Below are positions 1 to 64,000 of a DNA stretch of 64,000 nt, in pieces; within the stretch, counting starts at the first letter, position 1; each line of letters starts with the position of its first letter. The DNA is from Sulfuricurvum sp. PD_MW2 (GTDB lineage Bacteria > Campylobacterota > Campylobacteria > Campylobacterales > Sulfurimonadaceae). Position numbers and translations under genes: made by a program. The notes beneath the pieces were generated by a model. That model searched no databases, had not been told where the DNA came from, and saw nothing but the letters and a program-made list of their open reading frames with translations. The stretch is taken from the NCBI RefSeq assembly GCF_002633015.1, contig NZ_NSIU01000012.1, positions 1 through 64,000 on the forward strand, given 5' to 3'.

Positions 1-166
1 TTTAAAATGTATTAGATAGGTTCAGAGATGCTGATGTCTAGTGCTGAAGGCTCGATTATGTATAAATCATCAGACCTAGGAGTACATGATCACCCATTAT
101 AGTTATAAAACTATTCTGCATGTCTCAGGTGCGGTAGTGATTAAATGCTATAAACAAGAAAGATTT
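1..166. other. left-edge stretch without a supported gene
   Basis: No reading frame with a convincing start, ribosome site and length is present here. A 24-codon frame from ATG at 28 to TAG at 100-102 exists on the plus strand, but it has no recognisable sequence and no clear Shine-Dalgarno. The stretch also holds the region downstream of the minus-strand gene that ends at 167; no strong terminator hairpin is visible. Confidence 0.4.
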
Positions 167-1159
167 TTATTGTGCTTGTTCAGAGTCTATATTGTTATTG
201 TCTACTTCAGAATCAGCTTCTTCAGCAGCCGGTGCTGCAGCATCAGATGTAGATACTGGATCAGCTGAAGGAGTTGCCGGTTCTTGAGCTGCAGGCGCTG
301 ATAAATTACTCATTGGCATGCTTTGAGTTGCTTCGTCAACCGCGTTGAACTCTTCGTTTTTTGAAGCATTATGTGTATATAACCATCCAGTAAAAACCGC
401 AATGGCGACACCAATTCCAATAATCGATAAGAATATTTTTTTATCAGACGTAGTAAAGGTTTCATCCTCGCTATCAATAGGACGAGTATTTTTTTCAATT
501 CTCATAAGTACTAAAATCATTACAAAGAGAGCAAATACGACAATCCCACTTCCAAATGCCATTGCACCTTGCATTTTATGAATTTCATTTGCCATGTTTT
601 TCTGAGTAACCAAATCTTGTTCATGCTGATATTTTTTGAAAAATAATATTCTAGCTGCATTATATTCTTGCTCTATGGTCGCTTTTGAAAAACCGCCTGC
701 TAGTTCATCAATCTGACTTAGAACGCTGATAGCGGTCTCTTGGTCATACGATGCAAAATCACCTAGAATTCCATTGGTTAGACTTTCTAATCTCTCTTTA
801 TAGTCAGGACTTGTAATTTCTATTCCCATAGTTTTGAATATTTTTGTCGCAATGCTCTTTGCAATATCTTTTCGTGCTTTCTCTTCTGGAGATAAGACAG
901 GTTCTGTCGGTGGAGTTACAGATGAAACCTCAGTTCCAGTAGGTGCAGGTGTAGTAGCCGCAGGCGCAGAAGCTTTAATCACTTGGTTGATTTCATCTTT
1001 TGATACGGTTACCTTACTTGCTTTGGCTTCAAAGGTAGAGTCTAATGCCGCATAAAAACCTGCAATTGTAGCGATTAAAGCCAAAAATGCTATCCCAAAT
1101 GTTACTACTCGAACAATTCGAAAGAAAATCTTTTTTTCGATTCTGTCAAATAAAGTCAT
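167..1159 (-). CDS. three-helix membrane protein with Ala/Pro-rich acidic tail, unknown function
   Basis: I do not recognise this 330-residue protein. The reading frame is open further upstream, but the likely start is the ATG at 1159, which follows an AAGGG ribosome site; translation further upstream would run into the lipocalin gene. The N-terminus (MTLFDRIEKKIFF) leads into a hydrophobic helix at about 14-38. An Ala/Pro/Thr linker follows, then a helical charged region, then two more hydrophobic helices near 200-220 and 235-260. The last ~60 residues are rich in Ala, Pro, Ser, Asp and Glu. It lies 121 bp downstream of the lipocalin gene in the same direction and may share its transcript. 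It is probably an inner-membrane protein. Confidence 0.65.
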   Translation of the reverse strand: MTLFDRIEKKIFFRIVRVVTFGIAFLALIATIAGFYAALDSTFEAKASKVTVSKDEINQVIKASAPAATTPAPTGTEVSSVTPPTEPVLSPEEKARKDIAKSIATKIFKTMGIEITSPDYKERLESLTNGILGDFASYDQETAISVLSQIDELAGGFSKATIEQEYNAARILFFKKYQHEQDLVTQKNMANEIHKMQGAMAFGSGIVVFALFVMILVLMRIEKNTRPIDSEDETFTTSDKKIFLSIIGIGVAIAVFTGWLYTHNASKNEEFNAVDEATQSMPMSNLSAPAAQEPATPSADPVSTSDAAAPAAEEADSEVDNNNIDSEQAQ

Positions 1160-1280
1160 ATTATCCCTTTGAATGTGATTTGAGATTGTATCACTGTTGT
1201 TGATTGAAGAAAGTAAAATATGGAATTTTTGGCGTAATGATAAGTTTTGTCTGTTGGCCAGTTGGATAATCCGGAACTCT

Positions 1281-1793
1281 TTAAGGGTAAGTTGTCCAGT
1301 AAAGTTTATCAGGATCATATCCAAAGTTAGGAAGTGACGAGAGGATAAATGCTTTGTCGCTCTCCTTGAGCTTTTTGGTACGAGACAAAATCCAAAGGTA
1401 TTTGCGATTTGGATCACCGACAACACTATATTGATAGTCATCACTTAGCATAATGACCTGATAATCGCCGTAAAATGGCCAAAAAAAAGTGACTTTGAGT
1501 TTCGAATTAGTGGTGTCAATAGCGTAAGCTTTCCCTTTCGCTTCATTGATCATCGTGTTAGTTGTATCAAAACATCGGTTGGTAACGTTGATATGAGCAT
1601 CCTCTAAAGTATACTCGGCACTCGCTCCTGCACACCCTTTCTCAAAACGATTTTCATAACGGGCGATTTCGATCCACGTACCGCTGTAGCGCTCAGGATT
1701 TACGCTTTTTACAGTCTGAAGTGGAGGGTATGTAGAGATGGAACAACCACTCAAGGTAAGTAAAATTCCTACGAGTAAGTAAATTCTTTTCAT
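1281..1793 (-). CDS. blc: lipocalin family lipoprotein (Blc-like)
   Basis: A 170-residue bacterial lipocalin, an outer-membrane-anchored beta-barrel that binds lipids or lysophospholipids in the Blc family. The start at 1793 gives MKRIYLLVGILLTLSGCS, a lipoprotein signal with lipobox LSGC, and has an AGGAT ribosome site; the frame extends upstream but without a signal peptide. The lipocalin GxW motif is visible as YSGTWIEIARYENRFEKGC near residues 38-56, and the conserved YxxxWIL strand near the C-terminus appears as RKYLWILSRT. The gene starts 13 bp after the metzincin-like protease gene, so the two are probably cotranscribed. Family assignment is firm; the ligand is unknown. Confidence 0.88.
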   Translation of the reverse strand: MKRIYLLVGILLTLSGCSISTYPPLQTVKSVNPERYSGTWIEIARYENRFEKGCAGASAEYTLEDAHINVTNRCFDTTNTMINEAKGKAYAIDTTNSKLKVTFFWPFYGDYQVIMLSDDYQYSVVGDPNRKYLWILSRTKKLKESDKAFILSSLPNFGYDPDKLYWTTYP

Positions 1794-1806
1794 ATTAATC
1801 CTATGA

Positions 1807-2739
1807 CTATTTTTTTGTTGAATTTGAACGGAAGACTTGATTAAATGCGTTGATGTCATCTGGTGTCAATTTCATTCTTTCTACTTGATTTGACTGTAAG
1901 ATTGGATTCATAAGCGCCCCTTTTTCCTCGATGTGATTGACACCGACCAAATGCGCTATTTCATGAGCCAATATAGCTTTCAATTGATTCATATTGCCAT
2001 CAAATCCATATATCTCTATTTTCTCCATCTCGTCACGATTCTCTTTTTCCACTATTTTTTTCCCATTTTGATAATAGGTTTTTACCATAGTGATATTTTT
2101 TCCAATCGCTTTCCCTTTGACTTCCATGATACTGTCTGACAGGGACTCAATGCGAACTACAAGAGAGTTGTATTGCCGTATTAATGAATTGTGTTTGCTG
2201 ATGATGCGATTGAGTGCTTTTAGATCCCTATTATGACGGGCTCTATTTTGCGCATACCTTTTTTTGATTTGTGCTATTTTTGACTGTTCAGTATCTACCT
2301 TTTGTTTGATGGATGCATATTGTTCTTTTGATAGGGATGAAACAGTGCTATTCGTCTTTGAGATATAGCTGTTAAGATTTTGAATCGACTGGTTCAGTGC
2401 ATTGGCTTCTGCATTTAATGTTTCTTGATTCTGATCAATAGTACTTTTTTCATCAGTAATCTGTACTTCCAGTAGGTTTATTTGTTTTTGAATAGAAACA
2501 ATCTCTTCTTCATACCTTTTGAGCATTTTTCTTCTCTGAGATTCATTGGCAAACAAGATATTGATTGGAAGACCGTTTTCGGAGTATTCAAAAACACTGT
2601 ATCCAAGCTGCCAATCAAATTGAGCCTTGATCTCTTGAATAAGAGTATAAAGTTGTTTCTGAGAGAGGGAGTCTTTGTATTGGCTGCTGATTGCACCAAT
2701 TTTTACTTGTTGATAGTGTGCCATTGCCAATGTACTCAA
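1807..2739 (-). CDS. secreted metzincin-like zinc metalloprotease with long coiled coil
   Basis: The C-terminal part has the matrixin-type zinc site HEIAHLVGVNH (residues 259-269, counting from the TTG at 2739) followed by a Met-turn ALMNP (276-280), which together mark a metzincin (M10-like) peptidase. Residues ~70-205 form a long charged coiled coil rich in Gln, Lys and Glu, placed between a short beta-like segment (residues 44-66) and the zinc site. The first canonical start codons (TTG 2739, ATG 2724) cut into a signal peptide. The frame stays open up to a stop at 2770-2772, and the codons from an ATA at 2766 read KHLFLIFILSTLAMA, an ideal signal peptide, with AAGG 8 nt upstream of the ATA. 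The true start may therefore be 2766 with a rare ATA codon. Probable first gene of an operon with the lipocalin. Confidence 0.75.
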   Translation of the reverse strand: MSTLAMAHYQQVKIGAISSQYKDSLSQKQLYTLIQEIKAQFDWQLGYSVFEYSENGLPINILFANESQRRKMLKRYEEEIVSIQKQINLLEVQITDEKSTIDQNQETLNAEANALNQSIQNLNSYISKTNSTVSSLSKEQYASIKQKVDTEQSKIAQIKKRYAQNRARHNRDLKALNRIISKHNSLIRQYNSLVVRIESLSDSIMEVKGKAIGKNITMVKTYYQNGKKIVEKENRDEMEKIEIYGFDGNMNQLKAILAHEIAHLVGVNHIEEKGALMNPILQSNQVERMKLTPDDINAFNQVFRSNSTKK

Positions 2740-2900
2740 AATAAATATTAGGAACAGATGTTTTATGGTTTATACCTTGTCTTATTTCATTATCGATAAC
2801 ACAATAGCGACAAATCGATTTGAAAAATTTGATATTTTGGCTTTAAATTAGAAAAAAGTGTTTTGCTTGATTATTATAAATGGTGTGAGTGGTGATGGGT

Positions 2901-2977
2901 TGGTTGCGGAAACAGGATTTGAACCTGTGACCTACGGGTTATGAGCCCGTCGAGCTACCGTGCTGCTCTATTCCGCG
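2901..2977 (-). tRNA. initiator tRNA-fMet (CAT), copy 1
   Basis: A 77-nt cloverleaf on the minus strand with encoded CCA. The anticodon loop is CTCATAA inside a stem with three GC pairs (GGG/CCC). The first base C cannot pair with A72, the hallmark of bacterial initiator tRNA. It is the most distal of three tRNAs on one probable transcript. Confidence 0.96.
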
Positions 2978-3080
2978 ACATAAAATCTATTCCGTACGTT
3001 AGACTATTTTTATCAATGCTTAAAAAGATTCTGAGTTAATGGAAAAGCTCTGAAAGTTCGTATTTATCGATGTTTGTAGT

Positions 3081-3157
<77 letters not shown>

Positions 3158-3182
3158 GTACGTCTTTTGTGTAAAAGAAAGG

Positions 3183-3257
3183 TGGATGGGGAAGAGGGAT
3201 TCGAACCCCCGAATGACTGGACCAAAACCAGTTGCCTTACCGCTTGGCGATACCCCA
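3183..3257 (-). tRNA. tRNA-Gln (TTG)
   Basis: A 75-nt tRNA on the minus strand with encoded CCA. The anticodon loop is TTTTGGT, giving anticodon TTG for glutamine. The first pair is U1-A72, typical of tRNA-Gln. The acceptor stem (TGGGGTA with TTCCCCA) contains a U6-U67 mismatch. It is the promoter-proximal tRNA of the operon. Confidence 0.95.
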
Positions 3258-3279
3258 ATGTTCTCGTTAAGAGGCCGAA

Positions 3280-3308
3280 ATTATAGACACTTTTGAATAA
3301 ATTGTCAA
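3280..3308 (-). promoter_or_regulatory. consensus sigma-70 promoter of the tRNA operon
   Basis: On the minus strand TTGACA (3303-3308) and TATAAT (3280-3285) are separated by exactly 17 bp, a perfect housekeeping promoter. It lies 22 bp upstream of tRNA-Gln and should drive the Gln-fMet-fMet transcript. Confidence 0.92.
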
Positions 3309-3378
3309 GAGATTTTTGAATCAAGTAGTAAAAAAATATCATTTTTTTGTAAGTAATGGATTTTTAACCCTTTTACTC

Positions 3379-3384
3379 TATAAT
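3379..3384 (+). promoter_or_regulatory. -10 element upstream of ribBA
   Basis: A perfect TATAAT lies 32 bp before the ribBA start, in T-rich DNA as is usual for Campylobacterota sigma-70 promoters, which often lack a -35 consensus. No TTGACA-like box is present at 16-18 bp. No FMN-riboswitch conserved sequence is visible in the short leader. Confidence 0.55.
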
Positions 3385-3416
3385 TCCTTACTATATTAAT
3401 ATAAAAAGAGTATTGA

Positions 3417-4454
3417 ATGTCAGCAGTGCAAAGAGTATTGGATGCGATCGAGGAGTTTAAAAAAGGTCGTATGGTCATAATGGTTGATGATGAGGATCGT
3501 GAAAACGAAGGAGATCTGGTATATGCTTCTGTTTTTTCAACCCCAGATCATGTCAACTTTATGGCTACACACGCAAAAGGGCTCATTTGTGTCGCTATTA
3601 ATCCAGCGATTGCCAAACGGCTTAATTTGGAGCCGATGGTAAAATCGAATACTTCGATGCATGAAACTGCATTTACGATTTCTGTTGATGCTACGGCAGC
3701 GACTACGGGTATCTCTACGGCTGAGCGGGATATGACGATCAAAATTCTTGCTAATCCATTGTCTCAGCCATCTGAACTTGTTGCTCCCGGTCATATTTTT
3801 CCGTTGATTGCAAAAGAGGGGGGAACACTTGTCCGAATCGGTCATACCGAAGGTTCAGTTGATTTGTGCCGACTCGCAGGTCTGGCAGAATCAGCAGTAA
3901 TCTGTGAAATTATGAAAGAAGACGGGACGATGGCACGTCGTGATGATTTGGATGTTTTTGCAGAAAAACATAACCTTAAAACGGTCTATATCTCTGATAT
4001 CGTTGAGTTTCGTCTTGCGAATGAAACCCTTGTCAAAGCAATATCTGAAGAAGAAATAGAGTTTTTTGGTGTACACGTAAAAAAATATGAGTTCGCAGAT
4101 CATCAGGATAACCGTCATACAGCAGTTGTATTCTACAAAGCAGGCGAGACGGCGAACGTAAAAGTTCATAATGTTGTTCCGGATATTGATTTGTTGTTGA
4201 ATCAGAGCAAATATACCCACTTGGTAGATTCAATCAACTATTTGAAACACAATAGCGGTGTGATGCTTTTCATTAACAAGCCTCAGCATCAGCAGGCCAA
4301 TATGAAAGAATACGGGATCGGCGCTCAAATCCTAAAATCATTAGGGGTGAAGCATATGCGGCTGATAGCAGAGACAAAAACATCTGATTTTGCCGGATTA
4401 AGCGGTTTTGGATTGGATGTAGTAGAGACAATTAATCCCAGCGAAGGGATTTAA
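3417..4454 (+). CDS. ribBA: 3,4-dihydroxy-2-butanone-4-phosphate synthase with degenerate GTP cyclohydrolase II domain
   Basis: Riboflavin biosynthesis enzyme that converts ribulose 5-phosphate to 3,4-dihydroxy-2-butanone 4-phosphate and formate. The RibB domain (about 1-200) carries the acidic metal loop DDEDRENEGD at residues 24-33 and the HTEGSVDL motif near 143-150. The C-terminal ~140 residues align in position with GTP cyclohydrolase II, but the zinc-binding cysteines of that enzyme are missing, so this half is probably not a cyclohydrolase. A RibBA with a degenerate second domain is known from other epsilonproteobacteria, where a separate RibA does the other reaction. The gene stands alone between the tRNA operon and convergent envelope genes. 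Confidence 0.92.
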   Translation: MSAVQRVLDAIEEFKKGRMVIMVDDEDRENEGDLVYASVFSTPDHVNFMATHAKGLICVAINPAIAKRLNLEPMVKSNTSMHETAFTISVDATAATTGISTAERDMTIKILANPLSQPSELVAPGHIFPLIAKEGGTLVRIGHTEGSVDLCRLAGLAESAVICEIMKEDGTMARRDDLDVFAEKHNLKTVYISDIVEFRLANETLVKAISEEEIEFFGVHVKKYEFADHQDNRHTAVVFYKAGETANVKVHNVVPDIDLLLNQSKYTHLVDSINYLKHNSGVMLFINKPQHQQANMKEYGIGAQILKSLGVKHMRLIAETKTSDFAGLSGFGLDVVETINPSEGI

Positions 4455-4463
4455 GAAAAAAAA

Positions 4464-4850
4464 TCAGCGAACCGTATTACATTTACGAATGAGCTGATAT
4501 TGCGGTGTCGAAGGAGTTTTCCCGGCATTCGCACCGATTGCCGTTCCGATTGCCGCACCGGCTATGGTAGCTGCGGTATTGCCGCTCCCACTCCCAAATT
4601 GGTGTCCTACAATTCCTCCTACGATTCCACCTACAACAGCACCGCCTACATTAGGGGTATTGTCGTTTTGTGAAACACCGCTGATGGGTACTTGCTCATA
4701 CCAACATTGCTCTTGCGCAGAAGGGGTAGGCGCACTTTGGCTTGATGAATATGATGCCGGAGGAGCCATGTAGTAATCATTGCTTCCCGTATTTAAAATC
4801 TCTGCATGAGAGAGTGTCATAAAAGCGAGAAAAACAGCATAATATTTCAT
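4464..4850 (-). CDS. glycine-zipper 2TM outer-membrane protein
   Basis: A 128-residue exported protein with a signal peptide (cleavage likely after SHA at 13-15) and a Ser/Pro/Gln-rich middle. The glycine zipper reads GGAVVGGIVGGIVGHQFG followed by a second Gly/Ala run (AGAAIGTAIGANAG), as in the Rickettsia 17-kDa antigen/SlyB glycine-zipper 2TM family. Such proteins sit in or on the outer membrane and affect envelope stability. One cysteine lies just before the zipper and another near the C-terminus. It is the last gene of the minus-strand envelope cluster with lpoB, 15 bp after the preceding gene. Confidence 0.8.
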   Translation of the reverse strand: MKYYAVFLAFMTLSHAEILNTGSNDYYMAPPASYSSSQSAPTPSAQEQCWYEQVPISGVSQNDNTPNVGGAVVGGIVGGIVGHQFGSGSGNTAATIAGAAIGTAIGANAGKTPSTPQYQLIRKCNTVR

Positions 4851-4865
4851 GTAAGCCTCTTTGTA

Positions 4866-5633
4866 TTAGTCTACGAGACGTTTTCCCGGAGAATCTTGAT
4901 AATCTACTTGGGTCGAGCGTTTTTTACCTGTCAATGTCTCGATCATCGATTCGGTCAGATCATCTACGGACATATCAACCGTTTCATCTACCGGAACCGG
5001 ATCGTGCATATTGAATGTTTGTTGCGCTGTACCGGTGAATGTTTTGGCAAAGAGAACTTTACCGGTTTGTTTATTGGCAATTTGGATATGTACGGATGTG
5101 GTTGCACTGATAGAATAGCGCTCTTTACTTCCATCAGGAACAAGTCTTGGTTTGCTGCAGCGCATTGCTTTGATCGAACCGCTTAAGACATTTTCTCCTG
5201 ATTTTGACATCGAGATACCTGCATCGTTGAAGGCAGTTTCGATAATGCTGGTCATTTTATCCGAATACATTACTTTTTCAACCATCACGGTATCATTATA
5301 ACGACTCGCCGTTGCTTTATGGTGCTCTTTGTAGTCTTTATACTCATTATCACGTTTGGAACTTACATTAGCAGATGCGGCTGCATTGTAGCTGAAAAAG
5401 CCTGCGCCGGCTTGATGGGCACTAAAGGATGCACCTTCATCTTCTTTGATAGATCCGTCTTTGTTATGAGAGACCTCTGCAACGCTGTGTTCAAAATCCT
5501 GAACGACAACATAGTTATAGGTTAAAGGTTTAACCTCGACACTTTCACCCGATGGAAGAATAGCGGCACTAAGTACAATAGAAGTTGTACATAAAGCCGC
5601 AAGGGTGTATTTAAAAAGTTTCATATTTACCAT
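4866..5633 (-). CDS. exported envelope protein of unknown function in lpoB cluster
   Basis: A 255-residue protein that I do not recognise. It begins with a signal peptide (hydrophobic core about 9-23, cleavage near LSA/AIL). Two starts are possible, ATG at 5633 or at 5624; the first overlaps the end of lpoB by 7 nt. The mature part has a mixed alpha/beta pattern with a central segment similar in feel to LpoB/CsgG-type domains (VMVEKVMYSDKMTSIIETAF; later VHIQIANKQTGKVLFAKTF), suggesting a related periplasmic fold. That relation is an inference. Its position directly after lpoB suggests a shared role in peptidoglycan or outer-membrane assembly. Confidence 0.7.
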   Translation of the reverse strand: MVNMKLFKYTLAALCTTSIVLSAAILPSGESVEVKPLTYNYVVVQDFEHSVAEVSHNKDGSIKEDEGASFSAHQAGAGFFSYNAAASANVSSKRDNEYKDYKEHHKATASRYNDTVMVEKVMYSDKMTSIIETAFNDAGISMSKSGENVLSGSIKAMRCSKPRLVPDGSKERYSISATTSVHIQIANKQTGKVLFAKTFTGTAQQTFNMHDPVPVDETVDMSVDDLTESMIETLTGKKRSTQVDYQDSPGKRLVD

Positions 5634-6244
5634 CCGACAGAAGATTTAGAGGTCACTTTTCGGATCTCTTTTTCATCAGCCCATAGAATTTCCCCGCTTT
5701 GCGGATCGACAAGTTCCAATGAAACGTTGTAATAAACATCTTTGACATCATCATTCGCTTTTTTGATCGAGCGGACATTTCCGGTGATGATGTAATCTGA
5801 ATCAGTCATCGCTTTCATTTTTGTTTTCGTCGTTGCGGTTGTTGTCAAATCACGCTCTGCACTGACTTGATTGAGATTAGCCGTATCTGCGAGAAAGCGG
5901 ACTTGTCCCGATTTAAGCAGTTTGATACGGATTTTATCGGTAATCGCTTTGGTATCGATGTGCTCATACGTAAGGTTATTCACGGTACGGAGACGAACTT
6001 TCGGTGGTTGTTGCGCTTTAGAGATATAACGCGTTTCTAGGAGCGATTGGGTCAATGTTTCGGCAGTTGATTGCAAGTCTGATGAGCCAAAATCGGCCGT
6101 AACCGTTTCAGCCGCTTTAGCATCACCGTATTTTACGTTTGATGATGCGCCTACCATTCCGGCTCCGCCGGTTGCACATCCGCTCATTAGGAATGAAGAG
6201 AGAATCAATGTTGTTGAGAGAGAAAGTTTTGTCAATGTTGTCAT
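5627..6244 (-). CDS. lpoB: LpoB-like lipoprotein, penicillin-binding protein activator
   Basis: A 205-residue lipoprotein with lipobox MSGC at residues 20-23. The body matches the LpoB family: a DTKAITDKIRIKLLKSGQVRFL segment near the middle, then SDYIITGNVRSI and a C-terminal SGEILWADEKEIRK, the strand-helix pattern of the LpoB/TolB-N-like fold. In E. coli LpoB spans the periplasm to activate PBP1b. Here it is preceded by a YcfL-like gene (12 bp gap), the same pairing as ycfL-lpoB in E. coli, which supports the call. The partner penicillin-binding protein is not in the window. Confidence 0.85.
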   Translation of the reverse strand: MTTLTKLSLSTTLILSSFLMSGCATGGAGMVGASSNVKYGDAKAAETVTADFGSSDLQSTAETLTQSLLETRYISKAQQPPKVRLRTVNNLTYEHIDTKAITDKIRIKLLKSGQVRFLADTANLNQVSAERDLTTTATTKTKMKAMTDSDYIITGNVRSIKKANDDVKDVYYNVSLELVDPQSGEILWADEKEIRKVTSKSSVGW

Positions 6245-6256
6245 GTTTTGTTTTCC

Positions 6257-6631
6257 TTATTTATTTGGGGTTGAAATGATAATACGATAGTCGGTTACAT
6301 CAGGGCGATTTGCCATATCAACAACACGAATTTGCTGTTTTCCGATGATCGTGAACGGTTTCCATGCCGTTTGATCGACAACGATACCGCGGCTGTCAAT
6401 CCACTCTACCTGATATACCATCCCTTCAACTTCCGTATTGTCTTCATTTTCGAACGTTGCGGCTACTTTTAAGAATTTTCCTTCTTGGAAACTTTTGTGT
6501 TCTTTGAGAATAACACGTTCTTTTCCGATATAGTGTTCTTGGTTTTTACCTGCACATCCGCTCATTCCAAGAAGCATAAAACTTCCTACAGTGATACTCA
6601 AGAGTGTTTTTTTAGTATTCAACATGATCAA
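6257..6631 (-). CDS. ycfL: YcfL-like (DUF1425) lipoprotein
   Basis: A 124-residue lipoprotein with lipobox GMSGC (cysteine near residue 26). The mature domain is short and beta-rich (FLKVAATFENEDNTEVEGM; VYQVEWIDSRGIVVDQTAW), matching YcfL/DUF1425. The function is unknown, but the family is linked to lpoB in many proteobacteria. The ATG at 6631 lies inside the upstream gene (20-nt overlap); the in-frame ATG at 6625 is equally possible. It lies between the COG3014-type gene and lpoB. Confidence 0.82.
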   Translation of the reverse strand: MIMLNTKKTLLSITVGSFMLLGMSGCAGKNQEHYIGKERVILKEHKSFQEGKFLKVAATFENEDNTEVEGMVYQVEWIDSRGIVVDQTAWKPFTIIGKQQIRVVDMANRPDVTDYRIIISTPNK

Positions 6632-8033
6632 TCCTTATGTTATCGTTGGTGATGTAAGAGACAAGAACAAGAACCCCTTTTTTATCTTTTGGAAGGGTGA
6701 ACGATTCTTGCCGATCGTTCAAAGTGATGGTTAAAGTTTCCCCTTGAATGGCTTCGAACTTAGAGAGGTAGCCTGAATTCGGAAGGAGCTCCCAGTTACG
6801 AAAACCTGAATCCGCAATTGAACTTCCAACGTCCATTGCTAATGATGCCATAAGTCCCCCAAAAGCACCAAAATTATCGGAAGCTTGTTTGGCGACGACC
6901 GCTTTTGCCGTAGCTCGTACTACCGCTTTTGAGAGTTCCCCGACAAATTCATCTTTGAGTGTTTTGTAGGCCATTGCATTGGTTTGAAGTAATCGAGGAG
7001 GCTGGAGGATGAGTTTATTGGTGGATATTGTTACTACGCTCACGTCATTTATTGGCGGATTGTATGCCGGAAGATCGATACTGGCATAATTCGCACCGTT
7101 AAAAAGAGGAAAACGAATTTTTTCAATTTTAACGGCAGGGGCTTCTCCGGCTAAGACGACAACTGTCACATCCATTTTGTCAATTTTAGGTTCGATTGCT
7201 TGGACTAGGGGTTGCTGAGTACCTTTTTTGCCTTTTTGTACAGGCGGCTGTTTTGGTTTTGCAACAGTCTCAACGGCAGGTTTCGGAAGTTTCACAAATG
7301 CTTTTGAAACATCGGGATTTAGGCTAAGGGCTCGTTTTAGGCTCACTTCTCCCAATTTTTCGCTTGGAAATGCAATGTCGGTAATGATACTGCTGAGGGT
7401 ATAGGAAAAAGGATCTTGATAGCTGTTGGCCAAACTGCGAATACTCGGGTCTTCAAGCATGGCAGCCATTGAATACTCACTAGGAATAGAAGAGACGTTG
7501 TTTCCCTCTTTTTCGGCTTTGGCTTGTTCTTCTGCAGCTTCTTTGATTTTTGCTTCTGTTTCACTCAACCAGAATTCTTGGCGTTGTTCCATCCGTCGCA
7601 TCTCTACCGATGCCCCTTGAAAATTACCGTTCATTGCATAATTGAGTGCATTGAGCGTATGCATCAAAGAGCGTTCATACCCTTTTCCGTAATAGGTTTC
7701 AGCCCCTTTGGATAAAAAAGTCGATCCTAAAAAAGAGCCGATATTGCGAAGGCTTACTTTTGCACGATTCTCGTATTCATCCAAAATTTCAAACGATTTT
7801 TGAAAGGAGTTGATCGATGCGTTAAAATCACCGTGAGCCTGTTGCATACGAGCAAGATTGAGCCAATACCAAAACTCGCTTTGATCGGAGGTGTCATCAC
7901 GGAGAGTGGATAACGTCTGATCAAATTGAGGCTTTGAGAGGCTGGAACGCAGTGCATTCGAATCGAGCGATGTAGCACTGAGTTGGAGTGCACAAAGCAA
8001 AGAGCACGTTACGATATGGAGCCTGTTCACCAT
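6612..8033 (-). CDS. COG3014-type helical-repeat envelope protein
   Basis: A 473-residue exported protein with an N-terminal signal peptide (about 1-20). Residues ~50-200 are helical and TPR-like (WYWLNLARMQQAHGDFNASI; GYERSLMHTLNALNYAMNG), including a charged EAAEEQAKAEKEG helix. A Lys/Pro/Gln linker lies near 255-275, and the C-terminal part contains beta-rich segments. The arrangement fits the uncharacterised COG3014 family that accompanies LpoB and YcfL in Vibrio and Campylobacterota; this is by memory of the family rather than a search. It is the first gene of the lpoB cluster. Confidence 0.72.
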   Translation of the reverse strand: MVNRLHIVTCSLLCALQLSATSLDSNALRSSLSKPQFDQTLSTLRDDTSDQSEFWYWLNLARMQQAHGDFNASINSFQKSFEILDEYENRAKVSLRNIGSFLGSTFLSKGAETYYGKGYERSLMHTLNALNYAMNGNFQGASVEMRRMEQRQEFWLSETEAKIKEAAEEQAKAEKEGNNVSSIPSEYSMAAMLEDPSIRSLANSYQDPFSYTLSSIITDIAFPSEKLGEVSLKRALSLNPDVSKAFVKLPKPAVETVAKPKQPPVQKGKKGTQQPLVQAIEPKIDKMDVTVVVLAGEAPAVKIEKIRFPLFNGANYASIDLPAYNPPINDVSVVTISTNKLILQPPRLLQTNAMAYKTLKDEFVGELSKAVVRATAKAVVAKQASDNFGAFGGLMASLAMDVGSSIADSGFRNWELLPNSGYLSKFEAIQGETLTITLNDRQESFTLPKDKKGVLVLVSYITNDNIRIDHVEY

Positions 8034-8109
8034 TAAAAACCTTTATTAGACAAAAATATTAAGGGTTCATTGTAATGGCTTTAGGATTAAAAAATCTTTA
8101 ACGGATCCC

Positions 8110-8817
8110 TTAATTTTTCATAGCCTTGATAAACGATTCATAGATGTTTTCGAGTTGCAAATCTTGTTCTAAAATCTCAGAATTGTCTTGAACCATATAG
8201 TGTTCAAGAACAGCGACTCTGCGGAGAAGATACTCAAACATCTCTTTATTGATATCTGGGAGTTTGTTGTGGCTAAATGGGTCTTTATCGCGCCCCTTTT
8301 GGATAACATGGGCAGGAATACCGATCGCGGTAGAATTATCGGGTACTTCACGTACAACGACGGAATTGGCACCGATTTTGGAATTGGCTCCGATTGTGAT
8401 GTTCCCGAGAACTTTTGCCCCGGCACCGATTACGACACCGCTTTTGATCGTCGGGTGACGCTTTCCGGCAACAAGACTTACTCCACCCAGGGTGACACCT
8501 TGATAAATCAGTACATCATCTTCGATAATCGTTGTTTGACCGATAACGACACCGAACCCGTGATCGATAAATACCCGTCTTCCGATCGTAGCACCGGGAT
8601 GGATATCAATGTTTGTAAAGATTTGGTTGATCCCCATGAGTATGCGGGCAATCGATTTGAAGCCATTGCGATAGAGACGATTCGAAATACGGTACCAAAA
8701 GATAGCCCATACACCTGGATAGTTGAAGAAGAGTTCTATTCGCGAACTGATAGCGGGATCATTTTTGTAAACATTTGAAAAATCTTCCGCAATCTCTGAA
8801 AAAAGTCCCAAATTCAA
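8110..8817 (-). CDS. cysE: serine O-acetyltransferase
   Basis: Transfers acetyl from acetyl-CoA to L-serine, the committed step of cysteine synthesis. The 235-residue protein has an N-terminal helical domain and a left-handed beta-helix with hexapeptide repeats (IHPGATIGRRVFIDHGFGVV, then GAGAKVLGNITIGANSKIGA). The catalytic His lies in the IDHGFGVVIGQT stretch, and KRHPTI is the conserved substrate loop. The C-terminal tail is longer than in short CysE forms. It is the last gene of the flgA-ubiX-coaD-tmk-hisS-speA-cysE string and begins 3 bp after speA. Confidence 0.95.
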   Translation of the reverse strand: MNLGLFSEIAEDFSNVYKNDPAISSRIELFFNYPGVWAIFWYRISNRLYRNGFKSIARILMGINQIFTNIDIHPGATIGRRVFIDHGFGVVIGQTTIIEDDVLIYQGVTLGGVSLVAGKRHPTIKSGVVIGAGAKVLGNITIGANSKIGANSVVVREVPDNSTAIGIPAHVIQKGRDKDPFSHNKLPDINKEMFEYLLRRVAVLEHYMVQDNSEILEQDLQLENIYESFIKAMKN

Positions 8818-8820
8818 TCC

Positions 8821-10653
8821 TTATCGTGTGGTTCGCAGATACCCGTTTTGGTACAGGTACATTTCGAGTTTTTGAAGTGTATCACTTTTTTCTTCTTCTG
8901 TCCTAAAATCGCTCAAGGCAAGTTTATTCTTAAGGTTTGTCAGAAGTTTGGAGGAATCGTATCCTATATCTTCGAGGATATTGAGGACATTATCCGATTC
9001 GGTAAAGTTTTCAATCTCATATCCGTTGTCGTTGATAAGAATCGTACATTCGCTCGGGTGGGTAAATAGATTGTGATTCATCCCCAACGTTTCTTGATAC
9101 GCTCCGACGTTGAAAAAGGCCAAGAAATACTCCTCCTCGTCCAAATCAATATCGTGCAGATACAAAGGGGTTTCGGGTTTGAACCGTATCTCACCGTCGC
9201 TATCGCAGGTGATATCCCAAAGTGACGCAGCACGGATCGCAGGAACATCAAGGCGATCGAGCGGCATGATCGGAAACTGCTGCTGCAAGCCCCAATAATC
9301 TGGAATACTCTGGAAAATGGAGCTGTTGATCAAGTAGCGCTCTTGGAGTTTTACTTGAAGCCGCTCAATATCAGGAAGAGGGTTGTCCTGAGAGAGATAG
9401 AGCGATTTTTTGATAATCTGATGCACTAAAATCTCGGCATTGGAACGATCCTGAAGATCAATATGTCCGAGATTGAAAAGAGTGAGTAACGACTCCATAT
9501 GATCGAGAGCATCATGCATATACTCGATACACGTGCGTGGAGAGAGGAGGGAATTGAGTTCTCGAAGCTCTTCGATCAGTGGAGGGTTCTGCTCTTTGAG
9601 CTTGAGCGATTTCTCCTGATAGTCGTGACTGAACAATTCTAGAACGGGGGCAATCAAAACCGAGTGGGAAGCAACGATAAAGCGTCCGGATTCGGTGAAA
9701 ATATCGGGATGGGCAACCCCTTTGGCGTTCATTATTTCACGAAGCAAAAAGACGACGCTGTTTGAGAACTCTTCTAGGGTATAGTTACGCATACGTGTAG
9801 AGGTGTGTTGAGAGTATTCTACCGCCAAACCTCCACCGATATTGATGGCACTCAGGTTGTCCGCGCCCATTTTTTTGAGTTCGGCATAAATGTTGCCCGC
9901 TTCACGCAGTACCCGTTTTAAGGTAGCAATCTCTTGCATCTGGCTTCCGACATGAAAATGGATCATGGTAAAGTGCTCTAGCATATTGCTCTCGGTGAGC
10001 ATTGCCATCGCTTCGATCAACTCGGTAGACGTTAGTCCGAATTTCGCACTTAGACCGCTGCTTTTTGCCCAAATACCGCTTCCCTCCGATTGAAGGCGTA
10101 CACGGATACCGATATTAGGGACTTTGAGATTACAGCTTTGGGCAACGTCGATAATCCACTCCAACTCACCGAGACCTTCAATCGTGATGGTGATGTTGTG
10201 CCCCATTTGTGCGGCCATAAATCCAAGTGTAACCATCTCTTCATCTTTGAATCCGTTGACCGTAATAGGTGAACCGATGGGAGTTTTGGCCATAGCGAGG
10301 GCAAGTTCGGCTTTTGATCCCGCTTCCAATCCGTAGCAGTAGCTCTCACCGTGCTCGACGATAGCGTCAACCGCTTCGGGAAATTGGTTTACTTTGAGAG
10401 GAAAAACAGCATTGAATTTTCCGGTGTAGTCATTTTCAAAAATAGCGCGGCGGAAATTGGAATAGAGCGCATCAATCTGTTTTCCGATAAGGTGCGGAAA
10501 ACGTAAAATAAGTGGACCGCGAAGGTTGGTTTTTCGCACTTTTTGGGTGATTTCAAGAAGGGATGGGGAACTTTTATAGTTGACCTTGATCTTCCCTTGG
10601 TCAATCATAAAGTTATTTTCGCCCCAAATATCGATACCGTATGTTTTCATCAC
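8821..10653 (-). CDS. speA: biosynthetic arginine decarboxylase
   Basis: Decarboxylates arginine to agmatine for polyamine synthesis. The 610-residue length fits SpeA. The PLP-binding lysine is in NAVFPLKVNQ (Lys87), and HFHVGSQ and INIGGGLAVEYS are the fold-III phosphate-binding motifs. The C-terminal barrel has the second active-site region (ESGRFIVASHSVLIAPVL, then CDSDGEI). Two adjacent ATG codons (10653, 10650) could start it. It follows hisS by 6 bp. Confidence 0.95.
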   Translation of the reverse strand: MMKTYGIDIWGENNFMIDQGKIKVNYKSSPSLLEITQKVRKTNLRGPLILRFPHLIGKQIDALYSNFRRAIFENDYTGKFNAVFPLKVNQFPEAVDAIVEHGESYCYGLEAGSKAELALAMAKTPIGSPITVNGFKDEEMVTLGFMAAQMGHNITITIEGLGELEWIIDVAQSCNLKVPNIGIRVRLQSEGSGIWAKSSGLSAKFGLTSTELIEAMAMLTESNMLEHFTMIHFHVGSQMQEIATLKRVLREAGNIYAELKKMGADNLSAINIGGGLAVEYSQHTSTRMRNYTLEEFSNSVVFLLREIMNAKGVAHPDIFTESGRFIVASHSVLIAPVLELFSHDYQEKSLKLKEQNPPLIEELRELNSLLSPRTCIEYMHDALDHMESLLTLFNLGHIDLQDRSNAEILVHQIIKKSLYLSQDNPLPDIERLQVKLQERYLINSSIFQSIPDYWGLQQQFPIMPLDRLDVPAIRAASLWDITCDSDGEIRFKPETPLYLHDIDLDEEEYFLAFFNVGAYQETLGMNHNLFTHPSECTILINDNGYEIENFTESDNVLNILEDIGYDSSKLLTNLKNKLALSDFRTEEEKSDTLQKLEMYLYQNGYLRTTR

Positions 10654-10659
10654 CGCTCC

Positions 10660-11877
10660 TTAGGCAAAAAATTCATTCAAAGGGATAAGCTTTTCGTTTT
10701 TTTCGACCAAATCTTTGACCCAAATACTGTTTTGGTTCAGCTCATTCTCACCGATAATAGCACAATAGCGGGCATTAATGCGATCGGCTCCTTTGAGATG
10801 ATCTTGAAGCTTTCTAGGTTTATACTCCACAACCGCTTTTTGGTTTCGGCGTGCTTTTTCCGCCGCTAAAAGGATAGGTTTTATCGCCGTTTCATCCATG
10901 GCACCAAAATAGTATCCCTCACGCACTGATTCTGGCATAACGATGAGCTCCATCAAACGCTCGATTCCCAGCGCAAATCCGACAGCCGGTGTCGGTTTGC
11001 CGTCCAAAAATTCGATAAGACGGTCGTAGCGTCCACCTCCGGCAATCGCACTCTGGCTGCCGATATTATCGCTGACAAATTCAAATGCCGTTTTCGAATA
11101 ATAATCCAATCCGCGTACGAGATTTGTATCGATTTCATACGCGATAGCGTGCTGATCCAGGATCGATTTGAGGGTTTCAAAATCGCTTTGGCATCCTTCG
11201 CAGAGATGATCGATCAATTTCGGAGCATTGAGATAGAGACTTTGGCAGTGTTCGTTTTTACAATCAAGGACCCGAATAGGGTTGGTGAGTTTACGACGCT
11301 CGCAGTCTCCGCAGATTGCATCGCCGCAGCTGTCGATGAAACTAACGAGCTTTTCGCGATAGGCCGGCATACAGTGTTGATCACCCAGTGAGTTGAGTTT
11401 GAGGCGATATCCGATTCCCAACGCTGTGAGAATATCGGAGACCATCATGATCATCAGAGCATCTTCATAGACGGATGCTACCCCGAAGCTTTCGATCCCG
11501 AATTGATGAAACTCGCGTAGGCGGCCTTTTTGGGGGCGTTCGTAACGAAACATCGGTCCGTGATAATAAAAGCGGTGGATTCCCCCTTTTTTATCGAGCT
11601 TGTGCTGGATAAATGCCCGAACGACACCCGCCGTCCCCTCCGGGCGCAGACATACATCATTTTCACCTTTGTCGATAAACTGATACATCTCTTTGCCGAC
11701 GATGTCGCTGCTTTCTCCGACGGAGCGTTTGAACAATGCCGTTTCTTCAAGCAGTGGCGTTTCAATATAGTGAAAGCCGTATCGCTTGGCGATGGTAGAG
11801 GCAGTAGCTATAAAGTATTCAAAACGTTCATAATCCTCAGAGAGAATATCGTTCATTCCGCGCAAAGATTGGATCAT
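10660..11877 (-). CDS. hisS: histidyl-tRNA synthetase
   Basis: Class II aminoacyl-tRNA synthetase of 405 residues. Motif 2 is visible as YHGPMFRYERPQKGRLREFH, the histidine-binding motifs as VRGLDYYSKTAFEF and SAIAGGGRYDRL, and motif 3 as GFALGIERLMEL. CGDCERR and CKNEHC cysteine pairs lie in the insertion domain. The C-terminal anticodon-binding domain is short. The start overlaps the end of tmk by 4 nt (ATGA type), indicating translational coupling. Confidence 0.96.
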   Translation of the reverse strand: MIQSLRGMNDILSEDYERFEYFIATASTIAKRYGFHYIETPLLEETALFKRSVGESSDIVGKEMYQFIDKGENDVCLRPEGTAGVVRAFIQHKLDKKGGIHRFYYHGPMFRYERPQKGRLREFHQFGIESFGVASVYEDALMIMMVSDILTALGIGYRLKLNSLGDQHCMPAYREKLVSFIDSCGDAICGDCERRKLTNPIRVLDCKNEHCQSLYLNAPKLIDHLCEGCQSDFETLKSILDQHAIAYEIDTNLVRGLDYYSKTAFEFVSDNIGSQSAIAGGGRYDRLIEFLDGKPTPAVGFALGIERLMELIVMPESVREGYYFGAMDETAIKPILLAAEKARRNQKAVVEYKPRKLQDHLKGADRINARYCAIIGENELNQNSIWVKDLVEKNEKLIPLNEFFA

Positions 11878-12455
11878 AAGGCTCCTTTGATACAGGTGGT
11901 AATTTCAGATGTAATGGTATCGATAGATTGTGTCGCATCGATGACGATGGTCGGGATACCCAAAGCGTACGCCGAAGCGATAAGGGCATCTTGGATACTG
12001 AGCAAATACTCGATACCGCGTGATTCGATCACATCGTGTTCTTTTTGGCTCAAACGAAAACTGAGCTCTTGTGGTGTCAGTTTCAAAATAAAGACCGTGT
12101 CGGGAAGAGTCCCGTTAGTGGCAAGTCGGTTAAGCATCACAAGGGTCGATTCGTCACAGAGGTTTTGAACACTTGCGTATGCCATCCCTGATACGGCGGA
12201 GCGATCACTGATGATAAGTTTGTTCATATTGGGCAATATGACCGATTCGGTATGTTCGGCACGATCGGCTAAAAAGAGGAGCAACTCCGCAGTTTTACTC
12301 GTCAAATTACCGTGGAGAACCATATTTCGGATCTCGGCTCCTGCAGGGGTCCCTCCCGGTTCTTTGGTAATCAGCGCCTCAGGAAAAAGGGCGCGAAGCG
12401 CTTCAATCTGTGTGCTTTTTCCTGCCGTATCGATCCCCTCTATTGCAATGTACAT
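11874..12455 (-). CDS. tmk: thymidylate kinase
   Basis: Phosphorylates dTMP to dTDP. The 193-residue protein has the P-loop EGIDTAGKSTQ (residues 6-16), where the DT-GKS form resembles Helicobacter Tmk, the dTMP-binding TKEPGGTPAG stretch, and SDRSAVSGMAYA (the DR(Y/S) motif). It overlaps coaD by 16 nt and hisS by 4 nt. Confidence 0.95.
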   Translation of the reverse strand: MYIAIEGIDTAGKSTQIEALRALFPEALITKEPGGTPAGAEIRNMVLHGNLTSKTAELLLFLADRAEHTESVILPNMNKLIISDRSAVSGMAYASVQNLCDESTLVMLNRLATNGTLPDTVFILKLTPQELSFRLSQKEHDVIESRGIEYLLSIQDALIASAYALGIPTIVIDATQSIDTITSEITTCIKGAL

Positions 12456-12931
12456 GATTTCATACTTCCGATAACATTTTGGACCGGTTGTGGAAGCAAG
12501 TGCTCTGTTTTACCGTTGAATTTAAGGAGATTGCGAACGATGGACGAACTGATAAATGCATGCTTGAGTTTGGGCATCAGATAGACGGTTTCGATGTTGG
12601 GATCGAGTGAATTATTAAGATAGCCCAATTGCAATTCAAATTCAAAATCGCTCACGGCGCGCAACCCGCGTATCAGCACGGTCGCGCCGAGGGTATTGGC
12701 AAGTTCTACGGTGAGATTATCAAATCCGACCACAGTGACACGGTCTAAATCCCTTACTGCCAATTTAACCATGTCGACCCGCTCTTGCAGGGTGAACATC
12801 GGTTTTTTTTCCTGAGAATCGGCAACGGCTACAATCACTTCGTCAAAGAGTCGGATACCGCGTTCAATAATATCAAAATGACCGTTCGTGATAGGATCGA
12901 AAGTTCCGGGATAAAGGGCGATTTTATGCAT
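12440..12931 (-). CDS. coaD: phosphopantetheine adenylyltransferase
   Basis: Catalyses the fourth step of coenzyme A synthesis. The start at 12931 gives MHKIALYPGTFDPITNGHFD with the nucleotidyltransferase motif TNGH, and 163 residues matches the family; the open frame further upstream lies inside ubiX and is not used. The second ATP motif appears as FISSSIVRNL. It overlaps the end of ubiX by 8 nt. Confidence 0.95.
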   Translation of the reverse strand: MHKIALYPGTFDPITNGHFDIIERGIRLFDEVIVAVADSQEKKPMFTLQERVDMVKLAVRDLDRVTVVGFDNLTVELANTLGATVLIRGLRAVSDFEFELQLGYLNNSLDPNIETVYLMPKLKHAFISSSIVRNLLKFNGKTEHLLPQPVQNVIGSMKSCTLQ

Positions 12932-13454
12932 GAGAGTCATCCCAACGTTTGTAAAGATTATTTTGTATCCCCAGCAGATCAAGCCATTTGCCGATCATGA
13001 AATTTTCCATCGACTCCAAATCTTCTTGATCTCCGTAGTAAGCAAGAACGGGAGGCGCGATGATCACTCCCATCATGGAAAGTTTGTACATATTCTCCAA
13101 CGCGATAGGTGAAAAGGGGATTTCACGCGGCGCAAGTACGAGAGTTCGGCGCTCTTTGATCATCACCGCCGCAGCACGAGTGATCAGATTGTCGGCTATA
13201 CCGCACGCAATTTTAGCGAGCGTATTCATACTGCAAGGGGTGATGATCATGGCATCTGCTCCATAAGAACCGGATGCTACGGATGCCCATATCTCATCGT
13301 TTTGGTGAAGAGTAATGTTTTCCTCTTTGTCCAGTACGATGGATGCGTGTTCGGAGACAATGAGATGTTTTTTTATCTCATGTGGAAGTGCATGGAGGAA
13401 TTTGAGCCCTAGTCCCGCACCGCTTGCTCCGCTGATACCGACCACGATTTTCAT
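12924..13454 (-). CDS. ubiX: flavin prenyltransferase UbiX
   Basis: Makes the prenylated FMN cofactor of UbiD-type decarboxylases. The 176-residue Rossmann-like protein has the FMN-binding GISGASGAGLG loop at the N-terminus, the CSMNTLAKIACGIADNLITR region and APREIPFSPIALENM near the C-terminal half, all diagnostic. It overlaps flgA by 4 nt. Confidence 0.95.
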   Translation of the reverse strand: MKIVVGISGASGAGLGLKFLHALPHEIKKHLIVSEHASIVLDKEENITLHQNDEIWASVASGSYGADAMIITPCSMNTLAKIACGIADNLITRAAAVMIKERRTLVLAPREIPFSPIALENMYKLSMMGVIIAPPVLAYYGDQEDLESMENFMIGKWLDLLGIQNNLYKRWDDSHA

Positions 13455-14314
13455 TGTAGTTCCACCCGATGCTCTCCGATCACTTTTGCTTTGACTCTGC
13501 TGCCGTCATTTTTTTGGATCGTAATAATATCATAGAGTTGTCCCTCTTGTGTTGCAACAGCCCCAAACTCGACAACGACAGCATCACTTTTGACTTCGAC
13601 GATAACTTTTTCATTTTTTAAAACGGGGGGTATTTTTTCAATGTTACGAATGGTCAAAAGTTGTCCTGCTTTGAGGTTCGAGCGAAAGCGAGAGGGCTCA
13701 TTGGGTAAGAGTGTTAGGGGCGTATCTCTAAAAGAGGCGAAAGGTACTTGTTTTATCAGAGTATTAAATCCGTTGAGTGGATCACGCATGGAAACTTTTT
13801 GATTGGTATGGAGAATATTGATGGTAGCACGTACGGTGTAGTCAAGATAGTGACGGGTACCGCTTTCGTCAATAATGTAGAAAGTTCCTTTGCCGTTTTG
13901 GAAAAAGCGTTCATCAAATACACCACGTGCTTTTTTCGGGAGGGATTTTAGATATCCTCTGGGCGAAATAGTGATCTCTTCGATTCGAATGGATGGATAT
14001 TGGGCACTCAACAGTGACTCGAGTTGAGTTTTTAAGGGAGTAAAATCGACGGGGCTGAGCTGTGTAAAATTAACATACCGAACGTTTGCCGTATCGATTT
14101 GAAGACCATTGAGTTCAAAGGTTTTAGTAATAATTTGAGCATTGATCCGGTACTGTGTTTTGTCATCCGGAATTTTCAACACTTCAAATTTTTTTTGGAG
14201 TTCAGGAAAGAGATCATTGGAATAAACTGTAGAATTTGTATAGGTATAGTTCTCTTGAAGCGTGTAAGCATTTAGGCTTAAAAAAATAGATGCTAAAAAA
14301 AGAAATTTATACAT
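13451..14314 (-). CDS. flgA: flagellar basal-body P-ring formation protein FlgA
   Basis: Periplasmic chaperone for the FlgI P-ring. The 287-residue protein begins with a signal peptide (MYKFLFLASIFLSLNA), and its C-terminal ~130 residues contain the SAF/FlgA domain (NLKAGQLLTIRNIEKIPPV; YDIITIQKNDGSRVKAKVIG). It is the first gene of the string down to cysE, as in C. jejuni. No clear sigma-54 GG-N10-GC promoter is visible directly upstream. Confidence 0.92.
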   Translation of the reverse strand: MYKFLFLASIFLSLNAYTLQENYTYTNSTVYSNDLFPELQKKFEVLKIPDDKTQYRINAQIITKTFELNGLQIDTANVRYVNFTQLSPVDFTPLKTQLESLLSAQYPSIRIEEITISPRGYLKSLPKKARGVFDERFFQNGKGTFYIIDESGTRHYLDYTVRATINILHTNQKVSMRDPLNGFNTLIKQVPFASFRDTPLTLLPNEPSRFRSNLKAGQLLTIRNIEKIPPVLKNEKVIVEVKSDAVVVEFGAVATQEGQLYDIITIQKNDGSRVKAKVIGEHRVELQ

Positions 14315-14394
14315 TGCGCAATTGTAACATAATGAGATTTCTTTTTCATACGAATTACGCTATCCTAAGCAGCTTTAATTAAATTCTACACAAT

Positions 14395-16743
14395 GTGGAC
14401 GTAATGCGATTTAATAAAAATAAATACACTAAAAACATGGACGATAGTGATGTTGAGCGTATTCGTTCTGAACAAATTGCAATAGCATTCAGACAAGCAT
14501 TCGCCTCTATTTTTCCTCTATTTCTAGGATCTTTAATCGTTGTATATTTATTTCGGGACGCACCTTTTTCCAAATATGTCGATATTTGGTTTTATGTGAT
14601 GAGTCTAGCATTGCTTTGGCGGCTTGCTCTATTGCTGATCTATAAAAAAAATCCGCAAAAATTTAGCAATGCGGTTTGGGAAAAACATTTTCAAATCGTA
14701 ATGTATTTTGCAGCATTTTTATGGGGGATTACGGCATTTTTTCTTTTCAAAACAGATGAATTGATGGATCAGTTTGCTCTTCTTTTTATCTTGTCCGGAC
14801 TTTCCTCGATCGCTTCGGGAACATTGGCCTCTTTGTTTGGATTGTCGGTTGTTTTCTTGTCTTTCTTAGTCGCTCCGCTATTTATTGTCATGCTATTTCA
14901 TGAGGGGCTTGAATTTCAGATGATGGCAATTTTGGTTGTAGCATTTTATGCGTTGCTGGTCAATGCGTCGAAGCGAATACACCTCAATATCACCAGTGCA
15001 TTACAATCAAAAATTTTGCATGAGAAGGCAACTCAGGCATTAGCCCTCTCTGAAGAGCAATTTGAAACTATTTTTAAAGAAGCGCCGGCAGGGATTTTTT
15101 ATTACAATACCAATTTGCTCGTTGTTGAAACGAATGTAGAAATGATGCAGATTTTACAAATCACCCTTGAACAAATGATTGGATTAGATTTAAAAAAGCT
15201 TCCTGATACCTCGTTGGTTGAAGCGCTTAATGCTCCTATGAATGGAAATAAAGGGTACTATGAGGGGCCATATACCTCAATGTATCATCAACTTAAGCTC
15301 TGGATAACGCTGCGTACGTCTCCGATATACAATGCTCAGCGTGAAATTATCGGCGGGGTAGCGTTAGTAACCGACATTACCGAACGTATGCACGCCGAAG
15401 AAAAAATCAAACATCAAGCATATTACGATGCACTGACCGATATTCCAAACCGTATCTTGTTAAAAGATCGTTTGGCACAATCTCTTGCTCACTATCGCCG
15501 AAGTGACAATATTGTCGCAGTCATGTTTTTAGATTTGGATCATTTTAAAAGCATTAATGATTCGCTGGGGCATCATATTGGTGATGCGTTGTTGATCGAA
15601 ACGGCGAAACGGCTCAAAAGTATATGTCGGGAGGTAGATACTGTCTCTCGTTTGGGTGGCGATGAGTTTGTCATTTTGTTGAATGAGCTAGGAAATGATT
15701 CCCATATCGCGGCAACAAAAGTAGAGAGCGTAGCCGAAAAAATCCATGAGGCTTTATCAACGCCGTTTGATATCGGGTTATCTGAGGCGATTGTGACAAG
15801 TTCCAGCATCGGGATTGCATTGGCGACATCGCATACGCTCAGTGCAGATGATTTGTTAAAATATGCGGATACCGCAATGTATCAAGCGAAAAAAGAGGGG
15901 AGAAATACGACCCGTTTTTATCAAGAAAAAATGGATCAATGGATTAAACACCGGTTGTTGCTTGAAAATGCCCTTCGACATGCGATCAAGAACAATGAAC
16001 TTGAACTCTATTATCAGCCAGTGATTGAAATTGCAACCAAACGGATTATCGGTGCGGAGGCATTGCTTCGATGGAATCATCCCGAGTTGGGAATGGTGAT
16101 GCCCGATGAAATTATCAGTATTGCAGAAGAGAGCGGTCTTATTGTTTCAATCGGTGAATGGGTATTGCATGAAGCGTGTCGGCAGTTCGTTGTGTGGCGT
16201 GCCGAAAATTTGAGTCAAATACACATCGATCGGATTGCGGTGAATGTCAGTGCTATCCAATTCAGACAGAGCAATTTTGTCGATAACGTCATTCGGATCG
16301 TAGCTGAAACCGGAATCGTCCCTTCCATGCTCGAACTTGAATTGACGGAATCAACGGTTATTGACAAAATTGATATCGTTATCGATAAAATGAATCGTCT
16401 ACGAGCAGCCGGAATCAATATCTCGATGGATGATTTCGGTACCGGATATTCGTCCTTGGCGTATTTGAAAAAGCTCCCCTTTACAACATTAAAAATCGAT
16501 CGCAGTTTCGTTCGTGATATCATGAGCGATGAAGATGACGCGGCATTGATCGAAACCATACTCTCGATGGCATCTATTTTTAAATTCGAGGTTATTGCTG
16601 AGGGAGTTGAGACGATTGAACAGTTTAAATTCCTCGAAGATCATGGATGTCAATATTTCCAAGGATACTTGTGCAGCAAACCGGTTCAGGTTGAACATTT
16701 TGAAGAACTGTTAACGCACGACATCCAAAGATGCACCGTCTAA
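14395..16743 (+). CDS. membrane PAS-GGDEF-EAL cyclic-di-GMP protein
   Basis: A 782-residue bifunctional-type signalling protein. Residues ~35-205 form five to six membrane helices (MASE-like sensor). A PAS domain follows at about 215-340, then GGDEF (motif at 421-425, with an RxxD inhibitory site CREVD just before it) and EAL (AEALLRWNHP around 554; DDFGTGYSSLAYLKKLP near 679; EGVET further on). Both catalytic motifs look intact, so it could make and degrade c-di-GMP. The start is either GTG at 14395 or ATG at 14404; both have weak ribosome sites (GGA before the ATG). Its stop overlaps the convergent sulP gene by 4 nt. Confidence 0.92.
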   Translation: MDVMRFNKNKYTKNMDDSDVERIRSEQIAIAFRQAFASIFPLFLGSLIVVYLFRDAPFSKYVDIWFYVMSLALLWRLALLLIYKKNPQKFSNAVWEKHFQIVMYFAAFLWGITAFFLFKTDELMDQFALLFILSGLSSIASGTLASLFGLSVVFLSFLVAPLFIVMLFHEGLEFQMMAILVVAFYALLVNASKRIHLNITSALQSKILHEKATQALALSEEQFETIFKEAPAGIFYYNTNLLVVETNVEMMQILQITLEQMIGLDLKKLPDTSLVEALNAPMNGNKGYYEGPYTSMYHQLKLWITLRTSPIYNAQREIIGGVALVTDITERMHAEEKIKHQAYYDALTDIPNRILLKDRLAQSLAHYRRSDNIVAVMFLDLDHFKSINDSLGHHIGDALLIETAKRLKSICREVDTVSRLGGDEFVILLNELGNDSHIAATKVESVAEKIHEALSTPFDIGLSEAIVTSSSIGIALATSHTLSADDLLKYADTAMYQAKKEGRNTTRFYQEKMDQWIKHRLLLENALRHAIKNNELELYYQPVIEIATKRIIGAEALLRWNHPELGMVMPDEIISIAEESGLIVSIGEWVLHEACRQFVVWRAENLSQIHIDRIAVNVSAIQFRQSNFVDNVIRIVAETGIVPSMLELELTESTVIDKIDIVIDKMNRLRAAGINISMDDFGTGYSSLAYLKKLPFTTLKIDRSFVRDIMSDEDDAALIETILSMASIFKFEVIAEGVETIEQFKFLEDHGCQYFQGYLCSKPVQVEHFEELLTHDIQRCTV

Positions 16744-18401
16744 AGGTGCAAAAGCTCGTTTGAACGTATCAATGCTTTATCGATATGATCAACGATATTC
16801 TCTACGCCGATTTTTTCATCAATATGCGATTGGGCAATAAAACGGCGTACTTGGGGATTGACTCCCGATAGAATTAAACGCGTTTGTTGTTGAGCAAGTC
16901 TTTCGTGCAAAACTTCAAGGGCGTGTAACCCTGCTGCGTCGATGAGAGGGACGTAGCGCATCCGAAGAATGAATATTTTCGGTGGAGTTTCAAACAGTGA
17001 AAGGGTATCGACAAGTTTTTCGGCAACCCCGAAAAAGAGGGGCCCTTGGATCTCATAGACTTCTACCCATTCAGGGATCGATTTGTGATGAATCGAGTCC
17101 GGATCATCCTCTTCAGACTCTACAGAGCGAATTTGAGTCGCTTTCATCATTTGATTAATGAAAAGAATCGAGGCGAGAGCTATCCCCGCTTGAATCGCAA
17201 AATTCAGATCGACGAGAACGGTGAGGGCGAATGTCAGGATCAAGACAATACGGTCGCTTCGTGGCGCTTGCATAATCTCACGGACGTGTTTGAATTCGGA
17301 CATATTCCATGCTACTATCATGAGAATAGCCGCCAATGCAGAGAGAGGAACTTTGACGATCAACGGTGAGAGAAGGAGCATAAATAAAAAGAGCCATAGT
17401 GCGTGCATCATACCCGCTACCGGTGTCCGCGCTCCTGCTTTGACATTCGTTGCTGTACGCGCAATGGCTCCGGTTGCAGGCAATCCTCCAAAAATGGCTG
17501 AGGCAATATTGCCGATCCCTTGACCGAGAAGTTCGGCATTGGACTTATGTCGTGTTCCACTCATCCCATCCGCGACTACGGCGGATAGAAGCGATTCGAT
17601 TGCTGCTAAGGTCGCAATCGTAATGGCATCAGGGAGCAATAATCGAAGTTTTTCAAACGTGATATGCGGCCATGTCGGCGTAGGGAGCATCGAGGGGATG
17701 GTACCGAAACGGCTTTCAATCGTCTCAACGGGAAGGTTCAGTGCCCAAACGGCAATTCCTGAGAAAATGACGACCATGATCGGTCCGGGAATTTTAGGGG
17801 TATAGCGTTTGGTGAGGAGAATGATACCGATTGAGGCGAGGGCTACGAGGATAGCGATAAAATTGGTCTCATGAAGATGGGTCACGTAGATGGTAAGTTT
17901 ATCGATAAAATCGGGTGGAACGGTTGTGATCGAGAGGCCGAAAAAATCTCGTATCTGTGAAAAAGCAATTAAAAGTGCAATTCCTGACGTAAAGCCGACA
18001 ATTACAGGGTAGGGGATGAATTTGATCATCTCTCCGGCACGAAAAAAAGCCATGAGGATGAGTATCCCGCCTGCCATGAGAGTGGCAAGCACCAGTCCTT
18101 CATAGCCATGTTTCATGGCAACCGTCGCAACTGTGACGATAAATGCTGCCGTAGGACCTCCGATCTGATATCGGCTTCCTCCGTGTGCGGAGATCAGAAA
18201 TCCTGCGACGATAGCGGTGAATAGACCTCGCTCCGGAGGGAGATTCGAGGCAATAGCGATGGCCATAGCCAGTGGAAGAGCGACGATGGCTACGGCAAGG
18301 CCTGCAATCGCATCGGCACTAAAATCAGACCATGAATAGCCCTGACGACGAAAAAGAGTTATGAGTTTCGGCTCCAGAGAGTCATGTAATGAGCGAAGCA
18401 T
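16740..18401 (-). CDS. SulP family anion transporter with STAS domain
   Basis: A 553-residue inner-membrane transporter with about 10-14 helices and a cytoplasmic C-terminal STAS domain (about 430-545; MRYVPLIDAAGLHALEVL). The N-terminal DAIAGLAVAIVALPLAMAIA motif is the SulP signature. Substrates in this family include sulfate, bicarbonate and other anions; sequence alone does not decide. It lies upstream of no obvious operon partner: the MFS gene upstream is 44 bp away and in the same direction. Confidence 0.9.
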   Translation of the reverse strand: MLRSLHDSLEPKLITLFRRQGYSWSDFSADAIAGLAVAIVALPLAMAIAIASNLPPERGLFTAIVAGFLISAHGGSRYQIGGPTAAFIVTVATVAMKHGYEGLVLATLMAGGILILMAFFRAGEMIKFIPYPVIVGFTSGIALLIAFSQIRDFFGLSITTVPPDFIDKLTIYVTHLHETNFIAILVALASIGIILLTKRYTPKIPGPIMVVIFSGIAVWALNLPVETIESRFGTIPSMLPTPTWPHITFEKLRLLLPDAITIATLAAIESLLSAVVADGMSGTRHKSNAELLGQGIGNIASAIFGGLPATGAIARTATNVKAGARTPVAGMMHALWLFLFMLLLSPLIVKVPLSALAAILMIVAWNMSEFKHVREIMQAPRSDRIVLILTFALTVLVDLNFAIQAGIALASILFINQMMKATQIRSVESEEDDPDSIHHKSIPEWVEVYEIQGPLFFGVAEKLVDTLSLFETPPKIFILRMRYVPLIDAAGLHALEVLHERLAQQQTRLILSGVNPQVRRFIAQSHIDEKIGVENIVDHIDKALIRSNELLHL

Positions 18402-18445
18402 CGAAAAATGTCCTTGGGAAATAAATACGGATAGTTTAGCACTTT

Positions 18446-19618
18446 TTATTCGGTGTGCAATAGCTTTTTACGCATTAGATAAAGTAATAGTCCTAAAATC
18501 ATTGCAGAGAAAGATGCTATCGTAAATGGGACCTCACTGCCGTAGTGATCCCATAGCCATCCTGCACCGCTGAGTGAAATCAGAGTCATACATCCTACAG
18601 AAGTATAATAGATGCCATATGCTGTTGCTTTTAGTTCAAGCGGTGCGGTATCGGAGATGATCGCTTTGGCTAGCGCATTAAATCCTCCGGCAAAAAAACC
18701 GTATATTCCAAACCCGATCCATGCTCCGTATGTTGAACCCTTGGACATGGCAAAAGCACCCAATCCAAAAGCAATATAGACGATGGATAAAAGTGTCCCT
18801 TTACCGAAACGATCTGCCAGTTGACCAATCGGAATCGCGAAGAGCGATTGTATAAGGTTGTAAAGTGCATAGGCAAGAGGGATCATAGCAAGGGCTAGAC
18901 CGTTATTTTCAGCTTTTAGAAGCATAAACGAGTAGTTCATCGCAAAAAGGCTAAAAAGGCTTTGAAAAATAACGAGCCAGTAAAACGGGGCACTGAGCAA
19001 TCTTGGACGAAAACGGCCTGTTGGTGAGGGGGTAAAGGGGGCATCGGTAACCCAAAAGATGAGGATCATCATTGAAATGATTCCGGGAATGAGACTTATG
19101 GCAAAAATAGACCGAAATGTTGATTCGCTCTCTCCCCAATACCATAGTGCTCCAAATGCTGTTAGTGCACCTGCCAGTGCTCCTGCACTGTCCATCATTT
19201 TGTGAAATCCGAAGACAAAACCGCTGATCTCTTTTGGGGTAGAAGCACTGATCAGCGCATCGCGCGGAGCAACACGTACCCCTTTAGCCAAACGATCTCC
19301 GATACGGATAGCAGCGATCATCGTAGCGTTTTGGGCAAAAAAAGCGAGCGGTTTGATCAGATTGGACATCCCATAGCCAAATACGGTGATCCCTTTGCGT
19401 TTGCCGATACGATCGGAGTAAAACCCGGAGATCGCAATCAGCATCGCTACACCAAACTCGGCTGTACCCTCGATAAGACCGATCTCGCTTTTTGATGCAT
19501 GTAAAAACCGCTCCAAAAAAATAGGTAAAAGCGGGAGAATCATCTCGGTGGAGAAGTCTGTAAAAAAACTGTTCGCACCTAACGCGATAATATTCCGATT
19601 CAGTAATCTTATTTGCAT
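18446..19618 (-). CDS. MFS transporter
   Basis: A 390-residue major facilitator with about 12 helices. The start at 19618 (MQIRLLNRNII) avoids a long N-terminal extension and leaves 10 bp to the upstream diguanylate cyclase gene. The loop 2-3 MFS motif is SDRIGKRKGITVFG, and the repeat in the second half is LADRFGKGTLLSIVY. The substrate is unknown; the general pattern resembles drug/metabolite efflux members. Confidence 0.85.
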   Translation of the reverse strand: MQIRLLNRNIIALGANSFFTDFSTEMILPLLPIFLERFLHASKSEIGLIEGTAEFGVAMLIAISGFYSDRIGKRKGITVFGYGMSNLIKPLAFFAQNATMIAAIRIGDRLAKGVRVAPRDALISASTPKEISGFVFGFHKMMDSAGALAGALTAFGALWYWGESESTFRSIFAISLIPGIISMMILIFWVTDAPFTPSPTGRFRPRLLSAPFYWLVIFQSLFSLFAMNYSFMLLKAENNGLALAMIPLAYALYNLIQSLFAIPIGQLADRFGKGTLLSIVYIAFGLGAFAMSKGSTYGAWIGFGIYGFFAGGFNALAKAIISDTAPLELKATAYGIYYTSVGCMTLISLSGAGWLWDHYGSEVPFTIASFSAMILGLLLYLMRKKLLHTE

Positions 19619-19628
19619 GCAGATATAT

Positions 19629-21092
19629 CTACACGATTTCTTGATTCTGATAGCGTTGAAGTCTCCCTTTTCCGGATTGTTTTGCATCATACATCGCAAT
19701 ATCAGCATGACGTATCAACAAATCAATATCTCCAGTATCTAATGGATACAGGGTGTATCCAATACTTACTCCGACTTTCAGGGATATATTATTGGCAATG
19801 ATAGGTTCTGAAACTTGATCGAGAATACGCTTGAAGGATTGTTCAGCTTCAGTTTTTGTATCAAGTGATGTTAGAAGTATTACAAATTCATCCCCTCCGA
19901 AACGGGCGACAATATCAGATTGACGTAAAGTTGATTGAAAACGTTGAGCTACCTCTTGTAATAGTAAATCACCACTTTCATGCCCATAAGTATCGTTTAT
20001 CTGTTTGAACCCATCCAAATCTAAAAAGCCGATAGCAATCACTTTGTTTTCTCGATCAGCCTGGGCAATCACTTGTTCAGCTAAAATGCTAAAGAGTCTT
20101 CTGTTCGGCAATCCTGTAAGGGTATCATAGTTTGCATATCGATCTAGCATTGCTTGTTCTTCTTTTAGAATCGTGATATCTTGAAACACAACAATTGCCT
20201 TATTGGTTCCCAAAGGTGCAGCCGTCAAACTAACAGGTAGTAGTGAGCCGTCTTTGCGAATAAAGATCTCTTCTACATGACGTATTTTCCGATCCATTTC
20301 AGTGAGATGTATTGGGCAGTCATCTTCCAAATAGATATTTCCATCGGAATGATGATGATGAAAGAGCTCGTGTTGATTTTTTCCTAACACCTCTTCTTCT
20401 TTGAACCCAAGCATATTCAGTGCGGAGTGATTTATGAAAATACAATTTCCCTCTTCATTAATTCCGTAAACACCGTCTCCGAGTGCAGCAATCATTTCGG
20501 AACGCTCATTCTCTTTAGCACGTATCGATTTAAATGAGCGAAAAAGAATTATAATATTTGCGACAATGATGATGACAAGCAATAGTGCAGAAAAAAGCAT
20601 TAACGTATTGATTTGAAAAATGATACGTTGTTGGTCATCAAGAATTTTTTGTTGCAAAGTTTTGAATGCTTTGTGAAGAATTCGATCGCTATCTTGACTT
20701 ATATGATCAGCACGATACGATTCATCCAATCGGTGTTCTAGTACCAAAGAGGTTGTGAGTACTGTTTGTCGAAAATAATTGTAATAGGTTTCTTTCAATA
20801 TTCTTGTATCGATACCAGTTTCAGAGAGGTCTTCAAGATAAGTCAAAGCATCATTCGAAGCTTTTGCCGCTTCAGTGAGATATTCAGCATTGTTTAACAT
20901 CGCAGATTGGTAAAGATGGACTGAAACATGGTCGCATGAATGAATAAAATTGGTAATATTTTCACGTTGGAGATTGTTATTTATCATCTGATAGTTCAAA
21001 AAATTATAAACGTTATAGAATGTCCCAAAAACCAAGAAAATAATGAGAGCATTCGCACCGATCAGCTTGTAAATAAAGTTTTTATTTTCCAT
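19629..21092 (-). CDS. membrane PAS-GGDEF diguanylate cyclase
   Basis: A 487-residue c-di-GMP synthase. Helices at about 12-34 and 162-184 flank a ~125-residue helical periplasmic sensor region. A PAS domain spans ~195-310 with a HHHHSDG(x)IY...CPI motif (245-261), and GGDEF is at 399-403 with RxxD inhibitory site at 390-393. The active site looks intact. The ATG overlaps the end of the upstream PstS-like gene by 11 nt, so translation is probably coupled, and the binding protein may signal to the periplasmic domain (inference). Confidence 0.92.
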   Translation of the reverse strand: MENKNFIYKLIGANALIIFLVFGTFYNVYNFLNYQMINNNLQRENITNFIHSCDHVSVHLYQSAMLNNAEYLTEAAKASNDALTYLEDLSETGIDTRILKETYYNYFRQTVLTTSLVLEHRLDESYRADHISQDSDRILHKAFKTLQQKILDDQQRIIFQINTLMLFSALLLVIIIVANIIILFRSFKSIRAKENERSEMIAALGDGVYGINEEGNCIFINHSALNMLGFKEEEVLGKNQHELFHHHHSDGNIYLEDDCPIHLTEMDRKIRHVEEIFIRKDGSLLPVSLTAAPLGTNKAIVVFQDITILKEEQAMLDRYANYDTLTGLPNRRLFSILAEQVIAQADRENKVIAIGFLDLDGFKQINDTYGHESGDLLLQEVAQRFQSTLRQSDIVARFGGDEFVILLTSLDTKTEAEQSFKRILDQVSEPIIANNISLKVGVSIGYTLYPLDTGDIDLLIRHADIAMYDAKQSGKGRLQRYQNQEIV

Positions 21093-21906
21093 GATCTATC
21101 CTCATGAAATTATTGTGTGAAAGTGCTTGCTGTCCTTTTGAAGTAAGGATAAAGGAGACAAATCCCTTGGCTTTAGGATTGTTTTTCGCATAGACAAGAT
21201 TTAGTTCGCTCACAAGAGGATAGCTCTTATCAAAGATACTTTTTTCATTTGGTATAACCCCCTCATAGGCGAGAAGTTTAATCGGCATTCCAAGTTGCAT
21301 ATTTCTGAGCGCACTTCCTGCGGAAACAAATCCAATAGCGTCATATAATCCGCCAACCCATACGATTGCATCGTTGTTCGATCCTGAATCCCAAGTATTT
21401 CGAGAAAGTTTTTTTCTTTGATCTGCATTTTTTGGATTCAATGGATGAAAAAGACCTGTTTCCTTTTCAATGATACGCATGGTTCCACGATCTGGTTTTT
21501 TTGAGATTAAAACAATCGCTCTGTTTTTTCCTCCGAGTTGATGCCAATTGGTGATTTTACCTGTATAAATATTTATGAGCTGCGATCGGGTAATCCCTTT
21601 GATAGGATTGTTTTTATGAATAATGAATGCAGTTGCATCATAGCCGATAGTTGTATAATCTATAGAAGTTTTTTCTTCATTGGTGAGCGGACGATTAACC
21701 ATGCCGATGTCTGTTTTACCGGAAATAACATCTTTTATGCCCTGATCACTGCCGCCACCTTCGATTGACAGATTCAGCTTGTTTTGATGAGCATAAGGAG
21801 GAGCGATTTCTTCTATTACAGGCTGGATAGTTGTGGCTCCTGAAAATGCTAACCGTTCACCTCCATATATGAGGCTTGGTAAAAGTAAAATTAGTAAAAA
21901 TCTCAT
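21082..21906 (-). CDS. PstS-like periplasmic substrate-binding protein
   Basis: A 274-residue exported protein of the PBP-like type found in PstS/phosphate-binding proteins. The signal peptide is MRFLLILLLPSLIYGG. Anion-binding signatures are visible: SGATTIQPVIEE near the N-terminus, EGGGSDQGIKDV, YTGKITNWHQLGG, and KPDRGTMRII. No permease or ATPase genes of a pst operon are adjacent. Instead it overlaps a diguanylate cyclase gene, suggesting a sensory rather than transport role. The ligand may be phosphate or another oxyanion. Confidence 0.85.
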   Translation of the reverse strand: MRFLLILLLPSLIYGGERLAFSGATTIQPVIEEIAPPYAHQNKLNLSIEGGGSDQGIKDVISGKTDIGMVNRPLTNEEKTSIDYTTIGYDATAFIIHKNNPIKGITRSQLINIYTGKITNWHQLGGKNRAIVLISKKPDRGTMRIIEKETGLFHPLNPKNADQRKKLSRNTWDSGSNNDAIVWVGGLYDAIGFVSAGSALRNMQLGMPIKLLAYEGVIPNEKSIFDKSYPLVSELNLVYAKNNPKAKGFVSFILTSKGQQALSHNNFMRIDHGK

Positions 21907-22042
21907 TCTTTACTCTCTTTTTTGTAACTAATGCATCATTTTTCTTGATTTTATCATGAGGAAACCTGTATTGCTACTGAAAGAGAAAATATTATATGTT
22001 TTTTGAATAAAAATTGTTCGGCTCAAATGGAGAAGATGATTT

Positions 22043-22074
22043 GGAACAATTAGTTGGGTGTGCTAAATTGTTCC
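22043..22074 (-). other. hairpin at the end of the crcB-DUF190 unit
   Basis: A perfect 9-bp stem (GGAACAATT / AATTGTTCC) with a 14-nt loop straddles the stop codon of the DUF190 gene. No U-tract follows on the minus strand, so it could be a 3' stability element rather than an intrinsic terminator. Confidence 0.45.
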
Positions 22075-22374
22075 GTACTCGATAGCGCTTTTGGTATAAA
22101 AAAGATTTGGCTGTTCCGATTCTAAGTATTTAAAAAGACGTTCAGATAACTCTTCATCAGCGATCATCATAATTTCAAGAGGTTGGTCGGAGAGTTCGAA
22201 AAATGAGGCGGAGTGCCATTTACCATCATGTCCTATTCCTTTGGTCGCATCGGTGATAGTGACACCGCCAATGCCGATATTTTGAGCGATGTCTACAAGC
22301 CAGTCACTGACGTATATTCCATGGTGACGGCGGCTTCTAAGAGTATAAAATGTGAGTTGAAATCCGGTTTTCAT
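22063..22374 (-). CDS. DUF190 protein (CrcB accessory)
   Basis: A 103-residue cytosolic protein of the DUF190 family, a PII-like ferredoxin-fold domain that is commonly encoded next to crcB fluoride exporters. The visible family features are the N-terminal [20 protein letters not shown] stretch and [15 protein letters not shown], then [11 protein letters not shown]. Its ATG overlaps the crcB stop (ATGA type). A regulatory role in fluoride export is presumed from context only. Confidence 0.85.
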
Positions 22375-22763
22375 AGTGTCCCTCTGTGTTGTAGATACAT
22401 CATACTGCCTATTCCTAAAAAGGTCATAATGAGTGATCCGCCGACGTGGAGGAGGGTACCCATTAGAGCATGAGAAAATCTCCCTTCTTGGATTGCGGTG
22501 ACGATTTCAGCACTAAAGGTACTAAAGGTGGTCAAACCGCCCAAAAAGCCAGTGATAATAAAGAGTTTCCATTCAGGAGAGAGCGAGGTGTTTGTGGCAA
22601 AAAATGCAATAGCCAAGCCGATTAGGTACCCGCCTACCAGATTGGCTCCCAATGTTCCAAGAGGGATGGCAGGGTAAAGCGGATTGAGTTTCAGTCCTAA
22701 AAACCATCGTAACAATGCACCGATTCCGGCACCGGTGATGATAGCGGTTATCGAATATATCAT
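22371..22763 (-). CDS. crcB: fluoride exporter CrcB/Fluc
   Basis: A 130-residue, four-helix fluoride channel that works as an antiparallel dimer. The pore motif [15 protein letters not shown] (helix 3, phenylalanine box) and GALLRW near the N-terminus are clear, as is the [14 protein letters not shown] helix. No fluoride-riboswitch sequence is visible in the 42 bp upstream. The gene follows the ars-linked thioredoxin gene by 42 bp, so readthrough is possible; a TATAAT lies on the minus strand at 22798-22803. Confidence 0.93.
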
Positions 22764-22805
22764 GAACGAACCTGTATTACATATTTTAGATAGCCATATT
22801 ATAGC

Positions 22806-23036
22806 CTATACGAGAAAGGCTGCGATCTCTTCGACACTCAAAACACGTCCTGTTGATTTGACGACACCGTCGATCACGAGTCCCGGTGTAGACATGACGC
22901 CGTACCCCATGATTTTCTGAATATCAGAGACTTTTTCGATTTGGACGAATTTTCCGCTTTGTGCAACTGCTTGTTTGACTTTCATCTCCAACTCGTTGCA
23001 TTTGGCACAGCCAGTTCCTAAAATTTCTATTTTCAT
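22806..23036 (-). CDS. small thioredoxin-fold redox-active disulfide protein
   Basis: A 76-residue thioredoxin-like protein starting at 23036 (MKIEILGTGCAKCNELE). The active site is CAKC (Cys10, Cys13) instead of CGPC, and the cis-proline loop is MSTPGLVIDG. It belongs to the family often called redox-active disulfide protein 2, commonly found with COG0701 permeases and ars genes. It could reduce ArsC or handle metal-thiol transfer. The start overlaps the upstream Cys-rich gene by 4 nt. Confidence 0.88.
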   Translation of the reverse strand: MKIEILGTGCAKCNELEMKVKQAVAQSGKFVQIEKVSDIQKIMGYGVMSTPGLVIDGVVKSTGRVLSVEEIAAFLV

Positions 23037-23293
23037 TGTTTTTCTCCTAATAAGCATGATTGCATCATAGGTGCAAGTGTTTGAGCATCGACATCACCTG
23101 TAATCGAAACGGTAGCACAACCTTCGATCGTAGTGAGTTCAATTTTATCAATTTTTTGCATTATCATTGGATCACACTCACATTCGCATTGACCGTTTTG
23201 ACACGCTTCGATTTTAGCGTTGAGTTCACTGGTATTAAAACCGCTGAGAAACGCTTTGACTCCATTCGTTTGATTTGTAATTTCAATTTTCAT
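23033..23293 (-). CDS. small cysteine-rich protein in ars operon, unknown
   Basis: An 86-residue protein that I do not recognise. The centre holds a cysteine cluster CQNGQCECECDP, a likely metal or arsenic site, followed by a beta-alpha-beta-like second half with two more cysteines. It sits between the COG0701 permease (9 bp gap) and the CxxC thioredoxin (4-nt overlap), so it is probably part of the same metal/arsenic-handling unit. No function should be assigned from sequence alone. Confidence 0.75.
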   Translation of the reverse strand: MKIEITNQTNGVKAFLSGFNTSELNAKIEACQNGQCECECDPMIMQKIDKIELTTIEGCATVSITGDVDAQTLAPMMQSCLLGEKQ

Positions 23294-23302
23294 CTCTAGC
23301 TC

Positions 23303-24256
23303 CTACAAAATTGCGTTAAAAATAAATCCAATCCCCATAATTCCCATTCCAATGATTGCAAAAAAGAGTGCGATGAGACGGATATGGAGAATTTGTTTGA
23401 GGATGATTGCTTCGGGAAGACTCAGAGCCGTTACTGCCATCATAAACGAAAGCGCTGAACCCAGCAGCATCCCTTTTTGGGTCAATACTTCGATCAAAGG
23501 CATCACACCCGCAGCCGAAGCGTACATCGGAATTCCCATTAAAACAGCAACCGGAACGGTATACCATGCATCTCCACCGGCGTACTGTGCGATAAATTCA
23601 GCAGGGACATAGCCGTGAAACCATGCTCCCACACCAACACCGACCATTACCCACAGATAGATTTTGCGGAATACATCACGAGTATTAATCCATGCTTCAT
23701 TGAGTCGTTCTTTGAACGGTGGTTGATAGGTAGGCAGTTCTATATCACCTGAAAGAGGAGGTACTGCAATCAGGACATATTTTTCAACATTGAATCGTCC
23801 GATCAACCACCCTCCGATGATTGCAACTGCCAAACCAAATCCGATATAGATGGCAGTAATTTTCCATCCGAACAGTCCGAACAGCATGGCGATAGCAATT
23901 TCGTTATTGAGCGGTGCACTGATGAGAAAGCTAAAGGTGACTCCGATCGGGATACGTGCCTGCAAAAATCCCAAAAAAAGAGGGATTGCAGAACAGGTAC
24001 AAAAAGGTGTAATAATCCCAAAGAGTGCAGCGAGAATATTACCCGTGAATTCACGTTTGCCAGCAAGATAAGCGCGTACTTTTTCGGTATTGAACCATGT
24101 ACGCAAAAAGGAAACGGCAAAGATGATCGATAGGAGTAAAAACCAGATTTTGACCGTATCGTAGAGAAAAAAGTGCAGCGTATCACCCATACGACCGGAA
24201 AACCCGAGCCAATCGAGTATGAAAATGCCGCTAATTTCCTGCCACATCAGTTGCAT
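23303..24256 (-). CDS. COG0701-family permease (arsenic-operon associated)
   Basis: A 317-residue membrane protein with about eight helices of the COG0701/DUF318 permease family, related to ArsP-type organoarsenical exporters. The first half has the cysteine motif TPFCTCSAIPLF, and the paired internal motifs SAPLNNEIA and MGIPMYASAAGVMPL are typical. A start at 24256 overlaps arsC by 10 nt; ATG at 24247 overlaps the arsC stop by one base (TGATG) and is equally good. The transported species could be arsenite, an organoarsenical or another metal species. Confidence 0.82.
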   Translation of the reverse strand: MQLMWQEISGIFILDWLGFSGRMGDTLHFFLYDTVKIWFLLLSIIFAVSFLRTWFNTEKVRAYLAGKREFTGNILAALFGIITPFCTCSAIPLFLGFLQARIPIGVTFSFLISAPLNNEIAIAMLFGLFGWKITAIYIGFGLAVAIIGGWLIGRFNVEKYVLIAVPPLSGDIELPTYQPPFKERLNEAWINTRDVFRKIYLWVMVGVGVGAWFHGYVPAEFIAQYAGGDAWYTVPVAVLMGIPMYASAAGVMPLIEVLTQKGMLLGSALSFMMAVTALSLPEAIILKQILHIRLIALFFAIIGMGIMGIGFIFNAIL

Positions 24257-24651
24257 AGCTCAGTTTTGATGATAGGGAGAAGCTCTTGCTCGATCAGATA
24301 GAGTGTTTTGGCATATTCTTCGGTTGCTTTGCCGCTTGGGTCTTCAAACCCGACGTGAATAGTTTTGATTGCTTTTGGAAACATCGGACATGTTTCATGC
24401 GCATGATCGCAGACCGTGACGACAAGGTCAAACGGTGTATTTAGTACTGTCTCAATTACTTTGGAGTGGTACTCTTCTCTCCAATATCCATGTGATTCTA
24501 AGAGCGCTTGCGCATTCGGATTCACTTTTCCGCTTGCTTTGACGCCGGAACTTTGTGCAAATACGCAATCGCCTAATTTGGCGTTTATGAGCGCTTCAGC
24601 CATGATAGAGCGGCAGCTGTTGCCGGTGCAGAGGATGAGAACATTTTTCAT
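24247..24651 (-). CDS. arsC: arsenate reductase, thioredoxin-coupled (LMW phosphatase type)
   Basis: Reduces arsenate to arsenite. The start at 24651 gives MKNVLILCTGNSCRSIMAEA, with the P-loop CTGNSCRS; the second and third redox cysteines are the pair in VCDHAHETCP. The 134-residue length fits the family. Upstream in-frame sequence lies inside arsR and is not used. It overlaps arsR by 4 nt (ATGA). Confidence 0.94.
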   Translation of the reverse strand: MKNVLILCTGNSCRSIMAEALINAKLGDCVFAQSSGVKASGKVNPNAQALLESHGYWREEYHSKVIETVLNTPFDLVVTVCDHAHETCPMFPKAIKTIHVGFEDPSGKATEEYAKTLYLIEQELLPIIKTELCN

Positions 24652-24971
24652 AGAGTACAACCTTCGTTTTGGGATAATTTTTTCAGTGGAGGCAGTTCGA
24701 GTTGTAGACAGCGAATTTCTGCCAATGCTTCGCTTCGGAATCGGTCCAATGGAGAGCGAATAGAGTAATAAGCCCATGTGCCACACCGCTCAACCCGCAA
24801 AAAACCGCCGTCTTTAAGGATTTTGAGATGTCGCGAGAGACGAGATTGAATCATCCCGAAACTCTCCTGCAGATCACAGACACACAGTGCGCCGTGCGTA
24901 TCTAGAAAAGAGAGGAGCTTGATTCGGGTTTCATCGTTCAGCGCCGAAACGGTTTCTAGAAAAACGTCCAT
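24648..24971 (-). CDS. arsR: ArsR family arsenic-responsive repressor
   Basis: A 107-residue winged-helix repressor. The metal-binding motif is LCVCDLQ (Cys pair at about residues 30-32) in the helix before the recognition helix, which reads QSRLSRHLKILKDGGFL. Another cysteine (RCGTWAYY) lies in the wing. A GGAGG ribosome site precedes the ATG. The gene is first in its operon and reads away from arsB, with the operator between them. Confidence 0.94.
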   Translation of the reverse strand: MDVFLETVSALNDETRIKLLSFLDTHGALCVCDLQESFGMIQSRLSRHLKILKDGGFLRVERCGTWAYYSIRSPLDRFRSEALAEIRCLQLELPPLKKLSQNEGCTL

Positions 24972-24992
24972 GAATTACCTCCGATTTGTGAC

Positions 24993-25021
24993 AGTGTAAC
25001 GAAATAAAAATAATATATCAA
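24993..25021 (-). promoter_or_regulatory. sigma-70 promoter of arsR
   Basis: On the minus strand TTGATA (25016-25021) and TACACT (24993-24998) are spaced by 17 bp. The -35 box lies inside the left arm of the ArsR operator, so bound ArsR would block polymerase. Confidence 0.75.
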
Positions 25022-25034
25022 GATATATTGATAT
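25015..25034. promoter_or_regulatory. ArsR operator, inverted repeat ATCAA-N6-TTGAT
   Basis: ATATCAA (25015-25021) and TTGATAT (25028-25034) form a perfect 7-bp inverted repeat with a 6-bp spacer, containing the ATCAA-N6-TTGAT pattern known for ArsR sites. It sits in the 99-bp divergent gap and covers the arsR -35 box. A TACAAT (25040-25045) on the plus strand would be the arsB -10, with its -35 region also inside the operator. Confidence 0.82.
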
Positions 25035-25070
25035 TATGATACAATTCTCCAATTTGTTTCGGAGAGTGAT

Positions 25071-26324
25071 ATGGTTTTAGCGATAGGGGTATTTTTAGCG
25101 ACATTGGTATTTGTCATATGGCAGCCGCGAGGATTACAAATCGGCACATCTGCAGTGTTTGGAGCGATCGTAGCATTGGCGCTTGGGGTAGTCAGTATCA
25201 CCGATGTATGGACCGTAACCTCTATCGTCTGGGATGCAACGCTCGCTTTTATCGGAATCATACTCCTCTCGATGGTGCTCGATGAAATTGGATTTTTCGA
25301 ATGGGCGGCACTCAAAATGGCACGTTTTTCGGATGGAAACGGCCATCTGATGTTCGTCTATATACTGATACTCGGTGCATTGGTCTCCGCATTGTTTGCC
25401 AATGACGGCGCAGCCCTTATCCTCACCCCGATCGTTTTGGCCAAAATGAAACACCTCAAAATGAACCCTGTTACGATGTTCGCCTTTTTGATGGCGGGAG
25501 GATTTATTGGTGACAGCGCTTCGAATCCTCTTGTGATATCGAATCTCACCAACATTGTGACGGCAGGATATTTTCAGATCGGTTTTTGGGAATATGCCAA
25601 GACGATGTTTTTACCGAATCTGCTGAGTATCATTGCTTCAATTGTCGTATTGTGGATCTTTTTCCGCAAAGATATTCCGAACCGTATCGACATTACTCAG
25701 CTCTCAACGCCCGAGTCTGCAATTAAAAATATGACGATGTTTCGTCTCAGCTGGTGGTTTTTGGCATTGTTGATGGTCGGTTATTTTATTGGGGATGCGT
25801 ATCATCTTCCTATCTCAGTGTTTGCACTCGGAGGCTCGTTGCTATTCCTCGCCATCGCGACCTATTTCAAGGCCACAAAACCAATCATGACGATCAAGGC
25901 GGCACCGTGGCAGGTGGTATGGTTTAGTATCGGGCTTTATGTTGTCGTCTATGGACTCAAAAACGGAGGACTCACGACCTATCTTGCAGAGGTGATTTTG
26001 GAGCTTCAGAGTATGGGGAATGTTTATGCCGTGATCGGTACGGGGTTTCTTTCCGCGATCCTTAGTTCCGTAATGAACAATATGCCGACAGTTATGGTGA
26101 TGGATATAGCGATTGCCGAAGCTGGGAACAGTGCGTTAGCGTATGCGAACATCCTCGGATGTAACCTCGGACCGAAGATGACTCCTATCGGATCACTTGC
26201 AACATTGCTCTGGCTCCATGTTTTGGCACAAAAAGGGGTCAAAATCGGATGGGGCGAATATATGAAAGTGGGACTCATCATTACACCGCCGGTGCTATTG
26301 GCGGCATTGATAGGATTGCTCTAA
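25071..26324 (+). CDS. arsB: ArsB arsenite efflux membrane protein
   Basis: A 417-residue inner-membrane transporter with about 11-12 helices that extrudes arsenite. The family signature FANDGAALILTPIVLA and the C-terminal SSVMNNMPTVMVMDIA and GCNLGPKMTPIGSLATLLW motifs are clear. It is transcribed away from arsR-arsC and probably under the same ArsR control. The stop overlaps the convergent outer-membrane gene by 4 nt. Confidence 0.94.
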   Translation: MVLAIGVFLATLVFVIWQPRGLQIGTSAVFGAIVALALGVVSITDVWTVTSIVWDATLAFIGIILLSMVLDEIGFFEWAALKMARFSDGNGHLMFVYILILGALVSALFANDGAALILTPIVLAKMKHLKMNPVTMFAFLMAGGFIGDSASNPLVISNLTNIVTAGYFQIGFWEYAKTMFLPNLLSIIASIVVLWIFFRKDIPNRIDITQLSTPESAIKNMTMFRLSWWFLALLMVGYFIGDAYHLPISVFALGGSLLFLAIATYFKATKPIMTIKAAPWQVVWFSIGLYVVVYGLKNGGLTTYLAEVILELQSMGNVYAVIGTGFLSAILSSVMNNMPTVMVMDIAIAEAGNSALAYANILGCNLGPKMTPIGSLATLLWLHVLAQKGVKIGWGEYMKVGLIITPPVLLAALIGLL

Positions 26325-27082
26325 AAATTGAGTTTCAATCCAAATGAGAGCGTTTCATTTTTCGTTTCACTGTCAGGCTCATAGTATCCACCGACAGGAT
26401 TTGAAGCTCCAATATTCCAGTACTCGTAATTGTAAGAACCGAAAATACTTAACTTTTGATCGAGTTTGACCTCAAGAGGAACGGTGATTTTATATCCGTG
26501 AACGTTTTGGAGGTTAAAGGTATACCCGTGCAGATTCTCGTACATTTGAGAATTAAATGCTTTTCGATAGTTGCCATCCACACCAAGCGATAGTTTAGAT
26601 GAAAATGCATAATGTAATCCCACACCGGCATCATAGTAGCCCCAGTCATAGAGTTCATCATATCCCAACTGGCGTAGCCATCGGCGATATCCGATACCGA
26701 CAGTAACGGGCATCTCCCATCCCCCTCTAGGATCGAGTTTTGCGGTTGCTTTATACCCGAAGGTATAATCGGATATTTCGTTACGGGTGATTCCAACCGC
26801 AGAACCGTAAGGGTTTCCAGAACCTAAGATACTTCCGACATAGTCGGTATCGCCTTTTGCATATGACGCACTGAGATAAAAACCGTTATGGCGTGGAGTA
26901 AGTGCGACACTAAAACCGCTCACTTTCCCATAATCGGCTCTTTCCGTATCGAGTAACCCGCTGCTAGTAGTTTCCGCATAGTCAAATTTGGTAGTATCTG
27001 CGCTAACGGAGATGGCGTAGTTCGACGCGAAAAGGGAGGATGCTCCCAGGAGTGAAATAAGGAAAAATGAGTGTTTCAGCAT
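26321..27082 (-). CDS. outer-membrane beta-barrel protein, unknown ligand
   Basis: A 253-residue exported protein with a signal peptide (cleavage near LFASNYA). Alternating aromatic and polar residues, Gly-rich turns and a C-terminal phenylalanine (LSFGLKLNF) indicate an outer-membrane barrel of perhaps 10-12 strands. It is 27 bp after the histidine kinase gene and in the same direction, so it is probably the target or partner of the two-component system. Confidence 0.78.
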   Translation of the reverse strand: MLKHSFFLISLLGASSLFASNYAISVSADTTKFDYAETTSSGLLDTERADYGKVSGFSVALTPRHNGFYLSASYAKGDTDYVGSILGSGNPYGSAVGITRNEISDYTFGYKATAKLDPRGGWEMPVTVGIGYRRWLRQLGYDELYDWGYYDAGVGLHYAFSSKLSLGVDGNYRKAFNSQMYENLHGYTFNLQNVHGYKITVPLEVKLDQKLSIFGSYNYEYWNIGASNPVGGYYEPDSETKNETLSFGLKLNF

Positions 27083-27109
27083 GGAGTGCCTTTGAATAAA
27101 TTGTCTGAA

Positions 27110-28360
27110 TTATAGCACTATTCGAAAGGTGTTTATCTCATTATCATAGTGATAATCGAGAGTAAACCCATGTTTTTTTAAGATAGCATGAGTGATATAC
27201 AGTCCCAATCCCAAGCCGGTCATTGAACTCTCATAGGTACGGTTAAACGGTTTTTCAAAACATCGGTTCTCATGAGGAAGCGGATTGCCGAGATTGGATA
27301 TTTCGATGGTGTTGCTCAAAATCCTAATGGTGGGTTTCGTATCAGAGTATTTGAGGGCATTATCGAGAAGATTTTTGAGTGCAATCGCAAAAAGCTCAAA
27401 ATCGACATGGATGATGAGTCCTGAACCTTCTCCTCTGATTTCAAAACTATTTTTAGTGCACAGTAAAATATCGCACGCATGATCGAGCAGATCAACAAAT
27501 CGGTATTCACGAAGATTGAGATCCCACTCACCGCTGTTAAAGCGTTCCATCGTCGAAAATTCTCCGAGCAGATAGTTCATACGAGAGAATATCCTCTTTA
27601 GCCGTTCCTGATCTTGGGAACTTTCGAGACAATCGGCGGTCAGAGAACCTTTCATAATCGGAGTCTTGAGCTCATGGAGGATATTGCGCAAAAAGAGAGA
27701 ACGGGATTCTTTCATGGCGGCGATTTTTTCCAAAGCGTGGTTAAACTCACCGGTAATTTGCGCTATTTCATCTTTCCCCTCTATCTCAACATTTAGACGG
27801 GTATCTCCCTCTTTAAAATCGATGATGGCATTTTTCAACCGATGCAGAGGAATGAGTTTATTGATGATGTACCCAAAGAAGAGAAGCATTAACAGATCCA
27901 TCGCTCCAAAAACACTCCAAACCAGCCAGGTAGAATGGGGTTTTAAATCTTGCAGTACAATGGATTGAAAATGGTTGTCGGCATGAGGAGGAGGGGGAGG
28001 CAAATCGAACATGTGAGGTTCGAACGGTGGTTTCGGCGAAGAGGATTTTACGAAAAAGACGTTTCCATTGAACTCGATCATCTCTCCAAAAGGGAAATCT
28101 GCTATGGTATTTCCTTGTCTTTGAAGAAATTCTCGAGACAAAGAAGAGGGTACAATCATCAATTGATGAAGTTCACCGTCTATATTTTTGTTTTGGTGAT
28201 GGATTAAATGTTCTGCCAAATGAAAGCGGCGCATTCGATCCCCTTCCGTCTCTTTCTCAAAATGGATATGGGCAATCCAAAAAAGAGTATTAATAGTAAT
28301 TAATATGATTAGAAAAAAGAGAGAAATGAAGGTTAATAGGGAGTGTTTATTGATTGACAA
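27110..28360 (-). CDS. sensor histidine kinase (ArsS-like)
   Basis: A 416-residue membrane kinase. Helices at about 9-31 and 145-168 enclose a ~110-residue periplasmic sensor with a Pro/His-rich stretch (PKPPFEPHMFDLPPPPPHAD, residues 109-128). HAMP follows, then the phospho-acceptor H229 in ILHELKTPIM, the N box NLLDNALKYS and the G box TGLGLGLYI. It resembles the ArsS acid-responsive kinases of Helicobacter in architecture. It overlaps the response regulator by 14 nt. Confidence 0.9.
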   Translation of the reverse strand: MSINKHSLLTFISLFFLIILITINTLFWIAHIHFEKETEGDRMRRFHLAEHLIHHQNKNIDGELHQLMIVPSSLSREFLQRQGNTIADFPFGEMIEFNGNVFFVKSSSPKPPFEPHMFDLPPPPPHADNHFQSIVLQDLKPHSTWLVWSVFGAMDLLMLLFFGYIINKLIPLHRLKNAIIDFKEGDTRLNVEIEGKDEIAQITGEFNHALEKIAAMKESRSLFLRNILHELKTPIMKGSLTADCLESSQDQERLKRIFSRMNYLLGEFSTMERFNSGEWDLNLREYRFVDLLDHACDILLCTKNSFEIRGEGSGLIIHVDFELFAIALKNLLDNALKYSDTKPTIRILSNTIEISNLGNPLPHENRCFEKPFNRTYESSMTGLGLGLYITHAILKKHGFTLDYHYDNEINTFRIVL

Positions 28361-29015
28361 ATTTGTATCCTATGCCCCGTACAGAGAGAATATAGCGGGG
28401 ATTTTTCGGATCGTCACCGATCTTTTGGCGAATTCGCCCCATAATGACATCAATACTTTTGAGACTGCTCTCATATTTGATAGATCCGATATTCATTAAA
28501 AGTTCTTCTCGGGAGATTGCGTATCGTTCTTTTTTCATCATGTAATTGACGATATCGTATTCGGCCGGCGTTAGTTTCAAGAGTGTTCCGTGGCGGGATA
28601 TCTCACGTCGTTCTTCATCGAGCTCAAAGGGTGATATGCTTTTCGGTAGAGTAGGATGGAGACGTCGCATAATCGCATCAATCCGAAATATAAGTTCCTG
28701 TGGATCATAGGGTTTTGGGAGAAAGTCATCCGCACCGCGGGAAAATCCCATCATTTTATCCCGTATATCGGAACGTGCAGAGGAGATTATGATGGGAATC
28801 GTGCTTTCTTGGCGGATCAAACGGCATATTTCCATACCATCCATTTGAGGCAGTGAAAGGTCGAGAATCAGTAAATCAAATGTTTGAGTTTGGAAAAGGC
28901 TCAGACCTTCCAGCGGGGTTAATGCTATAGTAACATCTATATGATCTTTATATAAACGTGACTTTAGTAATTCGGCGAGTTCCACATCATCTTCGATCAT
29001 CAATACTTTTATCAT
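28347..29015 (-). CDS. OmpR-family response regulator
   Basis: A 222-residue regulator with a receiver domain (acidic pair Glu8-Asp9-Asp10, phospho-acceptor Asp52 in LLILDLSLPQMDG, Lys in LPKPYDP) and a winged-helix DNA-binding domain with the ending GIGYKFV. It is the first gene of the regulator-kinase-barrel operon. Confidence 0.94.
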   Translation of the reverse strand: MIKVLMIEDDVELAELLKSRLYKDHIDVTIALTPLEGLSLFQTQTFDLLILDLSLPQMDGMEICRLIRQESTIPIIISSARSDIRDKMMGFSRGADDFLPKPYDPQELIFRIDAIMRRLHPTLPKSISPFELDEERREISRHGTLLKLTPAEYDIVNYMMKKERYAISREELLMNIGSIKYESSLKSIDVIMGRIRQKIGDDPKNPRYILSVRGIGYKFVNQ

Positions 29016-29056
29016 GGTTCGATTATAACGATGAAAAAGTAAATATTAAGTAACAT

Positions 29057-29076
29057 ATACCCGTAATCACGGGTAT
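29057..29076 (-). terminator. terminator hairpin after the EF-hand gene
   Basis: An 8-bp perfect stem (ATACCCGT/ACGGGTAT) with a 4-nt loop lies 3 bp after the EF-hand stop. The T-run on the minus strand is some 15-20 nt downstream, so termination strength is uncertain. Confidence 0.55.
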
Positions 29077-29079
29077 GTA

Positions 29080-29733
29080 TTATGCGCTAATACTGAGAGT
29101 AGACGTAGAAGAGTTTGTTGTATTGCTATTGCTGCTATAGTGTGATAGAAGCTTTTGAAGCCAGTCATTATTCGCTTGAGTGGAAGCTGATGTACTTGTT
29201 CCGGTATTAGTTTGCGATGTAGAACCGTTTGTACTCGATTTTTTATCAAATAATGCGGCTAATTCATCTTGTGATATTGAACCGTCTTGATTGGTATCCA
29301 AAGCCGAAAAAATTTCACTTAGAGATGAGCTTTCAGAACTCTCTGTTGATGAAGAGGAATCACTTGGCGGAGGCGGTGGCATTCCACCCGGTGGAGGAGG
29401 CATATGCCCCTCTTTTCCTTGCGGTTTCATGTTTTTCAATGCAGCCATAAGCTCATCGGTACTTAAACCGCCATCGCTATTGGAATCCAATGTATTAAAG
29501 ACATCGGTTGCTGAAACGCTGCTTGAAGAGGACGTGCCCGAATTGGAAGTGAGGGATTGGACAGCAGCGCTAAACTCCGATGTATTGACACTTCCGTTAC
29601 TGTCTGTATCAAGAGATGTTAGAAGCTGCTGAGCGATATCTTCAAAATTGGGCTTCGACTTTTGTTGCGACGAAGATACCCCGGAAGAGCTGTAAGACGA
29701 ATACGCACTACTATAGCTAGAACTAATGGTCAT
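29080..29733 (-). CDS. EF-hand calcium-binding protein, Ser/Pro-rich
   Basis: A 217-residue protein with three canonical EF-hand loops: DTDSNGSVNTSE (42-53), DSNSDGGLSTDE (83-94) and DTNQDGSISQDE (146-157). A methionine/proline run (MPPPPGGMPPPPPSD) lies between loops two and three, and the ends are Ser/Thr/Asn-rich. No clear signal peptide is seen. Similar proteins are common near motility and surface genes in Campylobacterota. Calcium binding is inferred from the loops; the role is unknown. Confidence 0.85.
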   Translation of the reverse strand: MTISSSYSSAYSSYSSSGVSSSQQKSKPNFEDIAQQLLTSLDTDSNGSVNTSEFSAAVQSLTSNSGTSSSSSVSATDVFNTLDSNSDGGLSTDELMAALKNMKPQGKEGHMPPPPGGMPPPPPSDSSSSTESSESSSLSEIFSALDTNQDGSISQDELAALFDKKSSTNGSTSQTNTGTSTSASTQANNDWLQKLLSHYSSNSNTTNSSTSTLSISA

Positions 29734-29827
29734 GGTATACTCCTTGTCAGGTGTAGCAAGAATATTTCTTACTCGACCAGAATCTTAGAGCAGCTATAGT
29801 AACTTTTGGGTAACACTCATGTATAAA

Positions 29828-30346
29828 TCAGCGGTCTTTGATAACATCAAAATCTGCAGGAATAAGGGGCTTGAAACGGCTCGCATCGATCGGTTTGTTT
29901 TGAGACGGATTGGAAAAAGCAATTGAGACGCGGTTGTCATACCCGTCGGTATAGCTGATAGAACTGAGCGTATCGTTTTTGAATAATACCGTATACACTT
30001 GCCCTTTGACGGTTGCAGAATACTTATCTTCGTCGACTTTTTTGGCTTTTTGAATAATTTGTAAAAAATCAATCTCATCATCCAGCGTGCGAAGTGTTAC
30101 TTGTTCAATTTGAGGCTCGATGACCGTAATTTTTTGACCGTTGATAAAGACGCTTTTTTGGATCGGTTTTTGATACACCCAAAGAGCATTTTGCGGTTTA
30201 GAAGCCCACAACTCACCGGAGTATACGATTTTTTTTCCATTGCCGTCAAGAATCGTTTGGAGAAATTTTCCGTTAAAAGAACTGATCTCTTTAGGAGATG
30301 CAAAAAGGGTCATAGTTACAGAAAAGAGAAGTGGTAAAAAACGCAC
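29828..30346 (-). CDS. lolA: outer-membrane lipoprotein carrier LolA
   Basis: Periplasmic chaperone that carries lipoproteins from the inner to the outer membrane. The 172-residue protein has a signal peptide (MRFLPLLFSVTMTLFASP) and LolA features: SFNGKFLQTI, YSGELWASKPQNALWVYQKP and the strand YTVLFKNDTLSSISY. It lies divergent to secA and near the lolC-like gene, which strengthens the call. Confidence 0.9.
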   Translation of the reverse strand: MRFLPLLFSVTMTLFASPKEISSFNGKFLQTILDGNGKKIVYSGELWASKPQNALWVYQKPIQKSVFINGQKITVIEPQIEQVTLRTLDDEIDFLQIIQKAKKVDEDKYSATVKGQVYTVLFKNDTLSSISYTDGYDNRVSIAFSNPSQNKPIDASRFKPLIPADFDVIKDR

Positions 30347-30464
30347 AGAAAATCCTTGAATAGAATAGATATGACATTGTATCTAATGCTCATTAACCAA
30401 AACAATAGATTTCGTATGTTAAAATCAGCGACTTTTTCAATATTGTTCATAATGAAGGCTTTTA

Positions 30465-33032
30465 ATGCTCCAAACGTTCCTCGGTAAAATTTTCGGTACT
30501 AAAAACGATCATGAAATCAAAAAATACAACAAACGCGTACAGCAAATCAACGCTCGTGAGGCTCACTTTTCAGCACTAAGCGACAGTGATCTTCAGGCAG
30601 CTTTTGCATCACTCAAAGAAGAGGTGCAAAATAACACCAAAACATTGGATCAGGTTTTGGTCGACTCGTTTGCTATTACTCGTGAAGCGTCTAAACGTGT
30701 TTTAGGGATGCGTCATTTTGATGTACAGCTGATCGGCGGTATGGTATTGCATGAGGGTCGGATTGCCGAGATGAAAACGGGGGAGGGTAAAACTCTCGTA
30801 GCAACATTAGCGGTAATACTCAATGCGATGAGCGGCAAAGGGGTTCATGTCGTAACGGTCAATGATTACCTTGCCTCACGTGATGGGACTCAAATGTCTG
30901 AATTGTATGCCTTTTTGGGATATTCGACGGGGATATTGGTCGAGGAAGGGTACAATCCTGCCAATAAACGTCAGCAGTATGCGTGTGACATCACCTACGG
31001 AACGAACAACGAGTTCGGGTTTGATTACCTCCGTGACAATATGACCTATTCACGTGAACAAATGGTTCAACGCGGTCACTCTTACGTCATCGTCGATGAG
31101 GTAGACTCAATCTTGATCGATGAAGCGCGTACTCCGCTTATCATCTCCGGACCGACTAACCGAACGCTTGAGAACTATACCCGCGCCGATGCGGTTGCAA
31201 AAGCGATGATCAAAGACGAACATTTCAGTGTCGATGAAAAAGATCGTTTGATTCTAATCACCGAAGAGGGGATCGCCCGGGCAGAAGAGCTTTTTGGTGT
31301 GGATAACCTCTACAGTATTGAGAACTCGGCTCTTTCGCATCATCTCGATCAAGCACTCAAAGCGAACTATATTTTTGAATGTGATGTCGATTATGTGATT
31401 CAAGAGGGACAGATCGTTATCGTTGATGAGTTTACAGGACGCCTCTCCGAGGGGCGTCGTTACTCTGAAGGACTTCATCAGGCATTGGAAGCCAAAGAGG
31501 GTGTCATCATCAAAGAAGAGACTCAAACACTCGCCGATATCACCTACCAAAACTACTTCCGTATGTACAACAAGATAGGCGGTATGACGGGTACTGCACA
31601 AACCGAAGCGACTGAATTCGCTCAAATCTATAGCCTTGATGTTATCTCGATTCCGACCAATGTTCCGGTTGTTCGTCAAGATTTAAATGATCTCATTTAC
31701 AAAACAGAAGCAGAAAAATTTGCAGCTGTAATCGCAAAAGTAAAAGAACTTCATTCTCTAGGTCAGCCTGTATTGATCGGTACGGCATCGATTGAAAAAT
31801 CGGAAAAACTTCATGCATTGATCAAAGCCGAAAAAATCCCTCATACGGTTTTGAATGCGAAAAATCACGCTCAAGAGGGTGAAATTATCAAAAATGCCGG
31901 GGCTAAGGGTGCTATTACGATTGCAACCAACATGGCTGGACGCGGTGTAGACATCAAAGTAAGCGATGAGATCAAAGCGCTTGGAGGATTGTATATCCTC
32001 GGAACGGAACGACATGAAAATCGCCGTATCGATAATCAGCTCCGCGGGCGTGCAGGGCGTCAAGGAGATCCGGGAACCAGTCAGTTTTATCTCTCACTTG
32101 AAGATAACCTCTTGCGCATTTTCGGCTCGGACAAAATCAAAGCGATTATGGAACGTCTCGGTGTTGAGGATGGAGAATATATCGAATCCGCAATGGTCAC
32201 CCGTGCGGTAGAGAAAGCACAGAAAAAAGTGGAAAATATGCACTTTGAAGGGCGTAAAAACATCGTTGAATACGATGATGTTGCAAATGAGCAACGTAAA
32301 ATCGTTTATCGTTTCCGCGGTGAATTGCTAGATCCAAACTATAGTATAGCTGAGAAAATCAATTTGATTCGAACAGATTATGTTGATCGTACATTGGCAT
32401 ATTGCGGCATTTTTGAGGGTATTTCCGAAGAAGAGATCGATCTTGATCGTTTGGTGTTGACCATCAAAGAAGAGATGAACGCTGATATCGATGTATCGAT
32501 TTACAGTGATAAAGCATTTACAACAATTCATGACACGACTCTATCAATACTCAAAGATCAGTACGATCAAAAAATGTCGGTCGTGGATGATAAAGTACGC
32601 AGTGAAATCGAACGTGAAATTTATCTAAAAACTCTCGATACTGCGTGGCGTGAACACCTTTATCAAATGGACAGTATGAAAACGGGGATTCGTCTACGCG
32701 CTTATAACCAAAAAGATCCGTTGGTTGAGTACAAAAAAGAGAGTTTCAATCTCTTTAGCGAATTGGTCGAGACGATCAAATACGATACGATCAAAACACT
32801 TCATGTTATCCAATTTAGAGTTGAAAGCGCAGAAGAAGAGGCTGAAGCGTTTGCACGCCAAATGGAATTGGAAAAACGCCAAGAGGCGATGCGTATGAGT
32901 CTTAATCATCAAGAACACGATACAGAAGAGAAAAAAATCGCCCGAAATGACGATTGCCCGTGCGGAAGCGGTCAAAAATATAAAAACTGCTGCGGAAAAT
33001 CGGGACCAAAAAAAGGGGTATTTGCCTCTTGA
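30465..33032 (+). CDS. secA: protein translocase ATPase SecA
   Basis: Preprotein translocase motor of 855 residues. Walker A reads [27 protein letters not shown] is the DEAD-like box, and [15 protein letters not shown] is in the second nucleotide domain. The C-terminal zinc and SecB-binding tail is [13 protein letters not shown]. Its stop overlaps the downstream permease start. Confidence 0.97.
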
Positions 33033-34225
33033 GTATCGTCTCCTATCTTGTCAAACGATTTTTGCGCTTTGACAAAGAGCAGCCATTTATCTTCCTCTCC
33101 GCACTTCTTGCATTTTCAGGAATCGCCCTAGGGGTGATGGTTCTCATTATTGCCATGGCCCTTATGAACGGATTTGACAATGAGTTCAAGAAAAAACTCA
33201 CTGTCATGAACTATCCGATTACGATTCAACCAAAATTCTATGCTGCCTGTGATACCGCTTTGGTTGAAACACTACGTGAGAAATTTCCTGATTTATCCTT
33301 TAGTCCGTATGTCACATCAGCTGTTTTATCACGCAATGATGCACAGATGGAGGGGGGATATTTATTTGGTGTTGATTTTGCACAAGAAGCAAAAGTAAAT
33401 CGTGTTGTTGCAGAGGGGCTGAGAGAGGGAACTCCAAATAAATTTGAAGTGATGGTCGGTAAATCACTCAAAGAGGAATTTCAACTCAAAAAAGGGGATA
33501 AACTTACCTATATTTTTACTCAAATGGAACCGGGTGGTTTGGCTCTTACCCCTAAAATTAAACGTTTCGGCGTCGTTACCACCTTTAATTCTGGACTGAG
33601 TGCTTATGACAAAGGGTTCTCCTATACATCTATTGACTCATTGCAGCGTATTTTAGGTATTCCAGAAAATCTTTATGACGGTATTCATGTTCACTCTCCT
33701 AATCCGGAGGAGGATATCAAACGTCTTGCTGCAATATTGCCCGATACGGTTTCTGCTCGCGGATGGTGGGAGGATAACGGCAATTTCTTTGCCGCTTTGA
33801 AAATGGAGAAAATGTCGCTATTTATCGTCTTGATGCTCATCATTCTCATAGCAGCGATTAATATTATCTCCTCATTGCTCATGACGGTAATGAATCGTAG
33901 AAGTGAAATTGCTTTACTGATCTCACTGGGTGCTTCAAAAGCTGAAGTCAAAAAAACATTTTTGATTTTGGGAATAGTGATCGGAGTACTTGGAATCACT
34001 ACGGGGGCAGTATTAGGCTTCTTGGGAATGTGGGTATTAGGGACATTTGATATTATCTCATTACCTGCAGATGTTTACCCTACATCAACATTACCTCTTG
34101 ATTTGAGTGTGATCGATTTCTTCTCAATTATCTTAGGTGCATTTGTAATTGTATTACTCTCTGCATGGTATCCTGCCAAAAAAGCATCTGAAGTCGACGT
34201 ACTGACAGTTTTGCGGAACGAATAA
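33029..34225 (+). CDS. lolC: LolC/LolE-type lipoprotein-release ABC permease
   Basis: A 398-residue inner-membrane permease with four helices: one near the N-terminus (about 24-48) and three in the C-terminal FtsX domain. [20 protein letters not shown] and [20 protein letters not shown] are LolC/E features, ending in the conserved [16 protein letters not shown]. The TTG start overlaps the secA TGA. Only one such permease is in this window, so it may act as a homodimer as proposed for single-permease Lol systems. The LolD ATPase is not here. Confidence 0.88.
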
Positions 34226-34231
34226 ACGATG

Positions 34232-34254
34232 CTACAGCTACTTGGTAGCTGTAG
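34232..34254. terminator. bidirectional terminator hairpin
   Basis: A perfect 10-bp stem (CTACAGCTAC/GTAGCTGTAG) with a 3-nt loop separates the convergent lolC-like and yjfB-like genes, 7 bp after the former's stop. T-rich sequence follows on the plus side. Confidence 0.75.
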
Positions 34255-34255
34255 A

Positions 34256-34429
34256 TCATGCTTTTATATCGAGGTTTTGACCTAGACCGGTAAGCTCTGA
34301 GCCTGAAACGGTAGGAGCGGGCGATGCACTCTCTAAAACTTTCATTATTCCCTGACCTTGTATTTCCAGCGCTTTTTTCATCGCATACAGTTCGGGACCC
34401 GTTCCAAGATTGGTGTTGATTGAATCCAT
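34256..34429 (-). CDS. YjfB-type putative motility protein
   Basis: A 57-residue protein that fits the YjfB_motility family: it starts MDSINTNLG, has the KKALEIQGQGIMKVLES helix and ends with the typical GLGQNLDIKA. The ATG at 34429 is preferred because a perfect AGGAGG lies 8 nt upstream; a GTG at 34438 would add three residues. A putative sigma-28 promoter lies upstream, consistent with a late flagellar-regulon gene. Function in motility is a family annotation and not proven. Confidence 0.85.
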   Translation of the reverse strand: MDSINTNLGTGPELYAMKKALEIQGQGIMKVLESASPAPTVSGSELTGLGQNLDIKA

Positions 34430-34459
34430 TAGCGACACCTCCTCTAAAGGATCATCTTT

Positions 34460-34486
34460 ATATCGGTATGAAAAGAGAATAGTTTA
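34460..34486 (-). promoter_or_regulatory. putative sigma-28 (FliA) promoter of the yjfB-like gene
   Basis: On the minus strand TAAA (34483-34486), 15 bp, then ACCGATAT (34460-34467) resembles the flagellar sigma-28 consensus TAAA-N15-GCCGATAA at ten of twelve positions. The predicted transcript start is close to the AGGAGG of the gene. The upstream box overlaps the stop codon of the large AsmA-like gene on the same strand. Confidence 0.62.
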
Positions 34487-37400
34487 ATGAGATTTTTTAT
34501 TGGTGTTTTTATCGTCTAGCATCCACAAAAATGGATAGACTAATGTCCGTTTGAGGATATTAAACGGTGCGGTTGCGATCTCCTTGGCAATTGCTGTTTC
34601 GACTTTCGGATCGTCAAGTTTTCCATTAAGTGATAAAGTAGTTGCGAGTGAACCGTCATCTCCCAGTAATATATATCCTACCATCGGTACTTTGCCCAAT
34701 GCTGAACCTAGATCCGTTTTTAGTGTCAGAGTCCCTTCTAGCTGGTTCTCATTAAAGTCGGCGCGACCATTGCCCATGATCTTCATTTCGGGAGAGTTTA
34801 AAGTGAAGTTATCGACAAAAACAACTCCTTTTTTATAAGCGATATGGGCATACCCTTCATCAACCGGTAGTCCTTTTGCATTGTAATTCGGTAATGAAAA
34901 AGTGGCTAACGATGGAATAGTGTTGATAAAAGCAAGGATATTATTCATCACCTTATAATCTTTCAAAATGGTGTGTTCTACTCGCATAAGACCATCAAAA
35001 GCATCTGCTTTTCCATTGGCTTGAAAAGAAAATGCTCCACCGCTAAAATCACTCAGAGCAAAAAGATGTTCCATAAATTTGTCATTGAATCCCTCTCCTT
35101 CGATTGAAAAGAGATCGTTGCGTATTTTTAAATTTGCTGTGCCGTTCATATAACGCAATGAAGCATCAAACTTATCATCAACCATGATTGCACTAAACGT
35201 ATCGGTAAGAATTTTTCTCCCTTTCATCAGATACAAATAGGAATTGGTAGCATACATATGAACCGAAGGTGAGGGATCATTGCTTGTAGGATGAGAGGCA
35301 TCTTCACTATGTTCCGAAAGAAATTTAAACAAAACAGGAAGATTTAATCCCGCATTATTAGCACGCACATGAATTGTTTCAGGCGTTTGAGAGATGGTAA
35401 TGCGATCGTTCACCCGTACGGTAGTCGTAGTGTTTTGGTGGGAACCGCTAAATTTATAATGAGACAACGGAGCGTCATTAATGAGCATAAGGGGATAGGG
35501 ATAATCAATTTCTCCATTGAATGTGTAACGGGAACTTTCTCCCGAATAAAAGAGATTTAAAAATCCGTTATTGATATTATATTTGCGAAGCAGAGGTGAT
35601 TTGTTTGAGAGAAGAGAAATATCGTCCAATGATATTTTCCATCCTTTTGGTATTGTTGCAAAGTGGGCTTTTAATGAAGGAGCACTGATTGTCAAGACAT
35701 CGTCTTTTGTATTGAGTTTGAGTTCCAATGACTCCTTTTTATCAATAATAGGAACCATTTTTGGTGAAATAGGGAACATATTGTCTAAAGATATCGTCCC
35801 TTCTTGTTCATCAATACGGTACTCTCCGTTAAAGCTTCCTTTGAAAAGGTCCCCCAGTACAGTTTCAATATCTTCAAATACAATCGTATTATTTTTATAT
35901 TCGGCATCAAATGGAGAAATTAATACAGGAAGTTGATGTATCGACCACGCCGAACTGTTACTGATGCTGAAATGAGCGTTTTGATCTTCATAGTGTATAT
36001 CAATATTCAGCGGAACATGTTGAAGCTCGATTTCACCAAGTTTGAATTGCTTGAGATGGAGTTTTGCATCGGTTTGTTTTTTCATACCGTCAAAGACAGC
36101 CTGAACAGAGCCGCTAATCGTATTGGAAAGGCTAAAGGCAAGGGAATTAACACTGACGGATGCATGAGTATAATCAAACGGGGCACTAAACCCTTCAAGC
36201 GATAATTTCTCACCAAAGAAATTCCAATGAGACGGTTGTACGCTTAGTGTATCTCCTTTGGGTTCGATAATGTAGCTGACATGCACCGGTTCATTTGTAT
36301 TGTGGAGGGTTAGATTGCCTTGGAGTGCAGATACAGCGTATGCATCGATATTAATCATCCCTTTTTCCAAAGTCGCATCGTATTTTCCTTCGACACGTGC
36401 ACTCGCTAGATTATCTCCGTAATGGGCAATAAAATGATCAAAAGTAACATTTGTACCATCGAGATGTACTATGCCGCCTTCTGTTTTTAGAGGTATTTTA
36501 TCGAGGAGAATTTCAGATGTCGAGGGGGTGAATGTCCCTTTTGCAACCGTATTGAAATCGTGCAAATCGATGGATAGAGTTAAATCAACGGCACACTCTC
36601 CCAGGGTTTGTTTGATAGGCAAATCAATCTCATAAAACTTGAGCAGCGCTAAAATAGGATCATTTAATTTGGCATGCTGCGTGCGGATAAAAGCATCCAA
36701 CATCGTATGTTCAGTGGAAAAATCAATCGTTAGATAGCTTTGTTCAGTAGGAAGAGAATAAAAAGTACCGTTTCTTGGAAGAATATAGAGCTTCCCTTTT
36801 GAAAAATTGAGATCGATTTTGGATGCATAAATCGGTTCAAATCCGGTTGCAAACGCATAAGACCCGTTGAAGAATGTGGCATCCGCTTTAAGACTCTGAA
36901 GCAATTCGCTTGGATTGCTATAATGAAACTTTCCGCTCAGATGATTGAGTTGGATAGAGGAGGCTTTTGCATATTCTGCAATCCATGGGACGACATCTGG
37001 CTCAAGTCTGGCAAAAGAGACCAAGGGCTTCAGGGTAGTAAAACGATGACTCGCTTGTAGCGAGAAACTAAGCGTATCTGTGTCACCTACAAAAAAAGCT
37101 GTCATTTTAGGTGTTTGAGGCAAAGCGAGTGTAATGAACCCTTTTAAACGTTGTGACGTAAGATCAATATCAAGATGGGTACTAAACGTTGCTTCATTGA
37201 ATTGATACGCAGGCAATACGAAATGAAATTCGGTTGTGTTGAGATCAAAATATCCGATGAAATGCTCATTTTTGGATCCCAATAGGGAAATTTTTCCCTG
37301 CTGATTTTTTTGATACTCCAAAGAAGCGCTAAAGCTTTTATAGTGAATTTTTTCTATGTATATCGTAGCTATCCAGTTATCGACCATACGTATAATATCG

Positions 37401-37669
37401 GGGAGTTTTGATAGAGGTTTTAATGATAGGGGGGTGTTATCTGTTTTTAGGTCCGTTAAATCTAATTTTGCAGCTTTGATATGGAGTGAATCGTCCCATT
37501 TTAGGTATAATTTCTCAACTTTGACCCCCCCTAAGGAAAGCTTGTCGATGCGCAAACCCTCTACTAAAGCGATAAATGTAAAAAAACCGAGAAAAAAAAT
37601 GAAAAGTAAAAAAAACAAGACACTTCTATGGGTTTTAGGGATTATTTTGGTGATGATTGTATCTTTCAT
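34484..37669 (-). CDS. large AsmA-like/YhdP-type envelope protein
   Basis: A 1061-residue inner-membrane-anchored protein with one N-terminal helix (about 15-37) and a long periplasmic beta-rich body. The C-terminal ~200 residues have the AsmA-like/DUF3971 features (GGAFSFQANGKADAFDGL, NFTLNSPEMKIMGNGRADF, and the closing NGKLDDPKVETAIA). Proteins of this kind (AsmA, TamB, YhdP) form lipid-transfer bridges to the outer membrane. The ATG at 37669 has AGGTAGG upstream but lies inside mltG on the other strand; no clearly better start is visible because the signal anchor itself lies in the overlap. Confidence 0.82.
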   Translation of the reverse strand: MKDTIITKIIPKTHRSVLFFLLFIFFLGFFTFIALVEGLRIDKLSLGGVKVEKLYLKWDDSLHIKAAKLDLTDLKTDNTPLSLKPLSKLPDIIRMVDNWIATIYIEKIHYKSFSASLEYQKNQQGKISLLGSKNEHFIGYFDLNTTEFHFVLPAYQFNEATFSTHLDIDLTSQRLKGFITLALPQTPKMTAFFVGDTDTLSFSLQASHRFTTLKPLVSFARLEPDVVPWIAEYAKASSIQLNHLSGKFHYSNPSELLQSLKADATFFNGSYAFATGFEPIYASKIDLNFSKGKLYILPRNGTFYSLPTEQSYLTIDFSTEHTMLDAFIRTQHAKLNDPILALLKFYEIDLPIKQTLGECAVDLTLSIDLHDFNTVAKGTFTPSTSEILLDKIPLKTEGGIVHLDGTNVTFDHFIAHYGDNLASARVEGKYDATLEKGMINIDAYAVSALQGNLTLHNTNEPVHVSYIIEPKGDTLSVQPSHWNFFGEKLSLEGFSAPFDYTHASVSVNSLAFSLSNTISGSVQAVFDGMKKQTDAKLHLKQFKLGEIELQHVPLNIDIHYEDQNAHFSISNSSAWSIHQLPVLISPFDAEYKNNTIVFEDIETVLGDLFKGSFNGEYRIDEQEGTISLDNMFPISPKMVPIIDKKESLELKLNTKDDVLTISAPSLKAHFATIPKGWKISLDDISLLSNKSPLLRKYNINNGFLNLFYSGESSRYTFNGEIDYPYPLMLINDAPLSHYKFSGSHQNTTTTVRVNDRITISQTPETIHVRANNAGLNLPVLFKFLSEHSEDASHPTSNDPSPSVHMYATNSYLYLMKGRKILTDTFSAIMVDDKFDASLRYMNGTANLKIRNDLFSIEGEGFNDKFMEHLFALSDFSGGAFSFQANGKADAFDGLMRVEHTILKDYKVMNNILAFINTIPSLATFSLPNYNAKGLPVDEGYAHIAYKKGVVFVDNFTLNSPEMKIMGNGRADFNENQLEGTLTLKTDLGSALGKVPMVGYILLGDDGSLATTLSLNGKLDDPKVETAIAKEIATAPFNILKRTLVYPFLWMLDDKNTNKKSH

Positions 37670-38543
37670 AACCTACCTGCTCTCTACCGTTACATCACCA
37701 AAAATCGTTTATATCCCGCAAGGTTCTGTCTTTAAAAGTATATCACACCTCCAAAAAGATGGGGTAAATCTCTATAAAATGGACGCTTTTATTTTACGAA
37801 TGTTAGGGCAGCCTCAACAGGGGTGGATTGAGATAAAAGAGCCTAAAATGACACGTATTGAATACCTATATTTATTGACTACGGCAAAAGCGATCAGTAG
37901 GGCCGTTACATTGATCCCGGGAGAGACGACAGAAATATTTTTACGGCAGATGGCAGATGAGCTCTCGTTGGACATTGATAAGCTGCATGAGGCGTATGAT
38001 AAACATGCCAGGTTGAAAGAGGGAAATTTCGTACCGGAAACGTATAGCATTCCTAATGAAATCAGTGAAGAAAAATTGATTGTGCATCTGTTGAATGAAT
38101 CCGACAAGAAGATGAAAAAATTGGCAAAGCAGTATCATATGGATGCTAAAAGTCAAAAATGGTTACAAATTGTAACAAAATCATCGGTTATACAAAAAGA
38201 AGCGGCATCTATAGCTGATATGCCTTTTGTCAGTTCAGTTATCGACAATCGTATTAAAAAAGGGATGCGTCTACAGATGGACGGTACTCTCAACTACGGC
38301 GAATACTCCCATCAAAAAGTTACGGCTGCGCGAATTCGAAATGATAAAACTCCCTATAATACGTACAAAAACAAAGGATTACCTCTTTATCCTGTGTGTA
38401 ATGTATCCAAAGAAGCGGTTGATGCTGCGATCAATCCAGCCCGTACCGATTACCTCTATTTCGTGAGAGGCAAAAATGGAGAGCATGTCTATAGTAGTTA
38501 CTTTTCTACACACCACAAAAACATAGTAAATGCTACAAAATGA
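37599..38543 (+). CDS. mltG: endolytic transglycosylase MltG
   Basis: Cuts nascent peptidoglycan glycan strands at the inner membrane. The start at 37599 gives MKSKKNKTLLW and a membrane helix at about 8-27; 314 residues is the normal length. The open frame extends further upstream, but that part lies opposite the AsmA-like gene and has no sense. The catalytic glutamate is in SSVIQKEAAS, followed by DNRIKKGMRLQMDGTLNYG and the YFVRGKNGEHVYS ending typical of the YceG family. The first 71 bp overlap the start of the divergent AsmA-like gene. Confidence 0.92.
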   Translation: MKSKKNKTLLWVLGIILVMIVSFITYLLSTVTSPKIVYIPQGSVFKSISHLQKDGVNLYKMDAFILRMLGQPQQGWIEIKEPKMTRIEYLYLLTTAKAISRAVTLIPGETTEIFLRQMADELSLDIDKLHEAYDKHARLKEGNFVPETYSIPNEISEEKLIVHLLNESDKKMKKLAKQYHMDAKSQKWLQIVTKSSVIQKEAASIADMPFVSSVIDNRIKKGMRLQMDGTLNYGEYSHQKVTAARIRNDKTPYNTYKNKGLPLYPVCNVSKEAVDAAINPARTDYLYFVRGKNGEHVYSSYFSTHHKNIVNATK

Positions 38544-38606
38544 AACATATTTGCAACTTTTTGCATCTAAAAGTGTTTCAAAGAGTAAAAATTTCTCTGT
38601 AAGTGT

Positions 38607-38612
38607 TATGAT
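38607..38612 (+). promoter_or_regulatory. -10 element upstream of icd
   Basis: TATGAT lies 31 bp upstream of the icd start. A -35 consensus is not apparent, as in many promoters of this group. AGGAG at 38633-38637 is the ribosome site. Confidence 0.4.
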
Positions 38613-38643
38613 GCTCGTATAAAAAAAATAACAGGAGAACCTG

Positions 38644-40818
38644 ATGGCAAAAATCATTTGGTCGAAAATTGATGAAGCTCCGGCTTTAGCAACTTATTCA
38701 TTCTTCCCGATCGCATCTAAGTTTTGTGCAGCTGGCGGTGTAGAGCTTGAACAAAGTGACATTTCACTTGCTGGACGTGTTCTTGCAGCTATGGGTCTTG
38801 CAGAAGACGAATTGTCAAAACTTGGAGAACTTTGTGTTAAGCCAGAAGGTAATATTATTAAACTTCCGAACGTTTCAGCATCAGTAGGTCAGCTCAAAGA
38901 TTGTATCGCTGAGCTTCAAAGTCAAGGGTACAATATCCCTAACTACCCTGAAAACCCTGCAAACGATGCGGAAAAAGAGATTCAAGCAAAATACAGTGTT
39001 TGTCTTGGTTCAGCGGTTAATCCGGTTCTTCGTGAAGGTAACTCGGATCGACGTGCAGCAAAAGCGGTTAAAAATTTCGCTCAGAAAAATCCGCATAAAC
39101 TTCGTGCGTATGCTGAGAATTCAAAAGCGGCAGTAATGCATATGGAAGGAAATGGTGACTTCTACGGTAACGAGAAATCAGTTACTATGGACAAAGGACA
39201 AAAAGTCACTATCGCTTTGAACGGCAAAGAACTTAAAACCATCGATGCAGTTGATGGCGAAGTACTTGACGGTACATTTATGTCGGTTAAAGCGCTTCGT
39301 GCATTCTACAAAGCGTCTATCGAAGAAGCAAAAGCAAAAGGTGTGATTTGGTCATTACATCTTAAAGCAACCATGATGAAAATCTCTGATCCGGTCATGT
39401 TCGGACATGCATTTGAGATTTTCTTTGAAGGTGTATTCGCAAAATATGCAGATACATTCAAAGAAGTTGGCGTTAACCCAAATCTTGGTATGTCAGATCT
39501 TGAGAAAAAAATCAAAGGTCATCCGTTAGAAGCGGAAATCAAAGCGGCATTTCAAGCGGTTGTTGATTCAGACAGCCCGAAAATCGCAATGGTTGACTCT
39601 GATAAAGGGACTACCAACTTTAACGCTTCAAATGACGTTATCATCGATGCTTCGATGCCGGTTGTTGTTCGTGAGGGCGGTAAACAATGGGATCGTACCG
39701 GTGCAGCGCTTGAAACGCTTGCGGTTATCCCGGATTCAACCTACGGTATGTTCCATGCTGAGATGGTAGCTGATTGTGTGAAAAACGGTCAATACGACGT
39801 TTCAACAATGGGTACAATGCAAAATATCGGGTTGATGGCTCAAAAAGCGGAAGAGTACGGCTCACACCCGACGACATTCGTTCTTACTGAAGGCGGAAAA
39901 GTAACCGTTAGCGCAGCAGACGGTACAGAACTTATGAGTTTCGATTGTGAAGCGGGTGATATCTGGCGTATGTCACGTGCAAAAGATATCCCGATCAAAG
40001 ACTGGATCCGTCTTGCATTCGAACGCGGCCAAATCGAAAAACTTCCAGTAGTATTCTGGTTGGACGAAAACCGTGCACACGATGCGCAAATGATCGCAAA
40101 AGTGAAAAAATATATGCCGGAATTCAATACAGCAGGTCTTGAGATCCACATCCTAGATATCACTGCTGCAACGCGTTTCACCAATGAGCGCATCCGCAAA
40201 GGGTTGGACACTATTGCTGTAACAGGTAACGTACTTCGTGACCACTTGACCGATATGTATCCGATCCTTGAGCTTGGTACATCTGCTAAAATGCTTTCAA
40301 TCGTTCCATTGCTTGCAGGTGGTGGATTGTTTGAAACAGGTGCGGGCGGATCGGCTCCGAAACACGTTGAACAGTTCCTCAATGAAGGTCACCTCCGTTG
40401 GGATTCATTGGGTGAGTTCTTGGCATTGGCTGAATCACTCCGTATGATCGAGCAAAAAAATCCAAATGCAGATCTTGCGGCTGTAACTGCAGCTCTTGAC
40501 GTTGCGAACCAAGCGTATTTGGATAACAACAAAGCACCGGGACGTAAAGCGGGTGAGCCGGATAACAAAGCATCACATTTCTATGTAGCGCAATACTGGG
40601 CACGTGCGCTCGCTTCTAGCAGCAATGCTGCACTTGCGGCAAAATTCGCTCCTGTTGCGGATGCATTGGAAGCGAATGAAGCGAAAATCATGGAAGAGCT
40701 TATGGCTGTTTCTGGAAAACCACAAGATATTGGCGGTTACTTCCATCCAAATGATGAAAAAGCAGAAGCAGCAATGCGCCCATCAGCGACATTGAATGCT
40801 ATCATCAATGCTATCTAA
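38644..40818 (+). CDS. icd: monomeric NADP-dependent isocitrate dehydrogenase
   Basis: A 724-residue monomeric-type (IDH2-family) isocitrate dehydrogenase, which interconverts isocitrate and 2-oxoglutarate plus CO2. The N-terminal WSKIDEAPALATYSFFPI, the NSDRRAAKAVKNFAQKNPH segment and GGSAPKHVEQF near the C-terminus are typical. In a reductive TCA cycle it runs as a carboxylase on 2-oxoglutarate made by OorDABC. It is separated from mdh by hairpins, so it is probably a separate transcript. Confidence 0.95.
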   Translation: MAKIIWSKIDEAPALATYSFFPIASKFCAAGGVELEQSDISLAGRVLAAMGLAEDELSKLGELCVKPEGNIIKLPNVSASVGQLKDCIAELQSQGYNIPNYPENPANDAEKEIQAKYSVCLGSAVNPVLREGNSDRRAAKAVKNFAQKNPHKLRAYAENSKAAVMHMEGNGDFYGNEKSVTMDKGQKVTIALNGKELKTIDAVDGEVLDGTFMSVKALRAFYKASIEEAKAKGVIWSLHLKATMMKISDPVMFGHAFEIFFEGVFAKYADTFKEVGVNPNLGMSDLEKKIKGHPLEAEIKAAFQAVVDSDSPKIAMVDSDKGTTNFNASNDVIIDASMPVVVREGGKQWDRTGAALETLAVIPDSTYGMFHAEMVADCVKNGQYDVSTMGTMQNIGLMAQKAEEYGSHPTTFVLTEGGKVTVSAADGTELMSFDCEAGDIWRMSRAKDIPIKDWIRLAFERGQIEKLPVVFWLDENRAHDAQMIAKVKKYMPEFNTAGLEIHILDITAATRFTNERIRKGLDTIAVTGNVLRDHLTDMYPILELGTSAKMLSIVPLLAGGGLFETGAGGSAPKHVEQFLNEGHLRWDSLGEFLALAESLRMIEQKNPNADLAAVTAALDVANQAYLDNNKAPGRKAGEPDNKASHFYVAQYWARALASSSNAALAAKFAPVADALEANEAKIMEELMAVSGKPQDIGGYFHPNDEKAEAAMRPSATLNAIINAI

Positions 40819-40830
40819 CCAATAGTGTTG

Positions 40831-40852
40831 GATTGGGGAAAAATCCCCAATC
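40831..40852 (+). terminator. intrinsic terminator after icd
   Basis: A 9-bp perfect stem (GATTGGGGA/TCCCCAATC) with an AAAA loop, followed by GCTTTT, 12 bp after the icd stop. The 3' arm is also part of the larger inverted repeat 40848-40895. Confidence 0.85.
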
Positions 40853-40895
40853 GCTTTTACTCTGTAGAATCAAGTCTATAGAGTAAAGGCGATTG
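40848..40895. repeat. 21-bp inverted repeat between icd and mdh
   Basis: Positions 40848-40868 and 40875-40895 pair over 21 bp with two G-U wobbles and a 6-nt loop. The first five bases are shared with the 3' arm of the icd terminator, so the two hairpins exclude each other. T-rich DNA (TCTTTTATTTCTTTT) follows. Confidence 0.85.
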
Positions 40896-40917
40896 AATCG
40901 TCTTTTATTTCTTTTGT

Positions 40918-40923
40918 TAAAAT
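40918..40923 (+). promoter_or_regulatory. -10 element upstream of mdh
   Basis: TAAAAT lies 32 bp before the mdh ATG, with a TTGAAT at 40893-40898 (19-bp spacing, slightly long). An AAGGAG ribosome site precedes the ATG. This should be the main promoter of the mdh-fumC-sucCD-oor block. Confidence 0.45.
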
Positions 40924-40955
40924 AGAAATATAGATATGTCACAAGGAGTAGGTAA

Positions 40956-41915
40956 ATGATAAACGGAAAACGTGTCGGAATCGTAGGGGCAGGAAATGTC
41001 GGGTCGACGATTGCCTACTCACTGGCAATGCTCGGATCGTGTCATGAAATCATTTTACGTGACAATAAGATCGAGATTGCTAAAGGAAAAGCGCTGGATA
41101 TGTCGCAAGCAGCTGCTGCAGTACGTAGTCACTCTACGGTTAAAGTCGCAGAGTCGATGGCAGATTTGACCGATTGTGATGTTGTAGTCATCACTGCGGG
41201 AAGCCCGCGTCTTCCGGGAATGAGTCGCGATGACTTATTGATGATCAATGCGAAAGTAACCCGCGAAGTGATAGAGGGTGTTGCAAAATATTCTCCGAAC
41301 GCCATTGTTATTATGGTATCCAATCCGTTGGATGCAATGACATACGTTGCATTGCGCGAAAGCGGATTCAACCGCAGCCGTGTAATCGGAATGGCGGGAG
41401 TATTGGACAGTGCGCGTATGGCAGCGTTTATTCAAGAGAAACTAGGATACGGAGGGGGGCAAATTCGTGCTTCCGTTATGGGTGGACACGGTGATGATAT
41501 GGTTCCGCTTCCACGCTATTCGACAGTGGCAGGGGTTCCGCTTTCAGATCTTTTGACGCCGGACGAAATTGATGAGATCGTTCATCGTACGCGTAAAGGC
41601 GGTGCGGAAATTGTTGCATTGTTGCAAACAGGATCTGCGTATTATGCTCCGGCGAAAGCAACAGCGATCATGGTAGAAGCAATTTTGAAAGATACGAAAC
41701 AGATTCATCCGTGTGCGGTATATCTCGAGGGAGAATACGGTTTTAGCGGAGTTGTTAGCGGTGTTCCTGTAATGCTCGGAGCAAACGGTGCAGAAAAAAT
41801 CATCGAAGTAACGTTGGATGATGCTGAAAAAGCGATGTTTGCCGCATCATGCAAATCGGTTCAAGGATTGATCGATACGTTAAATACAAATAATTTTTTT
41901 GAAGGAGCCAAATAA
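40956..41915 (+). CDS. mdh: malate dehydrogenase
   Basis: NAD-dependent enzyme of the lactate/malate dehydrogenase family, 319 residues. The dinucleotide loop is [14 protein letters not shown] (residues 10-23), [11 protein letters not shown] holds the substrate-binding arginines typical of malate rather than lactate specificity, and the catalytic His is in [10 protein letters not shown]. The stop and the fumC start overlap (TAATG). Confidence 0.94.
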
Positions 41916-43306
41916 TGAGTTTTCGCATCGAAAAAGATACGATGGGAGAAGTTCGTGTACCGAATGACACGTACTGGGGGGCGCAAACACAGCGTTCATT
42001 GGAAAACTTCCAAATCGGCGAAGAGAAAATGCCTTATGAAATCACAAGAGCGTTTTCATACCTAAAAAAAGCGGTAGCATTGGTTAACTGTGATTTGGGA
42101 ATGTTGAGCAAAGAAAAAGCGGATGCGATTGCTGAGGCGGCAGATGAAATGCTCTCAGGGAAGCTTGATGCACATTATCCGCTTGTTGTTTGGCAAACCG
42201 GTTCAGGTACACAGTCCAATATGAACAACAACGAAGTATTGGCTTCTCGTGCGACTGAGATTCTAGGCGGTGATTTCAGAACACAAAAATTGGTTCATCC
42301 GAATGATGATGTTAATAAGTCACAAAGTTCGAACGATACATATCCGACAGCATTGCATGTAGCAGCCGTTATTGCGGTTGAGACACGTTTGCTTCCGGCG
42401 ATTGATCATCTTCGTAAAACTTTGATTGCGAAAAGTGAAGCGTTCAGCGATATCGTCAAAATTGGCCGTACCCATCTTCAAGATGCGACTCCGTTGACAC
42501 TAGGTCAAGAGATCAGCGGTTGGGTAGAGATGCTCAACAAATGCGAGAAAATGGCAAAAGATTCTCTCGAATCTGTACGTGAACTTGCACTGGGCGGAAC
42601 AGCGGTCGGAACAGGACTGAATGCTCATCCTGAACTTGGAGAGCGTGTTGCGGCAAAATTGAGTGAGCTTACAGGTCATCAGTTTGTCACTGCTCCGAAT
42701 AAGTTCCATGCTCTAACGAGTCATGATGCTCTTGTGTATGCACACGGTGCACTCAAAGCACTTGCAGCCGATATGATGAAAATCGCGAACGACGTTCGGT
42801 GGTTGGCATCAGGACCGCGTTGTGGTATTGGTGAAATTACGATTCCTGAAAACGAGCCGGGTTCATCGATCATGCCGGGTAAAGTCAATCCGACACAAAG
42901 TGAAGCGGTAACGATGGTTACATGTCAAGTTATGGGTAACGATGCCTGTATCGGTTTTGCAGCAAGCCAAGGAAATTTTGAGCTTAATGTATTCAAACCG
43001 GTAATTGCTTATAACTTCTTGCAATCGGTTCGTTTGCTTTCTGATTCTATCGTATCGTTCAACGATAACTGTGCGATAGGAATCGAGCCTGTACGTGATC
43101 AAATTGATGCGTATTTGAACAATTCATTGATGTTGGTAACGGCACTCAATCCGTATATCGGATATGAAAATGCGGCAAAAATTGCTAAAACAGCACACAA
43201 AGAGAACTCGACACTGAAAGAGACTGCGATCAAACTCGGTCTACTCACAGCTGAAGAGTTCGATAAGTATGTCATCCCTGAAGAGATGACAAGACCAATA
43301 GCATAA
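41915..43306 (+). CDS. fumC: class II fumarate hydratase
   Basis: Interconverts fumarate and malate. The 463-residue protein has [14 protein letters not shown] (T/S substrate motif), the [12 protein letters not shown] region and the superfamily signature [15 protein letters not shown]. The [14 protein letters not shown] stretch is typical of FumC. It is coupled to mdh by a one-base overlap. Aspartase is a less likely alternative. Confidence 0.93.
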
Positions 43307-43327
43307 ACTAAATTACAGGAGGAATGG

Positions 43328-44497
43328 ATGAATATTCACGAATATCAAGCAAAAGAACTATTCAAAAAATACAATGTACCGACACCACGCGGTCATATTG
43401 CTTTCACACCCGATGAAGCGGTAAAAGCGGCTCAAGAGCTCGGCGGAAATATTTGGGTGGTCAAAGCTCAAATTCATGCAGGTGGACGCGGATTGGGCGG
43501 CGGTGTAAAACTGGCTCGTTCAACATCGGAAGTACGTGCATTGGCAGCTGAAATTCTAGGTATGCAATTGGTCACACACCAAACAGGACCTGAGGGAAAA
43601 CTCGTTCAGAAAGTCTACATCGAAGAGGGTGCGGACATTAAAAAAGAGTATTATCTTGGTATGTTGCTTGATCGTGCATCTGAAATGCCGATTATGATGG
43701 CGTCTACTGAGGGTGGTATGGCAATCGAGGACGTTGCGCATAACACGCCGGAAAAAATCATCAAAGTCGCTATTGATCCGTTGACCGGTTTTCAAAGTTT
43801 CCACGGTCGTAAATTGGCATTCGGTTTGGGTCTTCCGGTAGAAGAGATCAATACGTTTATCAAATTTGCGTCGGCTTTGTATAAAGTTTATATGGATCAC
43901 GATGCGGAGATGATCGAGATCAATCCGTTGATCAAAACGGGTGATGGCAAATTCTTGGCATTGGATGCGAAAATGGGCTTTGATAACAATGCTCTCTATC
44001 GTCAATCCCAAGTGAATGAAATGCGCGATTTGAGTGAAGAAGAACCGACAGAGATCGAAGCGGGCAAATACGGTCTTAGCTACATTAAACTTGACGGTGA
44101 TGTCGGTTGTATGGTTAACGGTGCCGGGTTAGCGATGGGTACAATGGATACCATCAACTATGAAGGCGGTAAACCGGCTAACTTCCTTGACGTGGGCGGC
44201 GGAGCGAATGCTGAAACCGTTGCAAAAGGGTTTGAAATTATTTTGAAAGATCCGAATGTAAAAGCGATTTTCGTCAATATCTTCGGTGGTATCGTACGTT
44301 GTGATCGTGTTGCTAACGGTATTCTTGAAGCAACAAAACTGACTAAAGTAGATGTACCGGTTATCGTTCGTCTTGATGGTACAAATGCAAAAGAAGCGGC
44401 AGATATCCTTAACAATGCGGGAATTTCAAATATTATCGCAGCAACAGACCTTGCAGACGGTGCGCGTAAAGCCGTTGCAGCAGCGAAGGGAGAATAA
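43328..44497 (+). CDS. sucC: succinyl-CoA synthetase beta subunit
   Basis: ATP-grasp subunit, 389 residues, which activates succinate with CoA together with Suc[21 protein letters not shown] is the conserved start, [18 protein letters not shown] the nucleotide-binding loop, and [18 protein letters not shown] the C-terminal signature. It is 3 bp from sucD. In the reductive direction it supplies succinyl-CoA to OorDABC. Confidence 0.96.
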
Positions 44498-44500
44498 TTA

Positions 44501-45373
44501 ATGTCTATTTTGGTAAATAAAGATACAAAAGTAATCGTACAAGGGTTTACAGGAAAAGAGGGGACGTTCCATGCAGAGCAATGTATGGCATACGGAACTA
44601 AAATTGTTGGCGGTGTAACTCCTGGTAAAGGTGGACAAGAGCACCTTGGACAACCAGTTTTCAATACGGTTGACGAAGCGGTTCGTGCTACAGGTGCCAC
44701 GGTTTCTATGATCTTCGTACCGCCGGCTTTCGTATCGGATGCAGTTATGGAAGCAGCAGATGCAGGGATTGAGCTTGCAGTTATCATTACCGAAGGTGCT
44801 CCGGTAAAAGATATGATGTACGCAAAAGCGTATGCGGTGAAGAAAAACATGAAAACAATCGGACCGAACTGTCCGGGAATCATTACCGCTGAAGAGTGTA
44901 AAATCGGAATTATGCCGGGCTTCATTTTCAAAAAAGGGAATGTCGGTCTGATCTCTAAATCAGGGACATTGACGTATGAATCAGCAAACCAAGTAGTCAA
45001 TGAAGGTTTTGGTATTACAACAGCAGTTGGAATTGGTGGAGATCCTATTATCGGTCTTTCTTACAAACAACTACTTCCGATGTTTGAAGCGGATCCGGAA
45101 ACTCATGCGATCGTTATGATCGGTGAAATCGGTGGTGATTTGGAGATCCAAGCAGCTGCTTACATTAAAGAACATATTACAAAACCAGTCGTTGCATTTA
45201 TCGCAGGGCAAACAGCACCTGCCGGAAAACGTATGGGGCATGCGGGAGCGATTATCTCTGGCGGTTCAGGAACTGCGGCTGAAAAAATGGCGGCTCTCGA
45301 AGATGCTGGTGTACGTGTTGTAGTTTCTCCGGCGGATATCGGTAAAGCTCTAGCGGAAGTGATGAAAAAATAA
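44501..45373 (+). CDS. sucD: succinyl-CoA synthetase alpha subunit
   Basis: CoA-binding subunit, 290 residues. The CoA site is [13 protein letters not shown] near the N-terminus, [20 protein letters not shown] is conserved, and the phospho-histidine is in [17 protein letters not shown]. The stop overlaps the next start (TAATG). Confidence 0.96.
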
Positions 45374-45654
45374 TGAAAACTGTCTTTGAGGTAGCCAATG
45401 TACGTTGTGGCGGATGTGCTAATACAATAACCAAAGCACTCAAGGAAGCAGGATTTGAAGAGGTCAGTGTTGATCTCACGTGCGAGCCTCGTAAAGTAAC
45501 AATCGAGATTGTAGACGAGGCGCAATCAGCACAAGCTCAGGCTATATTAAGAAGTCTCGGTTATCCTCTGAGCACTGATGACAGAGGATTTACGGAAGAC
45601 ACGATTCTAAAAGCAAAAAGCTTTGTTTCGTGCGCTATCGGTAAAATAAATTAG
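45373..45654 (+). CDS. heavy-metal-associated (HMA) domain protein in TCA operon
   Basis: A 93-residue single-domain protein with the ferredoxin-like HMA fold. The metal motif is RCGGC (Cys12, Cys15 in NVRCGGCANTI), a variant of the usual MxCxxC, and the final segment LRSLGYPL is typical of the fold. A C-terminal extension of ~25 residues carries a third cysteine. It begins on the stop of sucD and precedes oorD by 22 bp. Copper-chaperone function is the family default, but the location suggests a link with the iron-sulfur or redox enzymes beside it. Confidence 0.85.
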   Translation: MKTVFEVANVRCGGCANTITKALKEAGFEEVSVDLTCEPRKVTIEIVDEAQSAQAQAILRSLGYPLSTDDRGFTEDTILKAKSFVSCAIGKIN

Positions 45655-45676
45655 TTAATTTAAATGAGGAGAAGGA

Positions 45677-45994
45677 ATGTCAATAATTAAAGCGCCAGAA
45701 AACACTCCGGTGTGGGTTGATGAAGCAAGATGTAAAGCTTGTGACATCTGTGTATCAGTATGTCCGGCAGGAGTTTTAGCTATGAGACTTGAGCCAACAT
45801 CGACATTGGGTGCAATGATCGAGATCGTTGAACCTCAAGCATGTATCGGCTGTAATGATTGTGAATTGAATTGTCCTGATTTCGCTATTTACGTAGCAGA
45901 CAAATCTGAGTACAAGTTTGCAAAACTTTCAGATCAAGCTAAAGAGAGAGCTGAAGCTATCAAGAAAAATAAATACATGAAGCTTAGCGCTTAA
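45677..45994 (+). CDS. oorD: 2-oxoglutarate:acceptor oxidoreductase delta subunit, 2[4Fe-4S] ferredoxin
   Basis: A 105-residue ferredoxin subunit with two cluster motifs, CKACDICVSVCP and CIGCNDCELNCP. It carries electrons to or from the catalytic subunits. An AGGAG ribosome site precedes the ATG. The DABC order matches oor operons of Campylobacter and Helicobacter. Confidence 0.94.
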   Translation: MSIIKAPENTPVWVDEARCKACDICVSVCPAGVLAMRLEPTSTLGAMIEIVEPQACIGCNDCELNCPDFAIYVADKSEYKFAKLSDQAKERAEAIKKNKYMKLSA

Positions 45995-46005
45995 AGGGGG
46001 CAAAT

Positions 46006-47151
46006 ATGGAATTAAGAGAAGTAATTTCAACCGGAAATGATTTGGCTGCTGAAGCGGCTGTTGATGCAGGATGTATGTTTTTCGGAGGGTATCCGATTAC
46101 TCCATCGTCTGAAGTTATGCACACTATTTCCGATCTATTGCCGGAAGTAGGCGGTACAGCGATCCAAATGGAAGACGAAATTGCAGGTATCGCAGCTGCA
46201 GTCGGTGCCGGTATGGCAGGTGTTCGTACAATGACGGCTACATCAGGTCCAGGGGTTTCACTCAAAGCTGAAAACCTAGGGCTTGCACAAATGGCAGAAG
46301 TTCCGTTGGTTCTTGTCAACGTTATGCGTGGAGGTCCATCAACCGGTCTTCCGACTCGTGTATCACAAGGTGACGTTCGTCAAGCACGTAACCCATCACA
46401 CGGAGATTACCGTTCTATAACTTTATGTGCCGGAAACTTGGCTGAGTGTTATACGGAGACAGTTCGTGCATTTAATCTTGCAGACCGCTTTATGCAACCG
46501 GTTATCGTTCTTTTGGATGAGACTATCGGACATATGCACGGTAAAGCAATGATCCCGACCGTTGAAGAGGTAAAAAAAGGGATTGTTCCGCGTAAAACAT
46601 TTACTGGGGCACCGGAAGATTATCGTCCATACGGTGTTGGTGCGGATGAAGCAGCAGTTTTGAACCCAATGTTCCAAGGGTATCGCTATCATTTTACAGG
46701 GTTGCACCATGACGGAAAAGGGTTTCCGACTGAAGAGATTGAAACATGCCGTAAATTGATTCAACGTCTTGAAGACAAAGTTATGATGCACACCGATGAG
46801 CTTGAGCTTAATGAAGAGTTTATGTGTGATGATCTTGAAGAAAACGATGTTCTTATCATCGCATACGGTTCTGTATCGCTTGCGGCAAAAGAGGCGATTC
46901 GTCACCTTCGTGCAGCAGGAATTAAAGCAGGTCTTTTCCGTCCGATCACATTGTGGCCAAGTCCGGCGGATCGCATCAAACATTTTACAGACAAAGTCAA
47001 AAATGTTCTTTGTGTTGAGTTGAATATCCGCCAATATACTGAAGAGGTCGAACGTGTTTCAAGCCGTTTAGATATCCACGGTTTGTATAAAGTTAACGGA
47101 CGAGCAATCTCTCCATATGAAATTGTTAACAAAGTGAAGGAGATAATCTAA
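46006..47151 (+). CDS. oorA: 2-oxoglutarate:acceptor oxidoreductase alpha subunit
   Basis: A 381-residue alpha subunit of the ferredoxin-linked 2-oxoacid oxidoreductase. FGGYPITPSSEVMH is the substrate/CoA-facing motif, then TATSGPGVSLKAE and the C-terminal VSLAAKEAIRHLRAAGIKAG domain. The stop overlaps the oorB ATG by one base. In the reductive TCA cycle the complex fixes CO2 onto succinyl-CoA. Confidence 0.94.
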   Translation: MELREVISTGNDLAAEAAVDAGCMFFGGYPITPSSEVMHTISDLLPEVGGTAIQMEDEIAGIAAAVGAGMAGVRTMTATSGPGVSLKAENLGLAQMAEVPLVLVNVMRGGPSTGLPTRVSQGDVRQARNPSHGDYRSITLCAGNLAECYTETVRAFNLADRFMQPVIVLLDETIGHMHGKAMIPTVEEVKKGIVPRKTFTGAPEDYRPYGVGADEAAVLNPMFQGYRYHFTGLHHDGKGFPTEEIETCRKLIQRLEDKVMMHTDELELNEEFMCDDLEENDVLIIAYGSVSLAAKEAIRHLRAAGIKAGLFRPITLWPSPADRIKHFTDKVKNVLCVELNIRQYTEEVERVSSRLDIHGLYKVNGRAISPYEIVNKVKEII

Positions 47152-48008
47152 TGGCTTTCAATTATGACCAATATTTACGTTTAGAAAAAATGCCGACACT
47201 TTGGTGTTGGGGATGTGGTGACGGTGTTATTCTTAAAGCCGTTATTCGTGCGATCGAAGCGTGTGGATGGGATCAAAACGATGTATGTGTCGTTTCCGGT
47301 ATCGGATGTTCGGGACGTTTTTCATCGTATGTTGATTTTAACACTGTTCACACAACGCACGGACGTACGGTAGCGTTTGCAACCGGAATCAAATTGGCGT
47401 ATCCGGATAAAAAAGTTATTTGTGTTGCTGGTGACGGTGACGCATTGGCAATCGGTGGTAACCACACCATTCACGGATGCCGACGTAATATTGACATCAA
47501 ATTCATTATGATCAATAACTTTATTTACGGGTTGACAAACTCACAAACATCTCCGACAACTCCTCAAGGGATGTGGACAGTGAGCCAAAAATCAGGAAAT
47601 ATCGATCCAACATTTAACGCATGTGATTTGGCGATTGCATCTGGTGCTTCTTTCGTAGCGCGTGAAACGATGCTTGATCCTAAAAAATTGGAAAAAGTCC
47701 TTGTAAAAGGATTCCAACACAACGGATTCGCTTTCTTTGACGTAATGTCGAACTGCCATATCAACCTTGGCCGTAAAAACAAAATGCAAAGTGCTATGGA
47801 GAACCTTGAATGGATTGATAGCATTACTACTCCATTGAAAAAATGGGAAGCATTAAGCGATGAAGAAAAATTAAACAAATTCCCTACGGGTGTTTTGAAA
47901 CACGATGAAAATGCACGCGAATACTGCGACATGTACAAAGAGGTACAAGCATTCCATCAAGGTAAACGTAAAGCGATTACCCAAGACGATTTCGCGAAGA
48001 AAATTTAA
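47151..48008 (+). CDS. oorB: 2-oxoglutarate:acceptor oxidoreductase beta subunit (TPP-binding)
   Basis: A 285-residue thiamine-diphosphate subunit. WCWGCGDGVILKAV holds the proximal cysteine motif, GIGCSGRFSSY is conserved, and VAGDGDALAIGGNHTIH is the TPP/Mg motif ending near NNFIYGLTNSQTSPTTP. It follows oorA without a gap. Confidence 0.94.
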   Translation: MAFNYDQYLRLEKMPTLWCWGCGDGVILKAVIRAIEACGWDQNDVCVVSGIGCSGRFSSYVDFNTVHTTHGRTVAFATGIKLAYPDKKVICVAGDGDALAIGGNHTIHGCRRNIDIKFIMINNFIYGLTNSQTSPTTPQGMWTVSQKSGNIDPTFNACDLAIASGASFVARETMLDPKKLEKVLVKGFQHNGFAFFDVMSNCHINLGRKNKMQSAMENLEWIDSITTPLKKWEALSDEEKLNKFPTGVLKHDENAREYCDMYKEVQAFHQGKRKAITQDDFAKKI

Positions 48009-48019
48009 GGAGATACACA

Positions 48020-48577
48020 ATGGCTAGAACATTAATGAGATTTACAGGTGTTGGCGGACAGGGTGTACTTCTTGCAGGTGAAATTTTCGCAGCTGCAAAA
48101 ATTAAAGAGGGTGGTCATGGTCTAAAAACCGCTACCTATACTTCACAAGTTCGTGGTGGACCAACGGTTGTTGATATCACATTGGACGATGAAGAAATTT
48201 TCTATCCGTATGCTAATGACGGTGAGATTGACTTCATGCTCTCCGTTGCGCAAGCAAGCTACAACCTTTTCAAAAACGGTGTTTCTGAAGGTGGTACAAT
48301 CGTTGTTGAACCAAACTTGGTTCATCCAACGGAAGAGGATCGTAAAAAATGGAATATCGTTGAGATTCCAATTATCACGATTGCTAAAGATGAAATCGGA
48401 AACGTTATTACTCAATCGGTTGTTGCTTTGGCGATCGCTAATACGTTTATGAAAGCATTGGATGATGATTTACTTCGAGAAGTTATGCTTTCAAAAGTGC
48501 CGGCAAAAGTTCATGATGTTAATAATAAGGCTTATGACCTCGGTAAAAAATACGCTCTTGAAGCGATGGCTTCTTAA
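48020..48577 (+). CDS. oorC: 2-oxoglutarate:acceptor oxidoreductase gamma subunit
   Basis: A 185-residue gamma subunit with the starting motif RFTGVGGQGVLLAGEIFAAA and the TYTSQVRGGPTVVDI stretch. It is the last gene of the TCA block and is followed at once by a strong hairpin terminator. Confidence 0.94.
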   Translation: MARTLMRFTGVGGQGVLLAGEIFAAAKIKEGGHGLKTATYTSQVRGGPTVVDITLDDEEIFYPYANDGEIDFMLSVAQASYNLFKNGVSEGGTIVVEPNLVHPTEEDRKKWNIVEIPIITIAKDEIGNVITQSVVALAIANTFMKALDDDLLREVMLSKVPAKVHDVNNKAYDLGKKYALEAMAS

Positions 48578-48599
48578 TTTTCCGCATCTGCGGAAAATT
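48576..48599 (+). terminator. terminator after oorC
   Basis: A perfect 11-bp stem (AATTTTCCGCA/TGCGGAAAATT) with a 2-nt loop begins inside the oorC stop codon; a run of ten or more Ts follows about 11 nt later. Confidence 0.8.
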
Positions 48600-48712
48600 C
48601 CCCAAGACACTTTTTTTTTTCACATTTTTAATAAAATAATTTTAATTTCTCCAGAATACGTTACTATTAATCAATAGTTTGATACTCTGTTGCAATACAA
48701 AAGGAGTCCATA

Positions 48713-49009
48713 ATGTCAAGATTTGAAGCATTATTTGAAGACGAAGACGATATTTTCAGCGGTTCACCTCAATCGAAATACTGGGATATCGCAAAGCAAG
48801 TCAGTGAAGATTTGTATCAATACGATTTTGACGAAATTATGACTAAAATCGCTGTTATGGAAAAGATGTTAATGCAACAGCACAATGAAGATGAATTAAA
48901 TCGAATTGTTGAAAGCTATGCATTGATGCATCAAGAAGAGATTGAACTTCACAAAAAAAGTCTTTATATGGAATATGCAGGGCGCTTAATCTATAAACTT
49001 TCTGATTAA
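48713..49009 (+). CDS. small acidic helical protein, unknown
   Basis: A 98-residue protein that I do not recognise. It is strongly acidic at the N-terminus (FEDEDDIFSG) and helical afterwards, with no signal peptide or membrane helix. An AAGGAG ribosome site precedes the ATG. It stands alone between the oor terminator and the RNase P RNA gene. Similar small proteins occur in related genomes as far as I can recall, but no function is known to me. Confidence 0.7.
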   Translation: MSRFEALFEDEDDIFSGSPQSKYWDIAKQVSEDLYQYDFDEIMTKIAVMEKMLMQQHNEDELNRIVESYALMHQEEIELHKKSLYMEYAGRLIYKLSD

Positions 49010-49047
49010 ATCACTCTGTATTGAGTCGTTTCTAATTAAAATTGTTT

Positions 49048-49053
49048 TATAAT
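49048..49053 (+). promoter_or_regulatory. -10 element of rnpB
   Basis: TATAAT lies 5 bp before the 5' end of the predicted RNase P RNA, the distance expected for direct transcription start there. A -35 consensus is not apparent. Confidence 0.7.
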
Positions 49054-49058
49054 ACATA

Positions 49059-49383
49059 TAGGTATAGCAGGTGATAGCTTGAGCTAAAACTCAAGAGGTA
49101 AAGTCCGGGCTGCCGTAGGACACGGTTCCATCTAACGGATGGCCACGGTAACGTGAGGGACAGTGCAACAGAGAGTAGACCGCCTCGAAAGAGGTGAGGG
49201 TGAAACGGTGGGGTAAGAGCCCACCAGTCTCTTAGGCAACTAAGAGAGCTATGTAAACCCAACCGCGCAGCAAGAAACAGATGGTTAGCGTCCTACATCG
49301 CTATTGTTTCGCTAAAGACTCTGAGTGATCAGAGTATTAGATTAATTATTGCCATATCCAGAACCCGGCTTACGCTATACCTA
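49059..49383 (+). ncRNA. rnpB: RNase P RNA, bacterial type A
   Basis: About 325 nt. The ends pair over TAGGTATAGC/GCTATACCTA (helix P1). Conserved elements are GAGGTAAAGTCCGGGCT near the 5' end, GGTGGGGTAAGAGCCCACC (P10-P12 region) in the middle and CAGAACCCGGCTTA near the 3' end. It processes tRNA 5' ends. Confidence 0.95.
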
Positions 49384-49386
49384 GTT

Positions 49387-50475
49387 TTACGCTTTATCAA
49401 TTGCGTTAAACAGTTTTGGCGATATAGATTCTATCGTTTCAAACAACTCAATGATATTTTCTTTTCTTGTCCCATAGGTACCGCTTTCTAACATACGTAT
49501 AATATCGGTGACGGCAGACAAAATTTCCCGCTGTAATGTTTCAATTGTTTCAAAATCATGATTTTTATTCGGTGTGTTTTGGCGAATAAGATCATACCAC
49601 TCACGAATATTTTGTTTGATAGGCATTTTAGCATCGATCGTTGGTGATGAACTGAACACGGATGCATAGGTATTTGCTTTATAAGAGAGATGGTCGATCT
49701 TCGCAAAGCTGCCAAATGCGTAATCAATCAGATTTTCGCTTTTATCGGTGATTCCATTGGATGTTGTAATAAATTGATTCATTGTTTCATGGAATGAGGC
49801 AATGGTTTTTTGAACCTCTTTTGCCGTTTCTACCATGTGATCGCTGCTCGTACTGATATCACCGGATTGTTGCCGCACGATTTGAATATTGTTTTCTACC
49901 TCTTTGGTCGCTTTTTGGGTACGCTCTGCAAGTTTTCTCACCTCATCGGCCACCACGGCAAATCCGCGTCCATGCTCTCCTGCACGGGCTGCTTCGATTG
50001 CTGCATTGAGTGCTAGCAGGTTTGTTTGATCTGCAATATCATTGATCAAAGACATAATTTGACCGACATCATTTATTCCTTGCAATAGCCCTTCCATTTT
50101 ACTGTTGGAATCAAACAACGAATGGGTAAGTATCTCAAGAGAACTGGAGAGCTGGGTAATCCCTTGTTTGGAATCTTGTAAATCTTTTGACTCTTTGAGA
50201 ATGAGATTTCTGATTTGCTGTAACCCGTCCAATGTGTGTTCAAAATTCTTTTGAACAATATCAAGACCGTTGATAATAGAAGTTGTAAATTTTGAGGCTA
50301 CAGTATGTTCAAGATGATATTTTTGACTATCATCAGACATGGACAAGGATTCAAATAGGCTCTCTTCTTCTTTCCCTTTATAGCCTGCAATCTCATTTTT
50401 TAGTAGCTTGTTTTCATGTAGCAATGCATTGTATTGGGTTTCTAAATCGTTGTATCTGCTTTTTGAAATAAACAT
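49387..50475 (-). CDS. soluble methyl-accepting chemotaxis protein with CZB-like C-terminus
   Basis: A 362-residue cytoplasmic chemoreceptor without membrane helices. An N-terminal coiled coil (1-45) precedes the signalling helix hairpin, whose tip [20 protein letters not shown] lies at residues 144-163, with [20 protein letters not shown] after it. The C-terminal ~105 residues resemble the CZB zinc-binding domain ([12 protein letters not shown] at 259-270; REWYD at 291-295), but the expected cysteine and the later His pair are missing. It faces the 3' end of rnpB, only 3 bp away. Confidence 0.9.
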
Positions 50476-50713
50476 GCGTCATCTGCCTTCATACGAATAG
50501 GGTGGAATATTTTTCAGAGTATATAGATTTAGTGACGCATTTTTGTTGCAAAATGCTGATTGAATTTATTTAGTTGAATTATTTAAATATTGAGTCCATA
50601 TCGAGATTCCAAATGAGAATTGAAGCTTCAATGATATCTCTTGAATAAATTTGTTGTATTATATGTATTTTAATGCATGAAATATTAAAGGTCAGAAACA
50701 GAGGGTATTACGT
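50476..50713. other. 238-bp divergent gap without a gene
   Basis: AT-rich DNA between the chemoreceptor (minus) and the transglutaminase-like gene (plus). It holds a small inverted repeat GCATTTT/AAAATGC at 50537-50556 of uncertain meaning and AT-rich -10-like sequences for both genes, but no clear -35 boxes and no sigma-28 or sigma-54 pattern. Confidence 0.5.
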
Positions 50714-51376
50714 GTGAAAGAACATAAACCATTCAGTATCCGTATCGTTATTTATCCTCTTTTGCTTATTTTGATCATTGCTGTTTATAAAAATCACACG
50801 GGAAACAGCAAAAGTATTTCTCCTGATACTAATCGCACACACGTGAAAACCATAATCATCCCTCCGCCAAATGCAATCAAAGTAGGTGAACTGTATGCAC
50901 CGTATTACATTGATGAGCACAGTACTCTAAAAACGATTATCAATAATCTTCAAGATCGGTGCAGCGGTAATGAAGCGTGTGAAGTAAATCAAGCCTTTAC
51001 TTATGTATCGCATATCCCTTATGTCCGATCGAACAAACATAGAACCCCTGTTGAAGTGATCAATAAAAATGGGGGTGATTGTGACGAAAAAGCGCAGTTG
51101 CTCGCGATGATACTTCTCGAGACACACCATAACTGTCTTTTGGTTTATACTAAAGATCATGCGTTTATTGCGGTCGAGATTAATAATCCGTCCAAAATGG
51201 ATCCCAATAGCGCACGTTTAACTATTGGCGGTAAAGAGTATTTTTATGCGGAAGTGACAGATCCGAAGGGATATGTCGGAAAATTTAATGATATATATCC
51301 TCATCAATTTCAAGGGATTTATCATGTCAATGAAAAGAAGAATATACCGATCGAATCAATACAACCTATCCTCTAA
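50714..51376 (+). CDS. membrane-anchored transglutaminase-like cysteine protein
   Basis: A 220-residue protein with one N-terminal membrane helix (about 9-26) and a periplasmic transglutaminase-like domain. The catalytic triad can be read as Cys123 (GGDCDEKA), His149 (KDHAFIAV) and Asp183 (EVTDP), all in the expected order. The start is GTG with AGAGGG upstream; no ATG upstream is in frame. Proteins of this fold can act as peptidases or cross-linkers. The substrate is unknown. The 83-residue gene downstream is 35 bp away. Confidence 0.82.
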   Translation: MKEHKPFSIRIVIYPLLLILIIAVYKNHTGNSKSISPDTNRTHVKTIIIPPPNAIKVGELYAPYYIDEHSTLKTIINNLQDRCSGNEACEVNQAFTYVSHIPYVRSNKHRTPVEVINKNGGDCDEKAQLLAMILLETHHNCLLVYTKDHAFIAVEINNPSKMDPNSARLTIGGKEYFYAEVTDPKGYVGKFNDIYPHQFQGIYHVNEKKNIPIESIQPIL

Positions 51377-51378
51377 GC

Positions 51379-51384
51379 TATAAT
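51379..51384 (+). promoter_or_regulatory. -10 element before the 83-residue ORF
   Basis: A perfect TATAAT 27 bp upstream of the ATG at 51412, starting 2 bp after the preceding stop codon. A -35 box is not apparent, so it may serve as an internal promoter. Confidence 0.4.
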
Positions 51385-51411
51385 GTTGAAAATCAAAAAT
51401 AGGACAGTAAA

Positions 51412-51663
51412 ATGAATGAACAACTGTTATTAGAACTTCAACATCATATATCACAAGTTGTCGGCGATCATACGGCTAAAATGGCAATGGCACTTAACAA
51501 CTATGTTTTGGATACGGCTGCATCAACCGCAATTTACTCTATCGAAAAATCAACCGGTAATAAACTGACCAATGATGAGAAGGATAAAATTTTGGCTTCA
51601 ATCGTTAGTGCGATGGATGGAAAGTTGGAAAATTACATCAAACAAGCATACGGAGCAGAGTAA
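51412..51663 (+). CDS. small helical protein, unknown
   Basis: An 83-residue protein, probably all helical and cytoplasmic (HISQVVGDHTAKMAMALNNY; NDEKDKILASIVSAMDGKL). I do not recognise a family. It may be cotranscribed with the transglutaminase-like gene or use its own promoter. The ribosome site is weak (AGGACAG). Confidence 0.6.
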   Translation: MNEQLLLELQHHISQVVGDHTAKMAMALNNYVLDTAASTAIYSIEKSTGNKLTNDEKDKILASIVSAMDGKLENYIKQAYGAE

Positions 51664-51699
51664 TCAGTAACTTTCGGTTTACTAACCGTATCAAAAAAA

Positions 51700-51716
51700 T
51701 GGAATAAACTTTGCTT
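51700..51716 (+). promoter_or_regulatory. putative sigma-54 (RpoN) promoter
   Basis: GGAA (51701-51704), six bases, then TTGCTT (51711-51716) matches the -24/-12 pattern of Campylobacter and Helicobacter sigma-54 promoters exactly, with GG-N10-GC spacing. Transcription should start near 51726, before the ribosome site AGGAAG and the ATG at 51751. Confidence 0.72.
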
Positions 51717-51750
51717 GTACATTTTAATCTTATCGGATTAAGGAAGAGTT

Positions 51751-51837
51751 ATGAGCATTGCTATCGGAAGTGTCTATTCGGCTATTTATGAGTACATTGA
51801 AGTATTCAGTGACGTATGGGCTGAAAAGATTTTTTAA
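51751..51837 (+). CDS. 28-residue small ORF behind sigma-54 promoter
   Basis: A 28-codon ORF (MSIAIGSVYSAIYEYIEVF, then a Trp- and Lys-containing end) with AAGGAAG 4-5 nt upstream of its ATG. It is aromatic-rich and amphipathic, possibly membrane-active. It ends 9 bp before the convergent mqo stop. It is too short for reliable coding statistics; support comes from the promoter, ribosome site and ORF lining up in the expected order. The transcript could also be a small RNA. Confidence 0.5.
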   Translation: MSIAIGSVYSAIYEYIEVFSDVWAEKIF

Positions 51838-51846
51838 TCCTTCAGA

Positions 51847-53355
51847 TCACTTATTCTTTTTCCATAAACTATGGGGTTTATCCCAGAATGATTCATGCGG
51901 CTTACCGATATGGATCTCTTCAAAGTACTCTTTTTCATGTTGATGCATCGCTTCGCGTATTGCATTGACGGTTTTCTTTTGCGCTTCTATCGGTGCTGAC
52001 AAAACGCAATATTCGCCATCGGTCAGTTCATTATTAAAGCGTTCTTCGTCAAACTTTTTACCAAGATATTGGACAATATAACGTACATCTCTCTCTGCAT
52101 TACCTAGACAACTGGTTGCACCCGGAGATGGCGTCATATTGAAAATAATCCCCTCGCCGGTATTGATGGACGCTTCTCCTAAAAGAAGTTTTTGCTGTTT
52201 TTTATCGATGACTTGGGGACGGACTCCTCCAAAGCCGTGTGCATAGCTAAATTCATGAAGCTGTAGGGACGGGACGATTTTACGAGCATCGTGTAAAAAC
52301 AGGCGTTTGTTTAACCATGGAATTTCGAATAAAAAATTACGAAAAATATAGTTTCGGATATCGGATTCCCGCAAAAGTTTCCATAATGCACTGAATACGT
52401 TTCGATCGAGCCGTAAGGTCTTCCAAAAATCCAGATAGGTGCCGCCGGTAAAGCGTTCAAGTTTTGGTAAAACGAGAGCTGTAGGACCGAACCGCGTATT
52501 GCCCCCTGCTAATATATCTGGATCTCCGTGCAGAGCTGCAAACGGGAGTTTTGGATTTTGAATCATATAGACTTTTCCGTTGAGGAGTTTCTCATTGGTG
52601 AGATAAAAACTCCCCGCTACCGGAAGACACGCATACTCTAGTCCATATCCCAAAGAGTGGGCTAAATAAAGACTGTGAGCACCCGCATCGACCACAACAA
52701 AGTCTGCGGTATAAATACCGTTTTTGGTATGGACAGTATAGCCGCGAGAACTATTTTTTTCGATGTTGATGATCGGAGAATCCAAAAAGAGATCAACCGT
52801 GGTATGGGGTTCATTGTTGGAATTTGTAATGAAAGATTCAGCCATTTTGCCATAATCGACTGTCGTCCATTGATCTTTAGCACCGATGCCGACGATTTGT
52901 TCAGGACGCTCTTTACCCTCATGATCAAATACAATACGCGGTTCAAGCGTTTTGAGCTGTTCTTTGTCCCATACTTCGAGATACGGAAAAAGTTCAGAAA
53001 ACTCTTCATACCGATGGAGTAGAAATTCTACTTCTTCTTCCCCGATCCCAAGCGCCATTTTTTGGTGGGAAAAGATGATGTCATTTTGGTAGCCGTGCTG
53101 AAGGCAATATTTTTCGACCATTTTAGCGGTACGTTTTGTAATTGCAGCTTTTGAGAGGGTATAGTTAGTTTCGATATCACCCACATGAATGGTTTGAGAA
53201 TTCGCAGTTCCTTTGGAGTTTAACGATGCAATCGAACCATATTTTTCTACAACCGCAATCTGGGTGATATCGGTATATCGAGCGAGTTCATACGCTAACG
53301 CACATCCTGATATACCTGCACCGACAATCAAAACTTCATAATGGTGATTCTTCAT
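51847..53355 (-). CDS. mqo: malate:quinone oxidoreductase
   Basis: FAD-dependent peripheral membrane enzyme that oxidises malate to oxaloacetate with quinone as acceptor; 502 residues. The FAD-binding GAGISGCALAYELAR is near the N-terminus, NSQTIHVGDIETNY is conserved in Mqo, and the C-terminal NMTPSPGATSCLGNAERD holds the second FAD region. It resembles the short Helicobacter-type Mqo. It is an oxidative partner to mdh and gltA. Confidence 0.88.
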   Translation of the reverse strand: MKNHHYEVLIVGAGISGCALAYELARYTDITQIAVVEKYGSIASLNSKGTANSQTIHVGDIETNYTLSKAAITKRTAKMVEKYCLQHGYQNDIIFSHQKMALGIGEEEVEFLLHRYEEFSELFPYLEVWDKEQLKTLEPRIVFDHEGKERPEQIVGIGAKDQWTTVDYGKMAESFITNSNNEPHTTVDLFLDSPIINIEKNSSRGYTVHTKNGIYTADFVVVDAGAHSLYLAHSLGYGLEYACLPVAGSFYLTNEKLLNGKVYMIQNPKLPFAALHGDPDILAGGNTRFGPTALVLPKLERFTGGTYLDFWKTLRLDRNVFSALWKLLRESDIRNYIFRNFLFEIPWLNKRLFLHDARKIVPSLQLHEFSYAHGFGGVRPQVIDKKQQKLLLGEASINTGEGIIFNMTPSPGATSCLGNAERDVRYIVQYLGKKFDEERFNNELTDGEYCVLSAPIEAQKKTVNAIREAMHQHEKEYFEEIHIGKPHESFWDKPHSLWKKNK

Positions 53356-53482
53356 ATTGCTCTTTTTAAAGGGTTGGATAGAATAAGAATATTCTATAGT
53401 ATAAAATTCAAAAAGAAGGTTATAACGGGAAAATTACATGAAAAATGCTATATTACCTCTTAATAAGTCAGAAGGAAACGGT

Positions 53483-54751
53483 ATGAAAAGCGTTACCCTA
53501 ACCGATAACCGTACGGGAAAAAGTTATGAATTTCCAATTTTAGAGGGAAATATAGGTCCCGATGTGATAGATGTACGTACTCTCTACAAAGACACGGGTA
53601 TGTTTACCTATGATCCTGGATTTACTTCAACAGCAAGCTGCAGTTCATCTATCACCTATATTGACGGTGAAAAAGGAGAACTGCTCTATCGCGGATATAA
53701 TATCGGTGATTTGGCGACAAAAAAAAGCTATCTGGATGTAGCCTATTTACTTTTAACGGGAAAATTGCCGAATGAGAAAGAACGGGCTTCTTTTGATATG
53801 GAATTGCGAAAACGCTCTTTTGTCCACGAGGGGCTAAAGCGGTTATTTGATGCGTTTCCCGATAAAGCGCATCCGATGGCGATGATGTCATCAGCTGTAT
53901 CCGCATTATCGACATTTTATTTCGAACATCTAAACGTAAAGAGCGAAGAAGAAGCGCAAATCATGGCGCGGCGTATTATCGCTAAAATCCCAACATTAGC
54001 CGCATTTACACATCGCAGAATGTTTGGTATTCCCTATATTTATCCTGACATAGAACGCCCATTTACCGAAAATTTTCTTTATATGATGCGTGCATATCCG
54101 GGAGAGAATCTTGAAATACGTGATGTAGAAATCAAAGCCCTTGACACCATTTTTACTCTCCATGCCGATCATGAACAAAATGCTTCTACTTCTACTGTCA
54201 GAGCCGTTGCTTCTACGGGAGCTCATCCGTATGCTGCATTATCGGCAGGGATCAACGCATTATGGGGAAGAGCACATGGTGGAGCAAATGAATCGGTCAT
54301 AGCACAGCTTGAATATATTGGTAGTATAGACAAAGTAGATGATTTTATTGCACGTGCAAAAGATCCGAATGATGAGTTTAAATTGATGGGATTTGGTCAC
54401 CGTGTTTATAAAAACTTTGATCCGCGGGCGAAGATACTCAAAAATCTTTTGGATCAGTTAAAAGATGAGCTCGGTGTCAACAGCGAATTGTTGAAGGTTG
54501 CCGAGAGAATAGAACAGATTGCATTGAGCGATGAATACTTTATACAGCGTAAACTCTATCCGAATATCGATTTTTATTCGGGACTGATTCTTACGGCACT
54601 TAAAGTTCCAAAATCGATGTTTACTATTATCTTCGTTATTGGTCGATCGGTAGGGTGGATTACCCAATGGATTGAACTCAAAAATGATCGTGAGATGAAA
54701 ATAGCTCGCCCAAGACAGCGTTATATCGGCGAAGTGAAAAAAAGTGTTTAA
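53483..54751 (+). CDS. gltA: citrate synthase
   Basis: Condenses oxaloacetate and acetyl-CoA. The start at 53483 (MKSVTLTDNRTG) has AAGGA 7 nt before it and gives 422 residues, the usual length; the frame is open to an ATG at 53438 without a good ribosome site. Active-site residues are in LHADHEQNAST and the family signature GFGHRVYKNFDPRA, with another His in GRAHGGANE. In an organism with a reductive TCA cycle, it serves the oxidative or biosynthetic direction. Confidence 0.95.
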   Translation: MKSVTLTDNRTGKSYEFPILEGNIGPDVIDVRTLYKDTGMFTYDPGFTSTASCSSSITYIDGEKGELLYRGYNIGDLATKKSYLDVAYLLLTGKLPNEKERASFDMELRKRSFVHEGLKRLFDAFPDKAHPMAMMSSAVSALSTFYFEHLNVKSEEEAQIMARRIIAKIPTLAAFTHRRMFGIPYIYPDIERPFTENFLYMMRAYPGENLEIRDVEIKALDTIFTLHADHEQNASTSTVRAVASTGAHPYAALSAGINALWGRAHGGANESVIAQLEYIGSIDKVDDFIARAKDPNDEFKLMGFGHRVYKNFDPRAKILKNLLDQLKDELGVNSELLKVAERIEQIALSDEYFIQRKLYPNIDFYSGLILTALKVPKSMFTIIFVIGRSVGWITQWIELKNDREMKIARPRQRYIGEVKKSV

Positions 54752-54761
54752 ATAATTTAGC

Positions 54762-54767
54762 TATAAT
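54762..54767 (+). promoter_or_regulatory. -10 element upstream of the CoA-binding protein gene
   Basis: A perfect TATAAT 31 bp before the ATG at 54799, 10 bp after the gltA stop. AAGGAG precedes the ATG. It could drive the following genes up to ppx. Confidence 0.5.
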
Positions 54768-54798
54768 AAGAAAGTTATCTATCAAAGAAGGAGCTAAT

Positions 54799-55230
54799 AT
54801 GGAATGCGAATTTCCAACCGTCAATTCGACCAATGATGAAATTAAAACGATTTTGGATGAGGTGAAAACGATTGCGGTCTTAGGGCTCTCCCCTGATTCG
54901 ACAAAAGACAGCTACCGTGTAGCTGAGTATCTTAAAAATGCCGGTTATACGATTGTCCCTGTCTATCCGAAAGAGGAAACGATTTTAGGGGAAAAAGTAT
55001 ATCGATCATTAGCGGAAATCCCGTTTTCAGTGGATATGGTGAATATATTTCGTAAGCCTGATGCATTGGACGCTATTGCAGATGCGTGTATTGCACGCAA
55101 AGATGTGAAAGTATTTTGGGCACAACAAGGGATTGTGAATAACGAAGCCGCCGAGAAAGCACGTAATGCCGGGATGAAAGTGGTACAAAATCATTGCAGT
55201 ATGGTTGAGCATCGTCTCATCCATGGTTAA
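54799..55230 (+). CDS. CoA-binding protein (YccU-like)
   Basis: A 143-residue Rossmann protein of the CoA-binding domain family. The nucleotide loop reads VLGLSPDSTKDSYRVAEYL and the C-terminus NHCSMVEHRLIHG is typical of YccU. The molecular role is not established. Nine bases separate it from ilvA. Confidence 0.88.
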   Translation: MECEFPTVNSTNDEIKTILDEVKTIAVLGLSPDSTKDSYRVAEYLKNAGYTIVPVYPKEETILGEKVYRSLAEIPFSVDMVNIFRKPDALDAIADACIARKDVKVFWAQQGIVNNEAAEKARNAGMKVVQNHCSMVEHRLIHG

Positions 55231-55239
55231 AGGGAAAGT

Positions 55240-56451
55240 TTGATCGATTTACAAACTATATATGAAGCGAATGAACGGATCAAAGATGTCATCGTGAAAA
55301 CCCCTTTTGGGCATGCTCCGAGACTGAGTCAAGAATCAGGATGTAACGTCTATCTCAAAAAAGAGAATCTTCAAGTCACCGGAGCATTCAAAATTCGAGG
55401 GGCGTATAATAAAATAGCTTCTCTCAGTGATGAAGAACGCTCTCGCGGTGTTATTGCGGCCAGTGCAGGCAACCATGCCCAAGGAGTTGCCATGGCAGCT
55501 CAAATGTTCGGAACCCGAGCTCTTATCGTCATGCCTGAATCAACCCCTTTGACAAAAATTAACGGGGTAAGCTATTACGGTGCGGAAGTCATTTTGGCAG
55601 GTTCTAATTATGATGAAGCGTATGCTTATGCATCATCGTATGGGGCTGAACACGGGTTGGTCTTTGTTCATCCGTTTGCAGATGAAGCTGTTATGGCGGG
55701 GCAGGGTACACTTGCTCTTGAGATGCTCGAATGTATGGACAATTTAGATGCAATCATCATCCCTGTCGGTGGTGGTGGGCTCATTTCAGGTATGGCCTCA
55801 GCCATCAAAGCACTTGCCCCGCATATCCGTGTGATCGGTGTCGGTGCAGCTGGAGCGCCTGCCATGCGTCAATCATTTGATGCAAAGACTGCTATCGATA
55901 CGACGAGTGTTCGAACCATTGCTGATGGAATTGCAGTTAGAGATACATCACCGATTACCCTCGCACATATTCTTGATTCTGTCGATGAATTTGTGAGTGT
56001 TGATGATGAAGAGATAGCGAATGCGATTTTATTTTTGTTGGAACGTCAAAAATTGGTAGTAGAAGGGGCAGGTGCTGCAGGTGTTGCCGCATTGCTTCAT
56101 CACAAAATGGACCATTTGAAAGATAAAAATGTAGGTGTAGTTCTAAGCGGCGGGAATATGGATGTCACTTTGCTTTCGATTATTATCGAAAAAGGGTTAA
56201 TCAAATCGGGTCGTAAAATGAAGCTGACGGTTACATTGATCGACAAACCGGGAACTTTGATGCAGCTAACCCGAATGCTCCAAGATTTGAATGCCAATAT
56301 TGTTCATATTGAGTATGATCGTACTTCTACATCATTGGCGTATGGGGATGCAAATGTAACCATACACCTTGAGACAAAAGGGGAAGCACATCAACAACAA
56401 ATTCGCAGTGCTTTAAAAGATAATCGATATTTAATCAGTGAAGAACACTAA
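55240..56451 (+). CDS. ilvA: threonine ammonia-lyase with C-terminal ACT domain
   Basis: PLP enzyme that deaminates threonine to 2-oxobutanoate for isoleucine synthesis. The PLP lysine is Lys51 in VTGAFKIRGAYNK, the phosphate loop is VGGGGLISG, and residues ~330-403 form a single ACT regulatory domain (LTVTLIDKPGTLMQLTRML). The start is TTG with AGGGAAAG upstream. Confidence 0.93.
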   Translation: MIDLQTIYEANERIKDVIVKTPFGHAPRLSQESGCNVYLKKENLQVTGAFKIRGAYNKIASLSDEERSRGVIAASAGNHAQGVAMAAQMFGTRALIVMPESTPLTKINGVSYYGAEVILAGSNYDEAYAYASSYGAEHGLVFVHPFADEAVMAGQGTLALEMLECMDNLDAIIIPVGGGGLISGMASAIKALAPHIRVIGVGAAGAPAMRQSFDAKTAIDTTSVRTIADGIAVRDTSPITLAHILDSVDEFVSVDDEEIANAILFLLERQKLVVEGAGAAGVAALLHHKMDHLKDKNVGVVLSGGNMDVTLLSIIIEKGLIKSGRKMKLTVTLIDKPGTLMQLTRMLQDLNANIVHIEYDRTSTSLAYGDANVTIHLETKGEAHQQQIRSALKDNRYLISEEH

Positions 56452-56463
56452 GGAAGCATAAAT

Positions 56464-58593
56464 ATGGATGTTTCAAAAGTTTTAAGTTTTAAACATCCTA
56501 TCCTCTTTCTTAAAACACTTTCAAATGGTAATTTAGCCGCTATTGATGCACAAAATGCGTTGAGAATTATAGATTCTTCGACGTATCAAGTATTGGATGG
56601 ATTTAAAACCAATATTTTGCACGAACGCCTGATCGGTAGCTATGTCGATTTGACCCCTGATGGAGAATATTCGGTGTCAGCGATTTTAGGGACCAATCAA
56701 GCAGCATTGTTTAGTTTGTCACAACGTAAATTGCTCTACAAAGCCGGATTTCACAATGGAGAGGTTGAGAGTGTAGGGCTGGATCCGAATGGACGATATT
56801 TTGTCACGTGTGGGCAAGATGGGAAATCGTTTGGATGGGTTTTGAAAACTTCACGGCTCGCTTTTACTCTCCCTCCTCATGCTGATTATGTTACAACCGT
56901 TGCCTTTAACGATAATGGTCAATGGATAGCTACGGGGAGTTTTGATACCACGATCAATCTTCTCAACATTGCAATGATGAACAAACCTATCAAACTTCGC
57001 GGACACAAAGCTCCTATCGTGAAAATCATTTTTCTTCCTGATGCCAAGCTCCTCTCCGCCGATAAAGAAGGGGGACTGATCGTATGGGATATGAGTAGCG
57101 GAAAAGTGATCAAGCGGCTTCAAAGAATGAATGATGAAATCACCTCCCTCTCTATCAGCACCAGCAAACGCTTTGTGTTTGTAACCACAAAGCTGGGTAA
57201 TATCGGTTTGTATGATATGAACGTTATGGAGCAAATCTCTTCTAGATATCTTAAAGTGAACGATATTATTACTTCATCCGAATTTTTGAGTGATCCTATT
57301 CGGTTGGCTATTGGTACGCTAGAGGGAAAAATTCTCATTTATTCTCTGTTGGGAAATGAAGAACGCTACGCATCATTATTCAAAGAGGGACAATATAAGC
57401 CTTTTTATGACGCACTCGATGACAATCCGATGCTTTTGTACTCTAAAACGTATGAATTAGCCGAAAAAATATGGATGGATGTTTTAGAAAAAGGGCGAGG
57501 GTATCTCGAAAAAAGTCAAATTCCAAAAGCAAAAGAGGTTTTTACTCCATTTACACTCGTTCCGAAAAAAAATGCACTTATTACCCAAATGTTTCGATCG
57601 TATGAGAAATACGAGCAATTTAAAAATTCGGCTGAAGAGGGGCGTTTATCCATCGCATATTCATTGGCGAAGCAATATCCGGCATTTCAAGAGACGGACG
57701 TGTATCGTAAATTGGAGTTAAAATGGAAAAAACTTTTTTTCAAAGCGCAAGAGTTGATTTTAACATCCAATGGCGATGAAAAAGCCAAAGAATTATTCGC
57801 ACCCTACAGAGGAATCTCTGAAAAAACGGCATTGATACAGCAACTTTTCGAAGATCGAAAAATGTATCTTTATTTCAAAAAAATTATTGCTCAGCGCGAT
57901 TATGTCAAGTTTTTTGCCTTGATTAAAAAGCATCCGTTTTTAAAAGAGTTTAGTGAATACGCTGAAGTGATGGAGTATGCAGATAAGCTTTATATCCAAT
58001 CGCAAAAAGCGTATTCAAACGGAGAATTTGCAACAGCTCGAAAAGCGTGTGAAATTCTTGTATCTTTTCCTGATTATGCGGTAGAAGCGCAAGAAATAAT
58101 CAATACAATACGGATAAAACATCTATTCTTTGAAGCGATAGCAGCCAATAATCTCTCCAATGCATTTTCTTATTTGAGTACTTTTCCATTGCTCTATGAT
58201 ACCGCTGAAGCACAAGTCCTAGAACGTCAATGGAACAGTGCTGTTGATAAAGCGCAGCGTTTTGCCGCCAAAGGAGACGCAAAAGAGACCTTGGCAGTAT
58301 TTGAACCGTATTTCGGCATTCGTCCAAAATATGCCGCTATGGGTGCCGTAGTCGCTCAAGCGTATTGCGTTCAACTCGAAAATAAAATACGGATGAATGC
58401 ACAGCAAAGTCAGATTGAATTCGGAATTCGGCAATACATTGGGTTGTTCGGTATAGATGAAGGGATACATGCCATTATAAATTTGTTAAGAAAAGTGACA
58501 CAATCTGCAATTGAAACCGCATCTTTACGACAAGGCTCTATTGAAACATGGTCCCCTTCTACTAAGATTTATGATATTACGCAAAGAGGTTGA
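56464..58593 (+). CDS. WD40-like propeller with four tandem helical repeats
   Basis: A 709-residue cytoplasmic protein of unknown function. Residues 1-300 form a WD40-like beta-propeller (VTTVAFNDNGQWIATGSFDT; LSADKEGGLIVWDMSSG). Residues ~303-640 are four tandem helical repeats of 80-85 residues, with anchor phenylalanines at 306, 386, 471 and 556. Each repeat begins with a hydrophobic-Phe-Lys/Glu pair, has a YP/HP/FP motif about 15-20 residues later, then a helix with a Gly/Lys turn and ends (A/T)(K/L)..F.P(Y/F)..(I/V)..K.A. It overlaps no gene and is followed by ppx/gppA without a gap. It may be a scaffold. Confidence 0.8.
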   Translation: MDVSKVLSFKHPILFLKTLSNGNLAAIDAQNALRIIDSSTYQVLDGFKTNILHERLIGSYVDLTPDGEYSVSAILGTNQAALFSLSQRKLLYKAGFHNGEVESVGLDPNGRYFVTCGQDGKSFGWVLKTSRLAFTLPPHADYVTTVAFNDNGQWIATGSFDTTINLLNIAMMNKPIKLRGHKAPIVKIIFLPDAKLLSADKEGGLIVWDMSSGKVIKRLQRMNDEITSLSISTSKRFVFVTTKLGNIGLYDMNVMEQISSRYLKVNDIITSSEFLSDPIRLAIGTLEGKILIYSLLGNEERYASLFKEGQYKPFYDALDDNPMLLYSKTYELAEKIWMDVLEKGRGYLEKSQIPKAKEVFTPFTLVPKKNALITQMFRSYEKYEQFKNSAEEGRLSIAYSLAKQYPAFQETDVYRKLELKWKKLFFKAQELILTSNGDEKAKELFAPYRGISEKTALIQQLFEDRKMYLYFKKIIAQRDYVKFFALIKKHPFLKEFSEYAEVMEYADKLYIQSQKAYSNGEFATARKACEILVSFPDYAVEAQEIINTIRIKHLFFEAIAANNLSNAFSYLSTFPLLYDTAEAQVLERQWNSAVDKAQRFAAKGDAKETLAVFEPYFGIRPKYAAMGAVVAQAYCVQLENKIRMNAQQSQIEFGIRQYIGLFGIDEGIHAIINLLRKVTQSAIETASLRQGSIETWSPSTKIYDITQRG

Positions 58594-59463
58594 ATGATAG
58601 CGATCGATTTGGGATCCAATACGATCCGTTTCATTGAGTTTGACGGAAAATTATGGCTTAGAAGCTTTGAAAAAATTGTCCGAACGGCAGAGAATCTTCA
58701 TCAATCTAAACGGATAGGTCAAAATGCAGTAGTCCGGATTATTGACGCTATCAATGAAGCCAAGGGACATTTTGATTTTACTCAGCCGATTTTAGGGTAT
58801 ACGACTGCAGCTATGCGTATGGCGGAGAATGCCGATGAAGTCTTATCAACGATCAAAAGCTCTACCGGGATTTTTTTTGAGATTATTGACGGTAAAAAAG
58901 AGGCTTTTTTAACTCTCAATGCTGTTCGGTATCGGTTGAAAACGCTCAATATTGAACCTTCGGATTTTTTGCTGGCGGATATTGGCGGCGGGTCGACAGA
59001 ACTTACCCGATACAATAGTGCTCATATCCAAACTGTTAGTCTGAATTTCGGAATTGTAACATTAAGTGAATCTAGTGATAATGATTTGGAGACGAAGATA
59101 CTCGAATTTAAACACTCACTTAAAGATCATGTGGGATCAGCTCAGACGATCTTGGTCCTAACGGCTGGAACTCCTACAACGATTGCCGCATATTTGAATG
59201 GTATGGATTATGAGAGTTACAACCCAAATGTAATCAACGGATATCGGTTGAGTTTGAAAGATTGCTATCGTGTATATCGTGACTTAGAGAATATGGATGA
59301 ATCTGCGCGTATTCGTTTTGTGGGAGTAGGAAGAGAAAACCTCATTATTGCCGGAATTTTGATGGTTACGGCTATTTATGAATCGATGGGGGTTGAAGAA
59401 GCCATCATCATCGATGATGGTTTGCGTGAAGGGATCGCTTTAGATTATTACAAAATGTCATAA
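58594..59463 (+). CDS. Ppx/GppA family phosphatase
   Basis: A 289-residue protein of the exopolyphosphatase/guanosine pentaphosphatase family with the ASKHA fold. The phosphate-1 motif is DLGSNTIRFIEF at the start, phosphate-2 is LADIGGGSTEL near 130, and LTAGTPTTIAAYL follows. It is a short form without the C-terminal HD domain of Ppx. The start codon lies immediately after the propeller gene's stop, which suggests they work together. Substrate (polyphosphate, pppGpp) is not decided by sequence. Confidence 0.88.
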   Translation: MIAIDLGSNTIRFIEFDGKLWLRSFEKIVRTAENLHQSKRIGQNAVVRIIDAINEAKGHFDFTQPILGYTTAAMRMAENADEVLSTIKSSTGIFFEIIDGKKEAFLTLNAVRYRLKTLNIEPSDFLLADIGGGSTELTRYNSAHIQTVSLNFGIVTLSESSDNDLETKILEFKHSLKDHVGSAQTILVLTAGTPTTIAAYLNGMDYESYNPNVINGYRLSLKDCYRVYRDLENMDESARIRFVGVGRENLIIAGILMVTAIYESMGVEEAIIIDDGLREGIALDYYKMS

Positions 59464-59466
59464 ATT

Positions 59467-59494
59467 TTGTCCCTTGTTTCATTTTTGTTATAAT
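59467..59494 (+). promoter_or_regulatory. sigma-70 promoter of nadK
   Basis: TTGTCC (59467-59472), 16 bp, then TATAAT (59489-59494) lie between ppx and nadK. The predicted start gives a leader of about 20 nt before the nadK TTG. Confidence 0.72.
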
Positions 59495-59520
59495 AGAAGA
59501 AAAGAAAAAGGGGCAAAATA

Positions 59521-60375
59521 TTGAAATTAACTAATATTAATCGTGTCGGTATCGTTCTTCGCCCCTCAACACCAGAATTAAAAGATATGTTTTTTGAAGC
59601 GAAACGAATTTTTGAATCGCGTGGTATCGAAGTAATCATTGACAATCTCAGCGGTGGGATGATAGGCTCTATGGGGCAGCCTTTTGACATGATGTGTCAA
59701 AATTCCGATTTTATTCTGACCATAGGGGGAGACGGAACGCTCATATCAGCTGTTCGTCGTTCATATCGCTATCAACTTCCGGTTTTGGGGGTTCATGCCG
59801 GAAAACTCGGCTTTTTGGCGGATTTGGATTTTGCACAGTTAGAGTCGTTTGTGGATATGATGATCGAGGGTGAATACCGAATCGATCAGCGGGCTATATT
59901 GCAAGCTACCATTACTACATCGAGCGGTGAAACAACGATTTATGCATTTAATGATATCGTGCTCACCCGTCCTTCGATTGCAAAAATGATCAGCTTGGAA
60001 ACCTATGTAGACGGTCGAAGTTTCAATACCTATTTTGGTGATGGTGTTGTTATCTCTACACCTACGGGCTCAACTGCCTACAACCTTTCAGCGGGAGGAC
60101 CCGTTTTGTTTCCGTTGACTCAAGTATTTGCATTGACTCCGATATGTCCTCATTCATTGACACAACGTCCTGTTGTTTTACCGGGTCATTTTGAAATCGA
60201 AATGAAAACACCCGATCCCTCTGCATTAGTGATCGTAGACGGTCAAGATATGGTTGAAATCAGTGATAAAGATACGGTTCACATCAAACTAGCCGGTGGT
60301 GCAGCACATTTGATCCACAGTAAAGAATTTAGCTATTTTGAAGTACTTAAAGAGAAATTGGGATGGGGTAATTAA
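59521..60375 (+). CDS. nadK: NAD kinase
   Basis: Phosphorylates NAD to NADP; 284 residues. The motif ILTIGGDGTLISA and the GDGVVISTPTGSTAYNLSAGGP stretch are diagnostic (the second is the conserved NAD-binding region). The start is TTG, with AAGGGGC upstream. The next gene starts on its stop codon. Confidence 0.94.
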   Translation: MKLTNINRVGIVLRPSTPELKDMFFEAKRIFESRGIEVIIDNLSGGMIGSMGQPFDMMCQNSDFILTIGGDGTLISAVRRSYRYQLPVLGVHAGKLGFLADLDFAQLESFVDMMIEGEYRIDQRAILQATITTSSGETTIYAFNDIVLTRPSIAKMISLETYVDGRSFNTYFGDGVVISTPTGSTAYNLSAGGPVLFPLTQVFALTPICPHSLTQRPVVLPGHFEIEMKTPDPSALVIVDGQDMVEISDKDTVHIKLAGGAAHLIHSKEFSYFEVLKEKLGWGN

Positions 60376-61916
60376 TGATCGAGCGCTTTTATCTAAAAGA
60401 GTTTTTGACTTTTAAAGAGGCCGCATTGGAGTTTCATCCGGGATTGGTTGTTTTCACCGGTCCCAGCGGTAGCGGAAAGTCTATTTTGATGCGTTCTATC
60501 CTAGCTTCAGTAGGTTTGGATAGTGTGGAAGCACAGGTCTGTGAATCCTCTGTCGGATGGGAAATTGATGAAGAACGCTATGGCATTGAGAATGATTTAC
60601 CAAACATTTTTCGTCACGTTAAAAAAGAAAAAACACGTTATTTTATTAACAACCAAAGTACTTCGAAAAATTCTATGGAATCGATCAGTTCAGGGTATTT
60701 AAGACATCTGAGTTTAAAAGACTATAGTGATTTTGAGCCTTCTGCGCTTTTGGATCTTATCGATAATCGTATCCGCATTAAAAACTCTGAGTATGGATCA
60801 CTTTTAGCTATTCATAAAACGCAGTATCAAGAATACAAGATCTATGCAGATCAGTTAAAAACGATAGAAGAACAAGAAAAGAATTTATCGGATCTCAAAG
60901 AGTTTGCACAATTTGAAATCAATAAAATTGATGCGATAAAGCCACGCATAGGGGAAGATGAAGAGCTGACACTGATTAAAAAGCAGCTCTCCAAAAAAGA
61001 AAAAATCGAACAAGTAATTTCTCAGGCCAATTCAATTTTTGCTTATGAAACTGCTGTCAGCTCTGCGCTAGGACTTCTTGAAACTGATAGTGCTTTTTTT
61101 GATGATGCGATGAATGAATTGCGAAATATTTTTGAAAGTGCGTCGGAACGTTTAGAAGAGCTTGAAGATATTTCGGTAGAGTCGATATTGGACCGTATTG
61201 AACAAATTGCAGAATTGAAACGACGGTATGGCGGTGTAGAAGAAGCGTTGGAATACCGTGATAAAAAAAAGAGTGAGATTGAGTCTTATGAGAGTATTGA
61301 ACACTCAAAAGATGAGTTAATCAAACAGATCGATTCGCTGAAGCTTGCGTTGGAACAATCGGCTCAACGCCTCTCCGGCTATCGTCATGAGATACTTGAT
61401 GAAACATTGAAAAGCTTGAACGGCTATTTGGGGATGCTTTATTTGAGAGAAGCGACTCTTTCTTTGGAACATACTCCTCTTGGGTCGACTGGATCCGATA
61501 AGGTGATACTGGGTCTTAGCGGGACAAAACTTGATAAACTGAGTTCTGGTGAGTTCAACCGTCTTCGTTTAGCATTGCTTGCTGTGGGAGTAGAGAGTTT
61601 AGAAAAGAACGGCGGTGTTTTGATGCTTGATGAAATCGATGCCAATTTGAGCGGTGAAGAGTCGATGAGCGTTGCAAAAGTACTTCGTCACCTCTCGACA
61701 CGCTATCAGATTTTTGTGATTTCTCATCAGCCCCAGTTGACCTCGATGGGAGAACAGCACTTTTTGATTTATAAAGATCATGAAAGTCGTGTTCGTGAAT
61801 TAAACAATGATGAACGGGTTGAAGAGATTGCCCGAATCATCAGCGGAGATGCCATCAGTGATGAAGCCCGAGGTTTTGCACGAGACCTATTTGAACGTTC
61901 ACGAGGATTAGCATGA
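60375..61916 (+). CDS. recN: DNA repair protein RecN
   Basis: SMC-like ATPase for double-strand break repair; 513 residues, slightly shorter than E. coli RecN. Walker A is GPSGSGKS (residues 29-36), a coiled coil spans roughly 150-355, the signature is LSSGEFNRLRLAL and Walker B is VLMLDEIDANLSGEES. Overlaps nadK by 1 nt and tatD by 4 nt. Confidence 0.92.
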   Translation: MIERFYLKEFLTFKEAALEFHPGLVVFTGPSGSGKSILMRSILASVGLDSVEAQVCESSVGWEIDEERYGIENDLPNIFRHVKKEKTRYFINNQSTSKNSMESISSGYLRHLSLKDYSDFEPSALLDLIDNRIRIKNSEYGSLLAIHKTQYQEYKIYADQLKTIEEQEKNLSDLKEFAQFEINKIDAIKPRIGEDEELTLIKKQLSKKEKIEQVISQANSIFAYETAVSSALGLLETDSAFFDDAMNELRNIFESASERLEELEDISVESILDRIEQIAELKRRYGGVEEALEYRDKKKSEIESYESIEHSKDELIKQIDSLKLALEQSAQRLSGYRHEILDETLKSLNGYLGMLYLREATLSLEHTPLGSTGSDKVILGLSGTKLDKLSSGEFNRLRLALLAVGVESLEKNGGVLMLDEIDANLSGEESMSVAKVLRHLSTRYQIFVISHQPQLTSMGEQHFLIYKDHESRVRELNNDERVEEIARIISGDAISDEARGFARDLFERSRGLA

Positions 61917-62689
61917 TTATCGATACACATATCCATTTAGACGATGAGCGCTATCGAGAAGATTTTGATCTTATGTTACAGCGTGCCTATCAGGAGGGAG
62001 TTGAAGCTTTTATTATTCCGGGTGCCCATCCAGGTACGTTAGATCGAGCTGTTGAACTATCTGAACAGTATGAAAATATCTATTTTGCGGTTGGTGTACA
62101 CCCTTATGATATGGAGCATGTTGAGATGCTAGAGTGGGAAAAATATGCTGCTCATCCAAAATGTGTTGCTATCGGTGAATGCGGATTGGATTACTTTCGC
62201 CTAGAGGGATCGGAAGAAGAAAAGAATGAAGAAAAAAAGCGTCAGGATGATGTTTTTCGCCAACAAATACGTTTTGCAAAACGTATCAAGAAACCGCTTA
62301 TTGTTCATATCCGGGATGCCAGTCATGATGCCAAGATGGTTTTGATAGAAGAGGGGGCTGATGCTGTTGGGGGAGTGCTTCACTGTTATAATGCGGACGA
62401 TGAGTTACTCGCATTGGCAAATTACGGCTTTTATTTTGGAATCGGCGGTGTTGTGACATTTCAAAATGCAAAAAAACTGGTCAATATACTTCCCCGTATT
62501 CCCTTAGACAAATTATTGATCGAAACGGATGGCCCTTATTTAACACCGCATCCCCATCGCGGAACAAGAAATGAACCTGCATATACCCGTTTTATTGCGA
62601 ATAAAATGGGGGAACTTTTGGGGATGGATGTTGCGCAAATAGAGTCTTTAACCTCAGTCAATGCAAAACACCTTTTTAGATTGAGGTAA
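61913..62689 (+). CDS. tatD: TatD family metal-dependent DNase
   Basis: A 258-residue TIM-barrel hydrolase. Metal ligands are visible in DTHIHLDDERY (HxH), GECGLDYF (Glu), IVHIRDA (His), LHCYNAD (His) and LIETDGPYLTPHPHRG (Asp). Length and motifs fit TatD/YcfH. It overlaps recN by 4 nt. Confidence 0.95.
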   Translation: MIIDTHIHLDDERYREDFDLMLQRAYQEGVEAFIIPGAHPGTLDRAVELSEQYENIYFAVGVHPYDMEHVEMLEWEKYAAHPKCVAIGECGLDYFRLEGSEEEKNEEKKRQDDVFRQQIRFAKRIKKPLIVHIRDASHDAKMVLIEEGADAVGGVLHCYNADDELLALANYGFYFGIGGVVTFQNAKKLVNILPRIPLDKLLIETDGPYLTPHPHRGTRNEPAYTRFIANKMGELLGMDVAQIESLTSVNAKHLFRLR

Positions 62690-62707
62690 TGCAGTTATGG
62701 AGGGGAT

Positions 62708-63925
62708 ATGAAGCGTCGATTATTGCTGATACTTTGTATCCCGCTATTGCTCATTGCAGGTGGATTTGATCCAAATGATCAAAAAAAACTTGACGTTCTT
62801 CGTCATTTTGACATACCTCCATACTATTTAAAAGATCCCTACTTACATGATGCCTACGATCAGAAAAAACGTGAATGTACACTTCAAGGAATTACAGATA
62901 TCACGGAAGGGGGAGACGTTTTCATCCCCTTATTGTCTTCTTTGATCGCTCAGTCGGATTTGCCCAGTGAATTTTTATTTGTCGTTTTGATAGAATCGCA
63001 GCTAAGCGGTAATGCCACGTCCTCTAAAGGGGCTGCTGGGCTATGGCAGTTTATGGAGAGTACCGGAAAACTTCAAGGATTAGCAGTTAATCAGTTTGTT
63101 GATGAACGGCGTGATCATATCAAATCGACCCGTGCTGCTACTGCCTATTTGAGCAGTTTAAAAAAGCAATTCGGAAAATGGTATTTGGCATTGATTGCAT
63201 ACAACTGCGGTGATGGAAGATTGAATCGTGCAATTCAGAGAGCGGGAACAATCGATATACGTATATTAACGGATCCTAAACGGGCGTATTTGCCTCCGGA
63301 GAGCCGAAACTACATTCGAAAAGTGGTTGCTTTGGCTTTATTGGCGACCGATGATGTCTTTATTACCAAACTACAATATGATGCTTATTCGGATGCTCCA
63401 AAAGATAACCCGATCGCAACGGTATATTTGCCAGAAGGGGAGAAAATAGATCGGATTGCTGCCGTACTTGAAATGCCGAAGAAAAAGTTATTAAAACTCA
63501 ATACCCATTTGAAAAAAGGGGTTACCCCTCCAAATCAGCAAGCCTACCCTGTGTATATACCTCAAGATAAATTGGATGAGTTTCGTCAAAAATATCGACC
63601 AAAAGAGCTTAAAGGGTATTTCGTTTTAGACAGAGTAAAATCCGGAGAGTCACTTGAACAGCTTTCCAAGCGCTATAATGTATCAAAAACGTCGATAATG
63701 ATGGAAAATATGATCGGAGACGATGAACGCAATATCAATCGGCATGTTAAAATTCCAATAAACAAACCATTTCTTATGAATCCGCGTATCCACAAGGCAA
63801 AATCAGGTGAAACCGTCGCTTCAGTCGCGAAACTGTATAATATAACAATAGAACAGTTGAAATCAAAAAATCCTTTTATATCAAATACGCTTTATGAAGG
63901 GGAGGAAGTAAAGATTGGTGATTAA
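62708..63925 (+). CDS. mltD: membrane-bound lytic transglycosylase D with LysM domains
   Basis: A 405-residue exported peptidoglycan lyase with a signal peptide (about 1-18). The SLT catalytic domain has the glutamate in LIESQLSGNATSSKGAAGLWQ, followed by LALIAYNCGDGRLNRA. Two LysM modules follow, at about 308-355 and 363-405 (KSGESLEQLSKRYNVS; KSGETVASVAKLYNIT). The stop overlaps the next gene. Confidence 0.94.
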   Translation: MKRRLLLILCIPLLLIAGGFDPNDQKKLDVLRHFDIPPYYLKDPYLHDAYDQKKRECTLQGITDITEGGDVFIPLLSSLIAQSDLPSEFLFVVLIESQLSGNATSSKGAAGLWQFMESTGKLQGLAVNQFVDERRDHIKSTRAATAYLSSLKKQFGKWYLALIAYNCGDGRLNRAIQRAGTIDIRILTDPKRAYLPPESRNYIRKVVALALLATDDVFITKLQYDAYSDAPKDNPIATVYLPEGEKIDRIAAVLEMPKKKLLKLNTHLKKGVTPPNQQAYPVYIPQDKLDEFRQKYRPKELKGYFVLDRVKSGESLEQLSKRYNVSKTSIMMENMIGDDERNINRHVKIPINKPFLMNPRIHKAKSGETVASVAKLYNITIEQLKSKNPFISNTLYEGEEVKIGD

Positions 63926-64000
63926 ATCCTTCATAACAATTCTGATCGTTTTATTCGGTGGATGTACGATGAAATCCGGATCGTATTCCTATCAGCCATC
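63918..64000 (+). CDS. start of a lipoprotein gene, cut by window edge (RlpA-like?)
   Basis: A reading frame from GTG at 63918 (or TTG at 63915) encodes a lipoprotein signal (IKSFITILIVLFGGC, lipobox FGGC) and runs off the window. GGAGG lies 13-17 nt upstream, overlapping mltD. In related genomes a septal lytic transglycosylase RlpA often follows mltD, so RlpA is a fair guess, but only 27 codons are visible. Confidence 0.6.
   Translation, partial: MIKSFITILIVLFGGCTMKSGSYSYQP

Follow-up and report, generated by a model that had tools for sequence, protein, structure and literature searches.

Two expectations meet at the locus described here. A product of 28 residues is smaller than gene callers usually accept, and the flagellar sigma-54 regulon of the Campylobacterota is usually listed as a set of structural and assembly genes. 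An earlier note on the window (the whole 64-kb stretch of Sulfuricurvum DNA that was analysed) nevertheless described a sigma-54 promoter followed by a 28-codon open reading frame in a gap between two genes, and proposed an unannotated small protein or small RNA of the flagellar regulon. The question raised by this locus is therefore which of these products it encodes, to which regulon it belongs and what the product might do.

The promoter and its ribosome binding site

The promoter GGAATAAACTTTGCTT is located at 51701..51716 on the plus strand and reads GGAAT-AAACT-TTGCTT, with the -24 GG (51701-51702) and the -12 GC (51713-51714) separated in the window sequence by exactly ten nucleotides; the GGAA-N6-TTGCTT promoter with exact GG-N10-GC spacing described previously is thus present, in the extended form GGAAY-N5-TTGCTT of a flagellar sigma-54 class-II promoter. 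Transcription from it is predicted to start near 51726. A Shine-Dalgarno sequence AAGGA (51740..51744, plus strand), of which the AAGG is invariant in an alignment of seven genomes, lies 6 nt ahead of the ATG at 51751, and the 28-codon ORF MSIAIGSVYSAIYEYIEVFSDVWAEKIF occupies 51751..51837 on the plus strand and terminates with a TAA ending at 51837. The promoter, ribosome site and ORF therefore follow each other in the order originally given, and the ORF is aromatic-rich as stated, with six aromatic residues in the window's peptide (Y9, Y13, Y15, F19, W23 and F28). The size of the gap had to be corrected, as the intergenic space measures 183 bp (51663 to 51847) and not 88 bp; a figure of about 88 bp would be right only for the ORF, which is 87 bp long, or for the equally long segment between 51664 and the ATG. 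It should be noted that plain GG-N10-GC occurs 315 times in the window and is so common that weight can be placed only on the extended motif. Both strands of the 64-kb window together contain the strict motif a single time (0.13 in shuffles), and in combination with a Shine-Dalgarno sequence and ATG it occurs four times in the 2.26-Mb genome and not at all in the reversed control.

Sigma-54 sites across the genus

A search of 41 Sulfuricurvum genomes with the pattern GGAA-N6-TTGCTT-N20-40-AAGGA-N5-10-ATG identified 110 places in 35 genomes, and none in the reversed control. Forty of the places, all other than the 28-aa unit, were fetched and read, and 34 were found to precede flagellar-type proteins, assigned by Pfam for one representative per kind and by sequence likeness for the others, which shows that the pattern marks flagellar genes in this genus. 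The kinds represented were the hook protein FlgE, flagellin, FlgL, the rod proteins FlgF/G, FliK, FliW and, in five copies, an LPP20-domain protein that may be FlgP-like; the count is 29 out of 40 when the LPP20-domain copies are left out. Of the six non-flagellar sites, three preceded a 48-aa ORF, two a 143-aa protein of unknown family and one an 83-aa protein that is unrelated to the 83-aa neighbour of the unit in the window. The bare motif has 25 matches in the window's own genome, eight of them before genes of a flagellar kind according to Pfam (those for FlgL, FliD, FliW, FlgE, FliK, FlgB, FlgI and an LPP20-type protein), and the remainder, many of which are intragenic, are probably due to chance. 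The placing of the unit in the flagellar regulon, which had been inferred from the promoter, is thus strongly supported by sequence comparison, given the share of flagellar-type sites and the empty reversed control.

The gene rpoN is present in all carriers of the unit. Two rpoN genes were observed in most Sulfuricurvum genomes, all seven carriers included (for example C13:17594-18052 and C3:37228-37680 in G000). It is conceivable, if unlikely, that the second RpoN copy or a non-flagellar activator reads the promoter and that the peptide serves a different sigma-54 circuit, for instance in nitrogen metabolism; the paired rpoN genes and the EAL-HDOD signalling gene that lies upstream at several of the loci would be compatible with this, but GGAAY-N5-TTGCTT with this leader is the form that flagellar genes carry across the genus.

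Selection on the open reading frame

Orthologues of the window peptide were identified in six further Sulfuricurvum genomes at 46-82% identity. All seven copies (the window, G004, G016, G019, G023, G026 and G062) are 28 codons long, contain no indels, keep the reading frame intact and are preceded by the same promoter and Shine-Dalgarno sequence, so that both frame and promoter, when checked in close relatives, proved to be conserved. Most of the pairs in which dS could be measured had dN/dS values of 0.01-0.3, two pairs reached 0.49, and across three pairs that share no member the changes at codon positions 1:2:3 were distributed 7:3:34 (p = 4e-9). Selection at the amino acid level spans the entire ORF. 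The dN/dS values, the third-position substitutions and the absence of indels all indicate purifying selection on the peptide, and as far as the sequences can tell, the interpretation of the 28-aa peptide as a real small protein, with diverged DNA and conserved amino acids, holds. No match to it was found in Pfam, NCBIfam or PDB up to E = 10.

Between the two products originally proposed, the third-position changes favour the small protein and the weak fold speaks against the small RNA. A sigma-54-dependent regulatory sRNA or a dual-function RNA, with an incidental or secondary ORF, would agree with a short transcript, with a 5' leader that is alike in all seven genomes and with the existence in Campylobacter jejuni of CJnc230, which is RpoN-dependent and has flagellar roles (PMC11187230). 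We regard it as quite improbable, in view of the third-position excess, the frame which is never broken in seven genomes and a consensus fold of only -3.9 kcal/mol, whose covariation term is unfavourable (+0.31) and in which one pair out of 18 is compensated. Neither a terminator, hairpin or other, 3' of the ORF nor an Rfam match above the cut-off was found. The conserved fold with compensatory changes and the terminator that would mark a regulatory sRNA are thus missing at this locus, and the absence of a convincing fold, terminator or Rfam family makes the small RNA the weaker reading next to the small protein.

Distribution and genomic context

A search at the DNA level identified three true relatives besides the window, the remaining matches being due to chance. 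In an RpoN tree the seven carriers fall, together with a degenerate copy in G014, into one clade (support 99/91). The proposal that the unit is confined to this clade was softened after a genus-wide profile search located a divergent 28-aa copy, MLLSVYSVYSLVLENAEYQFQLLANKIF, in G028, a genome placed in the other main branch of the RpoN tree. The E-value of this copy (0.0065 per genome) would be insufficient by itself, and it is the equal length, the promoter (GGTAC-TTAAA-TTGCTT, a GG-N10-GC site) and the gene order which make it convincing; its peptide is 43% identical to that of G023. Eight residues (M1, S7, Y9, S10, E14, E17, A24 and F28) are invariant across all eight peptides. The other weak matches of the genus-wide search were, once read, without a sigma-54 site. 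A profile search of 399 genomes of the order found carriers only in Sulfuricurvum, other matches being weak, with a profile that is too weak to detect divergence of the G028 kind. A search of IMG/VR yielded no relative of the peptide and hence no sign of a phage origin. As the carriers comprise one clade of eight genomes (one of them degenerate) and one divergent genome, the unit is not a core part of the flagellum.

The G014 copy occupies the last 160 bases of its contig (L125, G014:C87) and shows a change from GG to AG at -24 and a stop at codon 9, beyond which the sequence is unrelated until the contig stops. These changes may reflect decay, an insertion or faulty assembly, and the copy was given no weight as an informative loss since the contig ends inside the ORF and may be misassembled.

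Upstream of the unit is the gene for an 83-aa protein of unknown family (51412..51663, plus strand), which adjoins the unit in all but one of the seven genomes and is probably a separate transcription unit; a sigma-70-like site at 51386-51413 was not above shuffle expectation. This neighbour was detected in seven of the 41 Sulfuricurvum genomes, with relatives 82-90% identical and no family-library match above the cut-off, and is an orphan gene of the carriers' clade. Downstream, a convergent gene similar to FAD-dependent malate:quinone/2-hydroxyglutarate oxidoreductases (51847..53355, minus strand) has its stop 10 bp past the 28-aa ORF; a search for this gene in sister species, intended for an empty-site reading, found nothing. 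A gene for an EAL-HDOD signalling protein is near the unit in five of eight genomes: in G028 the 28-aa copy is directly downstream of it, and in G016, G019, G026 and G062, where it was identified by Pfam in G026 and by sequence likeness in the other three, it precedes both the 83-aa gene and the unit. The EAL-HDOD proteins of G028 and G026 are 29% identical over 412 columns.

In the same four genomes, G016, G019, G026 and G062, a Bac_globin gene in the same orientation follows the unit at a distance of up to about 100 bp, and in the window, G004 and G023 a convergent gene is found in its place. A role of the ORF as leader peptide or spacer, with the promoter serving this truncated globin by co-transcription or translational coupling, is very unlikely, since ORF and promoter are kept in the three genomes without the globin, the G028 unit has no adjoining globin either, and amino acid selection runs along the full ORF.

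Predicted structure and possible function

AlphaFold2 modelled a construct of 31 residues (the 28-aa peptide plus three upstream in-frame residues, added for minimum length) as one helix covering residues 2-30, with a pLDDT of 91. The peptides have a net charge of -3 to -5 and contain 6-8 aromatic residues. The hydrophobic moment clearly exceeds that of shuffles in only two of the seven sequences, so that the helix is only mildly amphipathic, and as the moment is unremarkable in the other five, a clean amphipathic helix is not claimed. The eight invariant residues suggest that the peptide has a defined C-terminus and binds through a specific surface.

Taken together, we consider it probable that the 28-codon ORF is a protein-coding gene of the Sulfuricurvum flagellar class-II (RpoN, FlgS/FlgR-type) regulon whose peptide docks on a partner. 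The peptide would most likely be a flagellar class-II microprotein binding a protein or membrane partner, and our best guess is that its helix docks on a partner that is produced, or comes into use, while the class-II flagellar genes are expressed. We strongly infer that sigma-54 polymerase would initiate near 51726 at the assembly stage at which the genes for hook, rod, P-ring and FliK/FliW are turned on; the leader of about 25 nt with its good Shine-Dalgarno sequence would, to judge by selection on the frame, be translated into the 28-aa peptide, and the acidic, aromatic-rich single helix may then dock on a protein partner or membrane surface and thereby tune one step in signalling or in the assembly of the flagellum. 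Gene order suggests a single partner candidate, the EAL-HDOD protein. More tentatively, and with rather less confidence, the 28-aa peptide and the unrelated 48-aa one might represent a new set of fast-evolving microproteins in the sigma-54 flagellar regulon of Sulfuricurvum, the former being a peptide that regulates either the assembly of flagella or the neighbouring EAL-HDOD protein.

The 48-aa micro-ORF MKFMDKIELVVKLKEKIAEAKATNEALALQLQALLDQVISNPQNSPAI is located behind a flagellar-type sigma-54 promoter at L096:1327-1470 on the minus strand (contig C29 of the window's own genome, near 13455) and was also observed at L137, L149 and L153; four genomes conserve it, differing mostly at third codon positions, and it has no Pfam match. 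A 27-aa ORF, MAxVIRKASGWMDRFEMQMGVWAEKLF, is conserved in five Sulfuricurvum genomes (L225:904-984, plus; L226:930-1010 region, minus; L227:967-1047, minus; L228:927-1007, plus; L229:894-974, plus), where it is divergent from a CI/S24-type repressor gene and has a palindrome-like AT-rich element upstream. Its C-terminus, (V/I)WAEK(I/L)F, is also that of the 28-aa peptide, and four of the five stretches scanned matched Pfam YmiC weakly, below the threshold.

The presence of a selected 28-residue peptide behind a textbook promoter suggests that regulons of this type hold overlooked micro-genes. The promoter pattern, with no reversed-control match in 41 genomes, offers a cheap means of finding more of them, a 48-aa companion being already indicated.

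Comparison with known systems

The -24/-12 promoter of the unit is shared with the RpoN class-II flagellar genes of C. jejuni and Helicobacter pylori (the FlgS/FlgR regulon; PMC3930126), and Sulfuricurvum's own hook, rod, ring and FliK genes carry the same form. FlgR is described as acting from solution in both H. pylori and C. jejuni (PMC3930126), and if this applies in Sulfuricurvum no enhancer would be expected at the unit. The passages of that account used here mention no product of about 28 aa, and the peptide differs from the products of that regulon in having been detected in only part of Sulfuricurvum and in lacking a homologue in the family libraries searched. In its very small size and in having been missed by annotation it resembles small proteins like the 34-aa CioY from the Ribo-seq census of C. 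jejuni (PMC11955535); the main text of that census never mentions RpoN, whereas the 28-aa unit has a sigma-54 promoter. The RpoN-dependent small RNA CJnc230 (FlmE) of C. jejuni is likewise small and belongs to the flagellar sigma-54 regulon, but it codes for no protein and arises by processing of the flgE transcript (PMC11187230), whereas the Sulfuricurvum unit has a promoter of its own and a conserved reading frame.
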